This document shows, in pieces, positions 1 to 64,000 of a stretch of 64,000 bases of DNA. Location of the stretch: the NCBI GenBank assembly GCA_002483145.1, contig DLHJ01000019.1, forward strand, positions 434,001-498,000, given 5' to 3'. Origin of the DNA: Cellvibrio sp. UBA7671 (GTDB taxonomy: Bacteria; Pseudomonadota; Gammaproteobacteria; Pseudomonadales; Cellvibrionaceae). The number at the start of each line of letters is the position of its first letter. Positions within the stretch are counted from its first letter, which is position 1. Made by a program: the position numbers and the translations under genes. The notes beneath the pieces were generated by a model that saw only the letters and a program-made list of their open reading frames with translations, did no database searches and was not told the origin of the DNA.

Positions 1-921
1 GTGGTTGCTATAGGCTCGCCCTTCGGGCTGGATTACTCCGCGAGTGCAGGTATTGTCAGTGCCATTGGTCGCAGCATTCCTTCGGCACATAGTGAAAGTA
101 ATTATGTGCCATTCATCCAGACGGACGTTGCCATCAACCCCGGCAATTCCGGTGGGCCTTTGTTCAATATGAACGGCGAGGTGGTAGGTATTAACTCACA
201 GATCTACTCGCCTAGCGGTGGTTCTGTCGGCCTTTCGTTTGCAATCCCGTCATCATTAGCTGTCGATGTGGTCGCCCAATTAAAAGAAAAAGGTCGTGTA
301 GATCGTGGTTGGCTCGGGGTGATGATTCAGGATGTGGATAAGGATTTGGCCAGTTCGCTCGGTATGGATAAGCCCATGGGTGCTTTGATCAATGAAGTCG
401 ATAGCGAGGGACCAGCTGCGAAATCGGGTTTGAAGGCGGGCGATTTAATTATCAAATTCAATGGCAATGCGGTACATAATTCCAGTGATTTGCCCTCTCT
501 CGTGGGGCGTACTGCGCCTAAATCCAAGGTGCCGGTGGTCATTATGCGCAAAGGTAAAGAGCAGACAATTAATGTCACCGTGGGTATATTGCCGGTATCG
601 CCTGCAGAAGCAGCGGTGCGTCCAGCTTCGGTCCCTTTGCAAAACTCGGCAGATGTACTTGGGTTGGTTGTCAGCCCTCTGGAGCAAAGCCAGCGTGGTG
701 GTGCTGAGGCGGGTGTAGTCGTGCGCGATGTCAAACCCGGTAGCCCGGCAGCTGAAGCAGGTTTGCAGGCGGGTGATGTGATTACCCAACTGGCTTTCAG
801 TGAGATTAAATCTACTGACGATTACGCCAGGATAGTCAAGACGCTTCCTAAAAATGAACCCAAGGCAATCCGGTTCTATCGCCAAAACCGCCCAGTCTTC
901 AGGTCAGTGATAGTCAAATAA
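1..921 (+). CDS. mucD: Periplasmic Do-family serine protease MucD/DegP, 5'-truncated by the window edge
   Basis: C-terminal 306 residues of a trypsin-like HtrA protease of the envelope stress response. The first base falls inside the gene: the GTG at base 1 is an internal valine of the V-A-I-G-S-P-F-G strand, so the signal peptide and the His and Asp of the triad lie upstream. The nucleophile is the Ser of GNSGGP at fragment residue 50. Two PDZ domains follow, roughly residues 95-185 and 220-300, the usual Do layout. In pseudomonads mucD directly precedes lepA; here about 5 kb of xylanase genes separate them. A 9-bp inverted repeat follows the stop. Family assignment is firm; MucD rather than another Do paralogue rests on gene order. 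Confidence 0.93.
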   Translation: MVAIGSPFGLDYSASAGIVSAIGRSIPSAHSESNYVPFIQTDVAINPGNSGGPLFNMNGEVVGINSQIYSPSGGSVGLSFAIPSSLAVDVVAQLKEKGRVDRGWLGVMIQDVDKDLASSLGMDKPMGALINEVDSEGPAAKSGLKAGDLIIKFNGNAVHNSSDLPSLVGRTAPKSKVPVVIMRKGKEQTINVTVGILPVSPAEAAVRPASVPLQNSADVLGLVVSPLEQSQRGGAEAGVVVRDVKPGSPAAEAGLQAGDVITQLAFSEIKSTDDYARIVKTLPKNEPKAIRFYRQNRPVFRSVIVK

Positions 922-981
922 TGGTTAGTTGCTTCAACCTTATTTTTTCAGCGGGTTGATCAATACCTCTGCAATAGTTCT

Positions 982-1013
982 CCCTGACAGCTCCGTTTTA
1001 CGAACTGTCAGGG
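982..1013 (+). terminator. Putative terminator after mucD
   Basis: CCCTGACAG (982-990) pairs perfectly with CTGTCAGGG (1005-1013) across a 14-nt loop, followed by the weak T-rich tract TGTTTCT. It is placed to separate mucD from the xylanase cassette. Confidence 0.6.
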
Positions 1014-1130
1014 TGTTTCTAAAATACCATCGTATGGGAACAAAAATACGGTAGGTGTTACTTTCCAGGTAACCTATTTTCTCATTGATTATGTTTATAT
1101 AGTTTATTTGACTATATGCTTATGGTTTTA

Positions 1131-1159
1131 TTGACAATAAATAGTCTCGACGGTATACA
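1131..1159 (+). promoter_or_regulatory. Candidate sigma70 promoter of the first xylanase gene
   Basis: TTGACA (1131-1136), a 17-bp spacer and TATACA (1154-1159). Transcription starting near 1166 would give a leader of about 148 nt, almost the same as that predicted for the second xylanase (about 150 nt). This agreement supports both promoters. Confidence 0.55.
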
Positions 1160-1172
1160 TGTATACATCGAG
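1146..1172. promoter_or_regulatory. Palindromic operator candidate over the -10 box
   Basis: GTATACATGTATAC (1153-1166) is a perfect 14-bp palindrome covering the predicted -10 element and start point. Outer arms CTCGA (1146-1150) and TCGAG (1168-1172) extend the dyad with one unpaired base. The position suits a repressor. No equivalent dyad was found at the second xylanase promoter. Confidence 0.4.
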
Positions 1173-1223
1173 CACCGGGTGGTTTTAACAATAACAGCAA
1201 GCCTGTTTGGTTCTCGATATACA

Positions 1224-1242
1224 CCTGTCCGCAACAGACAGG
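1224..1242 (+). promoter_or_regulatory. Leader hairpin, first xylanase mRNA
   Basis: CCTGTC (1224-1229) pairs with GACAGG (1237-1242). The matching 19-nt element before the second xylanase has a T-A pair where this has C-G, a compensatory change. It ends 72 nt before the ATG, against 69 nt at the other locus. Downstream, GGTGGTATTGGTTG (1274-1287) is identical in both leaders. Confidence 0.5.
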
Positions 1243-1313
1243 ATCAACCTTGCAACAGTCCTCATCCTCTATGGGTGGTATTGGTTGAGAGGCTCAAAAA
1301 CGAGAGACTAATA

Positions 1314-2363
1314 ATGAAAATCACTGGCAAAAAAATCCTGACTTCACTAATCGGTGCTGCAGCCTTGTGTGTAACTGCAGTAAGTGCGCAAACCTTGAGT
1401 TCAAATTCTACCGGTACCAACAACGGTTTTTACTATACCTTTTGGAAAGATTCTGGCAGTGCCTCTATGACCTTACAGGCTGGCGGACGCTACACCTCGC
1501 AGTGGACCAGCAACACTAATAACTGGGTCGGTGGTAAAGGGTGGAATCCGGGTACCAGTTCGCGCGTGGTCAGCTACTCCGGTAATTACGGTGTCAGCAA
1601 CTCACAAAACTCCTATCTGGCATTTTATGGGTGGACCAGAAATCCGCTGATCGAGTATTACATCATTGAAAGCTACGGTTCATACAATCCGGCTTCCTGC
1701 TCGGGCGGTACTGACTACGGCAGTTTCACCAGCGATGGTGCTACCTACAATGTGCGGCGCTGTCTGCGCACCCAACAGCCTTCTATTGATGGCACGCAAA
1801 CCTTCTACCAATACTTCAGCGTGAGAAATCCGAAGAAAGGTTTTGGTAACATCTCCGGCACTATCACCTTTGCTAACCACGCCAACTTCTGGGCGAGCAA
1901 GGGTTTGAATCTGGGTAACCACGACTATCAAGTGTTGGCGACCGAAGGTTATCAAAGCACCGGCAGTTCTGATATCACCGTAAGTGCCGGTACCAGCGGT
2001 GGCAGCTCCAGCTCGGCACCGTCTGGTAGCAAGACGATTGTTGTGCGCGCCCGCGGTGCGGCCGGTGGTGAAAGCATCAGCTTGAAGGTGAACAACACTG
2101 TGGTGCAAACCTGGACCTTGTCTACCACTATGACCAATTACACAGCGACTACCAGCCTGTCGGGCGGTTCGCTGGTGGAATACACCAACGATTCCGGTAG
2201 CCGCGATGTGCAAGTGGATTACATCAGTGTGAACGGCAGCGTTCGTCAATCGGAAGCGCAAAGCTACAACACCGGGGTTTACCAAAACGGTGCTTGTGGT
2301 GGTGGCAATGGCCTGAGCGAGTGGATGCACTGCAACGGCGCCATCGGTTACGGTAATCTGTAA
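1314..2363 (+). CDS. Secreted endo-1,4-beta-xylanase, GH11 with C-terminal CBM60
   Basis: 349 aa. Cleaves internal beta-1,4 bonds of xylan outside the cell. The ATG at 1314 is chosen because it follows a GAGAG ribosome site and starts a clean Sec signal peptide (about residues 1-26, ending VSAQ). The GH11 jelly roll spans about 27-224. The nucleophile is Glu114 in PLIEYY and the acid/base is Glu211 in ATEGYQS. A Gly/Ser linker (226-239) leads to a domain (about 240-349) resembling CBM60, a calcium-dependent xylan-binding family, containing SGSRDVQVDYI and two cysteines near the end. A strong hairpin follows the stop, then the HEAT-like gene at 2482. A second enzyme, about 90% identical in the catalytic domain by eye, lies at 3829. 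GH11 is certain; CBM60 is a confident recollection, not a search result. Confidence 0.95.
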   Translation: MKITGKKILTSLIGAAALCVTAVSAQTLSSNSTGTNNGFYYTFWKDSGSASMTLQAGGRYTSQWTSNTNNWVGGKGWNPGTSSRVVSYSGNYGVSNSQNSYLAFYGWTRNPLIEYYIIESYGSYNPASCSGGTDYGSFTSDGATYNVRRCLRTQQPSIDGTQTFYQYFSVRNPKKGFGNISGTITFANHANFWASKGLNLGNHDYQVLATEGYQSTGSSDITVSAGTSGGSSSSAPSGSKTIVVRARGAAGGESISLKVNNTVVQTWTLSTTMTNYTATTSLSGGSLVEYTNDSGSRDVQVDYISVNGSVRQSEAQSYNTGVYQNGACGGGNGLSEWMHCNGAIGYGNL

Positions 2364-2391
2364 GCCTTAGTGCGATTGAACTGCAATGTGA

Positions 2392-2422
2392 AACAAAGGG
2401 GCAGATTATCTGCCCCTTTGTT
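2392..2422 (+). terminator. Intercistronic hairpin after the first xylanase
   Basis: A 14-bp stem (2392-2405 with 2409-2422) containing GGGGCAGA and TCTGCCCC around a 3-nt loop. The downstream T tract is short. It may partly terminate transcription or protect the xylanase mRNA 3' end, lowering expression of the downstream gene. The second cassette has a terminator at the same place. Confidence 0.65.
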
Positions 2423-2481
2423 CATCAAATTAATTACTCTAACAATAACAATAAAACCAAACACAACGAGGGATATTGAAG

Positions 2482-3435
2482 ATGAGTATCCAACCTGATT
2501 TCAAAAAACATCTGTTATTGCCCGCACTGATCGGGGCCGCTATTACCTACGGTGCTCTCTCCTTACTTGACGATGAATCGCTCCAGCGCGAACAGATTAG
2601 CGCCCTTGAAAGCCGGATTCTGGATTTGGAGTTGTTATTGGCGCAAAAAGAAGAAGAGCTGACCGATGCGCGCTTTTTTTCCGCAGGCGTATTTGGTGTA
2701 GCTGACGCATCTGCGCTATCCGGATCTGGTGCGACCAACCATCAGAAGCCTGCTGCAGCGGCCAACGTGCTGCCTGACCAGGCCGGCAGCGAGCAGACGA
2801 GTGACACGGCAAGCTTGGATAGCCAGCAGCTAATAAAAGATTTGGGCACCCTCTCTGACCGCGACCCGCGCTCGTTTTCCGAAAAAGCCAATGCCCTGCT
2901 GGCGGGTAATGCGGGTATAGAAGGCGTCGCTATTGTCAGCAAAAGTGTGTTTGATCTGGCGGAGAATCCTGAAGTTCTGCCTGACTATGAATTGGAATCG
3001 CTCTACCAGAGCCAGTCCAACCCGGATCTGCAACGGGTTATCGCCCAGGTGATGTCGACGCGCGGCGATAACCGGTTGCTTGAAAAGCAAATCACCAAAG
3101 CACAGGCCAGCTTGAGCAGTGATAACCCGTCCATACGCCAGCAAGCGCTGGTCGAGCTGGGTAAAACACGTTACGCCAGTGCCGCCAGTGCAATCGCACC
3201 GCTGCTGCAGGACAGCGACACCAACGTAAAACTGGATGCCTTATTAGCACTGCGCGCAACCGGCAACCAAAGCCATGTCCGGTTGGCTGAAACGCTAGTC
3301 AGTCACCCTGATCCGGCGGTGAGTTGGTTGGCAAAAGATGTTGTCAATAGTCTGCAAAACCTGAGTGAGCGGGCGCGCACCCAATTGGCCAGCACAGATA
3401 TTGTCGCTGAATTACCGGTAATAGCAGCGCCATAG
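2482..3435 (+). CDS. Membrane-anchored coiled-coil/HEAT-repeat-like protein paired with the first xylanase
   Basis: 317 aa, no named family recognised. ATG at 2482 follows GAGGGA with 8-nt spacing; a TTG two codons earlier is less likely. Residues 10-29 form one hydrophobic segment with a short basic start, so a signal anchor leaving the rest in the periplasm is likely. Residues about 34-62 form a charged, leucine-rich helix of coiled-coil type, then an Ala/Ser/Gln-rich linker to about 115. The rest is alpha-helical with repeat character near the end (SIRQQALVELG and NVKLDALLALRATG), resembling HEAT repeats. A paralogue follows the second xylanase, about 60% identical over the C-terminal half by eye. 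Co-duplication suggests a role tied to the enzyme, such as folding or export; this is inference. Confidence 0.8.
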   Translation: MSIQPDFKKHLLLPALIGAAITYGALSLLDDESLQREQISALESRILDLELLLAQKEEELTDARFFSAGVFGVADASALSGSGATNHQKPAAAANVLPDQAGSEQTSDTASLDSQQLIKDLGTLSDRDPRSFSEKANALLAGNAGIEGVAIVSKSVFDLAENPEVLPDYELESLYQSQSNPDLQRVIAQVMSTRGDNRLLEKQITKAQASLSSDNPSIRQQALVELGKTRYASAASAIAPLLQDSDTNVKLDALLALRATGNQSHVRLAETLVSHPDPAVSWLAKDVVNSLQNLSERARTQLASTDIVAELPVIAAP

Positions 3436-3643
3436 CTCTAGTTTGGCTTCTAATGAAATTAATCGTTTACTAATAAAATGATGGCGCATTTTTCATCTCA
3501 ATGTAGCTCGGATAACCGTAGTATTGATGCGAAAATGCACTCAATCCAGAAGCAAAAATTGTTAAAAAAGGGAACCTTTTAACATTTATTGTTAATAAGA
3601 CCATAAGCATATGGTTATTAAGACCATAATATATATGGTTTAT

Positions 3644-3672
3644 TTGACAATAAGACAATATCACAATAAATA
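3644..3672 (+). promoter_or_regulatory. Candidate sigma70 promoter of the second xylanase gene
   Basis: TTGACA (3644-3649), 17-bp spacer, TAAATA (3667-3672). The sequence around its -35 box nearly matches 1096-1116 at the other locus (about 19 of 21 bases). Predicted leader about 150 nt. Confidence 0.5.
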
Positions 3673-3741
3673 GGCACTTATCGCGGTGGCCAAGCCGGTT
3701 CATACCTATAAACAGCAACGCAGTATGGCCCCCGATAAACG

Positions 3742-3760
3742 CCTGTTCGCAATGAACAGG
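3742..3760 (+). promoter_or_regulatory. Leader hairpin, second xylanase mRNA
   Basis: CCTGTTC (3742-3748), loop GCAAT, GAACAGG (3754-3760): a perfect 7-bp stem in the same 19-nt frame as the hairpin at 1224-1242, with one compensatory pair change and one mismatch restored to C-G. The shared GGTGGTATTGGTTG block is at 3790-3803. Confidence 0.5.
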
Positions 3761-3828
3761 GTAAGTCCCAACAGCCCCTCCTCCTCTACGGTGGTATTGG
3801 TTGGGTGGCTATATCCTGGAGTCTAATA

Positions 3829-4896
3829 ATGAAACTAGTTATCAACAGCAAGCATGTAATTTCATCCTTTATCTGCGCAGCAGCGCTTTGTGCAACAACC
3901 GTTAGCGCGCAGACCTTAACGTCCAACTCGACCGGTACCAATAACGGCTTTTACTACAGCTTTTGGAAAGATTCAGGCAGCGCATCCATGACCTTGCATT
4001 CCGGTGGTCGTTACGCGTCCCAATGGACCAACAACACCAATAACTGGGTGGGCGGCAAAGGCTGGAATCCTGGCAGCAGCTCAAAAGTCGTCAACTATTC
4101 GGGTTACTACGGCGTAAGCAACAGCCAAAACTCCTACCTGGCACTTTATGGTTGGACCAGAAGCCCGCTGATTGAATACTACGTAATCGAAAGCTACGGT
4201 TCTTACAACCCGGCTTCGTGCTCTGGTGGTACTGACTACGGCAGCTTCACCAGCGATGGTGCTACTTATAATGTGCGTCGTTGCCTGCGCACCCAACAGC
4301 CCTCGATTGATGGCACCCAAACGTTTTATCAATACTTCAGCGTGAGAAATCCTAAAAAAGGTTTCGGCAATATTTCCGGCACCATCACCTTTGCTAACCA
4401 CGTTAACTTCTGGAGAAGCAAAGGCCTGAATTTGGGTAATCACAACTACATGGTATTGGCGACTGAGGGCTATCAAAGTAACGGCAATTCTGACATCACT
4501 GTCGGTGAAGGTGCCGGTAATGGTGGTGGGGGCGGCAGCTCAAGTTCAGCATCCGGCGGGAACAAAACTATTGTAGTGCGCGCCAGAGGGACAACCGGCC
4601 AGGAACAAATCCGCTTGAAAGTGAACAACACCACTGTGCAAACCTGGACTTTGTCTACCGGTATGAACAACTACACGGCGACGACCAATTTGTCGGGTGG
4701 TTCGCTGGTTGAATACTTCAACGATTCCGGCAGTCGCGATGTGCAGGTGGATTACATCAGTGTGAATGGCAGCGTGCGTCAGTCAGAAGCGCAAACTTAC
4801 AACACCGGTGTTTACCAAAACAACGCCTGTGGCGGTGGCAATGGCGGCAGTGAATGGCTGCATTGCAATGGTGCTATTGGTTACGGCAATCTGTAA
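3829..4896 (+). CDS. Secreted endo-1,4-beta-xylanase, GH11 with C-terminal CBM60, second copy
   Basis: 355 aa paralogue of the enzyme at 1314. The ATG at 3829 follows GGAG and begins a signal peptide (about 1-28); an in-frame GTG at 3805 would add eight residues and spoil it. Catalytic glutamates are Glu116 (PLIEYY) and Glu213 (ATEGYQS). The linker (about 226-246) is longer and glycine-rich, then a CBM60-like domain. A stretch of 72 residues in the catalytic domain, from I-E-S-Y-G-S to F-A-N-H, is identical to the other copy although the DNA differs at about two dozen synonymous sites. That argues for an old duplication under strong purifying selection rather than recent conversion. A terminator follows, then the second HEAT-like gene. 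Confidence 0.95.
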   Translation: MKLVINSKHVISSFICAAALCATTVSAQTLTSNSTGTNNGFYYSFWKDSGSASMTLHSGGRYASQWTNNTNNWVGGKGWNPGSSSKVVNYSGYYGVSNSQNSYLALYGWTRSPLIEYYVIESYGSYNPASCSGGTDYGSFTSDGATYNVRRCLRTQQPSIDGTQTFYQYFSVRNPKKGFGNISGTITFANHVNFWRSKGLNLGNHNYMVLATEGYQSNGNSDITVGEGAGNGGGGGSSSSASGGNKTIVVRARGTTGQEQIRLKVNNTTVQTWTLSTGMNNYTATTNLSGGSLVEYFNDSGSRDVQVDYISVNGSVRQSEAQTYNTGVYQNNACGGGNGGSEWLHCNGAIGYGNL

Positions 4897-4914
4897 GTCT
4901 TAAGTTGCACAACC

Positions 4915-4942
4915 AAGGGGCGGGATTTCCTGCCCCTTTTTT
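4915..4942 (+). terminator. Rho-independent terminator after the second xylanase
   Basis: AAGGGGC (4915-4921) pairs with GCCCCTT (4932-4938), with the run of six T at 4937-4942. It sits between the xylanase and the HEAT-like gene, as in the first cassette. Confidence 0.75.
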
Positions 4943-4991
4943 AATCGACATATTTTAAACGATACCGACAAAATAATAACGAGAGATATGA

Positions 4992-5804
4992 ATGAGTAAT
5001 CCCCGCTACTCCAACAAACATCTGTTACTGGCTGCATTTATCGGCGCGACGGTGAGTTATGGCGTGCTCAATATCTTGTTGGATGGCAGCGCACAGCGCG
5101 AAAAAATTATTGCACTTGAACATAAAGTTCACGCACTGGAATCGACACAGAAACCAGTAACTTTACCAGCCGATAAAACCGCGCCCCAGGCGTTGGATAT
5201 TGAGCAGATTCGCAAAGATTTGAGCACACGTTTTATTGGTGACCCGCGCAGCTTTGGGGAAAAACTGCGCGACTTTGTAGCAGAAAACACCCATCCACAA
5301 ACCATCGCAATTGCCTGTAAAGTCGTTGCCGATCTGGCTGAGAACCCGGATACCCTGACAAACCAGGAACTGGATTCACTCTATCGCAACCAAACCAATC
5401 CAGAATTAAAACGCGTGCTTGCACAGGTACTGTCGCTGCGCGGTGATAACAATTTGATGCACATGTTAGTCGCCGAAGCCCAGCCAGGTTTGCGCAGTAC
5501 CAACCCCGCGGTGCGCCGCCAGACACTGAACGATCTGGCCAAAACCCACTATGCCGGTGCCGCCGCTGCGATTGTGCCACTGGTACAAGACAGTGATACC
5601 AGTGTAATTCTGGATGCGCTGCTCGCCCTGCGCGCTACCGGTAACGAAAGTCATATCCCCTCTGCAGAAAATCTGTTGAGCCATCCGGATCAATCAGTCA
5701 GCTGGCTCGCCAATGATGTGATTAACCATTTGCAAAATCTGAGTACCAAGGCGCGCACCAAACTCACCAGCGCTGATGTTGCGGCGGAATTGCCGCCATT
5801 GTGA
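4992..5804 (+). CDS. Membrane-anchored coiled-coil/HEAT-repeat-like protein paired with the second xylanase
   Basis: 270 aa paralogue of the product at 2482. ATG at 4992 follows a GAGAG ribosome site. Layout is the same: short basic start, one hydrophobic anchor (about 9-30), a helix with heptad leucines (QREKIIALEHKVHALE), a linker much shorter than in the other copy, then helical repeats including VILDALLALRATGNESH. The missing 47 residues come mostly from the low-complexity linker, which suggests a flexible spacer holding the repeat domain off the inner membrane. No catalytic motif is visible. Function unknown; pairing with a xylanase is the only clue. Confidence 0.8.
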   Translation: MSNPRYSNKHLLLAAFIGATVSYGVLNILLDGSAQREKIIALEHKVHALESTQKPVTLPADKTAPQALDIEQIRKDLSTRFIGDPRSFGEKLRDFVAENTHPQTIAIACKVVADLAENPDTLTNQELDSLYRNQTNPELKRVLAQVLSLRGDNNLMHMLVAEAQPGLRSTNPAVRRQTLNDLAKTHYAGAAAAIVPLVQDSDTSVILDALLALRATGNESHIPSAENLLSHPDQSVSWLANDVINHLQNLSTKARTKLTSADVAAELPPL

Positions 5805-5811
5805 AGCGTGG

Positions 5812-5861
5812 GTAGGCTGAAGTTGGTTAGTCGTAGGCTGAAGTCGGTTAGTCGTAGGCTG
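5812..5861 (+). repeat. 21-bp tandem repeat, about 2.4 copies
   Basis: Units at 5812-5832 and 5833-5853 (GTAGGCTGAAGT, T or C, GGTTAGTC) differ at one base; a partial third unit is at 5854-5861. It lies between the insert and lepA, 8 bp after the stop of the second HEAT-like gene. Confidence 0.85.
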
Positions 5862-5969
5862 CAGGGTGTGCTCATGGCATGCCCCTACCAAATAGGCTAG
5901 AATGCCGCCCACTATTTCCGCCCCCCATTCCGGGGACAAATTCCAACTTCATAAAGTAGTTAAGCGCCT

Positions 5970-7769
5970 GTGACTGACCTGAGCCATATCCGTAACTTTT
6001 CCATTATTGCCCACATTGACCACGGTAAATCCACCATCGCCGACCGCTTCATCCAGATGTGCGGTGGTCTGAGTGACCGTGAAATGGAAGCGCAAGTGCT
6101 TGATTCCATGGATTTGGAGCGTGAAAGGGGCATCACCATCAAAGCCCACAGCGTGACGCTTTACTACAATGCGCGCGATGGCAAAACCTACCAGCTTAAC
6201 TTTATTGATACCCCCGGCCATGTGGACTTCACCTATGAAGTATCCCGCTCGCTGGCTGCCTGTGAAGGTGCGTTGCTGGTTGTCGATGCGGGGCAGGGCG
6301 TAGAGGCACAGTCAGTTGCCAACTGCTACACCGCGATTGAGCAGGGCCTGGAGGTAATTCCGGTTTTGAACAAGATGGACCTGCCGCAGGCAGAGCCAGA
6401 CCGCGTTGCACAGGAAATCGAAGACATTATCGGTATCGACGCCACCGAAGCCGTGCGCTGTTCCGCCAAGTCCGGCTTGGGCATGGAAGATGTATTGGAA
6501 GAGCTGGTGCGCCTGGTTCCGCCACCCGTAGGCGATGTTGATGCACCGCTGCAAGCGCTAATTATCGATTCCTGGTTCGACAACTATCTCGGCGTTGTCT
6601 CGCTGGTGCGCGTAAAGCAGGGCACACTGCGCTTGAAAGACAAGATCATCACCAAAACCATCGGCAAAGCGCAAATTGTTGACGGTGTGGGTGTATTTAG
6701 CCCCAAGCCCACCCAGTTAAAAGAACTCAAGGCCGGTGAAGTAGGCTTTGTGGTCGCTGGTATCAAAGACATTCATGGCGCACCTGTAGGCGATACCATC
6801 ACTCATGCGCAAACTCCTGACGTTGAAGCGCTGGAAGGTTTCCAGAAGATCAAGCCGCAGGTTTACGCCGGTATGTTCCCCATCAGCTCCGACGACTTCG
6901 AGGACTTCCGCGAAGCCTTGGCCAAGCTGACATTGAACGATGCTTCCTTGTTCTACGAACCCGAAAGTTCAGATGCGCTGGGTTTCGGCTTCCGCGTCGG
7001 TTTCCTTGGCATGCTGCACATGGAGATCATCCAGGAGCGTTTGGAGCGTGAATACGATCTCGACCTGATCACTACGGCTCCAACAGTAGTGTTTGAGGTA
7101 GTCAAGCGCGGCGGTGAAGTTATCTATGTTGATAACCCGTCCAAATTACCTGACCCTGGCTCGATCGAGGAAATGCGCGAGCCGATCGTTGAGGCCAATA
7201 TCCTTGTGCCGCAAGAACACTTGGGTAACGTCATTACCCTGTGTATCGAAAAGCGCGGCGTGCAAAAAGATTTGCAGTTCACCGGTTCGCAAGTGCGTGT
7301 GCGCTATGAGTTGCCGATGAATGAAGTGGTTACTGATTTCTTTGACCGGTTAAAGTCAGTTAGCCGCGGTTATGCATCGCTGGATTACAGTTTTACCCGC
7401 TTCCAAGCTGCAAGTCTGGTTCGTTTGGATGTGTTGATCAACAGTGAAAAAGTGGATGCCTTGGCGATTATTGTGCATCGCGATAAAGCGCACGGTATGG
7501 GTCGCTCGCTCACTGAAAAAATGAAAGAGCTGATTCCTCGGCAGATGTATGACGTTGCAATCCAGGCCGCTATTGGTGGACAAATCGTTGCGCGTTCAAC
7601 TGTAAAAGCATTGCGTAAAGATGTAACAGCCAAATGTTACGGTGGCGATGCAACCCGTAAGAAAAAGCTGTTGGAAAAACAAAAAGCTGGTAAGAAACGC
7701 ATGAAGCAAGTGGGCAGTGTTGAAATTCCACAAGCTGCGTTCTTTGCCGTACTGAAAATCGATAGCTAG
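5970..7769 (+). CDS. lepA: Elongation factor 4 (LepA), ribosomal back-translocase GTPase
   Basis: 599 aa, normal length. Ribosome-binding GTPase acting during initiation or after mistranslocation. GTG start at 5970. G1 is AHIDHGKST (residues 14-22), G3 is DTPGH (80-84), G4 is NKMD (134-137); EF-G-like domains and the LepA-specific basic C-terminus (about 480-599) follow. It opens the conserved block lepA-lepB-DUF4845-rnc-era-recO. Confidence 0.98.
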
Positions 7770-7819
7770 TTAACATAGATAATAGTAATCGCAGACAAAT
7801 AACCCACTAAGGAAACTTG

Positions 7820-8668
7820 ATGAGCAGTATTAACCTTCCTCTGATTCTCACGCTCGCGGTATTGATTACTGGTTTGGTGTGGTTGTTTGATGCATTGGTA
7901 TTGTCGCGTCCGCGCAAAGTCAAAGTGGTTGCCGTGGAAAAACAGTTTGCTGGTATGGCATTGGATACTGAGCAGCAAAAAGAGGCATTTGAAGAAGCCA
8001 AGGCGGTGGCTGGCAAAGAGCCGATTTTGGTGGAATATTCCAAATCTTTTTTCCCGGTATTATTTATCGTTTTCTTTTTGCGCTCATTCCTCGTCGAGCC
8101 TTTTCAAATTCCCTCGGGCTCGATGATTCCTACATTGGAGGTCGGTGATTTTATTTTGGTGAATAAATTTGCCTACGGTGTACGTGCGCCTGTACTCAAT
8201 ACCGAAATTATCCCGATTGGCAAACCCGAGCGTGGTGATGTGATGGTATTTTTCCCACCGCATCAACCTGAGACTTATTACATCAAGCGGGTTATTGGTT
8301 TACCGGGTGATCATATTTCTTATAACAATCACGTGTTGACTATTAATGGCAAGGTGATCGAAGAGAAGTTGGTCGCCGAGTTGCCAGCCGGTGCACCAGT
8401 ATTACGTATGGTTACCGAGAATATTGACGGTAAAGAGTTCACCGCCTATAAACACATACAACCTAGCCGTTTAAGTGTGCGCGGCTCATGGGTAGTGCCA
8501 CAAGGCCATTACTTTATGATGGGCGACAATCGCGACAATAGTCTCGATAGCCGTGAGTGGTTGTATGTATCTGAAGATGCGATTGTCGGCAAGGCGTTTG
8601 CTGTCTGGATGCACTGGGAGAAGTTCCTGAGCATTCCGTCTTTTGATCATGTCGGCGTTATTAAATAA
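7820..8668 (+). CDS. lepB: Signal peptidase I
   Basis: 282 aa. Inner-membrane endopeptidase that removes signal peptides from Sec and Tat substrates, which would include the xylanases and cellulases here. ATG at 7820 follows AAGGA; a TTG one codon earlier is less likely. Two transmembrane segments (about 6-27 and 77-93) flank a cytoplasmic charged stretch. Catalytic Ser101 lies in PSGSM and the general base Lys156 in YYIKRV; the family motif GDNRDNS is at 235-241. It follows lepA by 50 nt, the standard arrangement. Confidence 0.98.
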   Translation: MSSINLPLILTLAVLITGLVWLFDALVLSRPRKVKVVAVEKQFAGMALDTEQQKEAFEEAKAVAGKEPILVEYSKSFFPVLFIVFFLRSFLVEPFQIPSGSMIPTLEVGDFILVNKFAYGVRAPVLNTEIIPIGKPERGDVMVFFPPHQPETYYIKRVIGLPGDHISYNNHVLTINGKVIEEKLVAELPAGAPVLRMVTENIDGKEFTAYKHIQPSRLSVRGSWVVPQGHYFMMGDNRDNSLDSREWLYVSEDAIVGKAFAVWMHWEKFLSIPSFDHVGVIK

Positions 8669-8721
8669 GTGCCTGTGTTAAGTTGAATGCTGGTCATTCC
8701 TCTCAATCGGAGTCAATTACA

Positions 8722-9156
8722 ATGAACGTGCGCAACCGTAAATCGATCAAACATCAGCGTGGCTTGGGGATGTTGCAGTGGGCCTTGGTGATTGCCATCG
8801 CAGGTTTCTTTTTGTTATTTGCCTTCAAAGTCATTCCGCTCTACGCCGAGAACCGCTATGTTGAATCAGCTTTACGCTCTCTGGAAACCGGTGGCGAAAA
8901 GCTGGAGCAGATGACAGACGCTGAAATCAAAAGTAAGTTAAACAAGTTTTACACGATTAATAATGTTCGAAGCATTGGTCCTGTTGAAAATATTAAAATT
9001 GAGCGTGAAAGCGAAAAAGCCGTGGTGACTGTGGATTATGAAACCCGCGTACCGCTTTTCTGGAACATTGATTTGGTGGTGAGCTTCCAGAATCATCTCG
9101 ACAGCTCTCGCCCCGGTCAATGCTGCAAACCTCCTGCTACCCCAAAGACCAAGTAA
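8722..9156 (+). CDS. DUF4845 family single-pass membrane protein
   Basis: 144 aa, function unknown. ATG at 8722 has a CGGAG ribosome site; the in-frame start at 8683 would add 13 hydrophilic residues and lacks one. A basic start (QRGLGM) then one hydrophobic segment (about 16-38), reminiscent of type IV pilin N-termini, followed by a small soluble domain. Genes of this family commonly sit between lepB and rnc in pseudomonads and relatives, so the family call rests on position as well as sequence. Confidence 0.85.
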   Translation: MNVRNRKSIKHQRGLGMLQWALVIAIAGFFLLFAFKVIPLYAENRYVESALRSLETGGEKLEQMTDAEIKSKLNKFYTINNVRSIGPVENIKIERESEKAVVTVDYETRVPLFWNIDLVVSFQNHLDSSRPGQCCKPPATPKTK

Positions 9157-9159
9157 TTT

Positions 9160-9840
9160 GTGTTAACACTTAAATACCAGCGCCTTGAGCTACGTCTTGG
9201 CTATCACTTTGAGGATCAGCGCCAATTACAGCTGGCGCTAACACACCGCAGCCATGGTGCAACCAACAATGAACGCCTTGAGTTCTTGGGTGATTCGATT
9301 TTAAATTTTATTGTTGGCGAGGCTCTGTTCAAACGTTTCCCTGAAGCGCGTGAAGGTCAGTTGAGCCGCCTGCGCTCGCAGATGGTAAAAGGCGATACCC
9401 TTGCAGAACTCGCACGCGAATTTGAATTGGGTGAGTGCCTGGTGCTGGGCGAAGGAGAGATGAAATCTGGCGGCCACGCGCGCGATTCGATTTTAGCGGA
9501 CAGCGTTGAGGCGATTATCGGGGCAATATATCTCGCCAGCGGCCTGGATATCTGCCGCGAGCGTGTGCTCACTTGGTTCGCGCCACGCCTTGATACCTTA
9601 AGTATTGATACCAGTGCCAAAGATTCCAAATCGCGCTTGCAAGAATATATGCAAGCCCAGCGCCAGCCATTGCCGGAGTATGTTGTGGTAGCGGTGGGGG
9701 GCGAAGGGCATGCGCAAATGTTTACTATAGAATGCCGTGTTGCATTAACCAAACAGCCTACCAGTGCGACGGCCTCAAGCCGCCGTGAAGCGGAAAAACA
9801 AGCCGCGGTATTGATGCTGGCGCAGTTAAAAATCGATTGA
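9160..9840 (+). CDS. rnc: Ribonuclease III
   Basis: 226 aa. Cleaves double-stranded RNA in rRNA maturation and mRNA turnover. GTG start at 9160, three bases after the previous stop. The signature NERLEFLGDS (37-46) holds catalytic Glu41 and Asp45; DSVE (114-117) supplies the other metal ligands. The double-stranded RNA binding domain occupies about 155-225. Upstream of era, as in most proteobacteria. Confidence 0.98.
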   Translation: MLTLKYQRLELRLGYHFEDQRQLQLALTHRSHGATNNERLEFLGDSILNFIVGEALFKRFPEAREGQLSRLRSQMVKGDTLAELAREFELGECLVLGEGEMKSGGHARDSILADSVEAIIGAIYLASGLDICRERVLTWFAPRLDTLSIDTSAKDSKSRLQEYMQAQRQPLPEYVVVAVGGEGHAQMFTIECRVALTKQPTSATASSRREAEKQAAVLMLAQLKID

Positions 9841-9903
9841 ATTTTGTAAGCTCGCTTATTAATAGATCGCCCCGAATTTCCATTCTCTCTTCCAGTATTA
9901 TTT

Positions 9904-10830
9904 ATGACTTTTGAATCAGATACATATCAGCCTGAAACCATCGGCAGTCGCTGCGGTTATGTTGCCATCGTTGGTCGCCCTAATGTGGGCAAGTCCACGC
10001 TGCTCAATCATATCCTTGGGCAAAAAATCAGTATCACCTCGCGCAAGCCACAAACAACACGCAATGCTGTTGTGGGTATTAAAACGGAAGGCGATGTGCA
10101 GATTATTTTTGTGGATACCCCCGGTATGCACCTCGGCCAACAAAAGGCCATCAATCGTTATATGAATAAAGCTGCCACCAGTGCGATGAAAGATGTGGAT
10201 GTGGTGGTTTTTGTAATCGACCGTTTTATTTGGACTGAAGAAGATGAAGCAGTTGCGGAAAAATTGCAGCATGTAAAATGTCCGATTATTTTGGCAGTAA
10301 ATAAAGTCGATCAAATTGAAGACAAAGAAACCTTGCTGCCCCATTTGCAAAGCTTGTCGGAAAAATTAAACGTAGCCGAAATTGTTCCTATGTCGGCGCT
10401 GCGCAATACTAATCTGAATCGGTTGGAACAGTTGGTTACCGAGCGTTTACCGGAAGGTATACATATGTATCCGGAAGATCAAATCACTGACCGCAGTTCG
10501 CGTTTTATGGCTGCCGAAATTGTGCGTGAAAAGATTACCCGTCAATTGGGCGATGAATTGCCCTACGAGATGGCAGTAGAGATTGAAGAGTTTAAGCAGG
10601 AAGGTAAATTGCTTAATATTTCTGCACTGATTTTAGTTGAGCGCGATGGCCAGAAAAAAATCCTGATCGGTGATAAAGGCAGCCGTATTAAATTGATTGG
10701 TACTGAAGCGCGCACAGATATGGAAAAACTGTTTGAGATGAAGATCATGCTCAAGCTTTGGGTTAAAGTAAAATCCGGTTGGTCTGATGACGAGCGCGCC
10801 TTGCGCAGCCTCGGCTACAACGAGTTTTAA
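9904..10830 (+). CDS. era: GTPase Era, 30S subunit assembly
   Basis: 308 aa. Binds near the 3' end of 16S rRNA during small-subunit maturation. P-loop GRPNVGKS (24-31), G3 DTPG (71-74), G4 NKVD (133-136); the C-terminal KH domain spans about 205-285 and contains the IGDKGS loop. The N-terminus is slightly longer than in E. coli. Translationally close to rnc and recO. Confidence 0.98.
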
Positions 10831-10839
10831 TTCACCGCT

Positions 10840-11550
10840 ATGCGTGTTGATCTTCAGCCCGCTTATATCCTGCACACACGTCCATATCGCGATACCAGTT
10901 TATTGATTGATTTTCTCACGCCCGACTTCGGGCGTGTCACAGCAGTTGCGCGCGGTGTGCGCAAAAACAAAACCCCCAAGCGTCAATTATTAAATCCGTT
11001 TAGCCGTTTGCTGGTTTGTTGGCAGGGAAAAACTGATATGAAACTCTTAACCAGTTTTGAATCCGACAACCATTTTCTCTCGCTTACCGCCAATCATTTA
11101 TATTCCGGTTTTTATCTCAATGAATTGCTGGTGCGGCTCTTGCCTGAAATGGATGGGCACAACGGTTTGTATTTTGCTTACGAACAAAGCCTGAATGCAC
11201 TGCAAAACAAAGCCGATATTGAACCTTTGCTACGCGAATTTGAATTTCGGTTATTAACTGAGTTGGGCTACGGACTGGATTTTACTGCAGATGCGCGCAA
11301 TGACTGTGCAATAGAAGCGCAGGGATTTTACGAGTGCCATGTGCAGGAGGGTTTTTTTAGTGCAGAGTCAGATGTTCCCGAGCAGCTCTTGCTGAAAGGT
11401 GAATGGTTGTTGTCGATAGCAGCAGGAGATTATTCAGACCCTGCAACGCGCCTCGCAGCCAAGTATCTCTCCCGCCGGTTATTGAAACCGTTGCTTGGTA
11501 GTCGCCCGCTTAATAGTCGACAGTTGTTTGTATCTGTCAAACAAGACTGA
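10840..11550 (+). CDS. recO: DNA repair protein RecO
   Basis: 236 aa. Works with RecR to load RecA on SSB-coated single strands. N-terminal OB fold (about 1-80) includes the typical FGRVTAVARGVRK stretch; the rest is helical. As in gammaproteobacteria, the zinc cysteines of Gram-positive RecO are absent. Starts 9 nt after era. In pseudomonads pdxJ usually follows; here the next gene is barA on the other strand. Confidence 0.96.
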   Translation: MRVDLQPAYILHTRPYRDTSLLIDFLTPDFGRVTAVARGVRKNKTPKRQLLNPFSRLLVCWQGKTDMKLLTSFESDNHFLSLTANHLYSGFYLNELLVRLLPEMDGHNGLYFAYEQSLNALQNKADIEPLLREFEFRLLTELGYGLDFTADARNDCAIEAQGFYECHVQEGFFSAESDVPEQLLLKGEWLLSIAAGDYSDPATRLAAKYLSRRLLKPLLGSRPLNSRQLFVSVKQD

Positions 11551-11581
11551 GTTCTCGCGTTATTTATTTCTCTGTTATTTT

Positions 11582-14386
11582 TTAGGCGTCCGCTTTTTCC
11601 AAACCAAATAATGGGTCCAGTTCTTTATCGCGCCCCCAATTAATTAAATCGTCGAGCGCATGATTGAGCGCGGGGATTGCATCGCGCGCTTGTTCGTATT
11701 GTTCACTTTGGAAAAGTTTATCGAGCAACCCGCTGATATGTTTCAGGCGCGGTACACCGCAATAACAACTGCTACCGTACAGACGGTGAATCAGCTCGCC
11801 CAATTCCTCATACGCTCTATTCTCCAGTGCAGCATTGATTTGTTGTTTTTCGGTTTCCAAGCCACTGAGTAACATGCTAAGCATGTCGCGGGCGAGTGCC
11901 GGTTTGTTGTTAGCCAGTTTCAGGCAGAGTTGGATATCTACTGAGCCAGTGAGGTCTTGTGTTGGGATTGGTTCGCGCACATTCAGATTGTGGTTTTTTT
12001 CTTCGATTTGGATCACAACTTCTTTTTTACCTGACAAACTCGCCCAGCGATTAATGATATGTGCCAGCTGCGCCTCATTAACCGGTTTGCTGATGCAGTC
12101 GTCCATGCCAGCAATTAATAATTCGGCTTTTTGTTCGGTGATGGTATGTGCTGTGAGCGCAATAATTGGCGTGCGGCGTTTGCCTTGTTCCAAAGCACGG
12201 ATATGCCGTGTTGCCTCCATACCATCCATCCCCGGCATTTGGATGTCCATAAAAATCACATCAAATTCATTATCGTTACAGGCTTCAATTGCCTGCTTGC
12301 CATTGCTGGCTTGCACGACTTGGGTATTTAAACCGCGCAATAATTCGGAGGCGAGCTGCAAGTTGGCAAGATTGTCATCTACCAATAAAACCGCAACACT
12401 CGGTCGCAACGCTTCCTCTTCATCTTGCTCGCGCATATCTTTGATATGCAAATCCAATTGGCGACCGAGCGTTTGCAGGAGTGAATCGTAAGCAATAGGT
12501 TTATTGATAAATAATACTTGCGATTTATCTGAGTGCGCGCGGAATAAACGCTGGTGTGCGGGGGTGCAGCAGGCGATCAGCGTGCAATTAAATTCCACAT
12601 TTAATTGCTCGGCCAGATTGTTCAATAAAACGGGCGGAATTTTTCGCTCGTTGGGGGCAATATCCAAAATCAATAAATCAAAATTATTATTGCTGTTGCG
12701 CGCATTGCGCAAAATAGGGAAACAATCATGTATTGCCGGAATGCTTTGTGTGTTGCCGTTCCACTCGCGCAGTAAACAGTCAATTTGTTTTAGCGACGCA
12801 GCATTTTCACCGCAGAGTAAAATACGGTAGTCACTCAGATTGGCCAATTGGCTGACGGAAGGTTGGCGTTTGTCGATACCCAAGCGCGCGGTGAACCAAA
12901 AGGTAGAGCCTTGCTCCGGCTCACTCACCACACCGATTTCCCCGTGCATGCGCTCCACCAACCCTTTGCAAATTGCCAAGCCGAGACCAGTGCCTTCATG
13001 TTCGCGGGTGTTGGAGGAATCAGCTTGATTAAAAGGGCTAAAGAGTTGGTCTTGCTCTTCGCGGGTTAGGCCTATGCCTTCATCGCTTACGCATACCTTC
13101 AGTGTGATTTGCGTTTCCTGTTGTTGCAGTATGCTGACATCAATCAGGATGTTGCCGGTGCTGCTGTATTTAATGGCGTTGCTCACCAAGTTGGATAGCA
13201 CTTGCTTGAAGCGCAGCGCATCACCCAATAAATTTTTGGGAATGCAGGGCTCGACATAATTAATTAATTCCAGATTTTTTTCATGAGCATCGGGTGCCAA
13301 TATATGCAGCACTTCATCGATGCAATTGCGAATAGGGACGGGTGCGTAATCCAGCGTGAGCTTACCCGATTCAATTTTAGAAAAATCAAGAATGCCGTTG
13401 ATTACCGTGAGCAGGTTTTGCGCTGAATCGCGAATCGTTTCCAAATATTCGCGCTGCTGTTCATTGAGTTCCGTTTTGAGTGCAAGATTAATAAAGCCGA
13501 GAATACCATTTAGCGGCGTGCGAATTTCATGGCTGGTGTTGGCGAGAAATTCGGATTTCACCCGGCTGGCTTCCAGTGCCTCTTTTCTCGCCAGATCAAG
13601 CTCTACGTTTTGTATTTCAATGGTTTCCAATGTCTCGCGCAAATCTTCAATCGCGTGGTCAATGTGCGATTGCATATCGGCCTGCGCAGCTTCCATATAA
13701 TCGGCCATGGTGTTGATCGACTCAGCCAAACCTAAAAATTCGCTGGAGTTTTGCTGCTCCACCCGCTCATTCAGCCGACCGCGCGCCAGTGCATGGACAA
13801 TATTTTTAATATGGTCGAGAGGATCGGTAATGCGGTAATAAAGTGAAATAGCAAAATAGGCCCCCATAATCAAACACAACAGCGTGAGTGCGATGGTCAA
13901 CACTATGGCTTCATAGCGCACCACGGCGTATGGTGCAGCCATTAATTCAAGTTCGACCCAACCGATAGGATTTTTATTTTCGAGGTTAACCAGCGGATGC
14001 GAAAAGCGTAAGGTGCGATCAGTGCGCCGCTCCAACGGCTGCTGCATGTTGGGTTCGCCCGCATCCTCGGTTTGCATAAATTGCGGGCCGCTGTGAAAGC
14101 TTTGGTCGGTATCGGTGTAATGCGCATGTACAGCGCGAATGTAAGGTTCTTCGATGGAGGCATCGAGAATGTATTGCACCAATTCGCGATTATTTTCCAG
14201 CATAGGTTTATGCAGTAAGTGTGCTGTTTTTTGTGCAAGTACACTGCCGCGTAAATCTATAAATTTATTGATTTGTGAAATACATAAATAGGTAAGACTG
14301 GCAGCAATAAGAATAATAATGCTGATCGAGGGAATAAAAATCAGGCGCCAGACATCGGATTTAATGCTGCTGCGTTTATTATTCAT
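11582..14386 (-). CDS. barA: Hybrid sensor histidine kinase BarA/GacS
   Basis: 934 aa inner-membrane sensor that, in gammaproteobacteria, phosphorylates UvrY/GacA and drives csrB-type small RNAs. Two transmembrane helices (about 14-37 and 160-183) enclose a periplasmic sensor; HAMP about 184-236; coiled coil; HisKA with phospho-His286 in NTSHEIRTPLNG; HATPase with DEGIGL and GTGLGL (about 392-505); a weaker first receiver (about 518-645, Asp575 in LLILD); a full second receiver (665-785) with Asp714 and Lys767; and an Hpt domain with His867 in LIHRLYGSS. Divergent from cysM, with which it shares 157 bp of upstream DNA. The BarA call rests on this domain order and the CYCGVPRLK tail. Confidence 0.93.
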   Translation of the reverse strand: MNNKRSSIKSDVWRLIFIPSISIIILIAASLTYLCISQINKFIDLRGSVLAQKTAHLLHKPMLENNRELVQYILDASIEEPYIRAVHAHYTDTDQSFHSGPQFMQTEDAGEPNMQQPLERRTDRTLRFSHPLVNLENKNPIGWVELELMAAPYAVVRYEAIVLTIALTLLCLIMGAYFAISLYYRITDPLDHIKNIVHALARGRLNERVEQQNSSEFLGLAESINTMADYMEAAQADMQSHIDHAIEDLRETLETIEIQNVELDLARKEALEASRVKSEFLANTSHEIRTPLNGILGFINLALKTELNEQQREYLETIRDSAQNLLTVINGILDFSKIESGKLTLDYAPVPIRNCIDEVLHILAPDAHEKNLELINYVEPCIPKNLLGDALRFKQVLSNLVSNAIKYSSTGNILIDVSILQQQETQITLKVCVSDEGIGLTREEQDQLFSPFNQADSSNTREHEGTGLGLAICKGLVERMHGEIGVVSEPEQGSTFWFTARLGIDKRQPSVSQLANLSDYRILLCGENAASLKQIDCLLREWNGNTQSIPAIHDCFPILRNARNSNNNFDLLILDIAPNERKIPPVLLNNLAEQLNVEFNCTLIACCTPAHQRLFRAHSDKSQVLFINKPIAYDSLLQTLGRQLDLHIKDMREQDEEEALRPSVAVLLVDDNLANLQLASELLRGLNTQVVQASNGKQAIEACNDNEFDVIFMDIQMPGMDGMEATRHIRALEQGKRRTPIIALTAHTITEQKAELLIAGMDDCISKPVNEAQLAHIINRWASLSGKKEVVIQIEEKNHNLNVREPIPTQDLTGSVDIQLCLKLANNKPALARDMLSMLLSGLETEKQQINAALENRAYEELGELIHRLYGSSCYCGVPRLKHISGLLDKLFQSEQYEQARDAIPALNHALDDLINWGRDKELDPLFGLEKADA

Positions 14387-14543
14387 AGAGTTTTGCCTTA
14401 TTTTTTACTATGCCGGCGAGTGTTGGGCCTAAATGAGTTTCACCACAGGGTGTTCGCAGGGTGGGTGATCACAGGTAGAATAGCCGTCCCACGCGCGCCA
14501 GCGCAACCGGCTATTTACCTGAATCATCAGCTTTGAGGTCAGT

Positions 14544-15431
14544 ATGGATTTTCCCACCATAGAGGCATTTGTTGGCAATACACCACTGGTGCGTTTGCAG
14601 CGCTTGCCGGGTGTATCGAGCAATACAATATTGGTAAAGCTGGAGGGCAATAATCCCGCAGGTTCAGTGAAAGACCGTCCCGCATTATCCATGATCAGCC
14701 GTGCTGAGTTACGCGGCGATATTAAACCCGGGGATACGCTAATCGAAGCCACCAGCGGCAACACTGGCATTGCACTGGCGATGGTCGCGGCGATCAAGGG
14801 CTACCGGATGATTTTGATCATGCCTGATAACTCCACTGCCGAGCGCAAAGCGTCAATGGCAGCTTATGGGGCGGAGCTGATTTTGGTGAGCAAAGAGGCG
14901 GGCATGGAAGGCGCGCGCGATCTCGCACTCAAAATGCAAGCCGAAGGTAAGGGTAAGGTATTGGATCAGTTCGGCAACCCCGATAATCCACTCGCTCACT
15001 ACACTACCACCGGCCCGGAGCTCTGGCAGCAAACTGGTGGCACTATCACCCATTTCGTCAGTTCCATGGGTACCACGGGTACGATCATGGGTACATCGCT
15101 TTATCTAAAAGAAAAAAATCCGGCAATTCAGATTATTGGTTTGCAACCAGCTGAGGGTGCGCAAATTCCCGGTATTCGCCGTTGGCCGGAAGCCTATTTG
15201 CCCAAGATATACGAGCGCGATCGCGTCGATGGAATTGTCAGTATGCCCCAGCCGCTGGCCGAGCAAACGATGCGCGACCTCGCACGCAAAGAGGGGATTT
15301 TTTGTGGTGTGTCATCTGGAGGTGCAGTAGCGGCAGCGCTGGAATTAAGTCGGCAAGTAGAAAATGCCGTGATAGTGGCGATTATTTGCGATCGTGGTGA
15401 CCGCTATTTATCGTCTGGCTTGTTTAATTAA
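14544..15431 (+). CDS. cysM: Cysteine synthase B (O-acetylserine sulfhydrylase)
   Basis: 295 aa PLP enzyme making cysteine from O-acetylserine and sulfide or thiosulfate. PLP-binding lysine is Lys43 in GSVKDRPA; TSGNTG binds substrate and the glycine-rich GTTGTIMG loop binds the phosphate. Length and the CDRGDRYLS end fit CysM rather than CysK. In pseudomonads cysM, rlmD, relA and mazG are consecutive; here a CotH-like gene is inserted after cysM. Confidence 0.95.
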   Translation: MDFPTIEAFVGNTPLVRLQRLPGVSSNTILVKLEGNNPAGSVKDRPALSMISRAELRGDIKPGDTLIEATSGNTGIALAMVAAIKGYRMILIMPDNSTAERKASMAAYGAELILVSKEAGMEGARDLALKMQAEGKGKVLDQFGNPDNPLAHYTTTGPELWQQTGGTITHFVSSMGTTGTIMGTSLYLKEKNPAIQIIGLQPAEGAQIPGIRRWPEAYLPKIYERDRVDGIVSMPQPLAEQTMRDLARKEGIFCGVSSGGAVAAALELSRQVENAVIVAIICDRGDRYLSSGLFN

Positions 15432-15513
15432 GGATTGCAGACCGGAGCACAATCCGTGATCAATTCAAGGCGTTCGTGGATTTATTAAAAATAACTAATG
15501 TGGATGGTTTTTT

Positions 15514-16968
15514 ATGACGGCAATAATTCGGTTTACGTTTATTTTTTTTGCAGTGTTACTGCAGGCTTGTGGTGGTGGCAGCTCGGGTTCAAGAGATCCG
15601 GTTGCTATTAGTTCGTCACCGGCGAGTTCAGCTGCAGCGACTATTTCATCGACCGCAAATTTTTCATCCTTCAGCTCTAGTTCCAGTGTTGTATCGAGCA
15701 TGCCAGCAGATTTTCCAGTTGGTGTTGTTGACGCATTACCTGTGTTAAAAATTACCACTGCTGGCAGTGCACCTATCTTGTCCAAAGAAACCTATGTCAA
15801 CGGCAATTTTGAATTGACCGGTGTAGGTATGGCGCCAGTAGACGGTGCGTTGGAAATTCGTGGTCGCGGCAATTCGACTTGGAGTTGGGTCAAAAAACCC
15901 TATCGGCTTAAACTGGCTAATTCCACTGAAATGTTGGGTATGCCAGCAAGTAAACATTGGGTATTGCTGGCGAACTATGCGGACAAAACATTAATGCGCA
16001 ACGATATCGCATTTATGTTAAGTCGCCACTTGGGAATGGAATATACCGTTAGAAACCAGTATGTAGAAGTGACACTTAACGGCGCCTATCAGGGTGTGTA
16101 TCAATTAGTCGAACATATTCGCGTTGGTAAAGACAGGGTAAATATTCCTGAGTTAAAAGTCGCTGATACCGATGCTGAAAAAATTACCGGTGGTTATTTG
16201 ATGGAAGTGGATTTCCGTATGCACAAGGATTATTGCCAAACTGCGTTCTGGGAAAGTTTTTGTGTAAATGGCGTCAACATGGATCGCGAAGCGGCTTTTT
16301 GTGTGGACTCAACCCATGGCATGAACCCGTTCTGTATCGATACTCCCGAAACATTGTTAGAGGCAAATTGGTCGGCTCAGCGCGAATACATCAACAAATA
16401 CATCACAGATACTGAAGCAGCATTGTTTGGCAATAACTTTACCGATCCGCAACTGGGTTACGCCGCCTATATCGATGTGGATTCAGCGGTGAATTATTTT
16501 TTAATTAACGAACTGTTTAAAAATCCCGATGGCGCGGTCGCGAGTTTTTATTTGTATAAAAAACGCAATGGCAAATTATTTTTCGGACCAATTTGGGATT
16601 TTGATTTGGCATTTGGCAACGCGGGTTACGATGATGTTGATAAAACCTATGGCTGGCATATTCGTCCCGCACCCTGGTTTGACCGTTTATTTCAAGATCC
16701 TGCTTTTAAAGCCAAAGTAAAAGCGCGGTGGAATAGTGCAAAAGCGGACGGAAAACTGGATTACGTTTTCCAATATGCTGAAGCGCGTGCGGCCTGGCTG
16801 GATAAGCAACAAAAGGAAAATTATCTGCTCTGGTCAGTCACGGATTTTGCTGATTGGATTATACATGGCAGCCATGGTGGCACTGGTAGCTATGAAGCGG
16901 AAGTAAAAGAAATGATCCGCTGGCAGCGCGAGCGCTACAAATGGATAGATACTGAGCTCAATAAATAA
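15514..16968 (+). CDS. CotH-like protein kinase-fold lipoprotein
   Basis: 484 aa. Lipoprotein signal peptide with Cys19 in LLQACGGG, so probably membrane-anchored. A serine-rich linker (about 20-70) like those of the secreted hydrolases here precedes a CotH domain. The stretches LEIRGRGNSTW, KKPYRLKL and GPIWDFDLAFGN are typical of CotH, whose founding members are atypical kinases of spore-coat proteins; in bacteria of this kind the targets are unknown. Six cysteines between about 236 and 272 may form disulfides. It interrupts the usual cysM-rlmD neighbourhood. Domain assignment is strong; function is not known. Confidence 0.87.
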   Translation: MTAIIRFTFIFFAVLLQACGGGSSGSRDPVAISSSPASSAAATISSTANFSSFSSSSSVVSSMPADFPVGVVDALPVLKITTAGSAPILSKETYVNGNFELTGVGMAPVDGALEIRGRGNSTWSWVKKPYRLKLANSTEMLGMPASKHWVLLANYADKTLMRNDIAFMLSRHLGMEYTVRNQYVEVTLNGAYQGVYQLVEHIRVGKDRVNIPELKVADTDAEKITGGYLMEVDFRMHKDYCQTAFWESFCVNGVNMDREAAFCVDSTHGMNPFCIDTPETLLEANWSAQREYINKYITDTEAALFGNNFTDPQLGYAAYIDVDSAVNYFLINELFKNPDGAVASFYLYKKRNGKLFFGPIWDFDLAFGNAGYDDVDKTYGWHIRPAPWFDRLFQDPAFKAKVKARWNSAKADGKLDYVFQYAEARAAWLDKQQKENYLLWSVTDFADWIIHGSHGGTGSYEAEVKEMIRWQRERYKWIDTELNK

Positions 16969-17035
16969 ACCTGATGATGGCGCATGATTCACACAACTAC
17001 TGCGCCGTTACTTTTTGTAATCCCGGGAATTTTTA

Positions 17036-18541
17036 ATGTCCAATCGCAGTGGTAAAAATGGCGGCTCATCAAAAAATGGTACGCCGAAAAAAGGCGGCAG
17101 CCTGTTGGGCAAAAAACCGCGCCCTAAAAAAGCCGATGGCAGCGTGTATGTGCGCGATGATGCACCGCGCCGCAATCAGGCGCGTGTTGAAGAAAAGCAA
17201 CTGCCGCAAACCAATAAGCGCCTCGGTGAATTTACCATTGATCGTTTAAGTCACGACGGCCGCGGTGTTGCTAGTCTCGACGGCAAAACTGTTTTTATCG
17301 ATGGTGCTCTGGTTGGTGAAAAAGTTACTGCGCGGCTGGTGGAAGATCATGCGCGTTTTATCGATGCACGTATCGACCAGTTAATTGATAGCTCCCAGGA
17401 ACGTGTTGTGCCGCCCTGCGAACATTTCGCCAGCTGCGGCGGTTGTCAGTTGCAGTATATGCAGCCAAGTGCGCAAGTGGAGTTGAAACAAAAAGCAGTG
17501 TTGGAGCAATTGCAGCGCTGGGGCGGGGTAGTTCCTAAACAGATATTGCCGGCAATCAGTGCAGGCGACCGCGCTTATCGCAGCCGCGCGCGCCTGGGTG
17601 TTTGGTATGAAGCCGACGGCAGCGTGACGCTCGGCTTTCGCCAGCGCTACAGCAATGACATTACTCCCATCAAACAGTGTGTGGTGTTGGTACCTGAATT
17701 AAATGTGCTGCTCGCACCTTTGCACCGCTGGTTGACGGAACTGCATGCAGTTAAAGCGGTGACCCATATTGAATTGGTCAAAGGGCAAAACACGACGGCG
17801 ATTATTTTGCGTCACACGAAAAAGTTGGCGGAGGCAGATTTACTGGCACTCGCTGAATTGGCAGAAGCGACACAATGCAAGGTGTGGCTGGAGCCCAATG
17901 GTAATCTCGGCTTGACGGATCTTACTGGCGAGCCCTGCGATCCACGTTTGGGGTATTCCGTTGAAGGGGTGGAGCTTGGGTTTCACCCGCAGGATTTCAC
18001 TCAGGTAAATCCACAAGTGAACCGGCAGATGATCGCGCAAGCCCTGGACTTGCTGGCATTAAAGCCCACTGACCGGGTGCTGGATTTATTCTGCGGCATC
18101 GGCAACTTCACCCTGCCTATCGCGCAGCAGTGTGCTGAAGTGGTTGGCATTGAAGCTGTTGAGTCGATGGTCTTGCGAGGGCGTGAAAATGCCGAACGGT
18201 TAAATATCACTAACGCCAAATTTATTGCCGCCAACCTGGCGGATATGACCCATACTCAATTGCGACGTTTGGGGGGCGCTAATAAGGAACAGGGAATCGA
18301 CGCGATTTTGCTTGATCCGCCCCGCGATGGTGCAAAAGATATTATTGCCAGCATTCTGCGCTGGGATGCGGAAAAGCAACTTTCTCCCAACCGGATTGTC
18401 TACGTCAGTTGCAACCCTGCAACTTTGGCGCGTGATTCCGCATTGTTGGCAGAGGCTGGCTACCAGTTGGATAAGCTTGGTGTGCTGGATATGTTCCCCC
18501 ACACCAGCCACATTGAATCTATGGCGCTATTTTTGCGTTAG
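17036..18541 (+). CDS. rlmD: 23S rRNA (uracil-1939-C5)-methyltransferase
   Basis: 501 aa, longer than usual because of a Lys/Arg-rich N-terminal extension of about 60 residues. TRAM domain about 61-118. [4Fe-4S] ligands Cys128, Cys134, Cys137 and Cys215. SAM-binding [10 protein letters not shown] near 350 and catalytic Cys459 in [13 protein letters not shown]. The basic extension may aid rRNA binding. Precedes relA by 57 nt, as in related genomes. Confidence 0.96.
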
Positions 18542-18598
18542 CAAATGCTTTCTTAAAGAGCTGCGTAAGTAAGACCCAATTTATTGAAGTAAACGCGT

Positions 18599-20839
18599 AT
18601 GGTTAAAGTCAGAGCAGATCATCCCATAGCCGCGGATGGTCAGGTCGATATAGATGCCTGGATCGATCGCCTCAATCAGGGTTACATCCAATCGGACGCG
18701 AGCCGTGCCGAGTTGCGTCGCGCGGCTGAGTTAAGTTTATCTCTGGTCGATATCCATGCCGATGATGACCACAACTGGGGAGAGGATTTCTCCTGCTTCC
18801 GTATTGGCCTGGAGATGGCCGAGATACTTGCGGACTTACAGCTCGATCAGGATGCGTTGGTTGCCGCCATTCTCTACCGCGCTGTGCGCGAGCACAAAAT
18901 CAGCCTTATTGATGTCCAAGCCCGCTTTGGCGATACCGTCGGCAAACTGGTGAAAGGTGTGCTGCGGATGGCGGCCATCAGCTACCAGCGCAACGAAGAG
19001 GAGCGAGTACTGGGTTCACAGGCGACCGAGCAGGCGGAAAAAATCCGCAAGATGTTGGTTTCCATGGTGGACGATGTTCGCGTCGCCCTGATCAAACTGG
19101 CTGAGCGCACCTGCGCCATCCGCTCGGTGAAAAACGCTGAACCAGACCGCCGCCGCCAGGTATCGCGCGAAGTGGCTGATATCTACGCGCCGCTTGCCCA
19201 TCGTCTCGGTATCGGTCATATCAAGTGGGAGCTGGAAGATTTGTCCTTCCGCTACCTGCAGCCCGATGATTACAAACGCATCGCCAAACTGCTCGATGAG
19301 CGCCGCTTGGCGCGGCAGGAATACATTGACAATCTGCTTAACCTGATCCGCACTGAACTGAAAAAAGCGGGTATCGAAGGTTCTGTCGGCGGCCGCGCCA
19401 AACATATCTACAGTATTTGGCGCAAAATGCAGCGCAAAGGCATTCCCTTTTCGCAGGTGTACGATATCCGCGCCGTGCGCATCCTTGTGCCCAGTGTGCG
19501 CGATTGTTACGCGGTGCTGGGGATAGTCCATAGCCTCTGGCGCAATATTCCCCACGAGTTCGATGACTACATTGCTTCGCCCAAGGAGAATGGCTATCGC
19601 TCATTACACACTGCCGTTTGGGGACCGGAAAACAAGGTGTTGGAAATCCAGATTCGCACCCAGGAAATGCACGAAGAATCCGAGCTGGGTGTCTGCGCCC
19701 ACTGGCGCTACAAAGGTACCGATACCAAAGCGGTACAGGATGGCTACGAGCAGAAAATCGCCTGGTTGCGTCAAGTCCTCGAATGGCATGAAGAACTGGG
19801 TGGTGATTCCGAGCATCTGCAAGATGATTTGCGTTCGGTCAATCAGGACCGCATTTACGTGTTTACCCCCGAAGGCCACGTTGTGGATTTGCCGCGTACT
19901 GCCACGCCACTCGATTTCGCTTACAAAATTCACACCGATGTCGGCCATCGCTGCCGCGGTGCCAAGGTCAACAACCGCATAGTGCCGCTCAACTACCAAC
20001 TGACTAATGCGGATCAGGTCGAAATTCTCACCGGTAAAATGGAATCGCCTAGTCGTGATTGGCTCAATGCGGCGCTCGGTTATGTGAACACGCCGCGTGC
20101 GCGCGCCAAAATCCAACATTGGTATAAACAACAGGCACGCGATAAAAATATCGCCGAAGGGCAGGCGCTGCTCGATCGCGAATTCAAACGTCTCGCACTT
20201 CTGGATCTCGACTTTGAAGAGCTTGCGAAAAAATTGCGCTTCAACAATCTCGATGATCTATATGCCGCCGTAGGCGCAAGTGATATTGGTGTCGGCCAGG
20301 TTTTAAATGCTGCGCAGAAACAATTGGATGATGCTGATCCGCAACAGCCGTTAATCCCGTTTAAAACAAAATCACCCCGGCAGAAAAAAGATTCGGATTT
20401 TTATATCGAAGGTGTGGGTAACTTACTCACCCAAATCGCCAATTGCTGCAACCCGGTACCGGGCGATGCGATCACAGGCTACATCACCTTGGGTAAAGGC
20501 GTATCCATTCATCGGCAGGATTGCTCTAATATTTTGCAGCTGCAAACCGATGAACCCCAGCGCATTATTAAAGTGGAGTGGGGCGATACACCGCAGAGTT
20601 TTTACTCGGTGGATGTGGTTATTGAAGCTTATGACCGCTACGGTTTGTTGAAAGACATTACCACGCTGCTGGATACCGAACGCATCAATATTGTTGCTAT
20701 GCAAACCCTGTCAGATAAGCGTAAAAACACAGTGGATATGCAAGTGACGGTAGAAATTCGCAGCTTCGATGAATTGAGCCGCATACTTACCAAACTCAAC
20801 CAGTTACCTAATATCGCGTCGGCACGCCGTAAACACTAG
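18599..20839 (+). CDS. relA: GTP pyrophosphokinase RelA
   Basis: 746 aa. Ribosome-associated (p)ppGpp synthetase of the stringent response. The N-terminal hydrolase-like domain lacks the HD pair: AILYRAVRE stands where bifunctional SpoT has HD, so the protein should be synthetase-only. Synthetase domain about 235-390 with RAVRILVPSVRDCYAVLG and the YRSLHTAVWG loop; TGS about 420-480 (YVFTPEGHVVDLP); a zinc-finger-like region with NCCNPVPGD; C-terminal ACT domain. ATG at 18599. Followed 10 nt later by mazG. Confidence 0.96.
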   Translation: MVKVRADHPIAADGQVDIDAWIDRLNQGYIQSDASRAELRRAAELSLSLVDIHADDDHNWGEDFSCFRIGLEMAEILADLQLDQDALVAAILYRAVREHKISLIDVQARFGDTVGKLVKGVLRMAAISYQRNEEERVLGSQATEQAEKIRKMLVSMVDDVRVALIKLAERTCAIRSVKNAEPDRRRQVSREVADIYAPLAHRLGIGHIKWELEDLSFRYLQPDDYKRIAKLLDERRLARQEYIDNLLNLIRTELKKAGIEGSVGGRAKHIYSIWRKMQRKGIPFSQVYDIRAVRILVPSVRDCYAVLGIVHSLWRNIPHEFDDYIASPKENGYRSLHTAVWGPENKVLEIQIRTQEMHEESELGVCAHWRYKGTDTKAVQDGYEQKIAWLRQVLEWHEELGGDSEHLQDDLRSVNQDRIYVFTPEGHVVDLPRTATPLDFAYKIHTDVGHRCRGAKVNNRIVPLNYQLTNADQVEILTGKMESPSRDWLNAALGYVNTPRARAKIQHWYKQQARDKNIAEGQALLDREFKRLALLDLDFEELAKKLRFNNLDDLYAAVGASDIGVGQVLNAAQKQLDDADPQQPLIPFKTKSPRQKKDSDFYIEGVGNLLTQIANCCNPVPGDAITGYITLGKGVSIHRQDCSNILQLQTDEPQRIIKVEWGDTPQSFYSVDVVIEAYDRYGLLKDITTLLDTERINIVAMQTLSDKRKNTVDMQVTVEIRSFDELSRILTKLNQLPNIASARRKH

Positions 20840-20849
20840 GATTTGATTT

Positions 20850-21644
20850 GTGACTCAATACTCTATCGACGATTTGCTTTATTTGATGGCACGCTTGCGC
20901 GATCCGGAATCCGGTTGCCCATGGGATCTCACACAGGATTACGCCAGCATCGCGCCATCAACGTTGGAAGAAGCCTATGAGGTCGTCGATGCAATTGAGA
21001 AGCAGGATTTTGTCCATCTCAAAGAGGAGCTGGGCGATTTATTATTCCAAGTGATTTTTTATAGCCAGCTCGGAATGGAAGAAGACCGGTTTGAATTTGC
21101 GGGTGTGGTTTCTGATCTGGTTGCCAAACTAATACGTCGCCACCCACATGTATTTCCTGACGGTACTTTGCATAGCCGGGTAGAAAATCGCCACACATTA
21201 CCGACGGATGTCAAAGCGCGTTGGGAAGCCATCAAACAACAAGAGCGCGCCGAAAAAGGTGCAAATGGAATTCTCGCGGATGTCCCACTAAATTTGCCGG
21301 CGTTAAGTCGGGCCGCAAAGTTGCAAAAACGTGCCGCCAGTGTGGGTTTTGATTGGGATGATGTGTACGGCCCCATTGCCAAAGTGCGAGAAGAATTAAT
21401 GGAAGTAGAAGCTGAGTTGGATTCGGGCGATATGGCTGCGCTTGAAGAAGAGTTGGGCGATTTATTATTTGCTGTAGTAAATATTGCGCGCTACCAGAAA
21501 ATCGACCCGGAGCAGGCTTTGCGTCGCGCCAATCAAAAATTTGAGCAGCGCTTTCATTTTATCGAGACCCACAGCCCAACCCCCTTGGCCGAGACCTCTA
21601 TCCATGACATGAATCGTCTCTGGGACGAGGCCAAAAAACACTGA
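20850..21644 (+). CDS. mazG: Nucleoside triphosphate pyrophosphohydrolase MazG
   Basis: 264 aa. Hydrolyses NTPs and dNTPs to the monophosphate and pyrophosphate; in E. coli it also lowers ppGpp, matching its place after relA. Two MazG folds are visible: residues about 20-110 with EEAYEVVDAI and EELGDLLFQV, and about 165-255 with EELMEVEAEL and EELGDLLFAV. GTG start at 20850. Confidence 0.95.
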   Translation: MTQYSIDDLLYLMARLRDPESGCPWDLTQDYASIAPSTLEEAYEVVDAIEKQDFVHLKEELGDLLFQVIFYSQLGMEEDRFEFAGVVSDLVAKLIRRHPHVFPDGTLHSRVENRHTLPTDVKARWEAIKQQERAEKGANGILADVPLNLPALSRAAKLQKRAASVGFDWDDVYGPIAKVREELMEVEAELDSGDMAALEEELGDLLFAVVNIARYQKIDPEQALRRANQKFEQRFHFIETHSPTPLAETSIHDMNRLWDEAKKH

Positions 21645-21868
21645 GTGTGATAGCGCTTTAGTGTCCTTCCTTTCTTTAGAACAAAATGACATCGCCGCTT
21701 GGCAAATCGTCGGTGTGGCGCCTAAGTCATCTCAAGAGGTATAAGATGTTCAGGTTTTCATAGCTTTTTGTTACATGTGACCGGTTTCAAAAGCAGCTAT
21801 GATTCATTGGTAGCAAGCAATAAAAGCCCCCCTGTTGAAACAATAAAAACACGAATAGTGAGGTTCCT

Positions 21869-23128
21869 TTGGATCGGCGCGAAGTAAAGCCGGGCTATGT
21901 GGATAAGAAGCTGAGCACCATTAAAATCCACATCTCAGAGCTAAAAATTGGCATGTTTGTCTCTAAACTGGATCGCGACTGGCAGGAAACCCCGTTTTTG
22001 ATGCAGGGTTTTATGATTGAAAGTCTCGATGATATAGACACAGTGGCTGAGTTTTCGCAGCATGTGTGGATAGATGCAGTGCGCGAGCAATGGATACCTC
22101 CAGAAGAGCGCGGAGTTGCTGGTCCCGCCATTGCTAAATCGACGTCTTATATCAACAAAGTTGCGGCCCAGAAAGAACACGAGGCGGCCTTAGGCATTTT
22201 TCGCGAAGCCAAGAAGCTGACCAAAACGCTGCTTGAGGATGTTCGGTTGGGAGGTGTGGTTAATACCGAGCAGGCAAAAGCAACTGTTAAAGATTGCGTC
22301 GGCAGTATTTTGCGCAATGCCGATGCTCTCATCTGGATGTCGCGCATGCGCAATGAAGATGAGTACACCGCTGAGCATTGTTTGAATGTGTGCATTTTGG
22401 CAATCGCCTTTGGTCGCCATCTTGGCATGAGTGAGGCCGAGCTGGAAAAGTTAGGTTTGTGTGGTTTATTGCATGATGTAGGCAAAATGCGCGTGCCTCC
22501 GCAAATTCTCAATAAGCATGAAGAACTCACCGACAAAGAATTCAATATCATCAAAGCGCATACAGTACACGGGCGCAATTTGCTGATGTCATCACTTGGT
22601 GTACCCAATTCCACTGTTGATGTTGCCTACAGTCACCATGAACGGGTTGATGGCACAGGTTATCCACGCAAATTAAAAGCGGCGGGTATTTCCGATTTCG
22701 CGCGAATTGTTTGTATTGTCGATGCCTACGACGCAATGACCGGTGACCGTTGTTATTCCCGCGCCATTCCCAGCACTGATGCACTCAAACGTATATTCCA
22801 GGATCGTGGCACCCATTTTGATGAGCGGCTCGCGTTGGAATTTATCAAGTGTGTCGGTTTGTATCCGCCTGGCAGTATTGTTGAGCTGGTCAATGGTTTG
22901 GTGGGTATCGTGCTTGAGTCCAATCATCGCTATCGTCATTTGCCAAAAATTATTACTGTGAAAGATTTAAATAAACCGCTCGAAAAAGAACAGGTTATTA
23001 ATTTAAATGAGATTGAACAGAAAACTCTGGATAAAGGCTTTTTGATAAAGCGGGCACTTTGTGATGGTAGCTACGGAATCCGTATTCGCGACTATCGCGA
23101 GAAGGGGTTGGCCTTTACCTTTGCATAA
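21869..23128 (+). CDS. HD-GYP domain protein, probable cyclic-di-GMP phosphodiesterase
   Basis: 419 aa. An N-terminal DUF3391-type domain (about 15-80) precedes an HD-GYP domain (about 150-345) with His202-Asp203 in LLHDVGKM, the pair HH at 256-257 and GTGYP (262-266). All expected metal ligands appear present, so c-di-GMP hydrolysis is likely. No signal peptide or membrane segment, so cytoplasmic. The start is uncertain: TTG at 21869 has a TGAGG site 5 nt upstream; a GTG near 21899 is the alternative. A clear terminator follows. Confidence 0.9.
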   Translation: MDRREVKPGYVDKKLSTIKIHISELKIGMFVSKLDRDWQETPFLMQGFMIESLDDIDTVAEFSQHVWIDAVREQWIPPEERGVAGPAIAKSTSYINKVAAQKEHEAALGIFREAKKLTKTLLEDVRLGGVVNTEQAKATVKDCVGSILRNADALIWMSRMRNEDEYTAEHCLNVCILAIAFGRHLGMSEAELEKLGLCGLLHDVGKMRVPPQILNKHEELTDKEFNIIKAHTVHGRNLLMSSLGVPNSTVDVAYSHHERVDGTGYPRKLKAAGISDFARIVCIVDAYDAMTGDRCYSRAIPSTDALKRIFQDRGTHFDERLALEFIKCVGLYPPGSIVELVNGLVGIVLESNHRYRHLPKIITVKDLNKPLEKEQVINLNEIEQKTLDKGFLIKRALCDGSYGIRIRDYREKGLAFTFA

Positions 23129-23151
23129 CGCCTTTGCATCGATGTTAATCA

Positions 23152-23182
23152 ATAAGGCGCTTCTATGAGCGCCTTATTTTTT
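23152..23182 (+). terminator. Terminator after the HD-GYP gene
   Basis: ATAAGGCGCT (23152-23161) pairs with AGCGCCTTAT (23168-23177), then six T. It lies between convergent genes. Confidence 0.85.
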
Positions 23183-23196
23183 GCCTGAAACATCCG

Positions 23197-24009
23197 TTAA
23201 TCTTTATCAACAATACGCCTGGGTTTTGGTTTTTGAATCACCAGGGTTTTGGTTGCAGGTTTTGTTGTCTGCACCGGTTTATTTGCGCGTGGTGAAGGCC
23301 GTTTATTTTGCGGCGTACTTTTGGTTTTATTGGATGGTTTTTTATTTGTATCAGCGCCATGTGGATGTAGCGAGTTTGCTCCTGCCATTTTTGTTGCGGG
23401 TTTGTGTTTGGCATTATGGTTTCTGGTGCGCGCGCTATTTGCACCAGCTGTTACAGCTGATTTCGGTGGTTGTACCGTTTCGGTTTTGTATTTTCCTTGT
23501 TCTATTCCTTCCAATGTCCAATTACCAATTTTTACACGTACCAAACGTAAAGTGGGGTGACCTACTGCGGCTGTCATACGGCGTACCTGACGATTGCGTC
23601 CTTCAGTAATGACTAATTCCAACCATTGAGTGGGAATATTCGTGCGTTCGCGAATGGGCGGCACTCGCTCCCAGAGTTTGGGGGTAGGGATCAATCGCAC
23701 CTCGGCCGGTTGCGTCATACCATCATTGAGTTCAACACCCTGACGCAACTTGGTCAGGGCATAGCTATTGGGAGCGCCCTCTACTTGCACCCAATAGGTT
23801 TTGGGTTGTTTGTGTGCAGGGTGGCTGATGTGGTGCTGCAAATCGCCATCATCGGTTAGCAATAACAAACCTTCGGAGTCGTGATCCAACCGACCGGCAG
23901 GGTAGACGTGGGGGATCTTGATGTAATCCTTGAGTGTTGGGCGACCTTCACCATCGGTAAATTGTGAGAGCACGCCAAAGGGTTTATTGAACAGAATCAG
24001 GGAAGCCAT
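23197..24009 (-). CDS. rluE: 23S rRNA pseudouridine synthase of the RluE type
   Basis: 270 aa. The start at 24009 ([12 protein letters not shown]) matches the family; 42 upstream codons in frame are rejected. Catalytic Asp is in [24 protein letters not shown] and the RLVRVKIG strand identify the RsuA/RluB/E/F group, and the short form without an S4 domain fits RluE (U2457 of 23S rRNA). Unusually, about 80 C-terminal residues are a Lys/Pro/Thr/Asn-rich basic tail. Specificity is inferred from architecture. Confidence 0.9.
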
Positions 24010-24235
24010 AATACTCACACAACCAAAAGATAAGTCCGTAAAAGTGGATTTTAACTGAGATTGGCTCTGTCGCCATAGCAACATAATCCATGCATAAAGG
24101 ACTGTAGAGGTGTAGAATCGCCCGCGCTCTGGCAAGGGGCAGTTCCCTGTGGCGGGGCTCTTTTTCTAAATTTTCATATCGTTAATGGTAAAGCTCACAA
24201 GGCCGAGCCGCATGAATTGATGGAGCCATCTTTAA

Positions 24236-26461
<2,226 letters not shown>

Positions 26462-26496
26462 GCTCTCCGAACATCTGTAAGCGGTAGAAGCACAAG

Positions 26497-26528
26497 AAGC
26501 CCCCTGTAGTAATACAGGGGGCTTTTTT
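26497..26528 (+). terminator. Terminator after icd
   Basis: AAGCCCCCTGT (26497-26507) and ACAGGGGGCTT (26514-26524), followed by a T run to 26528. An 11-bp perfect stem with a 6-nt loop. Confidence 0.9.
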
Positions 26529-26556
26529 CATGAGGGGAGTTAGCTCCGTCCGAACT

Positions 26557-26811
26557 TTAGGCGGGAACCGCGCTCGTTCGGCTAATATGTTGCAAAGCTG
26601 TATCGTTGGCCGGGGCGGTGATATTGACTGCGTGCAGCCCTTTGTCGCCTTTGGTGACCTCAAATGTCACCTGTTGGCCAGCTTTGAGGGTCTTGTAACC
26701 CTCCATAGTGATGGCGGAATAGTGCGCAAATAGGTCTTCACCGCCTTCATCCGCCAGGATAAAGCCGTAGCCTTTTGCATTATTGAACCATTTAACGGTG
26801 CCAGTTGGCAT
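26557..26811 (-). CDS. cspD: Cold-shock domain protein, CspD-like
   Basis: 84 aa. Start at 26811 (MPTGTVKWFN) has AAGGA 8 nt upstream. The RNA-binding motifs KGYGFI and DLFAHYSAI are intact. It is slightly longer than CspA-type proteins and lies divergent from clpS, the usual CspD position; CspD inhibits replication in stationary phase in E. coli. The name rests on context. Confidence 0.9.
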   Translation of the reverse strand: MPTGTVKWFNNAKGYGFILADEGGEDLFAHYSAITMEGYKTLKAGQQVTFEVTKGDKGLHAVNITAPANDTALQHISRTSAVPA

Positions 26812-27132
26812 GATTGGAGTCCTTCTGCCCAAGTGATGCCCTTGAAAAACATCACTGTCGTTATTATTGTCCCAAGTACAGCTATTGCTCGGGGTTTGGA
26901 CGAGATGTCTGCTTTTGTGTTGCTGAAAGTGTACCGCTGAAAGTCTTTAAGTGAGTTCTGGTGCTTTTATTTGAACTATATGCCGCATTTGTGTGCAAAT
27001 GCGCTCTTTTTTTATCCAACAATTGACCCAAAGTCAAGCATTTATCCGTATTAGGTCTCATTAGGGCTTGTTATGCCGATGAGTTACAATACCGCCGAAC
27101 AACTAATCATTTTTACTTTGTATTGAATCTCT
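26812..27132. other. Divergent intergenic region between cspD and clpS
   Basis: 321 bp without a coding gene. It should contain the cspD promoter (leftward) and the clpS promoter (rightward). It also holds a terminator-like hairpin on the plus strand (26984-27013) before clpS. TACAAT near 27087 could be a clpS -10 element, but no matching -35 box is evident. Confidence 0.6.
26984..27013 (+). terminator. Terminator-like hairpin upstream of clpS
   Basis: CGCATTTG (26984-26991), loop TGTG, CAAATGCG (26996-27003), then CTC and a seven-T run to 27013. It could end a short untranslated transcript or act as an attenuator. Confidence 0.5.
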
Positions 27133-27504
27133 ATGGGCAATCTCCAAAACCTTCAACTAACCTTAGGTAAAGACGACGACAATTCTGCCGATGAATCTGA
27201 TGGCGGTCTTGCGGTCTTAACCTCCAAGCCGAAGCTGAAACGGCCACCTATGTATAAGGTGATGCTACTAAATGACGATTACACACCGATGGATTTTGTG
27301 GTGGAAATACTGGAAGTGTTTTTTTCCATGTCGCGCGAAAAAGCCACCCACGTAATGTTAACGGTACATGTTCACGGCAAAGCGGTTTGTGGTATCTATA
27401 CTCGTGATATAGCTGAAACTAAAGCGGCGCAAGTGAATCAATATGCAAGAGAGAATCAACATCCTCTGCTGTGTGAAATAGAAGCGGTTGAAGATGGTGA
27501 GTAA
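27133..27504 (+). CDS. clpS: ClpS, N-degron adaptor of ClpAP
   Basis: 123 aa. Delivers proteins with Leu, Phe, Tyr or Trp N-termini to ClpAP. The binding pocket is intact: Asn47-Asp48-Asp49 in [12 protein letters not shown] and His79 in LTVHVHG correspond to E. coli Asn34-Asp35-Asp36 and His66. The acidic N-terminal arm (about 1-35) engages ClpA. It is 57 nt upstream of clpA. Confidence 0.97.
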
Positions 27505-27561
27505 TAGTAAGTGGTAGTGTGAGTGGTTTTTACATTTGTTGGTTAGAAGAGGGTATGCGCG

Positions 27562-29853
27562 ATGTTAAGTAAAGATCTTGAAGTAACCTTAAATCTTGCT
27601 TTCAAAGGTGCGCGCTCCAAGCGTCACGAATTTATGACCGTTGAGCACTTGTTATTGGCGCTCATCGATAATGATTCGGCTGCTAATGTACTGCGCGCTT
27701 GCGGTGCTGATTTAATGAGTCTGCGTAAAGAATTAATCGAGTTTGTCGATTCCACAACCCCGCTCATCCCTGAAAATGATTCCGAGCGCGAAACCCAACC
27801 AACCTTGGGCTTTCAACGCGTATTACAGCGCGCTGTATTTCATGTGCAATCATCCGGTAAACAAGAAGTCACTGGTGCCAATGTTCTAGTCGCCATTTTT
27901 AGCGAACAGGAAAGTCAGGCTGTTTATTACCTCAAACAACAAAGTATTGCCCGTATTGATGTGGTGAATTACATCACGCACGGCATCCATAAAGTATCTG
28001 GTCACACCGATCACAGTCACGACCATCACTCACCGCAAGAAAATCAGGATGAGGAGGCAGCAACAAGCGAGTCCAGCTCACAAAGCCCGCTGGAAAATTT
28101 TGCTGCAAACCTGAATGAAGCGGCGATGCAAGGCCGCATTGATCCACTGGTCGGCCGTGAGTTTGAAGTAGAGCGCGTATGCCAGATTTTGTCGCGTCGC
28201 CGCAAAAACAATCCGCTGCTGGTTGGCGAATCTGGTGTGGGTAAAACCGCAATAGCTGAGGGGCTTGCCAAACGTATTGTGGATGGCGATGTGCCTGAGA
28301 CCTTGGCAGACAGTGTGGTGTACTCTCTGGATATGGGAGCATTGTTAGCGGGCACTAAATATCGCGGCGATTTTGAAAAGCGTTTCAAAAGCTTGCTCAA
28401 TGAATTGAAGAAGCAAAAAAATTCTATTTTGTTTATCGATGAAATCCACACCATCATAGGTGCTGGTGCGGCCTCTGGCGGTGTGATGGATGCCTCTAAC
28501 TTGTTAAAGCCACTGCTGTCATCCGGCGAAATTCGCTGCATGGGTTCAACGACTTATCAGGAATATCGCGGTATTTTTGATAAAGACCGCGCACTTTCAC
28601 GCCGCTTCCAAAAAGTGGATGTAAATGAACCGACAGTCGAAGAAACTTATCAAATTCTCAAAGGGCTTAAGAGCCGTTTTGAAAAGCATCATAACTTGCG
28701 TTACACCGATGCTGCTTTGCGCGCAGCTGCGGAATTGGCCGAGCGCTACATTAATGATCGCTTCTTGCCCGATAAGGCAATCGATGTGATTGATGAAGCC
28801 GGTGCTTATCAACAGTTACAAACGCCAAGCAAACGCAAGAAAACGATTGGTGTTACCGATGTGGAAAATGTCGTGGCGAAAATTGCACGCATTCCTCCAA
28901 AAAGTGTGTCTTCATCTGATAAAGAGCAACTGCGCAAGCTGGATCAGAATTTGAAGATGACTGTATTCGGTCAAGACGAAGCAATCGATACTCTCGCCAC
29001 GGCGATCAAGCTGTCGCGCGCTGGTCTGGGCGCTGCAGAGAAGCCAATCGGCTCATTCCTATTTGCTGGTCCGACCGGTGTAGGTAAAACCGAAGTCTGC
29101 CGCCAATTGGCTAAATGCATGGGGATGGAGCTGGTGCGCTTTGACATGTCGGAATATATGGAACGCCATACCGTATCGCGTTTGATTGGTGCTCCACCAG
29201 GTTATGTGGGTTTTGATCAGGGCGGTCTGTTGACGGATGCCATCACCAAACAACCGCATTGTGTCTTGTTGTTGGATGAGATCGAGAAGGCGCACCCAGA
29301 AGTCTTTAATTTGCTATTGCAGGTTATGGATCACGGTAGCTTGACCGATAACAATGGACGCAAAGCTGACTTCCGTAACGTTATCCTGATTATGACTACC
29401 AACGCGGGTGCAGAGGTAATGAGCCGTGCATCTATCGGCTTTACCCATCAAGATCACACTACCGATGGTATGGAAGCGATCAAGAAGATGTTTACCCCTG
29501 AATTCCGCAACCGTTTGGATGCGATAGTCCAGTTTGCATCGCTGACGCTCAATACCATCAAAACTGTGGTGGACAAATTCCTGATGGAATTGCAAACCCA
29601 GTTGGATGATAAGCATGTAACTCTGGAGATCAGCGACGACGCGCGTGAATGGTTAGCGATCCATGGTTACGATGTAAAAATGGGTGCACGCCCGATGGCG
29701 CGTTTGATTCAGGATAAGCTGAAGAAACCGTTGGCCGAAGAAATCCTATTTGGGTCACTCTCTCACGGCGGCGGTACAGTAGATGTGGATGTGGATACGA
29801 TTGAAGATAAGTTGATTATAGAAGTGAAAGCTAAGCATGCGCAGCCTGCATAA
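27562..29853 (+). CDS. clpA: ClpA, ATPase subunit of ClpAP protease
   Basis: 763 aa Hsp100 unfoldase. N-domain about 1-140, then a His/Asp/Glu-rich linker (about 147-170) with six histidines in a short span. First AAA module has Walker A GESGVGKT (222-229) and FIDEIHT; the second has GPTGVGKT and LLLDEIEKAH. The linker could bind metal, but linker composition varies in this family. Operon with clpS; both feed the N-degron route supplied by bpt and aat at 30350-31792. Confidence 0.97.
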   Translation: MLSKDLEVTLNLAFKGARSKRHEFMTVEHLLLALIDNDSAANVLRACGADLMSLRKELIEFVDSTTPLIPENDSERETQPTLGFQRVLQRAVFHVQSSGKQEVTGANVLVAIFSEQESQAVYYLKQQSIARIDVVNYITHGIHKVSGHTDHSHDHHSPQENQDEEAATSESSSQSPLENFAANLNEAAMQGRIDPLVGREFEVERVCQILSRRRKNNPLLVGESGVGKTAIAEGLAKRIVDGDVPETLADSVVYSLDMGALLAGTKYRGDFEKRFKSLLNELKKQKNSILFIDEIHTIIGAGAASGGVMDASNLLKPLLSSGEIRCMGSTTYQEYRGIFDKDRALSRRFQKVDVNEPTVEETYQILKGLKSRFEKHHNLRYTDAALRAAAELAERYINDRFLPDKAIDVIDEAGAYQQLQTPSKRKKTIGVTDVENVVAKIARIPPKSVSSSDKEQLRKLDQNLKMTVFGQDEAIDTLATAIKLSRAGLGAAEKPIGSFLFAGPTGVGKTEVCRQLAKCMGMELVRFDMSEYMERHTVSRLIGAPPGYVGFDQGGLLTDAITKQPHCVLLLDEIEKAHPEVFNLLLQVMDHGSLTDNNGRKADFRNVILIMTTNAGAEVMSRASIGFTHQDHTTDGMEAIKKMFTPEFRNRLDAIVQFASLTLNTIKTVVDKFLMELQTQLDDKHVTLEISDDAREWLAIHGYDVKMGARPMARLIQDKLKKPLAEEILFGSLSHGGGTVDVDVDTIEDKLIIEVKAKHAQPA

Positions 29854-29887
29854 TTATCTTCCTTAATTAGCAGCTACACCGAAAAAC

Positions 29888-29913
29888 AAAAAGCCGCACA
29901 TGTGCGGCTTTTT
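29888..29913. terminator. Bidirectional terminator between clpA and infA
   Basis: A 26-bp palindrome of A5, GCCGCAC, AT, GTGCGGC, T5, lying between convergent genes. Confidence 0.88.
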
Positions 29914-29942
29914 GTTTTTATGCGAAACGTTAATGGATGCTA

Positions 29943-30161
29943 TTAACGTGCACGATAGGTAATGCGGCCTTTAGTCAGGTCATAGGGAGTCATCTCAACC
30001 TTAACCTTGTCACCTGTCAAAATGCGGATGTAGTTTTTGCGCATCTTGCCGGAGATGTGGGCGATAACCACATGTCCATTCTCCAGTTTTACGCGAAAGG
30101 TGGTGTTGGGCAGGGTATCAACCACTTCGCCATCAAATTCAATGCAATCGTCTTTTGCCAT
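29943..30161 (-). CDS. infA: Translation initiation factor IF-1
   Basis: 72 aa, exact family length. OB-fold protein of the 30S initiation complex. Recognised from [34 protein letters not shown] and [10 protein letters not shown]. Convergent with clpA and upstream of the aminoacyl-transferase genes in the classical pseudomonad order. Confidence 0.98.
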
Positions 30162-30349
30162 GCGGCAGTTTCCTCAGGTTTCCAATAGTTCTACCTATCG
30201 CGATACTGCGATAGGAGGGGGTAAAAAAATAGGCGTGAATTGTGCCTTAATTAACCAGCGGCGCCAAGGGGAAAGGGGATAAAAGCGGGGTTTACTGCAA
30301 TTTATCGCTTTGCTTTGCTGCAAATCTGCGCAAGTCGAAGCTAGAGCAT

Positions 30350-31057
30350 TCAGTTAAGTCGCATCCAACGACGATTTACCAGCAATTCCAAGGGGCGATA
30401 CTGAATCTTGTAATTCATCTTTTCGCACTCTTTGATCCAGTAGCCGAGATAGAGGTAGTCCAACCCAAGGCTTTTGGCCTTTTCGATTTGCGCAAGTATC
30501 GCAAATTTCCCCAAGCTGCGGCTCTCCTCGCTCGCATCGTAAAAGGTGTAGACCGCTGAAAGGCCATCCCCCAAGTGGTCGCACACCGACACACCAATCA
30601 AGCGCCCGTCCAGACGAAACTCAATGAACTGTGTAATACCCCATTCGCTGGTGAGAAATGCCTTGTATTGATCTTCGGATGGAGGATACATATCCCCGTC
30701 CTGATGACGGCTCTCGATATAGCGGGAGTAGAGGTTGTAGTGTTCGAGTGTGTTGATATTTTGAGTTATTTGCAGGGATAAGTCGCGATTGTGCTGAAAA
30801 CAGCGGCGTTGTGAGCGGTTGGGTTTGAACAGCTTCACAGGGATGCGGCAGGAGACACAGGCCTGGCAGCGCAGGCATTGCGGACGATAGAGGTGCGCAC
30901 CGCTGCGGCGAAAACCTAACTGCGATAATTGGGTGTAGAGTGTAGGGTCAATATTGGCTTCCGGATCGACAAATACCGTTGTCGCCTCTTGCCCATCGAG
31001 ATAACTACAGGGGTGAGGTTGGGTCGCAAATAGCTTGAGGGTGGAGAGGTCAGACAT
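30350..31057 (-). CDS. bpt: Aspartate/glutamate leucyltransferase (Bpt)
   Basis: 235 aa. Transfers Leu from Leu-tRNA to N-terminal Asp or Glu, making primary degrons for ClpS/ClpAP. Start at 31057 ([10 protein letters not shown]); five upstream codons in frame are not needed. The cysteine cluster [10 protein letters not shown] near residue 70 and the [13 protein letters not shown] stretch are typical of bacterial ATE-like transferases. It follows aat on the same strand with 21 nt between. Confidence 0.95.
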
Positions 31058-31078
31058 GATTGCCTCGCGCAAATCCGG

Positions 31079-31792
31079 TTATTCCCAAGCAGCGACCGTC
31101 ATATTCGACCAGATCAGCGAATTCGCGCCGGGTTTATCGGTAAAGTTTATCAGCATTCGCTGGAACTCTTCACGCGGGATTTCAACTGCCCCCAAACTAA
31201 ACAGGTGGTCGTTAGCAACTTGGCAATCGATCAGCTGAAAATCCCAGGCGCGCAGCTGCCTTACCAGGTGAGCAAAACCTACTTTGGACGCATTATCGGC
31301 GCGGCTGAACATGGACTCGCCAAAAAATATCTGCCCCAAGGCGATACCGTAGAGCCCACCCACTAATTCAGCGCCGCGCCAGACTTCTACCGAGTGGGCA
31401 AAACCGCGTTCATGCAGCGCGCAATAGCCTGCAATGATGTCATCGCTAATCCAGGTTCCATCGGCGTAGGCGCGCGGTGCGGCGCAGGCGGTCATCACGG
31501 TGCGAAAACAGTTGTCGAAGGTCACACGATAAATCCCTTTGCGCAGGGTTTTGTGCAAACTTTTTGATATGTGCAGTTGATCGGGAAAAACCACGGTGCG
31601 CGGGCTGGGGCTCCACCATAAAATGGGGTCACCCGGATTAAACCAGGGGAATATTCCCCGATAATAAGCCGCGAGAATTCGCTCTGGCGATAAATCGCCA
31701 CCGACCGCAAGCAGGCCTTCGGGGTTATCCAATGCATGCGCTGGATCAGGGAATTCATAATTGTCAGGGCTTAGCCAAGGGATTGAAATCAT
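31079..31792 (-). CDS. aat: Leucyl/phenylalanyl-tRNA-protein transferase
   Basis: 237 aa. Adds Leu or Phe to N-terminal Lys or Arg, the other branch feeding ClpS. Characteristic motifs: [32 protein letters not shown] and the [14 protein letters not shown] end. First gene of the aat-bpt pair. Confidence 0.97.
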
Positions 31793-31972
31793 AGAATCCG
31801 TATCAATAGTTTATGCGTATAAAAAGACGAGGTTTATCGCGCACCGCTATAGTGGGGCTTACACAATATTTCTCACAAGTTTGAATTACTTGGCGCGTTT
31901 TTTGAGTGTAAAAGTGTAGCGAGAAATCAGTCAATAATTTGTTATTCCCTTTAATGCTTGAGAATTTTAGGG

Positions 31973-31979
31973 CTATGCT
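31973..31979 (+). promoter_or_regulatory. Possible RpoS-type -10 element before yeaG
   Basis: CTATGCT differs at one base from the CTATACT extended -10 preferred by sigma S. No good -35 box lies 17 bp upstream, tolerated by RpoS promoters. Consistent with the stationary-phase role of the operon but weak alone. Confidence 0.3.
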
Positions 31980-32087
31980 TAGGGATATCAGTTAATAGTT
32001 AATTTTTTATAGCCTGTTAATGTCAACATCGTTTACTGTTTTAGCAATCTGTCGTTTGCCGCTTTAGTCGCTAACCCGAGGTAGATT

Positions 32088-34010
32088 ATGAGTATTTTCA
32101 GCCATTACCGCGAGCGTTTTGAAACTACCCAGCAGGAAGAATTAACGATTAAGGAGTATCTCGAACTCTGCAAAAAAGATCCCAGCGTTTACGCTTCCGC
32201 TGCCGAGCGCATGCTCATGGCGATTGGTGAACCGGAGATGATCGACACCTCGCAAGATGCACGTCTCAGCCGAATTTTTTCCAACAAAATCATGAAGCGC
32301 TATAAAGTCTTTAATGAATTTTATGGCATGGAAGAGTGTATCCAACAGATAGTGTCGTTTTTCAAGCATGCGGCGCAAGGGTTGGAGGAAAAGAAACAAA
32401 TTCTATATCTGCTAGGCCCTGTGGGCGGTGGTAAATCTTCATTGGCTGAAATGCTTAAATCGCTCATGGAAAAAATGCCGATTTATTGCATCAAAGGTTC
32501 TCCCGTTTTTGAGTCGCCACTGGGGTTGTTTAATCCCGATGAGGACGGAAAAATTCTGGAAGAGGATTACGGCATACCGCGCCGGTATATCAAAACTATT
32601 ATGTCGCCTTGGGCGGCCAAGCGTTTACACGAATTCCACGGCGATATTACCCAGTTCAAAGTGGTAAAAATGTATCCGTCCATTCTCAATCAGGTGGCTA
32701 TTACCAAAACTGAACCGGGCGATGAAAACAACCAGGATATTTCTTCCCTGGTGGGTAAGGTTGATATTCGTCAATTAGAAGAGTTTCCGCAAAACGACCC
32801 GGATGCCTACAGTTTTAGTGGTGGCCTGTGCCGCGCCAACCAAGGGTTGATGGAATTTGTGGAGATGTTCAAGGCTCCTATTAAAGTGCTGCATCCGTTG
32901 TTGACCGCAACGCAAGAGGGCAACTTCAATAGCACTGAAGGCTTGGGAGCGATTCCGTTTGACGGGATTATTCTTGCGCACTCCAACGAATCGGAATGGC
33001 AAAACTTCCGTAACAACAAAAACAATGAAGCGTTTATTGACCGTGTGTACATTGTCAAAGTGCCTTATTGCCTGCGTGTAACGGAAGAGATGAAAATTTA
33101 CGAAAAGCTTCTCCAAAATTCTTCACTTTCCAAAGCACCTTGTGCTCCCGATACACTGCGAATGCTTGCACAGTTCTCGGTGTTGTCGCGCATTAAAGAG
33201 CCGGAAAATTCCAATATATTTTCCAAAATGCGTGTGTACGATGGTGAAAACTTGAAAGACACAGATCCGCGCGCAAAATCATTGCAAGAGTATCGCGATG
33301 CAGCTGGTGTCGATGAGGGGATGACGGGTTTATCTACCCGTTTTGCTTTCAAAATTTTATCGAAAGTATTTAATTTTGATCCAACCGAGATTGCTGCTAA
33401 CCCGGTGCATCTAATGTATGTGCTGGAGCAACAAATCGAACAGGAACAATTCCCCAAAGAAGTGCAAGAGAAATATCTGAATGCCTTAAAAGAATTCATT
33501 TCACCCAAATACGTGGATTTCATCGGCAAAGAAATCCAGACTGCCTATTTGGAATCTTACGCGGAATATGGGCAAAATATTTTCGACCGCTACGTGACCT
33601 ATGCGGATTTTTGGATTCAGGATCAGGAGTATCGCGACCCTGAAACCGGAGAGATCCTCAACCGTTCGTCGCTCAATGATGAGTTGGAAAAAATCGAGAA
33701 GCCGGCCGGAATCAGCAACCCGAAAGATTTCCGCAACGAGATAGTCAATTTTGTATTGCGAGCTAAAGCGAATAATGCGGGTAAAAATCCGGATTGGCGC
33801 AGCTATGAAAAACTGCGCATCGTGATTGAGAAGAAAATGTTCTCCAATACCGAGGATTTGTTGCCAGTGATTTCATTCAATGCCAAGGCCTCGGTGCAAG
33901 ACAAGAAAAAACATCACGACTTTGTGCAGCGCATGGTGGAGCGCGGTTACACCGAAAAACAAGTGCGGTTGTTATCTGAATGGTATCTGAGAGTTAGAAA
34001 ATCGCAGTAA
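32088..34010 (+). CDS. yeaG: PrkA-family AAA+ serine protein kinase (YeaG)
   Basis: 640 aa. An AAA+ PrkA domain with Walker A GPVGGGKS (110-117), then the C-terminal PrkA region. In E. coli YeaG and YeaH act in nitrogen and stationary-phase stress; Bacillus PrkA is sporulation-linked. Length and order match enterobacterial yeaG. First gene of a three-gene operon. Confidence 0.95.
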   Translation: MSIFSHYRERFETTQQEELTIKEYLELCKKDPSVYASAAERMLMAIGEPEMIDTSQDARLSRIFSNKIMKRYKVFNEFYGMEECIQQIVSFFKHAAQGLEEKKQILYLLGPVGGGKSSLAEMLKSLMEKMPIYCIKGSPVFESPLGLFNPDEDGKILEEDYGIPRRYIKTIMSPWAAKRLHEFHGDITQFKVVKMYPSILNQVAITKTEPGDENNQDISSLVGKVDIRQLEEFPQNDPDAYSFSGGLCRANQGLMEFVEMFKAPIKVLHPLLTATQEGNFNSTEGLGAIPFDGIILAHSNESEWQNFRNNKNNEAFIDRVYIVKVPYCLRVTEEMKIYEKLLQNSSLSKAPCAPDTLRMLAQFSVLSRIKEPENSNIFSKMRVYDGENLKDTDPRAKSLQEYRDAAGVDEGMTGLSTRFAFKILSKVFNFDPTEIAANPVHLMYVLEQQIEQEQFPKEVQEKYLNALKEFISPKYVDFIGKEIQTAYLESYAEYGQNIFDRYVTYADFWIQDQEYRDPETGEILNRSSLNDELEKIEKPAGISNPKDFRNEIVNFVLRAKANNAGKNPDWRSYEKLRIVIEKKMFSNTEDLLPVISFNAKASVQDKKKHHDFVQRMVERGYTEKQVRLLSEWYLRVRKSQ

Positions 34011-34062
34011 ATCTGTCTTCTCTTGCGAATTTCTGTTGCGTTGCAAACGTTAAGGTTGAAGT

Positions 34063-35337
34063 ATGAGTTACATTATTGATCGACGTCTCAATGCCAAAAA
34101 CAAAAGCGCCGTAAATCGCCAACGCTTTTTACGGCGCTATCGCCACCAAATTCAAAAAGCGGTTTCCGATGCGGTAAGTGAAAGATCCATCACCGATATT
34201 GATAAAGGCGGTAAAGTCAGTATTCCTGCGCGTGATATTAGTGAGCCAAGTATTTATCATGGCCAAGGTGGTCACAATGAACGTGTTTTGCCGGGCAATA
34301 AACATTTTTCGGAGGGCGATAAAATTGCACGGCCCGAAGGTGGTAGCGGGCAGGGCAGTGGCGGCAACGCCAGTAATTCCGGTGAGGGTATGGATGATTT
34401 TTCATTCACACTGTCACAAGAAGAATTTCTGGATTTTATGTTCGACGGTTTGGAGCTCCCCAACCTTATCAAGCGGCAACTGTCCGGGTTGGAAGAGTTT
34501 AAAACCGTTCGTGCCGGTATTGCCAATGAAGGTCAACCCGGGCGAATTAATATTGTCCGCTCGTTGCGCTCCGCCAATATGCGGCGCATTGCTTTAGCGT
34601 CTGGCAAACGGCGGCAATTGGCTGAGTTGCAAGCAGAGTTATCTGCCTTGGTGGCTATTCCAGAAGCAAAACGCGATAAAGAGCGCGAGCAGGAATTAAT
34701 GCATGCAATTGCTAAATTGGAAAAAGCCATTGGCCGTATCCCCTGGCTGGATACTTTCGATCTCAAATACAACCTGCATATCAAACAACCTATCCCTCGC
34801 TCCAAGGCGGTGATGTTTTGCATTATGGATGTGTCTGGTTCTATGGACCAGGCCACCAAAGATATCGCCAAGCGTTTTTTTATCCTGCTGTATTTATTTT
34901 TGCAGCGCAATTACGAAAAAACAGAAATTGTATTTATTCGCCACCACACCAGTGCCAAAGAAGTGGATGAGGACGAATTTTTTCATTCGCGCGAAACCGG
35001 TGGCACCGTTGTATCCAGTGCCTTGCGCCTGATGCAGGAAATTATTCGGGATCGCTATTCACCTGAGGTGTGGAATATTTATGGTGCACAGGCCTCGGAT
35101 GGCGATAACTGGGGTGAAGATTCAGATGTGTGCCGAGATATCCTGGTCGATGATCTTTTACCCAATTGCCAATATTTTTCCTATATTGAAATCACTAACA
35201 ACGAACATCAAGCCCTCTGGAATACCTATGAGTCCATCCAAGAGGAATATCCGGATCATTTTGCCCTGCAACATATCCGCGAAGTAAGTGATATTTACCC
35301 CGTCTTTCGTGAACTTTTTCATAAGAAGGTTGCATGA
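34063..35337 (+). CDS. yeaH: YeaH, DUF444 family protein with a VWA-like fold
   Basis: 424 aa. The N-terminal third is basic and Gly/Ser-rich. The C-terminal half has a MIDAS-like metal motif DVSGSM following KAVMFCIM, as in von Willebrand A domains, suggesting a protein-binding scaffold for the YeaG kinase. Its stop overlaps the start of spoVR by 4 nt. Confidence 0.94.
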
Positions 35338-36833
35338 ATAAACCACTGTTTGTCACCTCTGAATGGAATTTTGATTTGATTCGGGAGTGCGACCAGATTC
35401 TCGGCGAGCTTGCCAAAGAATTCGGTCTGGATACCTACCCCAACCAAATTGAAGTGATCAGTTCCGAACAAATGATGGATGCCTATTCGTCTGTGGGTAT
35501 GCCCATAGGGTACAGTCATTGGTCTTACGGTAAACAACTGCTCAGTACCGAGCATTCGTATAAACGTGGACAAATGGGGTTGGCCTACGAAATCGTCATT
35601 AATTCAAATCCTTGTATTGCGTATTTAATGGAAGAAAATACCATGACCATGCAAGCGCTGGTAATTGCGCATGCCTGTTATGGTCACAACTCTTTTTTTA
35701 AAGGTAATTATTTATTCCGCACCTGGACCGATGCCAGTTCCATTATTGACTATCTGGTTTTTGCCAAAAACTACATCAGTAAATGCGAGGAGCGTTACGG
35801 CATAGCAGCGGTGGAGGATATCCTGGATTCCTGTCACGCCTTGATGAATTATGGCGTAGATCGGTACAAACGCCCTTATCCTATTTCTGCACATGAGGAA
35901 GAGCGCCGCCAGAGCGAGCGTGAAGAATATTTGCGCAAGCATGTGAACGATTTGTGGCGCACTATCCCCAAATCCGCCGCAAGCGATGCACAAAAAAATG
36001 CCCCCCGATTCCCGGCTGAGCCGCAAGAGAATATTTTGTATTTTTTGGAAAAAAATTCACCTTTGCTTGAGCCATGGCAGCGCGAAGTTATTCGCATCGT
36101 TCGCAAAATAGCCCAGTATTTTTATCCGCAGCGTCAAACACAAGTGATGAACGAAGGCTGGGCAACATTTTGGCATTACACCTTATTAAATGAATTGCAT
36201 GCGCGCGGCTATGTTAGCGATGGTTTTATGCTGGAGTTTTTGCAGTCCCACACCAGCGTAGTGGCACAGCCCGCGTACGATAGTCCCTATTTTAGTGGTA
36301 TTAATCCCTATACCCTTGGTTTTTCGATGATGAGCGATATTCGCCGCATCTGCGAAAAACCTACCGATGAAGATCGTATCTGGTTTCCTGAAATTGCCGG
36401 TTCGGATTGGAAACAAACCCTGCAATTTGCGATGAAAAACTTTAAAGATGAAAGTTTTATCCTGCAATTCTTGTCGCCCAAGGTGATGCGCGATTTAAAG
36501 TTGTTCAGTATTGTCGATGATGATCAGCAGGACAAAATCAACGTTGATGCCATCCATAATGAAACAGGGTTTAAACGGCTGCGAGAGACTTTGGCTGGAC
36601 AATATAATCTGGGTAATCGCGAGCCAAACATTCAGGTTTACAATGTTGAAGTGCGTGGCGATAGATCTTTGACCCTGCATCATTACATGCATAATCGTCG
36701 CCCTTTAGGCGAGTCTACACCTGAAGTATTAAAACACCTGCATCGCCTTTGGGGATTTGATGTGCATTTGCATTCTGTTGATGGGGGAGAGATCAAACAG
36801 AGTTACCACTGCACACAAAACAAAATCGTCTGA
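35334..36833 (+). CDS. ycgB: SpoVR family protein (YcgB)
   Basis: 499 aa. Recognised from the family stretches [25 protein letters not shown] and NPYTLGF. Despite the name it is common in non-spore-formers beside yeaG and yeaH. HACYGH and the later NEGWA suggest a possible metal site, but no reaction is established. Overlap with yeaH indicates translational coupling. Confidence 0.94.
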
Positions 36834-36848
36834 CTTTTCCAGTTAATT

Positions 36849-37499
36849 TTATCGGCTGTAGGTAAGAATTTGCCCGCTAAAGATTTGGCTGGTTTTAATC
36901 GCAACTTCTGGTTTGCGCTGGCTATGTGAATAACCCAGCGAAACCATTTTTTTGCTAAACTTTGCGTGATGCCCACGCCCCGGATCTACCAAAATAATAT
37001 CGCAGTGCGGTGCGGCATGTTGGTTAATAAACTCCGACAGTAAATCCACATGTTCGCTTTCGTATAAAAGATCGCTACCGATAATAACGTCAAACAAACC
37101 TAAATCACTAACTGGATCATCCCAGCCGGTGCGGATGAACGGAATAATTTTATCCTGATTAAGTTCTGCGTTTTCAATTAAAAAACCTTCCACTTCCGGA
37201 TGATAATCTGTTGCGGTGATGTTAGCCTCGCGGTGATTTAAGACCAGACTAGCCAGGGCAATTCCACAACCCACCTCCAGAATGCGCTTCTCACCAATCG
37301 CATAATCCACCATCAATTGCGCCAGTACTTCTCCGGATGGCCATACAATTCCAAAGAGTGGCCATGAGGCAGAAGAAATACCCAGCGCTTCAGCCTCGCC
37401 TTTATCATCAGAGAACTCCTGGTTGTCACGCAGGCTGCGGATGTGAATATCGGTAGAGCCAAATTCAATGGTTTGGTAGCGAACACGTAGCTTTGCCAT
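36849..37499 (-). CDS. Class I SAM-dependent methyltransferase, METTL21/Methyltransf_16-like
   Basis: 216 aa. SAM-binding EVGCGIALASLVL (75-87), post-I TATDYHPEV and GSDLLYE, where Asp and Tyr stand at the position typical of protein-lysine methyltransferases of this group. No signal peptide. The substrate cannot be told. Convergent with spoVR, 15 bp apart. Confidence 0.85.
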   Translation of the reverse strand: MAKLRVRYQTIEFGSTDIHIRSLRDNQEFSDDKGEAEALGISSASWPLFGIVWPSGEVLAQLMVDYAIGEKRILEVGCGIALASLVLNHREANITATDYHPEVEGFLIENAELNQDKIIPFIRTGWDDPVSDLGLFDVIIGSDLLYESEHVDLLSEFINQHAAPHCDIILVDPGRGHHAKFSKKMVSLGYSHSQRKPEVAIKTSQIFSGQILTYSR

Positions 37500-37734
37500 A
37501 AAAGGCCTTTAGGAGAGAGGAGTGATACGAAGCGCGTATGTGTCGGGACCGCGTTGCTGCGTGTGTCCAACTATTGTACGCCTTAAGGGGGTGTAAAAAT
37601 TGTATAATTTCGCAGCTTTGAACTTTCGAATATTCATGAGGTCAGTAAAAAACTGAACGAATGCAGGGCCACACTTTTTGTTCAATAAATACACTGTGTG
37701 ACATCGGAATAAAATCTATAAAAATAGGATTTCT

Positions 37735-38658
37735 ATGAAAAACGTATCACGTCATTTTTTACTTATTTTATCGTTGCTGATTACCCCCGTCCTCGGCGCA
37801 CGCGAGATTGCTTTCACCTTTGATGATGCACCAACACCAGATTCTGCCTTGATGACGGGACAGGAGCGAACTAAACGACTGATTGATGTGTTGGTTGCAG
37901 CCAAAGTGCCAGATGCATTATTTTTTGTGAAAGCGGATTACATCAATAGCGACACTCAAAAACGCTTGGAACAATACGCTGCTGCTGGATTTCATTTAGC
38001 CAATCACAGCTATAGCCATAAATCGGCGAGCGAGCTGGGAACCCTGGATTACCCAACGGATGTCTACAACGCCCATTTACTGCTGAAACCGCTCAAAAAT
38101 TTCTTGCCTTATCATCGCTTCCCTTATTTGCATTATGGCAAAGATGTGGCTGCAATCACTTCATTGCAACAATCGCTCACAGAGCTTGGCTACAAAGATG
38201 GCTATGTCACTATAGATAATTTTGATTGGTACTTCAGTTCGCTGCTAACAAAAGCAGCGGAAGAAAAAAAGACGATTGACTATGATAAAGCACGAAAACT
38301 CTATGTAGAGATGCTCTATAAATCTATTGAGTTTTACGATGCAATTGCTAAAAAATCACTTGGCCGTTCGCCGCAGCATGTAATGCTGTTACATGAAAAT
38401 GATGCGGCTGCATTATTTGTGGGCGATTTGATTGCACACCTGCGTAGCAAAGGTTGGAAAATCATTAGCCCTCAACAAGCCTATCAGGATCCTATTGCTC
38501 GCAATTTTCCGAATGTCGCATTTCACAAACAGGGTAGAGTAGCCGCTATTGCTAATAGCAAAGGTGTCCCCGAATCTGAGTTGCGTCATGTATCGGAAAA
38601 CACTGAATATATTGATAAGGCCTTTTCGAAAGTGGGCGTGATTTTTAACCAACAATAA
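37735..38658 (+). CDS. Secreted polysaccharide deacetylase (NodB/CE4-like)
   Basis: 307 aa. Signal peptide about 1-22 (ending VLGA). NodB motif 1 is FTFDDAPTP with Asp30-Asp31; motif 2 is HSYSH (91-95), giving the Asp-His-His metal site. Later PYHRFPYLHYG fits motif 3. Likely removes acetyl groups from chitin, peptidoglycan or xylan; substrate unknown. It ends 4 nt before a secreted esterase gene, probably one operon. Confidence 0.9.
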   Translation: MKNVSRHFLLILSLLITPVLGAREIAFTFDDAPTPDSALMTGQERTKRLIDVLVAAKVPDALFFVKADYINSDTQKRLEQYAAAGFHLANHSYSHKSASELGTLDYPTDVYNAHLLLKPLKNFLPYHRFPYLHYGKDVAAITSLQQSLTELGYKDGYVTIDNFDWYFSSLLTKAAEEKKTIDYDKARKLYVEMLYKSIEFYDAIAKKSLGRSPQHVMLLHENDAAALFVGDLIAHLRSKGWKIISPQQAYQDPIARNFPNVAFHKQGRVAAIANSKGVPESELRHVSENTEYIDKAFSKVGVIFNQQ

Positions 38659-38662
38659 GTAA

Positions 38663-39538
38663 GTGAATAAAATGTTTATCAGAAAAATCTTTTTTTTGTT
38701 AGTGTTAGGCTTTGTCGGTTTTATGAGTAGTAGTTATGCAAATCAGCTTCCTCCATTTGGTTACCCTGCATATGAAACTGTCAATATTCATGCGAACAGT
38801 AATAACAAAGATTATGAGCTCTATGTGCAGCTACCCAAGTCTTATAATGATACAAAGTCAAGTTACCCATTAATTATCGTCAATGACACCAATTTTGCGT
38901 TTCCAGTTACCAATGGCGCCATGGCGTTAATGGGAGGTGCTGTTGTTAAAGAGGCGATTGTTGTAGGCATTTCCTACTCCAAGGGGGATGATCGCGCGAT
39001 CAGCCGTACGCGTGACTACACACCCACATTTTCACCGATAGATAAAAATGGTAATTCAAGCCCGGCTCGTATGGTATCTGGGCATGCCAAAGAGTATGTA
39101 GATTTTATTGAAAGCCAGGTCATTCCTTTGTTGCAAAAAAAATACCGCGTTGATTCAAAAACGAGAGTTTTTGTTGGGCACTCTTACGGCGGATTACTCG
39201 GGACCTATATTTTATTTAAAAAGCCCCACTTGTTTACCGACTATATTATCGGTAGCCCATCTTTATGGTACGACAATCGCATTATGTTTGCGCTTGAAAA
39301 AGAGTTTTCCAAAACTAGTAGCCGGTTGCCTGCGAATGTCGCTATGTTTGTCGGATCACTGGAAAATGATTATTACCCGATGGTTACCGATTTATTGGCG
39401 ATGGAGAAACAACTGCGCTCACGCAATTATGAAGGATTTAATTTGCGTGTTGAGGTTTTGCAGGATGAAAATCATCACAGTGTTTTTCCCGGTCTTCTTT
39501 CTAAAGGATTGATGGCAATGCTTCCGTTTAAAAACTAG
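38663..39538 (+). CDS. Secreted alpha/beta-hydrolase of the esterase D/Fes group
   Basis: 291 aa. Hydrophobic signal peptide (about 5-27). Nucleophile Ser174 in VGHSYGG; the catalytic His is probably 271 or 272 in DENHHSVFPG. Resembles the IroE/BesA-type esterases that cleave siderophores or other esters. GTG at 38663 and ATG at 38672 are both possible starts. Next to a deacetylase, so de-esterification of a plant or cell wall polymer is a reasonable guess, as is siderophore hydrolysis. Confidence 0.85.
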   Translation: MNKMFIRKIFFLLVLGFVGFMSSSYANQLPPFGYPAYETVNIHANSNNKDYELYVQLPKSYNDTKSSYPLIIVNDTNFAFPVTNGAMALMGGAVVKEAIVVGISYSKGDDRAISRTRDYTPTFSPIDKNGNSSPARMVSGHAKEYVDFIESQVIPLLQKKYRVDSKTRVFVGHSYGGLLGTYILFKKPHLFTDYIIGSPSLWYDNRIMFALEKEFSKTSSRLPANVAMFVGSLENDYYPMVTDLLAMEKQLRSRNYEGFNLRVEVLQDENHHSVFPGLLSKGLMAMLPFKN

Positions 39539-39549
39539 GATATAGCGAT

Positions 39550-39585
39550 AGAGCCTTAAGAGAAATAGTTCTATAGGCTCTTTTT
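39550..39585 (+). terminator. Terminator after the esterase gene
   Basis: AGAGCCT (39550-39556) pairs with AGGCTCT (39575-39581), followed by a T run to 39585. It abuts the end of the convergent TrmH gene. Confidence 0.75.
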
Positions 39586-40312
39586 ATCGGGTTAACTCAT
39601 ACACACACATATTCACCGCCGATGCCAAATTCAGCGATTCAATAGCACCACAGCCTGCAATAGTGAATGCTTGTGCATTCATTTTTTGCAGCGCCTCACG
39701 TGGTACACCGCGCGCTTCGTTGCCAAACACATAGCAGTCGAACTGTTTAAAGCTGCTATCGCTCAATACTTTACCATTCATATCCAAAGTGGCGATGGAT
39801 TTAAAACGCGATGCGATTGATTCAAGTGGTACATCCAATTCCACAGGCACATGAAAAATAGCTCCCATACTGGAGCGGACTACTTTGGGATTATAAGGGT
39901 CAACCGAGCCGGGGCTGAGCAAACAGCGGAAATTGCCGAACCAGGCGAGGCTGCGCAAAATAGTGCCGAGGTTGCCTGGGTCTTGCACTTCATGAAGATA
40001 AATTGCACGTTCATTTTTGTTGGTAGCGTTGCTGCTGGATAGGATTGGCGCTACCGCAATAATTCCTTGCGGTGTTTTAGTGTCTGATAGCTGCGCCATA
40101 TGTTTTTCGCTGACCAGATTTTTTTTGAAACGGCTGGGAAAATTATGGTAAGTTTCAGTGACGAATAATTCGCACTCCTGCAAGGCGGTGTTTTGTTCAG
40201 CTGCTTTTTCCAATTCCAAAATCAGGTGCTCGCCTTCCACCAAAAAATAACCGAACTCTGTCCGGTATTTTTTTTGGTGAAGTTTTTTAATGTCGTCGAT
40301 TTTTAATTGCAT
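39584..40312 (-). CDS. TrmH/SpoU-family RNA 2'-O-methyltransferase
   Basis: 242 aa. Start at 40312 (MQLKIDDIKKLHQKKYR); a 36-codon upstream extension is rejected because it overlaps the preceding gene and lacks family sequence. An N-terminal substrate-binding domain is followed by a SPOUT domain with motif 1 LHEVQDPGNLGTILR, motif 2 VFGNEARGVP and motif 3 IESLNLASAVNMC, which form the trefoil knot. Probably modifies 23S rRNA or tRNA. Starts 4 nt after the FAD gene ends. Confidence 0.92.
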   Translation of the reverse strand: MQLKIDDIKKLHQKKYRTEFGYFLVEGEHLILELEKAAEQNTALQECELFVTETYHNFPSRFKKNLVSEKHMAQLSDTKTPQGIIAVAPILSSSNATNKNERAIYLHEVQDPGNLGTILRSLAWFGNFRCLLSPGSVDPYNPKVVRSSMGAIFHVPVELDVPLESIASRFKSIATLDMNGKVLSDSSFKQFDCYVFGNEARGVPREALQKMNAQAFTIAGCGAIESLNLASAVNMCVYELTR

Positions 40313-40316
40313 CGTA

Positions 40317-41936
40317 TTAACCTTGTAAATCGGCGAGCATAGCTTTAGCAACGGCTTCAGCGACTTTGATTCCGTCAACGCCTGCGGAAAGAATTCCTCC
40401 GGCATAACCCGCACCTTCACCTGCCGGGTACAAGCCGCGAGTATTTAAACTCTGCAGCGATTCATGTTCGCGCGTAATCCGCACAGGTGATGAAGTGCGG
40501 GTTTCAATCCCGGTGAGAATGGCATCATTGCGATCAAAGCCACGAATTTGTTTGCCGAATTCAGGCAGGGCTTCGCGAATCGCTTCGATAACATAATCGG
40601 GCAGTGAAGAGGCCAAATCGCCGAGTAATACACCGGGTTTATACGATGGTTCAACTTCTCCAAATTCAGTTGAGGCTTTACCGCGAATAAAATCACCGAC
40701 TAATTGCCCCGGCGCGCAGTAATCTCTGCCGCCCAATTCAAACGCGTGGGACTCCAATTTTTCTTGCAGTTCGATGCCGGCAAGTGGGCCACCGGGAAAA
40801 TCTTCTTCCGGATTAATTCCCACCACAATACCGGCATTGGCATTGCGCTCATTGCGCGAGTATTGGCTCATACCATTGGTGACAACGCGATTGGGTTCCG
40901 ATGTTGCAGCAACAACGGTTCCTCCCGGGCACATACAAAAACTGTAAACCGCGCGGCCATTTTTTGCGTGATAGACAACCTTGTAATCAGCAGCGCCGAG
41001 TTCCGGATGGCCGGCATATTTGCCGAGGCGTGCGTGATCGATGAGGGATTGTGGGTGTTCGATGCGAAAGCCCACTGCAAAGGGTTTTGCTTCCACATAC
41101 ACGCCGCGCTCATGCAGTTTACGAAAGGTATCACGCGAGCTATGCCCGAGAGCAAGTACTACATAACGGCTGCGCAATGTTTCCCCATCGGCTAGCGTCA
41201 CACCTTCAATGCGGCCGTTCTCGATAATAAAATCTGTCACTTTACTTTCAAAACGCACTTCACCGCCGAGGCTTTTAATTTCTTCGCGCATCGCCGCGAC
41301 GACACCGGTTAAACGGAAGGTACCTATGTGCGGTTTGCTCACATACATAATTTCTTCCGGCGCACCAGCGCGTACAAATTCATGCATGACTTTGCGGCCG
41401 TAAAATTTCGGATCTTTAATTTGGCTGTAGAGTTTTCCGTCGGAAAATAAACCTGCGCCCCCTTCACCGAATTGCACGTTGGATTCCGGTGTTAAGACTT
41501 TATTGCGCCAGAGTGCCCAAGTGTCTTTGGTGCGGCGGCGGACATCTTTGCCACGTTCCAACACAATCGGTTTAAAACCCATTTGTGCGAGTGTCAGTGC
41601 CGCGAATAAACCACAGGGGCCAAAACCAATAACAATTGGACGCTCGTTTAAATCGGCAGGTGCTTCTGCGACGGGATAGTAATTGGTGTCGGGCGCGGGG
41701 CGAATATTTTTGTCGTCCGCAAAACGGCGGAGAATTTTTTCTTCGTTATTCGCTTGTAAATCGATGATGTAAACAAAGGTGATTTCGTTGTTCTTTTTGC
41801 GTGCATCGTAACTGCGTTTAAAAACGGTGAAATTGAGCAAGTCAGTATCTTTGATTTTCAGACGCTTGACGATGGCAGTGCGCAGGGCTTCAGCGGGGTG
41901 ATCCAATGGCAGTTGGAGTTCGGTAATGCGAATCAT
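40317..41936 (-). CDS. NAD(P)/FAD-dependent dehydrogenase, COG2509 type
   Basis: 539 aa. Start at 41936 with AGGAG 5 nt upstream. A small N-terminal domain (about 1-95) precedes a Rossmann FAD site VIGFGPCGLFAA and VLERG; GEGGAGLFSDGKL and PAGEGAGYAGGI are typical of this uncharacterised family. No signal peptide, so cytoplasmic. Upstream of and probably cotranscribed with the SPOUT methyltransferase. Reaction unknown. Confidence 0.9.
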   Translation of the reverse strand: MIRITELQLPLDHPAEALRTAIVKRLKIKDTDLLNFTVFKRSYDARKKNNEITFVYIIDLQANNEEKILRRFADDKNIRPAPDTNYYPVAEAPADLNERPIVIGFGPCGLFAALTLAQMGFKPIVLERGKDVRRRTKDTWALWRNKVLTPESNVQFGEGGAGLFSDGKLYSQIKDPKFYGRKVMHEFVRAGAPEEIMYVSKPHIGTFRLTGVVAAMREEIKSLGGEVRFESKVTDFIIENGRIEGVTLADGETLRSRYVVLALGHSSRDTFRKLHERGVYVEAKPFAVGFRIEHPQSLIDHARLGKYAGHPELGAADYKVVYHAKNGRAVYSFCMCPGGTVVAATSEPNRVVTNGMSQYSRNERNANAGIVVGINPEEDFPGGPLAGIELQEKLESHAFELGGRDYCAPGQLVGDFIRGKASTEFGEVEPSYKPGVLLGDLASSLPDYVIEAIREALPEFGKQIRGFDRNDAILTGIETRTSSPVRITREHESLQSLNTRGLYPAGEGAGYAGGILSAGVDGIKVAEAVAKAMLADLQG

Positions 41937-42051
41937 GAGGGCTCCTGGCCGGTGACTGTCCGGCAAAGGGGGGAATATCTAACGGTTGGCGCGCATTTTA
42001 CGCTGGTTTTGGGGGAGCGGTCACGAATCTTGCCCTTTTTAGCCCACTTTT

Positions 42052-42095
42052 CTGTCATCAAAGCTTCATTTGGCTGCCATCGAATCGTCATAAAA
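42052..42095 (+). promoter_or_regulatory. Double Pho box (PhoB binding site) upstream of the phytase-like gene
   Basis: Four consecutive 11-bp units: CTGTCAT-CAAA (42052-42062), GCTTCAT-TTGG, CTGCCAT-CGAA and TCGTCAT-AAAA (to 42095). Each is a 7-bp CTGTCAT-like half plus a 4-bp spacer, the known PhoB pattern; matches to CTGTCAT are 7, 4, 6 and 5 of 7. It lies 57 nt before the lipoprotein ATG, so induction by phosphate limitation is predicted. Confidence 0.72.
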
Positions 42096-42152
42096 CCTCA
42101 CCATCCTTCCTTGCTAGTGTCTTCTCAATCAACTTTTATCAAGGATAAGCCC

Positions 42153-44654
42153 ATGCAATTTGCAAAGAAAATCCTGCCCCTCTTGATCGTCATATCACTA
42201 CCCGCACTGATGGTTGGCTGCGGTGGCGATGATGGTAAAAACGGTGTTAACGGCACTAACGGCGCTAATGGTTCCAACGGCGCCAACGGTACTGACGGTA
42301 AAACCAGTTTGATTAAGCAGACCGTTCTGACAGCGGGTGATGCACAATGCTTCAGTGGCGGCCTGAAAATCGAATCCGGTATCGATGCAAACAACGATCA
42401 GAGTTTGCAAGCAACGGAAGTAGCGCAGACCAGTTATCAATGCGATAAAACTGCGCTTAACAGCCAGATGAATTTTAATCGTGTCGCTACTTTTCCTGTG
42501 TGTTTGCAAATCAATGCAACCTGCAACACTAATGATGAAACCGCAGCAGAAATTGTGGCAGCTAGCAGCGATGGTATGACCTTGATTTACACCGATTCGT
42601 TTAAAAAACAAATCGGATTTGTGAATATCAGTAATCCATCGCTGCCAAAACCCAAGGGTGTTTTGGCGATGGGCGGTGAACCAACCTCGATTGCGGTAAA
42701 AGGTGGTCATGCGTTAGTAGCGGTAGATACTTCAGCCGATTTTGTTAATGCATCGGGTGATTTTGTGGTTGTTGATATCGCTACACAGGCGATTGTTCAC
42801 CGAGCCAGCCTGGGCGGTCAGCCGGATTCAGTTGCTATTAGTCCCGACGGTAAATATGCGGCCATCGTTATAGAAAACCAACGCGATGAAGGCCTTAACG
42901 GCGGGCTTCCACCACAATTACCTGCGGGTAAATTAGTTGTCGTAGATTTGACGGCTGCTGCCCCCTCGAGCTGGACGCTGCGCGATGTAAATTTAACTGG
43001 CATCGCCACTTTGTATCCTGCAGACCCGGAGCCAGAATTTGTCGATATCAATACTGACAATATCGCTGTGGTTACGTTACAAGAAAATAATCACATCGCG
43101 TTGGTGGATTTAGTAACAGCTACAGTAACTACGCATTTCACGGCGGGCACGGTCGATATGGTAAATGTTGACCTCACCGATAATCGCCCAGCGGTAATTA
43201 AGCCGATTGAAGTCAAAAATGCACAACTGCGTGAACCCGATGGCGTTACCTGGATTAATAAAGATTATTTCGCAACAGCAAACGAAGGTGATTTAAACGG
43301 CGGTAGCCGTGGGTTCACCGTATTTAATAAACAAGGCCAAGTGGTGTGGGATTCAGGCTCAACGCTGGATGATATGGCCATTCGCTTTGGTCATTACCAA
43401 GATCGTCGCTCGGATGCCAAAGGCAATGAGCCAGAAAATATTGAAATGGGTGTGTTCGGCGGCAACCGTTATTTATTTGTTAACTCTGAACGTTCCAGTG
43501 TGATTTTTGTTTACGATGTTGCTGATCCAACCAAGCCTGCTTTCAAACAAGTGTTACCGGCCAGTGCGGCACCCGAAGGTGGTTTGGCGATTCCCGCGCG
43601 CAATTTGTATGTGGTTGCATCGGAAAGCGATCTGCGCGGTGTAGCGATTCGCTCCGGCTTAAATATTTACAATTACAACCAGCAAGCTGCGCGTTATCCG
43701 ACGGTGCAATCAGTGAATCGCCCGGATGGAAATCCAATTCCCTGGAGCGCCTTGTCAGCTTTGTCTAGCGATGTGAACAATCCTAATACCCTCTATTCAA
43801 TCGAAGATAGTTTTTTTGGCCAGAATAGAATTTTCACTGTGGATGTGAGCAGCAAGCCTGCACTGATTATTGGCGAAACCAAAATCATGGACACCAATAA
43901 TGTGTTTGCAAATTCAGGTGTGAATGCGCATTTGGCCAGCTTCACCAATGCGGAATTGGCGGCGATGATTAATGCGGATAAATCTGTGAATATCGACCCT
44001 GAAGGTTTGGCCAAAGCGGCAGATGGTGGCTTCTGGATCGCATCTGAAGGGTCAGGTGCGGCTGCCAGTGCGGTATCAATGAATTTGATTTTTAAAACCG
44101 ATGCCTTTGGTGTGATTGAATCGGTGATTCATTTGCCTGCAGCAGTTAACGCACTACAAATCAATAACGGTTATGAAGGCATAGCGGAATACAACAACAG
44201 TTTGTATCTCGCGTTCCAGCGCGCATGGGCAGGCGAAGCAAATCCACGCATCGGGATTTATGATTTGGCTGCAAAAACCTGGAAGTTTGTCTACTACTCG
44301 CTCGATGCTTACAGCTCACAATTTGCGGGTGGTTGGGTAGGCTTGTCGGAAATTACGGCTATCGGCAATGGCGAGTTTATGGTGTTAGAGCGTGATAATC
44401 GCGGCGGCTTGGATGCCTCTATCAAACGCCTGTACAAAATTAATTTACAAGCAGTAACTGATGGCCAAACTATCACCAAGACACTGATTAAAGATATCAA
44501 GCCAGTATTAGGTGCAACGACGGGACCATTAATTGAGAAAGTTGAAGGTACCGCGCTGATGGCAAATGGCGATGTATACATGGTGACCGACAACGACGGT
44601 GTGAATGACCACAGCGGCGAGACCCAGCTGATTAATTTGGGCAAGCTGTTTTAA
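42153..44654 (+). CDS. Phytase-like/esterase-like lipoprotein with beta-propeller
   Basis: 833 aa. ATG at 42153 follows AAGGA; the open frame upstream of it is not coding. Lipobox LMVGC places the acylated Cys at 23. A short collagen-like run of Gly-x-Asn triplets follows (about 28-48), then a domain with two cysteines and a calcium-loop-like DANNDQ (DUF7151-like). The remainder, from about 110, is a propeller with repeats such as GQPDSVAISPDGKYAAIV and a C-terminal part resembling esterase-like activity of phytase (EGLAKAADGGFWIASEG, NGYEGIAEY, EGTALMANGDVYMVTDND). With a double Pho box upstream, release of phosphate from organic esters outside the cell is the favoured role; not proven. Confidence 0.85.
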   Translation: MQFAKKILPLLIVISLPALMVGCGGDDGKNGVNGTNGANGSNGANGTDGKTSLIKQTVLTAGDAQCFSGGLKIESGIDANNDQSLQATEVAQTSYQCDKTALNSQMNFNRVATFPVCLQINATCNTNDETAAEIVAASSDGMTLIYTDSFKKQIGFVNISNPSLPKPKGVLAMGGEPTSIAVKGGHALVAVDTSADFVNASGDFVVVDIATQAIVHRASLGGQPDSVAISPDGKYAAIVIENQRDEGLNGGLPPQLPAGKLVVVDLTAAAPSSWTLRDVNLTGIATLYPADPEPEFVDINTDNIAVVTLQENNHIALVDLVTATVTTHFTAGTVDMVNVDLTDNRPAVIKPIEVKNAQLREPDGVTWINKDYFATANEGDLNGGSRGFTVFNKQGQVVWDSGSTLDDMAIRFGHYQDRRSDAKGNEPENIEMGVFGGNRYLFVNSERSSVIFVYDVADPTKPAFKQVLPASAAPEGGLAIPARNLYVVASESDLRGVAIRSGLNIYNYNQQAARYPTVQSVNRPDGNPIPWSALSALSSDVNNPNTLYSIEDSFFGQNRIFTVDVSSKPALIIGETKIMDTNNVFANSGVNAHLASFTNAELAAMINADKSVNIDPEGLAKAADGGFWIASEGSGAAASAVSMNLIFKTDAFGVIESVIHLPAAVNALQINNGYEGIAEYNNSLYLAFQRAWAGEANPRIGIYDLAAKTWKFVYYSLDAYSSQFAGGWVGLSEITAIGNGEFMVLERDNRGGLDASIKRLYKINLQAVTDGQTITKTLIKDIKPVLGATTGPLIEKVEGTALMANGDVYMVTDNDGVNDHSGETQLINLGKLF

Positions 44655-44678
44655 CGGGCTGTTTCCTCGGTGCGACTT

Positions 44679-44702
44679 AAGGGAGCTTCGGCTCCCTTTT
44701 TT
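44679..44702 (+). terminator. Terminator after the phytase-like gene
   Basis: AAGGGAGC, tetraloop TTCG, GCTCCCTT, then T6: an 8-bp stem with a stable UUCG loop. Confidence 0.92.
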
Positions 44703-44776
44703 GTGGGGGCGTTTTTTGTTTTATGCTGTGCGACCGCTTACAATGGCCAAGTTTCCTAAGTTAATTAGAGTTATTC

Positions 44777-45397
44777 ATGGCCAGATCCAAAAGCAGCAAC
44801 CGTTGGTTGGAAGAACACGTCAACGATCCTTATGTCAAAAAAGCGCAGGTGGATGGCTATCGCGCGCGCGCGGCTTATAAGCTGCTCGAACTTAATGAAA
44901 AAGATAAATTGATTCGCCCCGGTATGATGGTGGTGGATTTGGGCTCGGCGCCGGGTAGTTGGTCGCAAATTGCGGGGCGTTTGGTGGGCGTGAAGGGCAG
45001 GGTAATTGCCTCGGATATTTTGCCGATGGATTCTCTGGAGCACGTGGATTTTATCCAGGGTGATTTCACCGAAGAAGTGGTGTTCAACCAGATCATGGAA
45101 AAACTCGGTGGCAATCGTGCCGATGTTGTTATCTCCGATATGGCGCCCAACATCAGCGGTGTGGATGCGGTGGATCAAGCATCGTCCATGTACCTGGTGG
45201 AGCTTGCATTGGATATGGCGCGCAGCGTATTAAAACCCAAAGGGGATTTTGTCGCAAAAGTATTTCACGGTGAAGGCTACGACGATTACGTGAAAGAGGT
45301 GCGTACGTCATTTGAAAAAGTCGTGATCCGCAAACCTGATGCATCGCGCCCACGCTCACGTGAAGTTTATGTAGTGGGTAAGGGATTTAAAGGTTAA
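44777..45397 (+). CDS. rlmE: 23S rRNA (uridine-2552-2'-O)-methyltransferase RlmE/FtsJ
   Basis: 206 aa. Methylates the A-loop of 23S rRNA late in 50S assembly. The K-D-K-E tetrad is Lys35, Asp121, Lys161 and Glu196; SAM motif [11 protein letters not shown]. In many proteobacteria rlmE lies beside ftsH, which is not the case here. Confidence 0.97.
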
Positions 45398-45401
45398 CTC
45401 T

Positions 45402-45704
45402 ATGACTCTAGGCTGGGTGATTGCGGGTACTATTGCTCAGCTTATGTTGGGTATGATGTCGTTTCTGTTAGTTGCATTTTCGGCGGCGGGTATAGCAAAC
45501 GAAAAAACGCTGAATAAATTGCAGATGGCATGGTTAAATATCGCGCTTTATGTGTTACCCGCCAGTTGCTTTTTTAGTGCGGGATTCGTTGCCTGGCGCT
45601 ATTATCAGGATGTAACAACCAGCGCGTACTACTGGTATTTATTGCCTGCCCCGTTTATCGGTTTTTATCTCATCTACGCTATTCGACTCAATTCAAAGAA
45701 TTAA
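45402..45704 (+). CDS. Small membrane protein, unknown function
   Basis: 100 aa, family not recognised. Three hydrophobic segments (about 4-30, 44-66 and 77-94), so a three-pass inner-membrane protein with a short polar C-terminus. ATG is 4 nt after rlmE, so cotranscription is likely. The following terminator supports it as the last gene of the unit. Confidence 0.75.
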   Translation: MTLGWVIAGTIAQLMLGMMSFLLVAFSAAGIANEKTLNKLQMAWLNIALYVLPASCFFSAGFVAWRYYQDVTTSAYYWYLLPAPFIGFYLIYAIRLNSKN

Positions 45705-45777
45705 TCTCTTTTCGTCGGAAAATTTTTCCCTGCTACTGATTGCTTTATAACGATGAAATACAATCTTGCGCAACCAC

Positions 45778-45807
45778 GGCTTTAAAAAATGTAAAGCCTT
45801 CTTTTTT
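45778..45807 (+). terminator. Terminator of the rlmE unit
   Basis: GGCTTTA (45778-45784) and TAAAGCC (45792-45798), then TTC and T6. Confidence 0.75.
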
Positions 45808-45874
45808 AGCTTATTGCATCAAAGTGTTGCGCGATTCAGCCGATACATAGAAGGAACCTATGGAGGATGTTTGA

Positions 45875-46319
45875 TGGAAGTCACCCTTGCCCGGATTAGC
45901 TTATTATTCTCAACCGACCAGGCCACCATATGGTGACAATGCACTCATCAAACAAGAAAACCGCTATGAATTGATTAATCACCACTTTGAATATTTCCCC
46001 AAGGAGTATCTGGATAAATTGGGTGGTAATTACACCTACACTATTGAGTAAGAGCAGGGCAGCGCTAGCCGGATTTTATCCATGACCAATGAGCGCGTGA
46101 ATAGTGTGTGGGGTGCACAGGAAGCAAGCAAAAAAACAAATTAGCCAGTTTGTGAATTATAAATTAGTCGATCAGGATGATTATTCCTAAGGCGATCGCC
46201 GCGTGCAGGAATTTGCGGAGCTGTTAGTGAAGTGGCAAAGTAATAAACAAATGTTGGCTGTTGACGAGGTGTTGCAGTCTACTAAGGAAAATTTGTTTTT
46301 GAATATCTGCCGCAGTTAA
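45875..46319 (+). pseudogene. Decayed gene with two in-frame stops and a frameshift
   Basis: One reading frame runs from 45875 with protein-like sequence (NALIKQENRYELINHHFEYF), is broken by TAA at 46049-46051, continues as EQGSASRILSMTNERV, then shifts frame in a seven-A run at 46130-46136 and continues as QISQFVNYKLVDQDDYS to TAA at 46188-46190 and QEFAELLVKWQSNK, ending at TAA 46317-46319. Both internal stops are flanked by coding-like sequence, so this is a degraded or misread gene rather than noise. The N-terminus is probably missing. No family recognised. Confidence 0.7.
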
Positions 46320-46385
46320 ATCGTTAGTGCAGCTCAATAGCAGGGAGCCAGTGCTCGCTGCTATCGACAGGATCGTGCAGTTTTT

Positions 46386-47201
46386 TTATTGCGATTTTTG
46401 CTGTTGGGCTTTGACGTATTTCATAATGTTAACGAAAGTGTCCGTCCAATAAATATCTTTATTGGCTGCCAAATACTTTACTAATTCTTCGTGCGCTTCT
46501 TTGGACACCACCAAGTGATCGCCACCAATTCCGTGAAAGGTAAAGTTAGCCATGGTGCCTTTGGCTGCTGCTTCTTTCACAACAGCAATTAACTGCTCTC
46601 CGGTAACACCGTTCGGAAAATCAACGGGGACTACATAGGGATCCAGTGTTTTCATATCGGGGGTGACACCACCAAAGCCCGCTTTAATGGCGACAAATTC
46701 ACTCTTTAATCCATCGACATAATTACTGCCACTGGCTTTCAAATCGATGCAGGGTGGAGTGTAGGTGCGTTCAGTTTTGCCATCGATCGAGTGCAAAAAC
46801 GCATTGGTCACTTTAACTTGATCCTGCATTTGAACGACGCTGACTTTATCCAGATCGCGATCTGCCGGTACCCATTCCCGCCCTGGGCTGCTTTTAGAGC
46901 ATTGGTGAAAAATGCTGTGGTTTCCCAGTTCATGGCCTTTTTTAGCGGCAGCTCGCCAGTCAGAGAGGCGAGTCGTCAGTGTGGGGCTGACGACATTCAA
47001 ATAGAAAGTGCCTTTGAGCTTGTATTTATTCAGCGTGGGAATCGCGTTATCGAGTTGGCTATCCAATGCGTCGTCATAGGCGAGATTCACTGCAGCTTTG
47101 GCGCCATTAGGCCAAGTGAAAGATTTTTCTGCTGCAAGACTCGCGTGGGTACCCAACGCCAAGCCGATGCCGATTAATAGGTAGGGGATTTTTATTGTCA
47201 T
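46386..47201 (-). CDS. Secreted polysaccharide deacetylase (NodB-like)
   Basis: 271 aa. Signal peptide about 1-24 (ending SLAA). NodB motif 1 is NLAYDDAL with Asp43-Asp44, motif 2 is HELGNHSIFH with His95 and His99 as probable metal ligands. A cysteine pair in FHQCSKS and TPPCIDLK may form a disulfide. Divergent from the GH5 cellulase, so possible plant polysaccharide or chitin de-acetylation. Not close to the deacetylase at 37735. Confidence 0.88.
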   Translation of the reverse strand: MTIKIPYLLIGIGLALGTHASLAAEKSFTWPNGAKAAVNLAYDDALDSQLDNAIPTLNKYKLKGTFYLNVVSPTLTTRLSDWRAAAKKGHELGNHSIFHQCSKSSPGREWVPADRDLDKVSVVQMQDQVKVTNAFLHSIDGKTERTYTPPCIDLKASGSNYVDGLKSEFVAIKAGFGGVTPDMKTLDPYVVPVDFPNGVTGEQLIAVVKEAAAKGTMANFTFHGIGGDHLVVSKEAHEELVKYLAANKDIYWTDTFVNIMKYVKAQQQKSQ

Positions 47202-47737
47202 TGTTGAGGTCTCTTGTTGATTGAATTATTAGGCTAGCAAAGATAGTCAGTTCTTACCTGTTTACCTATTGCATTTACATTTCTGCACAGAGGTTTCTGC
47301 ACTCTTAATTGCTTTTGTTTTTTTCATTCAGAATATAAATCTGTTTAATCATTAGAAAAAAATATGAGCATTTGTTAATCAGTTCTCGGAAACCCAGTAC
47401 AATTAAAATGAGAATGACAGCGCTGTCTTAATGAGTAAGACAAATAACAATAATAACATTAATGTATTTTTAAGCGACAAACGCTCTCCACTTTAGCAGT
47501 CATCAACACCTCGGTTTGCTGAGCAAATTCGAGTGCCAACTTATTCAACGCGTCATGTTTTTACATCGAATGTGAAGGGATCACAGGTGCGGCGACGGAT
47601 TTTAAGCGTGGCTGCACTTTGTTTGCCGACGGGCAGGCGACAGGAGTGTGCGGCATTGAATCGCCCTTTGCTAAAGGGTAAATCAACAATAACGAGGGGC
47701 ATCCACCCTTTTTCCTGAACAATCAAGGAGACAATAT
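47202..47737. other. Divergent regulatory region between the deacetylase and the GH5 cellulase
   Basis: 536 bp without a supported gene; the 61-codon frame at 47533 has no family look. It contains an AT-rich half, TACAAT (47398-47403) as a possible -10, a perfect 12-bp palindrome (47416-47427), and a leader of about 300 nt with several hairpins: 47587-47593 with 47611-47617 (one G-U pair), and CCCTTT/AAAGGG at 47664-47678. Confidence 0.6.
47416..47427. promoter_or_regulatory. LacI-family-type operator upstream of the GH5 cellulase
   Basis: GACAGCGCTGTC is a perfect palindrome with the AGCGCT core of LacI/GalR operators. It begins 13 bp after a possible -10 element (TACAAT), a place where a repressor would block initiation. 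It lies 311 bp before the ATG. Confidence 0.5.
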
Positions 47738-49990
47738 ATGATTACTCCGCCCAAAAAGAACCTGAGCCTGTTGGCAGTGTTAAGCCTTTGCACTATGGCG
47801 ATGGGTTACAGCAGCGCGACTTCTGCTGCCTGCTCTTACAACATCGACAACGAGTGGAATACGGGGGCAACCGGTACTATCAAAATCACTAACTCGACTA
47901 CCTCTACGATTAACGGTTGGTCTGTGAGTTGGCAGTACGCTACTAACCGCTTGACCGGTTCGTGGAATGCGACTGTGTCGCCTACCAACCCCTACACCGC
48001 GACCAACTTAGGCTGGAACGCCACTATCCCGCCAGGCCAAACCGTGAGTTTTGGTTTCCAATTGAACAAAAATGGTGGTGCGTTGGAGCGTCCAACCGTA
48101 AATGGTTCTGTCTGTTCGGGTGGTTCAGCCGCATCTTCGGTTCCTTCGTCGGTATCTTCATCATCAAGATCAGCAACCCCTTCGTCTATATCTTCGTCAT
48201 CAAGATCGGCGGCTCCATCGTCTGTAAGCTCTTCTTCGACTAGTGCTAGCTGCCTCCAACAATGTAATTGGTACGGCACTGTGTATCCGCTTTGCGTGAC
48301 CACTACCAGCGGTTGGGGTTATGAGAACAACAGAAGTTGTATTTCCAGAACCACCTGTGCCAGCCAACCTGCTCCGTTTGGTGTGACAGGTGTGTGCGGT
48401 AATTCATCGAGTGTGGTGAGTTCCAGCCGTTCAAGTTCATCGTCTTCTGTTACCCCAAGTTCACGCTCAAGTTCAAGTATTAGTGTAACCAGTAGCTCGA
48501 TCAGTTCATCGCGCTCAAGTACGCCAAGCTCGATCAGTTCTTCGCGTTCAAGCACTCCCAGTTCGATCAGTTCTTCGAGCCGATCCAGTGTTAGTCCCGG
48601 CGGTGTCTTCCGTGTGGATGCAACCGGCAACATCACCAAGAACGGCACTGTATTCCCTGTTCGCTGCGGAAACTGGTTTGGTCTTGAAGGCCAACATGAG
48701 CCTAAAGATGCAGAAAACAATGCTGACGGTGCACCAATGGAGCTTTATGCGGGCAACATGTGGTGGGCAAATACCGGCCGCACTATCCAGCAGACCATGA
48801 CCGAGATTAAAGCCCAAGGCATCAACATGATTCGCCTGCCGATTGCACCCCAAACGCTCGATGCGACAAACCCGCAAGGGATTGGCGATATCCGTGCTGG
48901 CGGCGTGTTAAAAAATCATCCGTCTGTGCGTCAAACCAATGCGCGTCAAGCCATGGAGGATTTCATCAAGTTGGCCGATCAGAACAATATCGAGGTGTTG
49001 GTGGATATCCACTCCTGCTCCAACTATGTTGGTTGGAGAGCTGGCCGTTTGGATGCACGCCCTCCCTATGTCGATGCGACTCGCGAAAACTATGAATACA
49101 CTCGTGAAGGCTATTCTTGTGCGCCAGTGGGCACTCCGGGTGTCACCACTCACGCTTACAACGAATCTATCTGGTTGGATAACCTGAGAGACATCGCTGG
49201 TCTTTCTACCAAGTTGGGTGTTGATAACATTATTGGTATCGATATTTTCAATGAGCCATGGGATTACACCTGGGCCGATTGGAAGCGTCTGTCTGAAAGC
49301 GCCTACACCGCCATCAATTCGGTTAACCCGGATATGTTGATTTTCGTGGAAGGTATTTCAGCTACTGCCGACAATCAGGATGGTTCACCATCTACCATCA
49401 CCGAAGTTCCACACGGATCGGAAGACTACAATCCCAACTGGGGTGAAAACCTGTTTGAAGCGGGCACCAGCCCACTCAACATTCCGAAAAGCCGTTTGGT
49501 TTATTCTCCACACACCTATGGTCCATCAGTATTCGTACAGAAACACTTTTTGGATCCTGCGCAAACTGCTTGCGCCGGTCTTGAAGGTGATGCCGCCGCT
49601 GATGCTGATTGTAGAATCGTGATCGACGCAGCCAAACTGAGAGCAGGTTGGGATGAACACTTCGGTTACTTGCGAGCGCAAGGTTTTGCGATGGTTGTCG
49701 GAGAATTTGGTGGCAATATGGATTGGCCACAAAAAGGCAGTATTTCTGACCGTACCAAGTGGAACCACATTACCACCAATGTCGATCAGCAATGGCAACA
49801 AGCGTTTGTTAGCTATATGAAAGAGAAAAACATCCAGGCTTGTTATTGGTCTATCAATCCGGAATCGGGTGATACCCATGGCTGGTATGGTCATTCCTAT
49901 GACCCTGTTAGTAACGAATCCGGCTGGGGAACCTGGCTGCCTTTCGATACGCGCAAAACCACCTTGTTGAAAGATCTTTGGGGCAATTAA
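47738..49990 (+). CDS. Secreted endoglucanase: CBM2, CBM10, GH5
   Basis: 750 aa. Signal peptide about 1-31. CBM2 (32-126, bounded by Cys32 and Cys126), serine linker (127-172), CBM10 (173-220, six cysteines and CNWYG), a long serine/arginine linker (221-289), then a GH5 domain (290-750). Acid/base is Glu506 in IDIFNEPWD and nucleophile Glu656 in VVGEFGGN; the substrate-site motif is MIRLPIAP. CBM2 and CBM10 bind crystalline cellulose, so an exported cellulase is likely. The linker DNA is repetitive. Regulated possibly through the palindrome at 47416. Subfamily not determined. Confidence 0.95.
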   Translation: MITPPKKNLSLLAVLSLCTMAMGYSSATSAACSYNIDNEWNTGATGTIKITNSTTSTINGWSVSWQYATNRLTGSWNATVSPTNPYTATNLGWNATIPPGQTVSFGFQLNKNGGALERPTVNGSVCSGGSAASSVPSSVSSSSRSATPSSISSSSRSAAPSSVSSSSTSASCLQQCNWYGTVYPLCVTTTSGWGYENNRSCISRTTCASQPAPFGVTGVCGNSSSVVSSSRSSSSSSVTPSSRSSSSISVTSSSISSSRSSTPSSISSSRSSTPSSISSSSRSSVSPGGVFRVDATGNITKNGTVFPVRCGNWFGLEGQHEPKDAENNADGAPMELYAGNMWWANTGRTIQQTMTEIKAQGINMIRLPIAPQTLDATNPQGIGDIRAGGVLKNHPSVRQTNARQAMEDFIKLADQNNIEVLVDIHSCSNYVGWRAGRLDARPPYVDATRENYEYTREGYSCAPVGTPGVTTHAYNESIWLDNLRDIAGLSTKLGVDNIIGIDIFNEPWDYTWADWKRLSESAYTAINSVNPDMLIFVEGISATADNQDGSPSTITEVPHGSEDYNPNWGENLFEAGTSPLNIPKSRLVYSPHTYGPSVFVQKHFLDPAQTACAGLEGDAAADADCRIVIDAAKLRAGWDEHFGYLRAQGFAMVVGEFGGNMDWPQKGSISDRTKWNHITTNVDQQWQQAFVSYMKEKNIQACYWSINPESGDTHGWYGHSYDPVSNESGWGTWLPFDTRKTTLLKDLWGN
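48494..48586 (+). repeat. 33-bp tandem repeat in the GH5 linker
   Basis: Units at 48494-48526 and 48527-48559 and a partial third to about 48586, encoding Ser/Arg/Thr/Pro/Ile linker. Unit differences are mostly synonymous, suggesting growth by slippage or unequal exchange. Confidence 0.8.
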
Positions 49991-50010
49991 TTAATCATTG
50001 ATCTGTCACT

Positions 50011-50046
50011 AAAACCCGGAGCTGACGCAAGTTGGCTCCGGGTTTT
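50011..50046 (+). terminator. Terminator after the GH5 gene
   Basis: AAAACCCGGAGC (50011-50022) pairs with GCTCCGGGTTTT (50035-50046), continuing into further T residues. Confidence 0.9.
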
Positions 50047-50115
50047 TTATTGCCCGGGTTTTAACAGAAAAATTTTGTGGTAATGTGCGTTCACTATTTT
50101 TTATTGGAGCTAGCC

Positions 50116-51180
50116 ATGACTTGGGTAATGTTGATTGTTGGTTTGGTTTTGTTGGTGGTGGGTGCAGATTTGTTGATCAAGGGGGCTGCACGGCTTGCCT
50201 CCAATTTTGGTGTGCCCGCGTTGGTCATTGGCCTCACGGTAGTGGCGTTTGGTACCAGTGCGCCGGAGCTTGCAGTCAGTGTTAAAGCGGCTTATTCCGG
50301 TCAGGCAGAATTGGCCATCGCCAATGTGGTGGGCAGTAATATTTTCAATGTCTTGTTCATTCTCGGCCTTGCGGCGCTTATCTCTCCACTCATTATTTCC
50401 CACCAATTAATTCGCCAGGACGTGCCGATTATGGTTGGCGTATCCATAGTGGCAGTGCTTATGACACTCGACGGTAATATTAATAGAATAGAAGCCGCGA
50501 TACTCGCTATTGGTCTGGTGAGCTACACCTGGTTTTTGTTTTATCAAGGCAAACAAAAAGGTGTGGATGTTTCCGATGGCGAAGTGGAAGAGATGTTAAA
50601 GACCAATGCGCCTATGTGGCAGAACATACTGCTCGTTGTCGGTGGATTAATTTTATTAGTGATGGGCGCGCGTTGGTTGGTGCAAAGTGCAATCGAACTT
50701 GCCACTGCATGGGGTGTGAATGAAGCAGTGATTGGGTTGACAATTGTGGCAGCTGGAACTTCGCTGCCTGAGGTGGTGACTTCGATAGTTGCTACCCTGC
50801 GCGGTCAACGTGATATCGCGGTAGGTAACGTAGTAGGTAGCAATATTTTCAATATTCTGTGCGTGTTAGGCTTGTCGGGCTTAGTATCGCCAATCCCGCT
50901 GATAGCCGGAGAGCAATTGGCCGGTTTTGATATTCCGGTAATGCTAGGTGTTGCTGCACTCTGCTTACCGATATTTTTTATCGGCTCTGTACTCAATCGC
51001 ATTGAAGGGTTTATGTTCCTGTTACTCTATGTTGCTTATGTATGGGTGTTGATTGCCATGGCGTTGTCACTGGGATATTTGGCGCAGTTGCAAACCGCTA
51101 TCCTCTACGGATTGATCCCAGTTGTCCTTGCGTATGTATTGGTGACATTGGTGTTGGAGCTGCGTAAGCGTCGCGCGTAG
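50116..51180 (+). CDS. Calcium/sodium exchanger, YrbG family
   Basis: 354 aa inner-membrane antiporter of the CaCA superfamily. ATG at 50116 follows TTGGAG; the 13 upstream codons are rejected. Two homologous halves, each with an alpha repeat: GTSAPELAVS with GSNIFNVLF, and GTSLPEVVTS with GSNIFNILC. About ten transmembrane helices with a short acidic central loop. The transported ion is inferred from the family. Confidence 0.93.
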   Translation: MTWVMLIVGLVLLVVGADLLIKGAARLASNFGVPALVIGLTVVAFGTSAPELAVSVKAAYSGQAELAIANVVGSNIFNVLFILGLAALISPLIISHQLIRQDVPIMVGVSIVAVLMTLDGNINRIEAAILAIGLVSYTWFLFYQGKQKGVDVSDGEVEEMLKTNAPMWQNILLVVGGLILLVMGARWLVQSAIELATAWGVNEAVIGLTIVAAGTSLPEVVTSIVATLRGQRDIAVGNVVGSNIFNILCVLGLSGLVSPIPLIAGEQLAGFDIPVMLGVAALCLPIFFIGSVLNRIEGFMFLLLYVAYVWVLIAMALSLGYLAQLQTAILYGLIPVVLAYVLVTLVLELRKRRA

Positions 51181-51200
51181 TCGCGCGTAATAGTGGAATA

Positions 51201-51243
51201 GTTGTTAGCCCTATAGATGGTTATTAACAATAGGGCTAACAAC
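51201..51243 (+). terminator. Long inverted repeat after the exchanger gene
   Basis: GTTGTTAGCCCTAT (51201-51214) and ATAGGGCTAACAAC (51230-51243) form a perfect 14-bp stem with a 15-nt loop. No T run follows, so factor-independent termination is doubtful. Confidence 0.5.
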
Positions 51244-51384
51244 TTCTCTGTGTCGGTCAATTTTTTTATCTGTTTCTATCCTTGTAAAGAGTTGTAACTG
51301 TCCGTTGACTCATGAAAACTCCAGTGACAGACTAGTATCACTTTCCCTTCACCTATTTTCTCTATCTGTACAGGAGCCTCAAAT

Positions 51385-51423
51385 ATGACCGTCTTTGATA
51401 TTGCTCTCCTGTCGGCTGCTTGA
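51385..51423 (+). CDS. Putative leader peptide upstream of the RsgA-type gene
   Basis: 12 residues (MTVFDIALLSAA). Shine-Dalgarno AGGAG (51372-51376) lies 8 nt before the ATG, one of the best sites in the window. ACAGGAG (51370-51376) pairs with CTCCTGT (51406-51412) and TCAAA (51379-51383) with TTTGA (51394-51398), leaving the AUG in the apical loop and the ribosome site in the outer stem. This suggests control by translation or metal/RNA sensing; unproven. Confidence 0.45.
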   Translation: MTVFDIALLSAA

Positions 51424-51580
51424 TTACCCGCCTGTATTCTCGTTTTTCGGGTTTCCTAATGGCCGCGTAATCGCGCGCCGACTTTCACTTCGTTTTTTAT
51501 TGTCGCGGTGTTGTTGTCACAAACAATTGCGATGTATTTGCTCGTGCCTGCGAGCTTAACGAAATTGGAAGTTTTCCATC

Positions 51581-52630
51581 ATGATCGAAATCGATTTTGA
51601 ATCTCTTGGCTCTATTGGTCTTACACCTTATATCGCGCAACAATTATTACAATTAGAAACGGCTACCGCTGATGTGTTTTCCGCGCGTATTGTTGAAATT
51701 CATGGCGAGTGGATGTTGGCGCACAGCGGTCAATCTGAATATCGCGTGCGCGCACTACCGGCGTTAGGATTCGGTCTTGCAGTGGGCGATTGGGTAATTG
51801 TGGAATCACGCCCTAATAATGAATATTGGATTAGCCAGTGCATGGAGCCAGTAACGCAAATTTCACGGCGCACGCAGGAAGGTAAACGCCAGGTATTGGT
51901 GACGAATGTCGATACTGCATTATTAGTTATGGGTTTGGATAAGGATTTTAATTTACGCCGCATGGAGCGCTACCTCGCGATCGTGCAAGCAGCGCAGGTA
52001 ATACCGGTTATCGTACTAACCAAACAGGATATTGCAGAAAATCTTGCAGAAAAATTGGAGCAAATAGAGCAGCGTTTGCCAGCTCACATACCAATTGTTG
52101 CAGTGAATGCATTGCATGAAAGTACGATAATGGTTTTGGCTCCATGGTTGCGAAAAGGGCAAACGCTGGTGTTGCTGGGCTCGTCTGGAGCAGGGAAATC
52201 CACCTTGACTAATAGGCTGACATCCAGTGCACAAGCAACGGGTGATGTGCGCAAAGATGATAGCAAAGGGCGGCACACGACGACTTCTCGATCGCTGCAC
52301 CAATGCACAACGGGTGCTTGTATTATTGACACGCCCGGTCTGCGCAGCTGGAGTCCGGATGTCGATGAAGAATCTTTGGAGCTTGCGTTTGATGACATTG
52401 CAACCCTGGCAATGAATTGTCGCTTTCGTAATTGCGAACATCGAGATGAACCCGGCTGTGCTGTGCGCGAGTTTGTTGATGCTGATCGCTTGCATAATTA
52501 TCAAAAATTATTGCGCGAAGTTCGTCGCAGCCAACAGACAGCGCTTGAGCGTATTGATGAGCGAGCAAAATGGAAAGTGCTGCATAAAGCCGCTCAAGTG
52601 CGAGTGCGCGAAAAGCGAGGTGATTATTGA
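51581..52630 (+). CDS. rsgA: RsgA/YjeQ-type circularly permuted ribosome GTPase
   Basis: 349 aa. N-terminal OB fold (about 30-85). Permuted G motifs in order: G4 TKQD (147-150), G1 GSSGAGKS (200-207), G3 DTPG (250-253). Zinc ligands Cys280, Cys285, His287 and Cys293 lie in the C-terminal knuckle. The N-terminus (LGSIGLTPYIAQQL) resembles RsgA paralogues rather than the copy normally beside orn, so it may be a second, conditionally expressed version. The long structured leader supports regulated expression. Confidence 0.88.
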   Translation: MIEIDFESLGSIGLTPYIAQQLLQLETATADVFSARIVEIHGEWMLAHSGQSEYRVRALPALGFGLAVGDWVIVESRPNNEYWISQCMEPVTQISRRTQEGKRQVLVTNVDTALLVMGLDKDFNLRRMERYLAIVQAAQVIPVIVLTKQDIAENLAEKLEQIEQRLPAHIPIVAVNALHESTIMVLAPWLRKGQTLVLLGSSGAGKSTLTNRLTSSAQATGDVRKDDSKGRHTTTSRSLHQCTTGACIIDTPGLRSWSPDVDEESLELAFDDIATLAMNCRFRNCEHRDEPGCAVREFVDADRLHNYQKLLREVRRSQQTALERIDERAKWKVLHKAAQVRVREKRGDY

Positions 52631-52725
52631 TTTTTATTAAGTGGTAGATGAAATTTGGAGAGCGACATAATTTTTTATGTCGCTCTCCTCATCAATAACT
52701 ACTTTTACCTCCAGATAAAAATTTA

Positions 52726-53385
52726 TCAGGCAGTTTTTACCCAGCCTGTCACATAAGCCGGTGTAGGGATCGATCCGTTATCGGCGTGGATGGGTTCGCC
52801 ATGTTTTACTGCTAGAGGCAAAACACCCGCCCACACGGGCAATTGCATATCTTCCTCATCATCGCTGGGCGCGCTATTGCTGATTTTGCAGGCAGCTTCG
52901 TCAAGCGAAATTCGCATGACACTGGTAGCAGCGAGTTCTTTCGCATTCCCTGGGCGCGCCTCGTGTTTGCGGCCGGCAGCGATCTTATCCATCAAGGCAT
53001 CCATGGCGGCGATTTTGGCTTGCTTGTCTTCTACTAATTCAAATGTCCCGTAAATCACCGCGGAGCGATAGTGCATGCTGTGATTGAAAGCGGAGCGCGC
53101 CAGCACCAGTCCATCAAGATGAGTAATCGCAACGGATACCTGGGTTCCTGCGGTAAGTATTTTGGTGAGGCGGCCGCCATTGGAGCCGTGCACATAAAGC
53201 GCATCGCCAATACGCCAGCACGCAGTGGGAATGCAGTGTGTGCTGGTGCCGTCGTTGAACGCGACGTTGCACAGATAAGCTTCATCGATTACCGCATAGA
53301 GCGTTTGCTGTTCATAGCTAGCCTTTTCAGCGAGGCGACGAATACGTGTGCGTGGAGATGGGGAGCTGGGTGACTGCTGGTTCAT
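52726..53385 (-). CDS. Pyridoxamine 5'-phosphate oxidase-like flavin-binding protein
   Basis: 219 aa split-barrel protein. Start at 53385 with AAGGA 5 nt upstream; a 12-codon extension is rejected. Family stretches include THCIPTACWRIGDALYVHGS and NHSMHYRSAVIYGTFE, similar to NimA-like FMN proteins. Not a close PdxH, so activity on pyridoxamine phosphate is not assured. Divergent from a MocR regulator with 110 bp between, which suggests direct regulation. Confidence 0.86.
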   Translation of the reverse strand: MNQQSPSSPSPRTRIRRLAEKASYEQQTLYAVIDEAYLCNVAFNDGTSTHCIPTACWRIGDALYVHGSNGGRLTKILTAGTQVSVAITHLDGLVLARSAFNHSMHYRSAVIYGTFELVEDKQAKIAAMDALMDKIAAGRKHEARPGNAKELAATSVMRISLDEAACKISNSAPSDDEEDMQLPVWAGVLPLAVKHGEPIHADNGSIPTPAYVTGWVKTA

Positions 53386-53495
53386 TCTGTTCCTTTTTAA
53401 TAGTGGTTTTGTTATCAGCAACGGGTTAAGCGTTTAGATTATCCTGCTGCTGGCTCTATAATAAGATCCACTTTTATGAAAATTTTTGGGGCCAC

Positions 53496-54950
53496 ATGGA
53501 CTACCAATTTCTCTTTGATCAGTTCAATGCCAGACAATCTGGAATTAAGCAGTCACAACAGCGGCGTTTATACCACTGCTTACGCGATACTATTTTGCGC
53601 GGTCAACTTAAAGCGGGTATGCAATTACCGGGCAGTCGAACTTTAGCCACTGAGCTCAAGATTTCGCGCAATACCGTACTCTATGCCTACGAACAGTTGA
53701 TCACCGAGGGGCTGCTGTTATCAGCCGGGCGCGGCACTCTGGTTGCATCCAATCTTTCAACCTTAGTCAGTACTCCAGTGGCTGCGAATATCGCCAAGCC
53801 ACGGCAGCTTTCTGCGCGTGCGCAGTTAACGCCATGGCCTACTGATCCTCACGGCGCATTTACCGCATTTATGTCGGGTGTGCCTGCGTTAGCGCATTTT
53901 CCAATTGCTATCTGGCGCCGTTGTTTGGAACGTGTTTGGCGGGAACTTAATTTTCAACAACTCGATTATGCAAACGCAGTGGGTGAACCAATTTTGCGTG
54001 TAGCCATAGCAGAGCATCTCACCAGTACTCGCGGCCTGGTCTGTAGTGCAGAACAAATTTTTATTACTGATGGCACGCAACAGAGTTTAGGTATTTGTGC
54101 GCATGCACTGGCAAGTGCGGGAGATATTGTCTGGATTGAGAACCCCGGTTACGGCGGTGCTTTTCAATCATTGAAAGCTGCAGAGCTGGATGTGCGCGGT
54201 ATTGCGGTGGATGCAGAAGGGATCGCACCGACAAAAAAAGAGTGGGAAAAATTTACGCCGAAATTCATTTATACAACACCATCGCACCAGTTTCCGCTCG
54301 GCAGTGTGATGAGTGTTGTGCGCCGACTTGAATTAATCGAGTCAGCAAAACAATACGACGCGTTGATTATTGAAGATGATTACGACAGCGAATTCCGCCG
54401 CGATGGCCCACCGTTGCCAGCAATGCAAGGTTTGGTTGCTGACGCACCGGTAATCTACCTCGGCACCTTTAGCAAAACATTATTTCCCGCATTGCGTATT
54501 GGTTATATGGTGGTACCAAAAGGATTGGTGGAACCTTTTGCCGGTATATTGAAGCTAGGGCATTTGCGCGGGCGCAGTGCCGATCAACTTGCGCTTGCGG
54601 AATTTCTGCGCGCGGGCCATTTTTCCAATCACTTGAAAAAAATGCGCCGTTTGTATGCAGCGCGACGCGATGCACTGGTAGCAGCGATTAATAAACATCT
54701 CGGCCACATTGCGATAATTTACGGCGGGTCATCCGGTATTCATTTAACAATAGCACTGCCCGAAGCACTCAATGATGTGAGCATCAGTAGGGCTGCATTA
54801 GCTCAGGATGTGTATACCCAACCGCTGAGCAAGTTGGCAACGGGTAGTGTTTTGTGTAATGGTTTAATGTTGGGTTATGCGCAAGTGCCTGAAGCGGAAA
54901 TGGACAAATATATTTCGGTGTTGGCGAATGTGATTAGTGAATATGTATGA
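53496..54950 (+). CDS. MocR/PdxR-type transcription regulator (GntR HTH fused to aminotransferase fold)
   Basis: 484 aa. N-terminal GntR winged helix (about 15-85) with ATELKISRNTVLYAYEQL as the recognition region; residues about 115-484 form a fold-type I aminotransferase with PLP lysine Lys327 in GTFSKTLFP and Asp294 in the EDDYDSEFR stretch. MocR proteins sense PLP or an amino compound and usually control a divergent gene, here the flavin protein at 52726. The effector is not known. Confidence 0.93.
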   Translation: MDYQFLFDQFNARQSGIKQSQQRRLYHCLRDTILRGQLKAGMQLPGSRTLATELKISRNTVLYAYEQLITEGLLLSAGRGTLVASNLSTLVSTPVAANIAKPRQLSARAQLTPWPTDPHGAFTAFMSGVPALAHFPIAIWRRCLERVWRELNFQQLDYANAVGEPILRVAIAEHLTSTRGLVCSAEQIFITDGTQQSLGICAHALASAGDIVWIENPGYGGAFQSLKAAELDVRGIAVDAEGIAPTKKEWEKFTPKFIYTTPSHQFPLGSVMSVVRRLELIESAKQYDALIIEDDYDSEFRRDGPPLPAMQGLVADAPVIYLGTFSKTLFPALRIGYMVVPKGLVEPFAGILKLGHLRGRSADQLALAEFLRAGHFSNHLKKMRRLYAARRDALVAAINKHLGHIAIIYGGSSGIHLTIALPEALNDVSISRAALAQDVYTQPLSKLATGSVLCNGLMLGYAQVPEAEMDKYISVLANVISEYV

Positions 54951-54973
54951 GAGTGAGCTTCATGGCTAGTTAA

Positions 54974-55004
54974 AAAAACGAGCACAACAGTTGTGCTCGT
55001 TTTT
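54974..55004. terminator. Bidirectional terminator
   Basis: Perfect 14-bp stem: AAAAACGAGCACAA (54974-54987), loop CAG, TTGTGCTCGTTTTT (54991-55004). It serves both the MocR gene and the convergent metallopeptidase gene. Confidence 0.92.
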
Positions 55005-55027
55005 ATTGTGCAGGCACTTAACAATAG

Positions 55028-57427
55028 CTAATAAGCTGCTTTTTCAGTAGTGTTTATTCCTGATTGTGGTGATAGATTGCGTTTGATGAGTTCCCAATCA
55101 ACTTTACGGCTTGCGGGTGCTAAATCCTGTTGGTTGATGGGGGGCAATTCCTTTTGTGTTTCCGCTTGCGGTAATGACTCTGCATAGACTAAGGCGTCTG
55201 CAAAATTCATTTTTGCAATAGTGCGATATTCAGCTCGCACTACTTTTAAATCGCTTTGCAATTCGCGGCTGCCTTTTGTCTCGATTAACTGGAATAAATA
55301 GCTTATCGATTTGTCAATGGTAGGGCTAATCAAAGGCTCATTGTTTGTAGCAATTTTTTCAAGTTGAGCATGATTTTTCGCTGCTGCGCCTAAACTGGAA
55401 AAATGTCGGACTACCTGCGCCGCATGCGAGCGTCCATTTTTATCGCCAATCAAGAGCGTAGCTAGCTCGGGACTGTGACGATAATAAATTTGCATAAGTT
55501 GACGTCCTTTCGCCAAGGGCTTTAGCGCCTGATCTCGGAAATTGCGCAAATCGGTGATGACTGCGGGATAATCTTTAAACTCTGCCGCCGCCACCTTGGA
55601 TGCAACACAGCTAATATCGATTGGAGCTGAGATAGACATCCAATTGTAGCGCAGTATTTCATTGGCATCTGTCCAGGTTGCACCGCTGAGTTCTCCAGAA
55701 AGGGACGTCCAATACTGCAACATGTTATTGTGACCGGAATCCCACATGGTTTGATTGTAAATAGTTTCCAATGACACACGGTTAGGTGTGTTGTCATCAC
55801 TCAAACTATTGCGTCCACGGTCTTCACTGCCACCATTGTTATCGTTGTTGGAATCCATCAAATCCAGTAGTGCTGCTGCAACCCTGGCCTCCTGTTTTTC
55901 CCCCAGGCGATTTGCACCGGAATACAATTCCAATGCCTGGCCGCCAGCATCATTTTGATTGGTGCAACTGGGCCACTCCCCCGCGCCTTCAGTTGTGCCT
56001 TCGTCCCAATTGTATTGGCCGTCATTGCACAGGCTTAACATAAATGCACTTGCCCAACCTTCACTCCATGAGAGCCGTTCATCCTGCACTGCATCGCCAA
56101 AGTTGTGCGCGCCACCAGGGCTGGGGTCCCCACCGGGATAGGCGGCGTCCATTAAAAAATGGCCATATTCGTGAATGGCGATATCAGGAGCGCGGTTAGT
56201 GGAGGCTGATAAGTTTATCTGGCCATTATAAAAATCACCTGAGCTTGGATAATCAATTTCAACAAAACCCGGATCGCGCCCACCGACACTGGTTATATGT
56301 TGCCAGGCGCGATCCATAAACGAGAATATTTGCGCCGCTTCCATATCATCACTGGGTGTCAGGGTTCCGAAATTGACTACTGCACCTTCATTTAAATCGT
56401 CGCGCACGCCGGATGCCCATTCATAATCGCCACCATCGTGCACACGCCAGCGGGTATTGCGTAGTTTTAATTTGATGTAAAGGTCGCGGCCGTTTTGCAG
56501 CCAGCCATCATCATTATTGACGCTGATGCTGTAGTCACCATTGCCATTCGTGGCGACAGATTCGAGGAATTCATCGCCAAAGGTGTCGTCGTCGTACAGA
56601 TAAATACCTGCGTTGACCAATGGCTTTACGGAGCCATCAAAATCGGTAAATACAATTCTCCCATTGACTGTCACCGGATCGCGTTCGCGCCAGGCGGTTT
56701 TGCTCGAATCAATAACATGCTTCGCATCTTGCCCCAGCTCTTTATCAGCCCTGGCCAATAATACCGCGCGATTTTTATCGGTGACTATGCGCGCTAGTGT
56801 AGTGTCATCCACGTTGGTCAAGTTGCCGGAAAATGCGCGCACTGATTTCATTTTAGTAAAATCTTCAGAGCGTTTTTTCTGCCGTATTTCCCGCCATTGT
56901 TTCTGGGTGAATAGCCTGGCTTGTTTTTTCTCAGACACTTCCTGATAAAAAATAACCCGGTCATAGATCACACCTTTAGTGTCACCAATTTCCAGCTCTA
57001 TTTTGTAAATTCCCGCTTGGCTAAATGCTGGCACTATTGCCTTGACAACCGTGTCCTTAACGCGCTGTTTATCATTGGCAATTTTCGTACGCGTTGCTTC
57101 ACCCATTTTTTTTGCAGGAAGAGTAGTTGCATCGCTTATGTTAATGACCACTTCATTGATGCGTACATCATTCACAGTCACGCGAATGGGTACAGTGAAG
57201 CTACCCTGGGTGGCCTTGAGCGAGGTAATTTTTTCGATCGACTCAGGCATAGCGGCAATAGGACGGTCGGGTGGAGTCGCAAATGCCGGTGTTGCCAGCA
57301 GCGATGACAAGAGCAGTAGTGACACAACCAATGATGGTAGTACCACTGATGAAATCACCAGGGTTGACACCGTGGGTGATGAAAGCAATGCGAGCAACCT
57401 GCCGGTTATTTCTTTTAACGATTTCAT
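55028..57427 (-). CDS. Secreted zinc metallopeptidase-like protein with HEYGH motif
   Basis: 799 aa. Long hydrophobic N-terminus and signal peptide (about 18-50, ending PAFA). Residues about 65-165 form a beta-rich domain, and about 250-355 an all-beta domain with repeated Gly/Asn/Asp loops. Zinc motif HEYGH at 419-423 and probable third ligand Glu456 in WSEGWASAF place it among gluzincin-like enzymes. A long helical C-terminal part (about 640-799) follows. No named family recognised. It lies 59 bp downstream of the gene at 57487-59055 on the same strand, so it is probably the second gene of that unit. Confidence 0.8.
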   Translation of the reverse strand: MKSLKEITGRLLALLSSPTVSTLVISSVVLPSLVVSLLLLSSLLATPAFATPPDRPIAAMPESIEKITSLKATQGSFTVPIRVTVNDVRINEVVINISDATTLPAKKMGEATRTKIANDKQRVKDTVVKAIVPAFSQAGIYKIELEIGDTKGVIYDRVIFYQEVSEKKQARLFTQKQWREIRQKKRSEDFTKMKSVRAFSGNLTNVDDTTLARIVTDKNRAVLLARADKELGQDAKHVIDSSKTAWRERDPVTVNGRIVFTDFDGSVKPLVNAGIYLYDDDTFGDEFLESVATNGNGDYSISVNNDDGWLQNGRDLYIKLKLRNTRWRVHDGGDYEWASGVRDDLNEGAVVNFGTLTPSDDMEAAQIFSFMDRAWQHITSVGGRDPGFVEIDYPSSGDFYNGQINLSASTNRAPDIAIHEYGHFLMDAAYPGGDPSPGGAHNFGDAVQDERLSWSEGWASAFMLSLCNDGQYNWDEGTTEGAGEWPSCTNQNDAGGQALELYSGANRLGEKQEARVAAALLDLMDSNNDNNGGSEDRGRNSLSDDNTPNRVSLETIYNQTMWDSGHNNMLQYWTSLSGELSGATWTDANEILRYNWMSISAPIDISCVASKVAAAEFKDYPAVITDLRNFRDQALKPLAKGRQLMQIYYRHSPELATLLIGDKNGRSHAAQVVRHFSSLGAAAKNHAQLEKIATNNEPLISPTIDKSISYLFQLIETKGSRELQSDLKVVRAEYRTIAKMNFADALVYAESLPQAETQKELPPINQQDLAPASRKVDWELIKRNLSPQSGINTTEKAAY

Positions 57428-57486
57428 AACGTCTCTCCTTAAAGTGCATCGATACCTATAAAAAATTCGTTGTGCAATTTGCCAAA

Positions 57487-59055
57487 TTATCTTGTTACTC
57501 TTTTTCCTTGAATAGCTTTTGTGATAGCCGTTGTTTGTTTCAGCGCGCGTTGCAAATAATCTCCAATCGCTTGCTCGGCGTTATCAATCGCTTCTGTAAT
57601 GACCGTATCAATCAATTTTGGTTGTGCCCGCTTAAACATAGAAGCCAGTTTTGTTTCATCTTCAGGCAATTTGTGCGCTAGCTGATTGATAATAGAGCCT
57701 AAAATAACGCGGCGAATATTTTGCAGGGGTAACAGTGACGGTTCAGCTTCTTTGGTGTTGTCGCCTGTGAGTGCCAGCTCCTGTTGCGCTTTGACCAATT
57801 GTGCTAGCGCTGGGTTTGCATCGCTGCTGGCGACTAAATCATCGACTATCTCTGCCATGGCGCCCAAACCCCAATGCCGGGTCATAACTTCCTCTGCTAC
57901 TACGCCAATTTTTAACAGCGGATCCCAAGGACAGGGATGTGGAAAGGGCAAGCGCAACTCAGCGATTTCAAAATCAAACCGTGTCAAAGCTGCTTGTAAA
58001 AATGGCCAGCAGGAGCGCCGATTTTTCGGCGCAAGCCAGCGCGCAGTATTTAAATAGTAGCGTTGGATTTTTAAATATTCCGGTGTCGGATTTCCTGCAA
58101 TATATAAACCGCTCCGGCCGCCGGAACCAGAACCATTTAAATTCACATTCACAAAATGGTGCCAGGTTGCATCACACACAATTCTGCCTACATTGGCAGC
58201 GTCGCCATCGTATGCTGAAATGGCGCCAAAGCTGTGAGGTTTAACTGGTGGCTTGCCAGTGTTGGTTACAAAACGCCCCGCAGAAATAGAGACGGCGACC
58301 ACTTGCGGCGCGATGCGTACACCAGCTGCCATAGGCCATTCTTCGACGCCGGCAAAATTTCCTGCGGCCGGTACGGGCGCCAGGCATTCACTTTCGTGCG
58401 GATGGTCTGGCAAGTAATCCACTGCCCCTGATTCATGGCGCAATACCGGATGTACATTCCAACTGGACGCTTGGTTATCAGGGCCGCCATTGGAAAAAAA
58501 TACCGGATAAATACGCTGGGGAATTGCATCGGATTGATCTTCGAATTGTTTGATGCCATCGCTGCCTGGCTCAAGCACTGTATCGTGCCGGTCAGGGCTG
58601 GTCATCGGTACGCTTGCCCAATTGCGCATTTGCCGTACGCGGGGAAGCGTTGTGCCCATGCCCGATCCGATACTTGCGTGGTCACCTGTTGCAAATACAC
58701 CGCCGCCTGCCTGCATAAATTGTGCAATGGTGGTTTGCTCAGCTGCACTGAGTGCAGACGAACTAAAACCAAAGAGCCACAGCTGGTCGTAATTAGTGCG
58801 GTTAACCGGTGTAGCAGCGGTCGCAAAATTAAAATTGCCCGCAATGGTGGATGCAACACCGCCACCGGTGCGATGTGCGGTAGCTACGTTATGTCCGCCG
58901 CTTTTGATGATCGTTACAAATTCAGAAAGGCCGAAACCTGCGGTACCGAAACTCAGGCTGCCATCGGCAACCATAAGGATATTTTGCTTGCAGGGAAGTT
59001 TGAAAATGAGTTCTGCGAACTGGTTGCCCGCAAATTTGAGTTCGAAGTTCAACAT
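57487..59055 (-). CDS. Glutamine-amidotransferase-like (ThuA-like) protein, unknown function
   Basis: 522 aa. Start at 59055 with AGGAG 6 nt upstream; 11 upstream codons are dropped. No signal peptide. The N-terminal half resembles a class I GATase-like fold: DQLWLFGF, then QFMQAGGGVFATGDHASIG, as in ThuA-like or other non-catalytic members; no clear Cys nucleophile. The C-terminal 180 residues are helical and charged. Next gene on the same strand is the HEYGH peptidase; upstream and divergent is the GH45 cellulase. Function unknown. Confidence 0.75.
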   Translation of the reverse strand: MLNFELKFAGNQFAELIFKLPCKQNILMVADGSLSFGTAGFGLSEFVTIIKSGGHNVATAHRTGGGVASTIAGNFNFATAATPVNRTNYDQLWLFGFSSSALSAAEQTTIAQFMQAGGGVFATGDHASIGSGMGTTLPRVRQMRNWASVPMTSPDRHDTVLEPGSDGIKQFEDQSDAIPQRIYPVFFSNGGPDNQASSWNVHPVLRHESGAVDYLPDHPHESECLAPVPAAGNFAGVEEWPMAAGVRIAPQVVAVSISAGRFVTNTGKPPVKPHSFGAISAYDGDAANVGRIVCDATWHHFVNVNLNGSGSGGRSGLYIAGNPTPEYLKIQRYYLNTARWLAPKNRRSCWPFLQAALTRFDFEIAELRLPFPHPCPWDPLLKIGVVAEEVMTRHWGLGAMAEIVDDLVASSDANPALAQLVKAQQELALTGDNTKEAEPSLLPLQNIRRVILGSIINQLAHKLPEDETKLASMFKRAQPKLIDTVITEAIDNAEQAIGDYLQRALKQTTAITKAIQGKRVTR

Positions 59056-59502
59056 AAAAATCTCCTTTTGATTGAATCGCGAAAGCATAACGAGCTATAT
59101 CGTTATGTCCCGGAGTTCCCGAGAATTTCAGGTTACTCTTGCGGATAAATATTCGTTGTGAGGAAAGAGCCTTGCGATTTGTGAAATATTCACACAGCGC
59201 ACTTGTGAGCGCGTGTTGTCGCTATACGCGTGGATCACAAATCTGATGTTGAATTTACTGTCGCCGGTTATTTTGTTGTAGGCTTGGACATATTAAAAAT
59301 AATGCTCTTCATATAATTAGATCGCGCGTTAAAAACTCTCTCCAATTGCATCAACCCTTTGATATCACTTGTTAATTTTTTGGCAGCAAAAATGACAGGG
59401 GATTGATTCGTATCATGACAGAAAATGCGTTGTGCATTGCCGCTTGGCTTTGCTGTTGTTTTCTGTCGTCTGAACAATTAATTTCTCGTGGAGGAATGAT
59501 GT
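59056..59502. other. Divergent intergenic region upstream of the GH45 cellulase
   Basis: 447 bp without a gene. It contains TGTGA-AATAT-TCACA at 59180-59194, a CRP-like inverted repeat but with 5 instead of 6 bp between halves. A ribosome site GTGGAGGA precedes the cellulase ATG. No convincing promoter pair was identified. Confidence 0.55.
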
Positions 59503-61062
59503 ATGAAATTACATTCGGCGTGGATTCGACTTTTATTGATGAGTGGTTATGTGGCATTGGTGAGTTTATATGGGGCTATTGCACATGCAGCCAAATGTGA
59601 ATACAAAATCGCAAATGAATGGGGTAGTGGATTTACCGCGACAATTCGCATTACTAATGACGGCACAGTACCCATTTCCAGTTGGGCGTTGAATTGGAAT
59701 TATAGCGATGGCTCGCGCATTACCAGTAGCTGGAACGCAACGGTGACTGGCGCCAATCCTTATAGCGCTTCACCATTAAACTGGAATACTAATATTGCGG
59801 TGGGTTCCAATGTTGAATTCGGGGTACAGGGTACGAATGGTGGCAGCAAAGCGCAGGTGCCGATAATCGCGGGTGCTGTCTGCACTGGCGCTGTTGCTTC
59901 CAGCATTACACCGGCGAGCTCGAGTGCAAGATCCAGTTCGGTTTCCAGTGCGCGTTCATCCAGCATCAGTGCAAGTTTGCGTTCGTCGGCCAGTGTGAGC
60001 ATTGCATCATCACTGCGCAGTTCGAGCCTTGCGTCTGCCGCAGGGCAAATGTGTAACTGGTATGGCAGTCTCACACCTTTGTGCGCCACTACCGCCAAGG
60101 GTTGGGGTTATGAAAATGGAAAGAGTTGTGTAGCAACAGCAACCTGCTCCGCACAACCAGCACCTTACGGCGTAGTGGGTGCTACATCCAGTGCGCGTTC
60201 TTCAGTGGTTTCATCGTCGAGTATGACCAGTCGTTCCAGCTCGTCGCGTTCATCTTTCCGCGGTTCTTCTTCCACTGCAATCACCAGTAGTTCGGCCAGC
60301 AGTATTCCACCTATTGTCGGCGGTTGTGATGGTTATGCAACGCGTTATTGGGATTGCTGCAAACCGCATTGTGGATGGTCAGGCAATGTTCCGACACTGG
60401 TTGCACCGCTGCAAAGTTGTGCGGCAAATAATACTCGCCTGAGTGATTTGACCTTGCCTAGCAGTTGCGATGGTGGCAATGCGCATATGTGCTGGGGTAT
60501 GGCACCGTTTGCGGTGAGCGATACTTTGGCTTACGGTTTTGCCGCGACTTCCAGTGGCGATGTCTGTGGTCGCTGCTACCAATTGCAATTTACCGGCAGT
60601 TCGCACAATTCGCCGGGCGATCCTGGCTCGGCCGCTTTGGCCGGTAAAACCATGATCGTACAGGCGACTAATATTGGCTACGACGTGGGTGGCGGCCAAT
60701 TCGATATTTTGGTGCCAGGTGGCGGAGTAGGAGCGTTTAATGCGTGTTCAGCGCAATGGGGCGTTTCCAATTCTGAATTAGGTGCGCAGTACGGTGGATT
60801 GCTGGCCGCGTGTAAACAAGAACTGGGTTATAACGCGAGCCTCGCGCAGTACAAATCTTGTTTAACCAATCGCTGTAACAGCGTGTTTGGTTCGCGCGGT
60901 TTGACGGAATTGCAGCGCGCTTGCACCTGGTATGCGGATTGGTTCCAGGCTGCTGATAATCCTGCACTTAAATACAAAGAGGTGGCGTGTCCTGCAGAAT
61001 TAACCGCGCGTTCTGGAATGAGTCGCAGTGCATTAAACGATATTAAAACCAGCTGTAATTGA
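59503..61062 (+). CDS. cel45A: Secreted endoglucanase: CBM2, CBM10, GH45
   Basis: 519 aa. Signal peptide about 1-30. CBM2 (32-127, Cys32 and Cys127), serine/alanine/arginine linker (128-181), CBM10 (about 182-226), serine linker (227-272), GH45 domain (273-519). The GH45 catalytic base is Asp284 in RYWDCCKP and the acid is Asp401 in QFDILVPGGGVG; the many cysteines fit the family. Same module order as the GH5 enzyme at 47738, so a common origin of the binding half is likely. The name follows the only GH45 enzyme known to me in Cellvibrio. Confidence 0.96.
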   Translation: MKLHSAWIRLLLMSGYVALVSLYGAIAHAAKCEYKIANEWGSGFTATIRITNDGTVPISSWALNWNYSDGSRITSSWNATVTGANPYSASPLNWNTNIAVGSNVEFGVQGTNGGSKAQVPIIAGAVCTGAVASSITPASSSARSSSVSSARSSSISASLRSSASVSIASSLRSSSLASAAGQMCNWYGSLTPLCATTAKGWGYENGKSCVATATCSAQPAPYGVVGATSSARSSVVSSSSMTSRSSSSRSSFRGSSSTAITSSSASSIPPIVGGCDGYATRYWDCCKPHCGWSGNVPTLVAPLQSCAANNTRLSDLTLPSSCDGGNAHMCWGMAPFAVSDTLAYGFAATSSGDVCGRCYQLQFTGSSHNSPGDPGSAALAGKTMIVQATNIGYDVGGGQFDILVPGGGVGAFNACSAQWGVSNSELGAQYGGLLAACKQELGYNASLAQYKSCLTNRCNSVFGSRGLTELQRACTWYADWFQAADNPALKYKEVACPAELTARSGMSRSALNDIKTSCN

Positions 61063-61138
61063 TGAGTAATGAAGTCAATTATTGATGGGTTTTGACATCA
61101 TGTTGAAAAATCATGTTAGCGATAAGTGATTAAATAAA

Positions 61139-61170
61139 AAAACAATGTGTGCAGCGGCGCACATTGTTTT
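61139..61170 (+). terminator. Terminator after the GH45 gene
   Basis: AAAACAATGTGTGC (61139-61152), loop AGCG, GCGCACATTGTTTT (61157-61170); 14 pairs with one G-U. T residues follow. Confidence 0.9.
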
Positions 61171-61259
61171 TCATCTGTCTGTCAGTAAACTCTGGTCTAC
61201 ACTTGCATTAGGAGATAAGTAATTTCTCCCTTTTCATCGACCTGTAAGAGGCTGCTGTT

Positions 61260-61583
61260 ATGATGTTAAAAGAGCTTGTCGCCCAATGGGAATCCCATGC
61301 CCATGGTGTATTAACAAAAGATACCTATGCTGTTCACCTACTGGTGGAAGATGCAGCGAAAATTGATGCATTGGCAGAGATGTATCCCAAACGCACCAAA
61401 GAACAATTAATCAGTGAATTATTGTCGGCAGCGCTCGGGCAATTGGAAGCGAGCTTTCCTTATGTACAAGGGCCAACCGTTGTGGCGAGGGATGAGATGG
61501 ATGATGCGATCTATGAAGATATAGGGCCAACACCGCGTTTTATGGCGCTAACTAAAAAATATCTTGCGCAACATAGACAATAA
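61260..61583 (+). CDS. Small conserved protein of unknown function
   Basis: 107 aa, soluble and mixed alpha/beta with no signal peptide. It resembles a family in pseudomonads annotated as a type 1 pili tip component, a name without visible support here. Notable stretch: ASFPYVQGPTVVARDEM and EDIGPTPRFMALTKKY. ATG at 61260 with a second in-frame ATG at 61263. Role unknown. Confidence 0.75.
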   Translation: MMLKELVAQWESHAHGVLTKDTYAVHLLVEDAAKIDALAEMYPKRTKEQLISELLSAALGQLEASFPYVQGPTVVARDEMDDAIYEDIGPTPRFMALTKKYLAQHRQ

Positions 61584-61655
61584 CGTTGCCTGGCGCACAC
61601 CCAAATCGCTTCCTGCTTCGTATACAGATTGATCGTCTATTTTTACGGAGCCATG

Positions 61656-61799
61656 ATGTCAAACAAACCTGTACCTACAGAAAGTGAATCGCCTGCACGC
61701 TTACCCTGCCGCGGCTGCCAACCCGGCTGTTCGAGCTACGCCACTTGCGACGGCAAGCCCTGGCGATTGGAGGCGCAACCAAAACCAGTTGCACATTAA
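61656..61799 (+). CDS. Small cysteine-rich protein
   Basis: 47 aa, too short for usual gene callers. GGAG (61647-61650) is 5 nt from the ATG at 61656; a second ATG at 61653 would be only 2 nt away. Four cysteines occur in LPCRGCQPGCSSYATC, spaced C-x2-C-x3-C-x5-C, a possible metal-binding knuckle. The flanks are polar with prolines. The family is not recognised, but the site, length and composition look like a real gene. Confidence 0.6.
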   Translation: MSNKPVPTESESPARLPCRGCQPGCSSYATCDGKPWRLEAQPKPVAH

Positions 61800-61826
61800 A
61801 AAAGAACCCGGCTAGTTGCCGGGTTC
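61798..61826 (-). terminator. Terminator of the tonB-exbB-exbD operon
   Basis: On the minus strand GAACCCGGC and GCCGGGTTC form a 9-bp stem with a 5-nt loop followed by T6. The stem overlaps the last codons and stop of exbD. Confidence 0.82.
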
Positions 61827-62225
61827 AGTTACAAATCCTAGTTTTAAAATTCCTGCGCGCTGCACTGCGGCCATGGTCTTGATGACATGTTCGTAATCAA
61901 CTGTCCTGTCGCCGCGGATATGCACTTCCGGTTGTGGTTGTTTGCCGGCTTCTGTGGCCAAGCGCGCATCCAGTTCTTCCATAGTGACTTGTGTTTCATT
62001 CCAGTAAATATTGCCATCGGCATTGACTGCAAGATTAACCGTCTCCGGTTTTAATTCATTGGGTGTGTTATCTGCGCGCGGCAAATCCACTTTTACCGAG
62101 TGGGTTAATACTGGCACAGTGATAATAAAAATAATCAACAATACCAACATCACATCCACCAAAGGCGTCATGTTGATTTCATTCATCACTTCTGTATCGT
62201 CGTCGAGTCCACCGCCGAAGGCCAT
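61812..62225 (-). CDS. exbD: ExbD/TolR-family biopolymer transport protein
   Basis: 137 aa. One N-terminal transmembrane helix (about 20-42) after NEINMTPLVDVMLVL, in which Asp in VDVML is the conserved proton-path residue, then a periplasmic domain. It forms a stator with ExbB to energise TonB. Last gene of the operon. Confidence 0.95.
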   Translation of the reverse strand: MAFGGGLDDDTEVMNEINMTPLVDVMLVLLIIFIITVPVLTHSVKVDLPRADNTPNELKPETVNLAVNADGNIYWNETQVTMEELDARLATEAGKQPQPEVHIRGDRTVDYEHVIKTMAAVQRAGILKLGFVTEPGN

Positions 62226-62228
62226 GGC

Positions 62229-62945
62229 TTACACCTCTTTGCGTGGAGTGAGTTTGGTGATAATGCCTTTATTTTGCATTGGGCTGCCGGTAATAAAATA
62301 CGCATGCAATTGATGTGCAAAACGGTTGAGTTTATTGAGTACGCCTTTGTTGGCGCGTGAGAGGGCGTTGTAACCCAGCACGGCTGGGATGGCGACAGCT
62401 AACCCAAACGCCGTCATAATCAATGCTTCACCCACTGGGCCTGCGACTTTATCGATACTGGCTTGGCCGGAAATACCGATACCTACAAGCGCGTGATAAA
62501 TTCCCCACACAGTGCCAAACAGGCCGACGAAAGGTGCTGTTGATCCCACTGATGCAAGAACCGCCAAACCTCGTTGTAAACGCTCGGCACTTTCATCGAT
62601 AGAGCCACGCAAACAGGCTGTGAGCCATTCAGCGAGTGGCAGGTGGCCGTGCAAGTCGTCCTTGTGATTGCTGTGGTGATCGAGCGCTGCCTGGCCCTCT
62701 TCGGCCAAATGGCGGAAGGGGGTAGAGCGATCTTCCCCGAGTGTGCGCAAGCCTTCAGCAAAACTTTGTGCGTGCCAGAAATCATTCAAGCCCTGTGACG
62801 GGCGGCGCAACCGCCATAAACCCCAGGCGCGCACAACAATCACCCACCAGCTGGCGATGGACATAACCAACAAAATAATTGCGACGCCTTTGATCAACGC
62901 ATCGCCCTGCTGCCAGATGGAAGCAATGCCGTAAGGTGAATCCAT
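62229..62945 (-). CDS. exbB: ExbB/MotA/TolQ-family proton channel protein
   Basis: 238 aa. Three transmembrane helices: about 14-38, 126-151 and 168-193. The GTVWGIYHALVGIG and EALIMTAFGLAVAIPAV stretches are typical of ExbB. Four nt separate it from exbD. Supplies proton-motive-force coupling for TonB-dependent outer-membrane receptors. Confidence 0.95.
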   Translation of the reverse strand: MDSPYGIASIWQQGDALIKGVAIILLVMSIASWWVIVVRAWGLWRLRRPSQGLNDFWHAQSFAEGLRTLGEDRSTPFRHLAEEGQAALDHHSNHKDDLHGHLPLAEWLTACLRGSIDESAERLQRGLAVLASVGSTAPFVGLFGTVWGIYHALVGIGISGQASIDKVAGPVGEALIMTAFGLAVAIPAVLGYNALSRANKGVLNKLNRFAHQLHAYFITGSPMQNKGIITKLTPRKEV

Positions 62946-62999
62946 AAAAACCTCGCCTACTCAATAATGGAAAGTGTAAAAAAATAAAAAGTACAAAAA

Positions 63000-63626
63000 T
63001 TAATTCAAATTGAACTCAACCGGCTGTTCATACCAAAAATCGATTTTCTTATCGCCTTGGGTCGCTGGTTGATAGCGCCAGTGCTTCACTGCTTTTACCG
63101 CCGTATCATCCAAACGTTTGAAACCGCTGGAGGTTTTTATTTTGATCTCGCCGACTGTGCCGTCCGCTTTGATCAATATCTCTAAAACAACTATGCCTTC
63201 CTCGCGCAAGCGACGCGATAAACTCGGGTAAACCGGTGCCGGATTGCTTAATTGGCCAGCGTCAGCGCGCGGTGGCAATACCGGTGCCGGAGCAGGTTCT
63301 GCCGGTTTCGGCTCCACTGGTTTTTCTACCGGCTGTGGTGGTTCTGGTTCAGGTGCTTTTACCGCGCGTTCCGATGGTGGGGCTTTGGGCGGTGGTTTGG
63401 GTACTGGTTTTGGTTCGGGCTTTTTTTCCGGCGGCGGAGGTGGTGGTTCCGGTGGTGGTGGCGGTGCCTCTTCCGGTTCTGCCATCACCAATACGCCCTG
63501 GATAGTGGGCATCACGATTTCAATGGGTTTTGGCGCGGAAGGCGATAACATTACCGCCGCCAAAACCCCGACATGAGCGCCTATAACGAGCAAAAAGGAA
63601 ATTAATGAAGCATGTTTGGATTGCAT
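63000..63626 (-). CDS. tonB: TonB energy transducer
   Basis: 208 aa. N-terminal membrane anchor (about 8-30), a proline-rich spacer rich in Pro-Glu and Pro-Lys pairs (about 50-120), then a TonB C-terminal domain (about 125-208) with PVYPSLSRRLREEGIV and KHWRYQPA. Spans the periplasm to receptors importing iron chelates, vitamin B12 or oligosaccharides. First gene of tonB-exbB-exbD, with a Fur-box-like site upstream. Confidence 0.95.
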   Translation of the reverse strand: MQSKHASLISFLLVIGAHVGVLAAVMLSPSAPKPIEIVMPTIQGVLVMAEPEEAPPPPPEPPPPPPEKKPEPKPVPKPPPKAPPSERAVKAPEPEPPQPVEKPVEPKPAEPAPAPVLPPRADAGQLSNPAPVYPSLSRRLREEGIVVLEILIKADGTVGEIKIKTSSGFKRLDDTAVKAVKHWRYQPATQGDKKIDFWYEQPVEFNLN

Positions 63627-63673
63627 CGGCGACTGCTGTGGGAGGTGATCGTGATTGTGAATAATAAGATGGC

Positions 63674-63692
63674 GCTAATGATAATATTTCTC
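63674..63692 (-). promoter_or_regulatory. Fur box-like sequence upstream of tonB
   Basis: GCTAATGATAATATTTCTC matches 15 of 19 bases of the Fur consensus GATAATGATAATCATTATC. It lies 48-66 bp upstream of the tonB start on the minus strand, the expected promoter region for iron repression. No search was run; the count is by eye. Confidence 0.6.
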
Positions 63693-63833
63693 ATTGATTA
63701 AGGCAATCTAATCATGCGTGTCATCAGGAAAAGGGCAGATCGGTTATACCAATAGTGTGTGGGCTGGCATAGTTATTGGGTGCCGATGTTATACTCGGCC
63801 TCCCGCGCTTTTGCGCTCCATCAGTAGGACTCC

Positions 63834-64000
63834 ATGGAAATCTTTGTATTGCTTGGCCTGATTATCCTCAACGGTCTGTTTGCGATGTCGGAAATTGCTA
63901 TTGTCACCGCAAAAAAATCCCGTTTGATGGCACTTGCCGCCAAGGGAAATAGCTCGGCGGAAGTCGCACTGAAATTGGCCGAAGATCCCACCCAGTTTTT
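63834..64000 (+). CDS. CNNM/CorC-type transporter or hemolysin-like membrane protein, 3'-truncated
   Basis: First 55 codons of a gene running off the window. ATG at 63834 has AGGA nearby. The start MEIFVLLGLIILNGLFAMSEIAIVTA with the MSEIA and KKSRL stretches matches the DUF21 domain of the CNNM family, which exports Mg or Co ions. Given as partial; product class fairly sure, exact member not. Confidence 0.8.
   Translation, partial: MEIFVLLGLIILNGLFAMSEIAIVTAKKSRLMALAAKGNSSAEVALKLAEDPTQF

Follow-up and report, generated by a model that had tools for sequence, protein, structure and literature searches.

Tandem GH11-CBM60 xylanase genes of a Cellvibrio genome, each paired with a membrane-anchored HEAT protein that may be a dedicated secretion chaperone and preceded by a conserved leader

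GH11 xylanases are widely used in biomass conversion, and the general view is that they fold unaided. Those of Cellvibrio japonicus that combine GH11 with CBM60, Xyn11A and Xyn11B, share the enzyme type described here, and no description of the HEAT partner or the leader was found in the titles and abstract openings of the literature listed. Among the secretion chaperones, Lif proteins consist of an N-terminal inner-membrane helix, a linker and an all-helical periplasmic domain, and are represented in Pfam by PF03280, which we take to be the lipase-specific foldase family. The gene of such a protein (Lif/LipB/LipH; PMC13381987) adjoins that of a secreted hydrolase. A second precedent is CpaB of Acinetobacter, which PMC4713064 presents as (i) a membrane-associated chaperone of the type II secretion system (T2SS) with a single N-terminal membrane helix, encoded directly downstream of its secreted effector; and (ii) a member of a non-Lif family, with an SRPBCC-like domain and a protease as client.

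In the window, the 64,000-nt stretch of Cellvibrio sp. UBA7671 DNA that was analysed, two tandem units at 1314-5804 lie between the end of mucD (921) and the start of lepA (5970). Each comprises a GH11-CBM60 xylanase gene followed by a hairpin and the gene of a membrane-anchored HEAT protein (here, the partner), in the order and at the coordinates given in the preliminary description. The features are as follows.

1100-1116 and 1123-1139, + strand: 17-bp repeat (consensus TGGTTTATTTGACAATA) present twice at a spacing of 23 bp, its second copy overlapping the -35 box
1131..1159, + strand: promoter-like TTGACA (1131-1136), 17-nt spacer and TATACA (1154-1159), found by eye
1166..1316, + strand: 5' leader of GH11 copy a, structured and conserved; its last three positions are the ATG
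1314..2363, + strand: GH11-CBM60 xylanase copy a (ORF and Pfam; signal peptide by eye)
2393..2422, + strand: intergenic hairpin with a 14-bp stem, followed by just three T in a row
2482..3435, + strand: partner A, made up of a membrane helix at the N-terminus (about 7-30), a coil (32-70), a disordered linker (71-108) and a HEAT solenoid
3589..3652, + strand: three copies of the 17-bp repeat, starting at 3589, 3612 and 3636 (spacings 23 and 24)
3679..3831, + strand: 5' leader of GH11 copy b, structured and conserved; its last three positions are the ATG
3829..4896, + strand: GH11-CBM60 xylanase copy b (ORF and Pfam; signal peptide by eye)
4915..4938, + strand: terminator-like hairpin that has six T in a row
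4992..5804, + strand: partner B, with N-terminal membrane helix, short linker and HEAT solenoid

Both enzymes were assigned by Pfam at its curated gathering cut-offs, with Glyco_hydro_11 scoring 224.1 and 222 bits (cut-off 27) and CBM60 scoring 37.9 and 35.9 bits (cut-off 28.2). The two copies are identical at 297 of 349 residues overall and at 169 of 187 (90%) in the catalytic domain, as had been estimated. Their longest identical run is the reported stretch of 72 residues, within which 25 codons differ (about 24 by the earlier count), all of them synonymously. Recent gene conversion was rejected as the source of this block because of those 25 synonymous changes. The partners are less alike, with 149 of 270 residues identical in all and 116 of 202 (57%) when counted from residue 113 onwards, close to the approximately 60% proposed for their C-terminal half.

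HEAT_2 (PF13646) was detected in partners A and B at 34.6 and 33.2 bits (cut-off 27.7), and at a sub-threshold 20.3 bits in the one Luteimonas-family partner scanned. When Pfam was searched up to an E-value of 1, partner A matched HEAT_2 and weak others and partner B matched HEAT_2 alone, with neither a lipase chaperone nor a signalling domain in either; NCBIfam likewise returned no lipase-chaperone match. The matches listed in a fold comparison were alphaRep, armadillo and HEAT chains. Hydropathy, charge and an AlphaFold2 model predict an N-terminal membrane anchor, a linker and a helical domain in the periplasm, with only about 5-21 residues ahead of the membrane helix. The mean hydropathy of the best 19-residue segment, among segments starting in the first 40 residues, was 1.34-3.56 in 34 partner rows.

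The pairing of xylanase and partner, as read from gene order, is real. Within the genus, each of the 28 close partner genes clusters with GH11, the pair being found in 17 of 21 genus genomes (including the complete genome G018), and no close partner gene without GH11 was found among 57 relatives. In the Luteimonas family, which belongs to another order, all six partner genes found sit 13-16 nt behind GH11 (for L115 the gap is 15 nt, counted from the first ATG); the nine non-Luteimonas loci of this wider search are contigs already in the earlier set. Larger GH11 proteins have no partner directly behind them. The exceptions among partner genes were two distant homologues (in G032 and G004), which adjoin other secreted proteins rather than GH11, a placement consistent with a chaperone. 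HEAT proteins of G004:C1, G008 and G009:C34 were rejected as relatives, as they have no membrane helix by eye and adjoin ABC-transporter genes, and weak class-wide matches (in 14 of 369 genomes, not counting the own genome; best E-value 2.6e-7) were read as generic HEAT.

The history of the tandem differs from that first proposed. Partners A and B occur together in 10 genomes, the B rows form one clade (10 rows, support 100/99) and GH11a forms another (9 rows, 99/99; the GH11 of G004:C58 was left out of this tree). Thus, the duplication is not a local event but an old one, and the copies predate many of the species. In five genomes A and B stand in tandem without a second xylanase between them. 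The copies in the window have diverged unequally, as claimed, with a dN of 0.077 for the enzyme against 0.317 for the HEAT domain of the partner, and the HEAT domain was the faster in dN in 12 of 14 orthologue comparisons. Drift of the partner, by contrast, was not found: its HEAT domain is constrained, since 11 of the 14 orthologue comparisons had a defined dS and all of these gave an omega of 0.04-0.17 (NG86, own script, dS mostly saturated; partner dS was undefined, and omega not calculated, in the other three). Both the trees and dN/dS led us to reject the idea that the duplication was recent and local and the partner drifting. The statement that the cassette splits mucD-lepA holds for three genomes (the own genome, G001 and G003), whereas the cassette lies elsewhere in the others whose contigs tell; of the 18 genomes checked, 8 have an intact mucD-lepA junction with a gap of 162-534 nt. 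Overall, the cassette idea survives the two outcomes that the preliminary description had named as fatal to it, namely HEAT-like genes widespread without GH11 neighbours and equal divergence of enzyme and partner.

Upstream of each xylanase lies a leader of about 150 nt that is conserved and covarying. Of the 36 leader-model matches in the genomes, 35 lie upstream of GH11, and RNA-model matches not tied to GH11 were seen in G007:C248 (E-value 0.08) and G008 (E-value 0.005). The case for structure rests on covariation, as the single-sequence folding energies are not exceptional (z of -1.73 and -0.32). Alignment A4 (MAFFT) was not fitted to models, while A5 and A6 were; A4 omits the leaders G001_b (a run of N), G009_orph and G018_multi, and in it G010_a is cut by a contig end. 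Among five measures taken on A4, the one for further pair types was reached by 11 of 500 shuffles. The 28-pair structure, drawn by hand on this alignment, tends for that reason to exceed its slid versions, and related sequences can beat shuffles without any structure. No common Shine-Dalgarno partner emerged from the ensembles of 31 leaders. Rfam cis-regulatory leader RNAs likewise place covarying stems between promoter-like sequence and the start codon of one gene family, yet the GH11 leader matches no Rfam 15 family at threshold: none of 10 matches up to an E-value of 5 within 900-6000 of the window reached the gathering score, and none lay within a leader.

GH11 promoters are marked by repeats that have a 23-bp spacing and cover the -35 box (31 of 34 pattern matches), and the match at G000:C3:435102-435139 had no mismatch. 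Both the leaders and these repeats were missed by the preliminary description. An AraC-type gene beside an orphan GH11b was rejected as the general GH11 regulator because its relatives of at least 58% identity are confined, among the matches listed, to G004, G007, G009, G012, G013 and G014, and in the own genome no match exceeds 40%. Consensus scans for promoters and terminators gave no excess over shuffles, and their lists included neither the promoter-like site at 1131..1159 nor, among terminator-like sites, the hairpin at 2393..2422. Both gaps between GH11 and partner contain a hairpin; across hairpins, T runs were counted in 18 of 22 by script and in one more by eye.

The best explanation, to which we give a probability of about one half, is that each unit has been inherited as an operon devoted to the production and export of a single xylanase, with the partner as a dedicated membrane-anchored chaperone like Lif or CpaB. 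It builds on features read from the sequence, namely the pairing, its conservation and presence in another order, the N-terminal hydrophobic helix, the HEAT domain, the hairpin and the leader. The partner resembles Lif in its N-terminal membrane helix, linker, helical predicted-periplasmic domain and gene position beside a secreted hydrolase, but differs in having no Pfam or NCBIfam Lif match, a HEAT solenoid and a xylanase as putative client. With CpaB, the partner shares an N-terminal transmembrane segment, a gene adjacent to that of a secreted protein (28/28 and 6/6 loci with GH11) and a non-Lif family, whereas its domain is HEAT rather than SRPBCC-like and GH11 would be its client. Most likely the partner is an inner-membrane-anchored periplasmic chaperone of the xylanase, Lif/CpaB-like but of another family. 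Each unit would read, in order, activator-like repeats over the promoter, structured leader, GH11-CBM60 xylanase, hairpin and partner. A fraction of transcripts may read past the hairpin, giving less partner from the same message; the partner would be anchored in the inner membrane and extend its HEAT solenoid into the periplasm, where it may bind the newly exported xylanase and either aid its folding or pass the folded enzyme to the type II secretion system. The tandem goes back to an old duplication after which purifying selection kept the enzymes near-identical and the partners diverged faster under constraint.

The partner might instead retain the xylanase, as a tether, anchor or storage protein in the periplasm or at the inner membrane, with no role in folding; the membrane helix, long linker and protein-binding type of scaffold fit such a role. 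We consider this unlikely, in that an endo-xylanase with a carbohydrate-binding module would be useful outside the cell and a protein encoded behind a hairpin would probably be too scarce to hold it. Somewhat less credible is an envelope sensor or regulator signalling the status of xylanase or xylan: a single-pass protein with a periplasmic domain, encoded in an operon with conserved control elements, could serve in this way, but the few residues ahead of the helix, the lack of a Pfam signalling domain and the other secreted proteins beside the distant homologues argue against it.

That a secreted hydrolase is so constantly accompanied by a membrane protein could also mean that the partner keeps the enzyme in check within the cell, as an inhibitor or in quality control; this seems very improbable, as the cell would have no xylan of its own to protect and the larger GH11 proteins are not directly followed by a partner. 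Hardly any weight falls on a hitchhiking neighbourhood with no functional tie. Relatives do share neighbourhoods by descent, and in both the own genome and G001 the units occupy the mucD-lepA site, but the two genes remain neighbours at different loci and also in a second order.

If the partner is a chaperone, it would be, as far as we know from a search that was not exhaustive, the first one dedicated to a glycoside hydrolase. More tentatively, and with some doubt, the partner may found a new family of HEAT-solenoid secretion chaperones, each dedicated to the adjoining secreted protein, and an undescribed leader RNA may control the GH11 messages of the Cellvibrionaceae, serving this xylanase family alone. 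The leader RNA raises the question of what signal, if any, the xylanase message senses, and the partner, standing beside GH11 across orders, would be a lead for better xylanase secretion.

The region between mucD and lepA was found to hold two tandem units, each consisting of a GH11-CBM60 xylanase gene, a hairpin and a gene for a membrane-anchored HEAT protein (the partner):

1314-2363, + strand, GH11-CBM60 xylanase, copy a, downstream of mucD, which ends at 921
Between copy a and partner A, + strand, hairpin
2482-3435, + strand, partner A
3829-4896, + strand, GH11-CBM60 xylanase, copy b
Between copy b and partner B, + strand, hairpin
4992-5804, + strand, partner B, followed by lepA at 5970

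The identity figures of the preliminary description were borne out: the catalytic domains of the enzyme copies are identical at 169 of 187 residues, the enzymes share an unbroken identical stretch of 72 residues in which 25 codons differ synonymously, and partners A and B are identical at 116 of 202 residues in their conserved part. At least four T follow the hairpin in 18 of the 22 genus units by script, with one more added by eye, while the hairpin of copy a has a T run of only three. Short TAGTCGTAGGCTGAAGTYGGT-like units, noted by eye, repeat in tandem at 5812-5865, between partner B and lepA. As had been claimed, the unit splits mucD from lepA in this genome; it also does so in G001, and in G003 together with additional inserted genes. 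Of 18 other genomes checked, eight, including one from outside the genus, have the two genes next to each other with a gap of 162-534 nt, and mucD was not found in the stretch taken in the other 10.

Co-occurrence of the pair was examined in 57 genomes: our own and 20, 15 and 21 others from the genus, the family and the order, respectively. All 28 close partner genes, carried by 17 of the 21 genus genomes (own counted), were found in a same-strand cluster with a GH11 gene, confirming the proposed pairing in relatives. These included: (i) 22 directly downstream of GH11; (ii) five that immediately follow another partner gene, as the second of two (G003, G009, G010, G014, and G019); and (iii) one, in G004, preceded by the gene for a Calx-beta protein and followed by the GH11 gene. 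Window-like GH11 genes were present in 18 of the 21 genus genomes; G007, whose assembly is 79% complete, was the single genome with GH11 but without a partner, and G005, G015, and G020 had neither. Four genomes have the order a-A-b-B, five have a-A-B and one has A-b-B, and at eight loci a single GH11 is paired with a single partner. Beyond the genus, the best partner matches were at E 3e-18 (G032) and 6e-5 (G031), and a class-wide sample of 369 genomes gave, besides our own genome, only weak generic HEAT matches. At two loci (L067:6599-10596 and L079:396-4276), an orphan GH11b-like gene is followed not by a HEAT partner but by the gene for a membrane protein carrying an AraC-type HTH (HTH_18 assignment tested for L067), with a GH16-like gene on the opposite strand by eye. 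At two further loci (L115:1468-1490 and L073:9564-9670), the GH11 reading frame, interrupted by nothing but its own stop codon, continues into the partner gene, probably by chance.

A partner-alignment scan of one genome per species, which was not exhaustive because it was seeded by one conserved peptide, returned 14 loci: nine genus contigs already found and five from Luteimonas, which NCBI taxonomy places in Lysobacterales (Cellvibrio in Cellvibrionales). In these five and one further genome of the same family, GH11 lies 13-16 nt upstream of the partner, with no notable hairpin in the gap; the six enzymes are 72-80% identical to copy a, the match extending through the CBM60 part. Across 198 genomes of the Luteimonas family, GH11 was detected in 10 and the partner in four, all within the 10. 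The Luteimonas rows fell inside the genus rows of the GH11 tree, next to G011 (90/81), a placement suggestive of transfer out of a Cellvibrio-like donor; this nesting was not found in the midpoint-rooted partner tree. Supported groups common to both trees were the Luteimonas rows, G006+G016, G002/G008/G017, and G009/G012/G014.

The partner tree resolved the B rows as one clade (10 rows, 100/99) and 17 A-type rows as another (89/94), with G018 outside both, and the GH11 tree gave a single GH11a clade (9 rows, 99/99) with no single supported clade for the GH11b rows. Thus, by their phylogeny, partners A and B separated earlier than many of these species. Between the window copies, dN and dS were 0.077 and 1.21 for the enzymes and 0.317 and 1.70 (near saturation) for the partner HEAT domains. 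Orthologue omega was 0.02-0.09 for the enzyme (14 comparisons) and 0.04-0.17 for the HEAT domain (11 of 14; dS undefined in three), and the partner/enzyme dN ratio was 0.7-5.1, exceeding 1 in 12 of 14. The partner is therefore constrained yet usually faster, so that of the earlier view of a constrained enzyme and a drifting partner, the rate difference stood and the drift did not.

About 150 nt ahead of the GH11 start codon (the leader; 1166-1316 and 3679-3831 in the window) were conserved by eye before copies a and b, orphans and larger GH11 genes; this conservation was absent by eye, and model matches were lacking, in the G002:C2/G004:C58/G008/G017:C205 group and Luteimonas. When 22 leaders were aligned with MAFFT, RNAalifold predicted 17 pairs, nine with both sides changed. 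A hand-drawn 28-pair structure, with a long 5′ hairpin bearing a AACAATAACAGCAA loop, a CCTG/CAGG hairpin and a branched 3′ element, left 87.5% of cells paired in the 22 leaders, and 14 of its pairs have both sides changed. Neither value was reached by any of 500 shuffles, the count of further pair types was reached by 11 of the 500, and slid versions stayed at or below 46% paired. In a model-fitted alignment of 35 leaders, 87.6% were paired and 18 pairs doubly changed (slid versions at most 52%). Counting against a structured RNA, folding-energy z-scores were modest and no common Shine-Dalgarno partner was found in the leaders. A model search of 28 genomes gave 36 matches, 35 of them no more than about 100 nt ahead of a same-strand GH11 match; 16 of the 17 outside the training set precede GH11. 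In a second search of 26 genomes (three shared with the first), one weak match in G008 was unconnected with GH11. In G023, of a different genus, a match (E 2e-7) lies immediately ahead of the only full-length GH11 match there, with stem sequences differing and layout kept. Common descent of the GH11 genes may be all that lies behind their shared leader, and its GH11-only occurrence therefore weighs less than the covariation. The leader, which recurs throughout the genus and in G023, matched no Rfam family.

A 17-bp direct repeat was also found over the -35 region (1100-1139 and 3589-3652). Among the regions examined upstream of GH11 genes, two copies 23 bp apart occurred in 19 of 30 from the genus and in none of six from the Luteimonas family. 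Allowing up to two mismatches, the double-site pattern matched three times in our own genome, each ahead of a GH11 gene (control 0), and 34 times across the 57 genomes, three not before GH11 (G007:C83, G032, and G053), against one match for the reversed pattern. Within the genus the repeats stand almost exclusively ahead of GH11 genes, and they look like a GH11-specific activator site.

Close to its N-terminus the partner carries a hydrophobic helix, in most cases with net positive charge ahead of it. A coil or linker that varies in length follows, and then a HEAT domain, which mostly terminates in a DIxAELP-like motif. An AlphaFold2 model gave a helical solenoid (mean pLDDT 74.9, pTM 0.52; residues 131-300 at pLDDT 81-95, 71-112 a disordered linker). 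Among the matches listed, the solved chains resembling it were alphaRep and armadillo designs and HEAT scaffolds, a common arrangement that is no guide to function. Two distant homologues share the partner's layout, one in G032 (E 3e-18) and one in G004 (E 2e-12). Next to each is a gene for a small protein that belongs to no Pfam family and has, by eye, a signal peptide; it lies directly upstream in G032, with a hairpin in the gap by eye, and directly downstream in G004. The two small proteins have no significant similarity to each other, and no GH11 was found within the 19 kb taken around the G032 homologue. These loci (L080:9351-11000 and L198:2169-3964, both minus strand) are possibly further client-partner pairs.

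We propose that the partner would serve as a dedicated membrane-anchored periplasmic chaperone of the xylanase, itself inferred to be a T2SS client; the T2SS of C. japonicus is reportedly the subject of a published paper. Neither the partner nor the leader is described in titles and abstract openings on Cellvibrio GH11, C. japonicus Xyn11A, Pseudomonas cellulosa family 11, xylanase foldases, periplasmic HEAT-repeat chaperones, type II secretion, Cellvibrio RNA motifs, xylanase riboswitches and xylan transcriptomics. This silence is weak evidence of novelty, because most subscription papers fall outside the literature coverage. The T2SS chaperones CpaB and LipB (PMC4713064) and likewise LipH (PMC13381987) have the layout proposed here; judged by sequence, the partner is no Lif. 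Overall, we put the probability of a chaperone role at roughly one half, and this reading fits best because of the constant pairing with the xylanase, the membrane anchor, the protein-binding type of scaffold and the place of the partner gene behind a hairpin.
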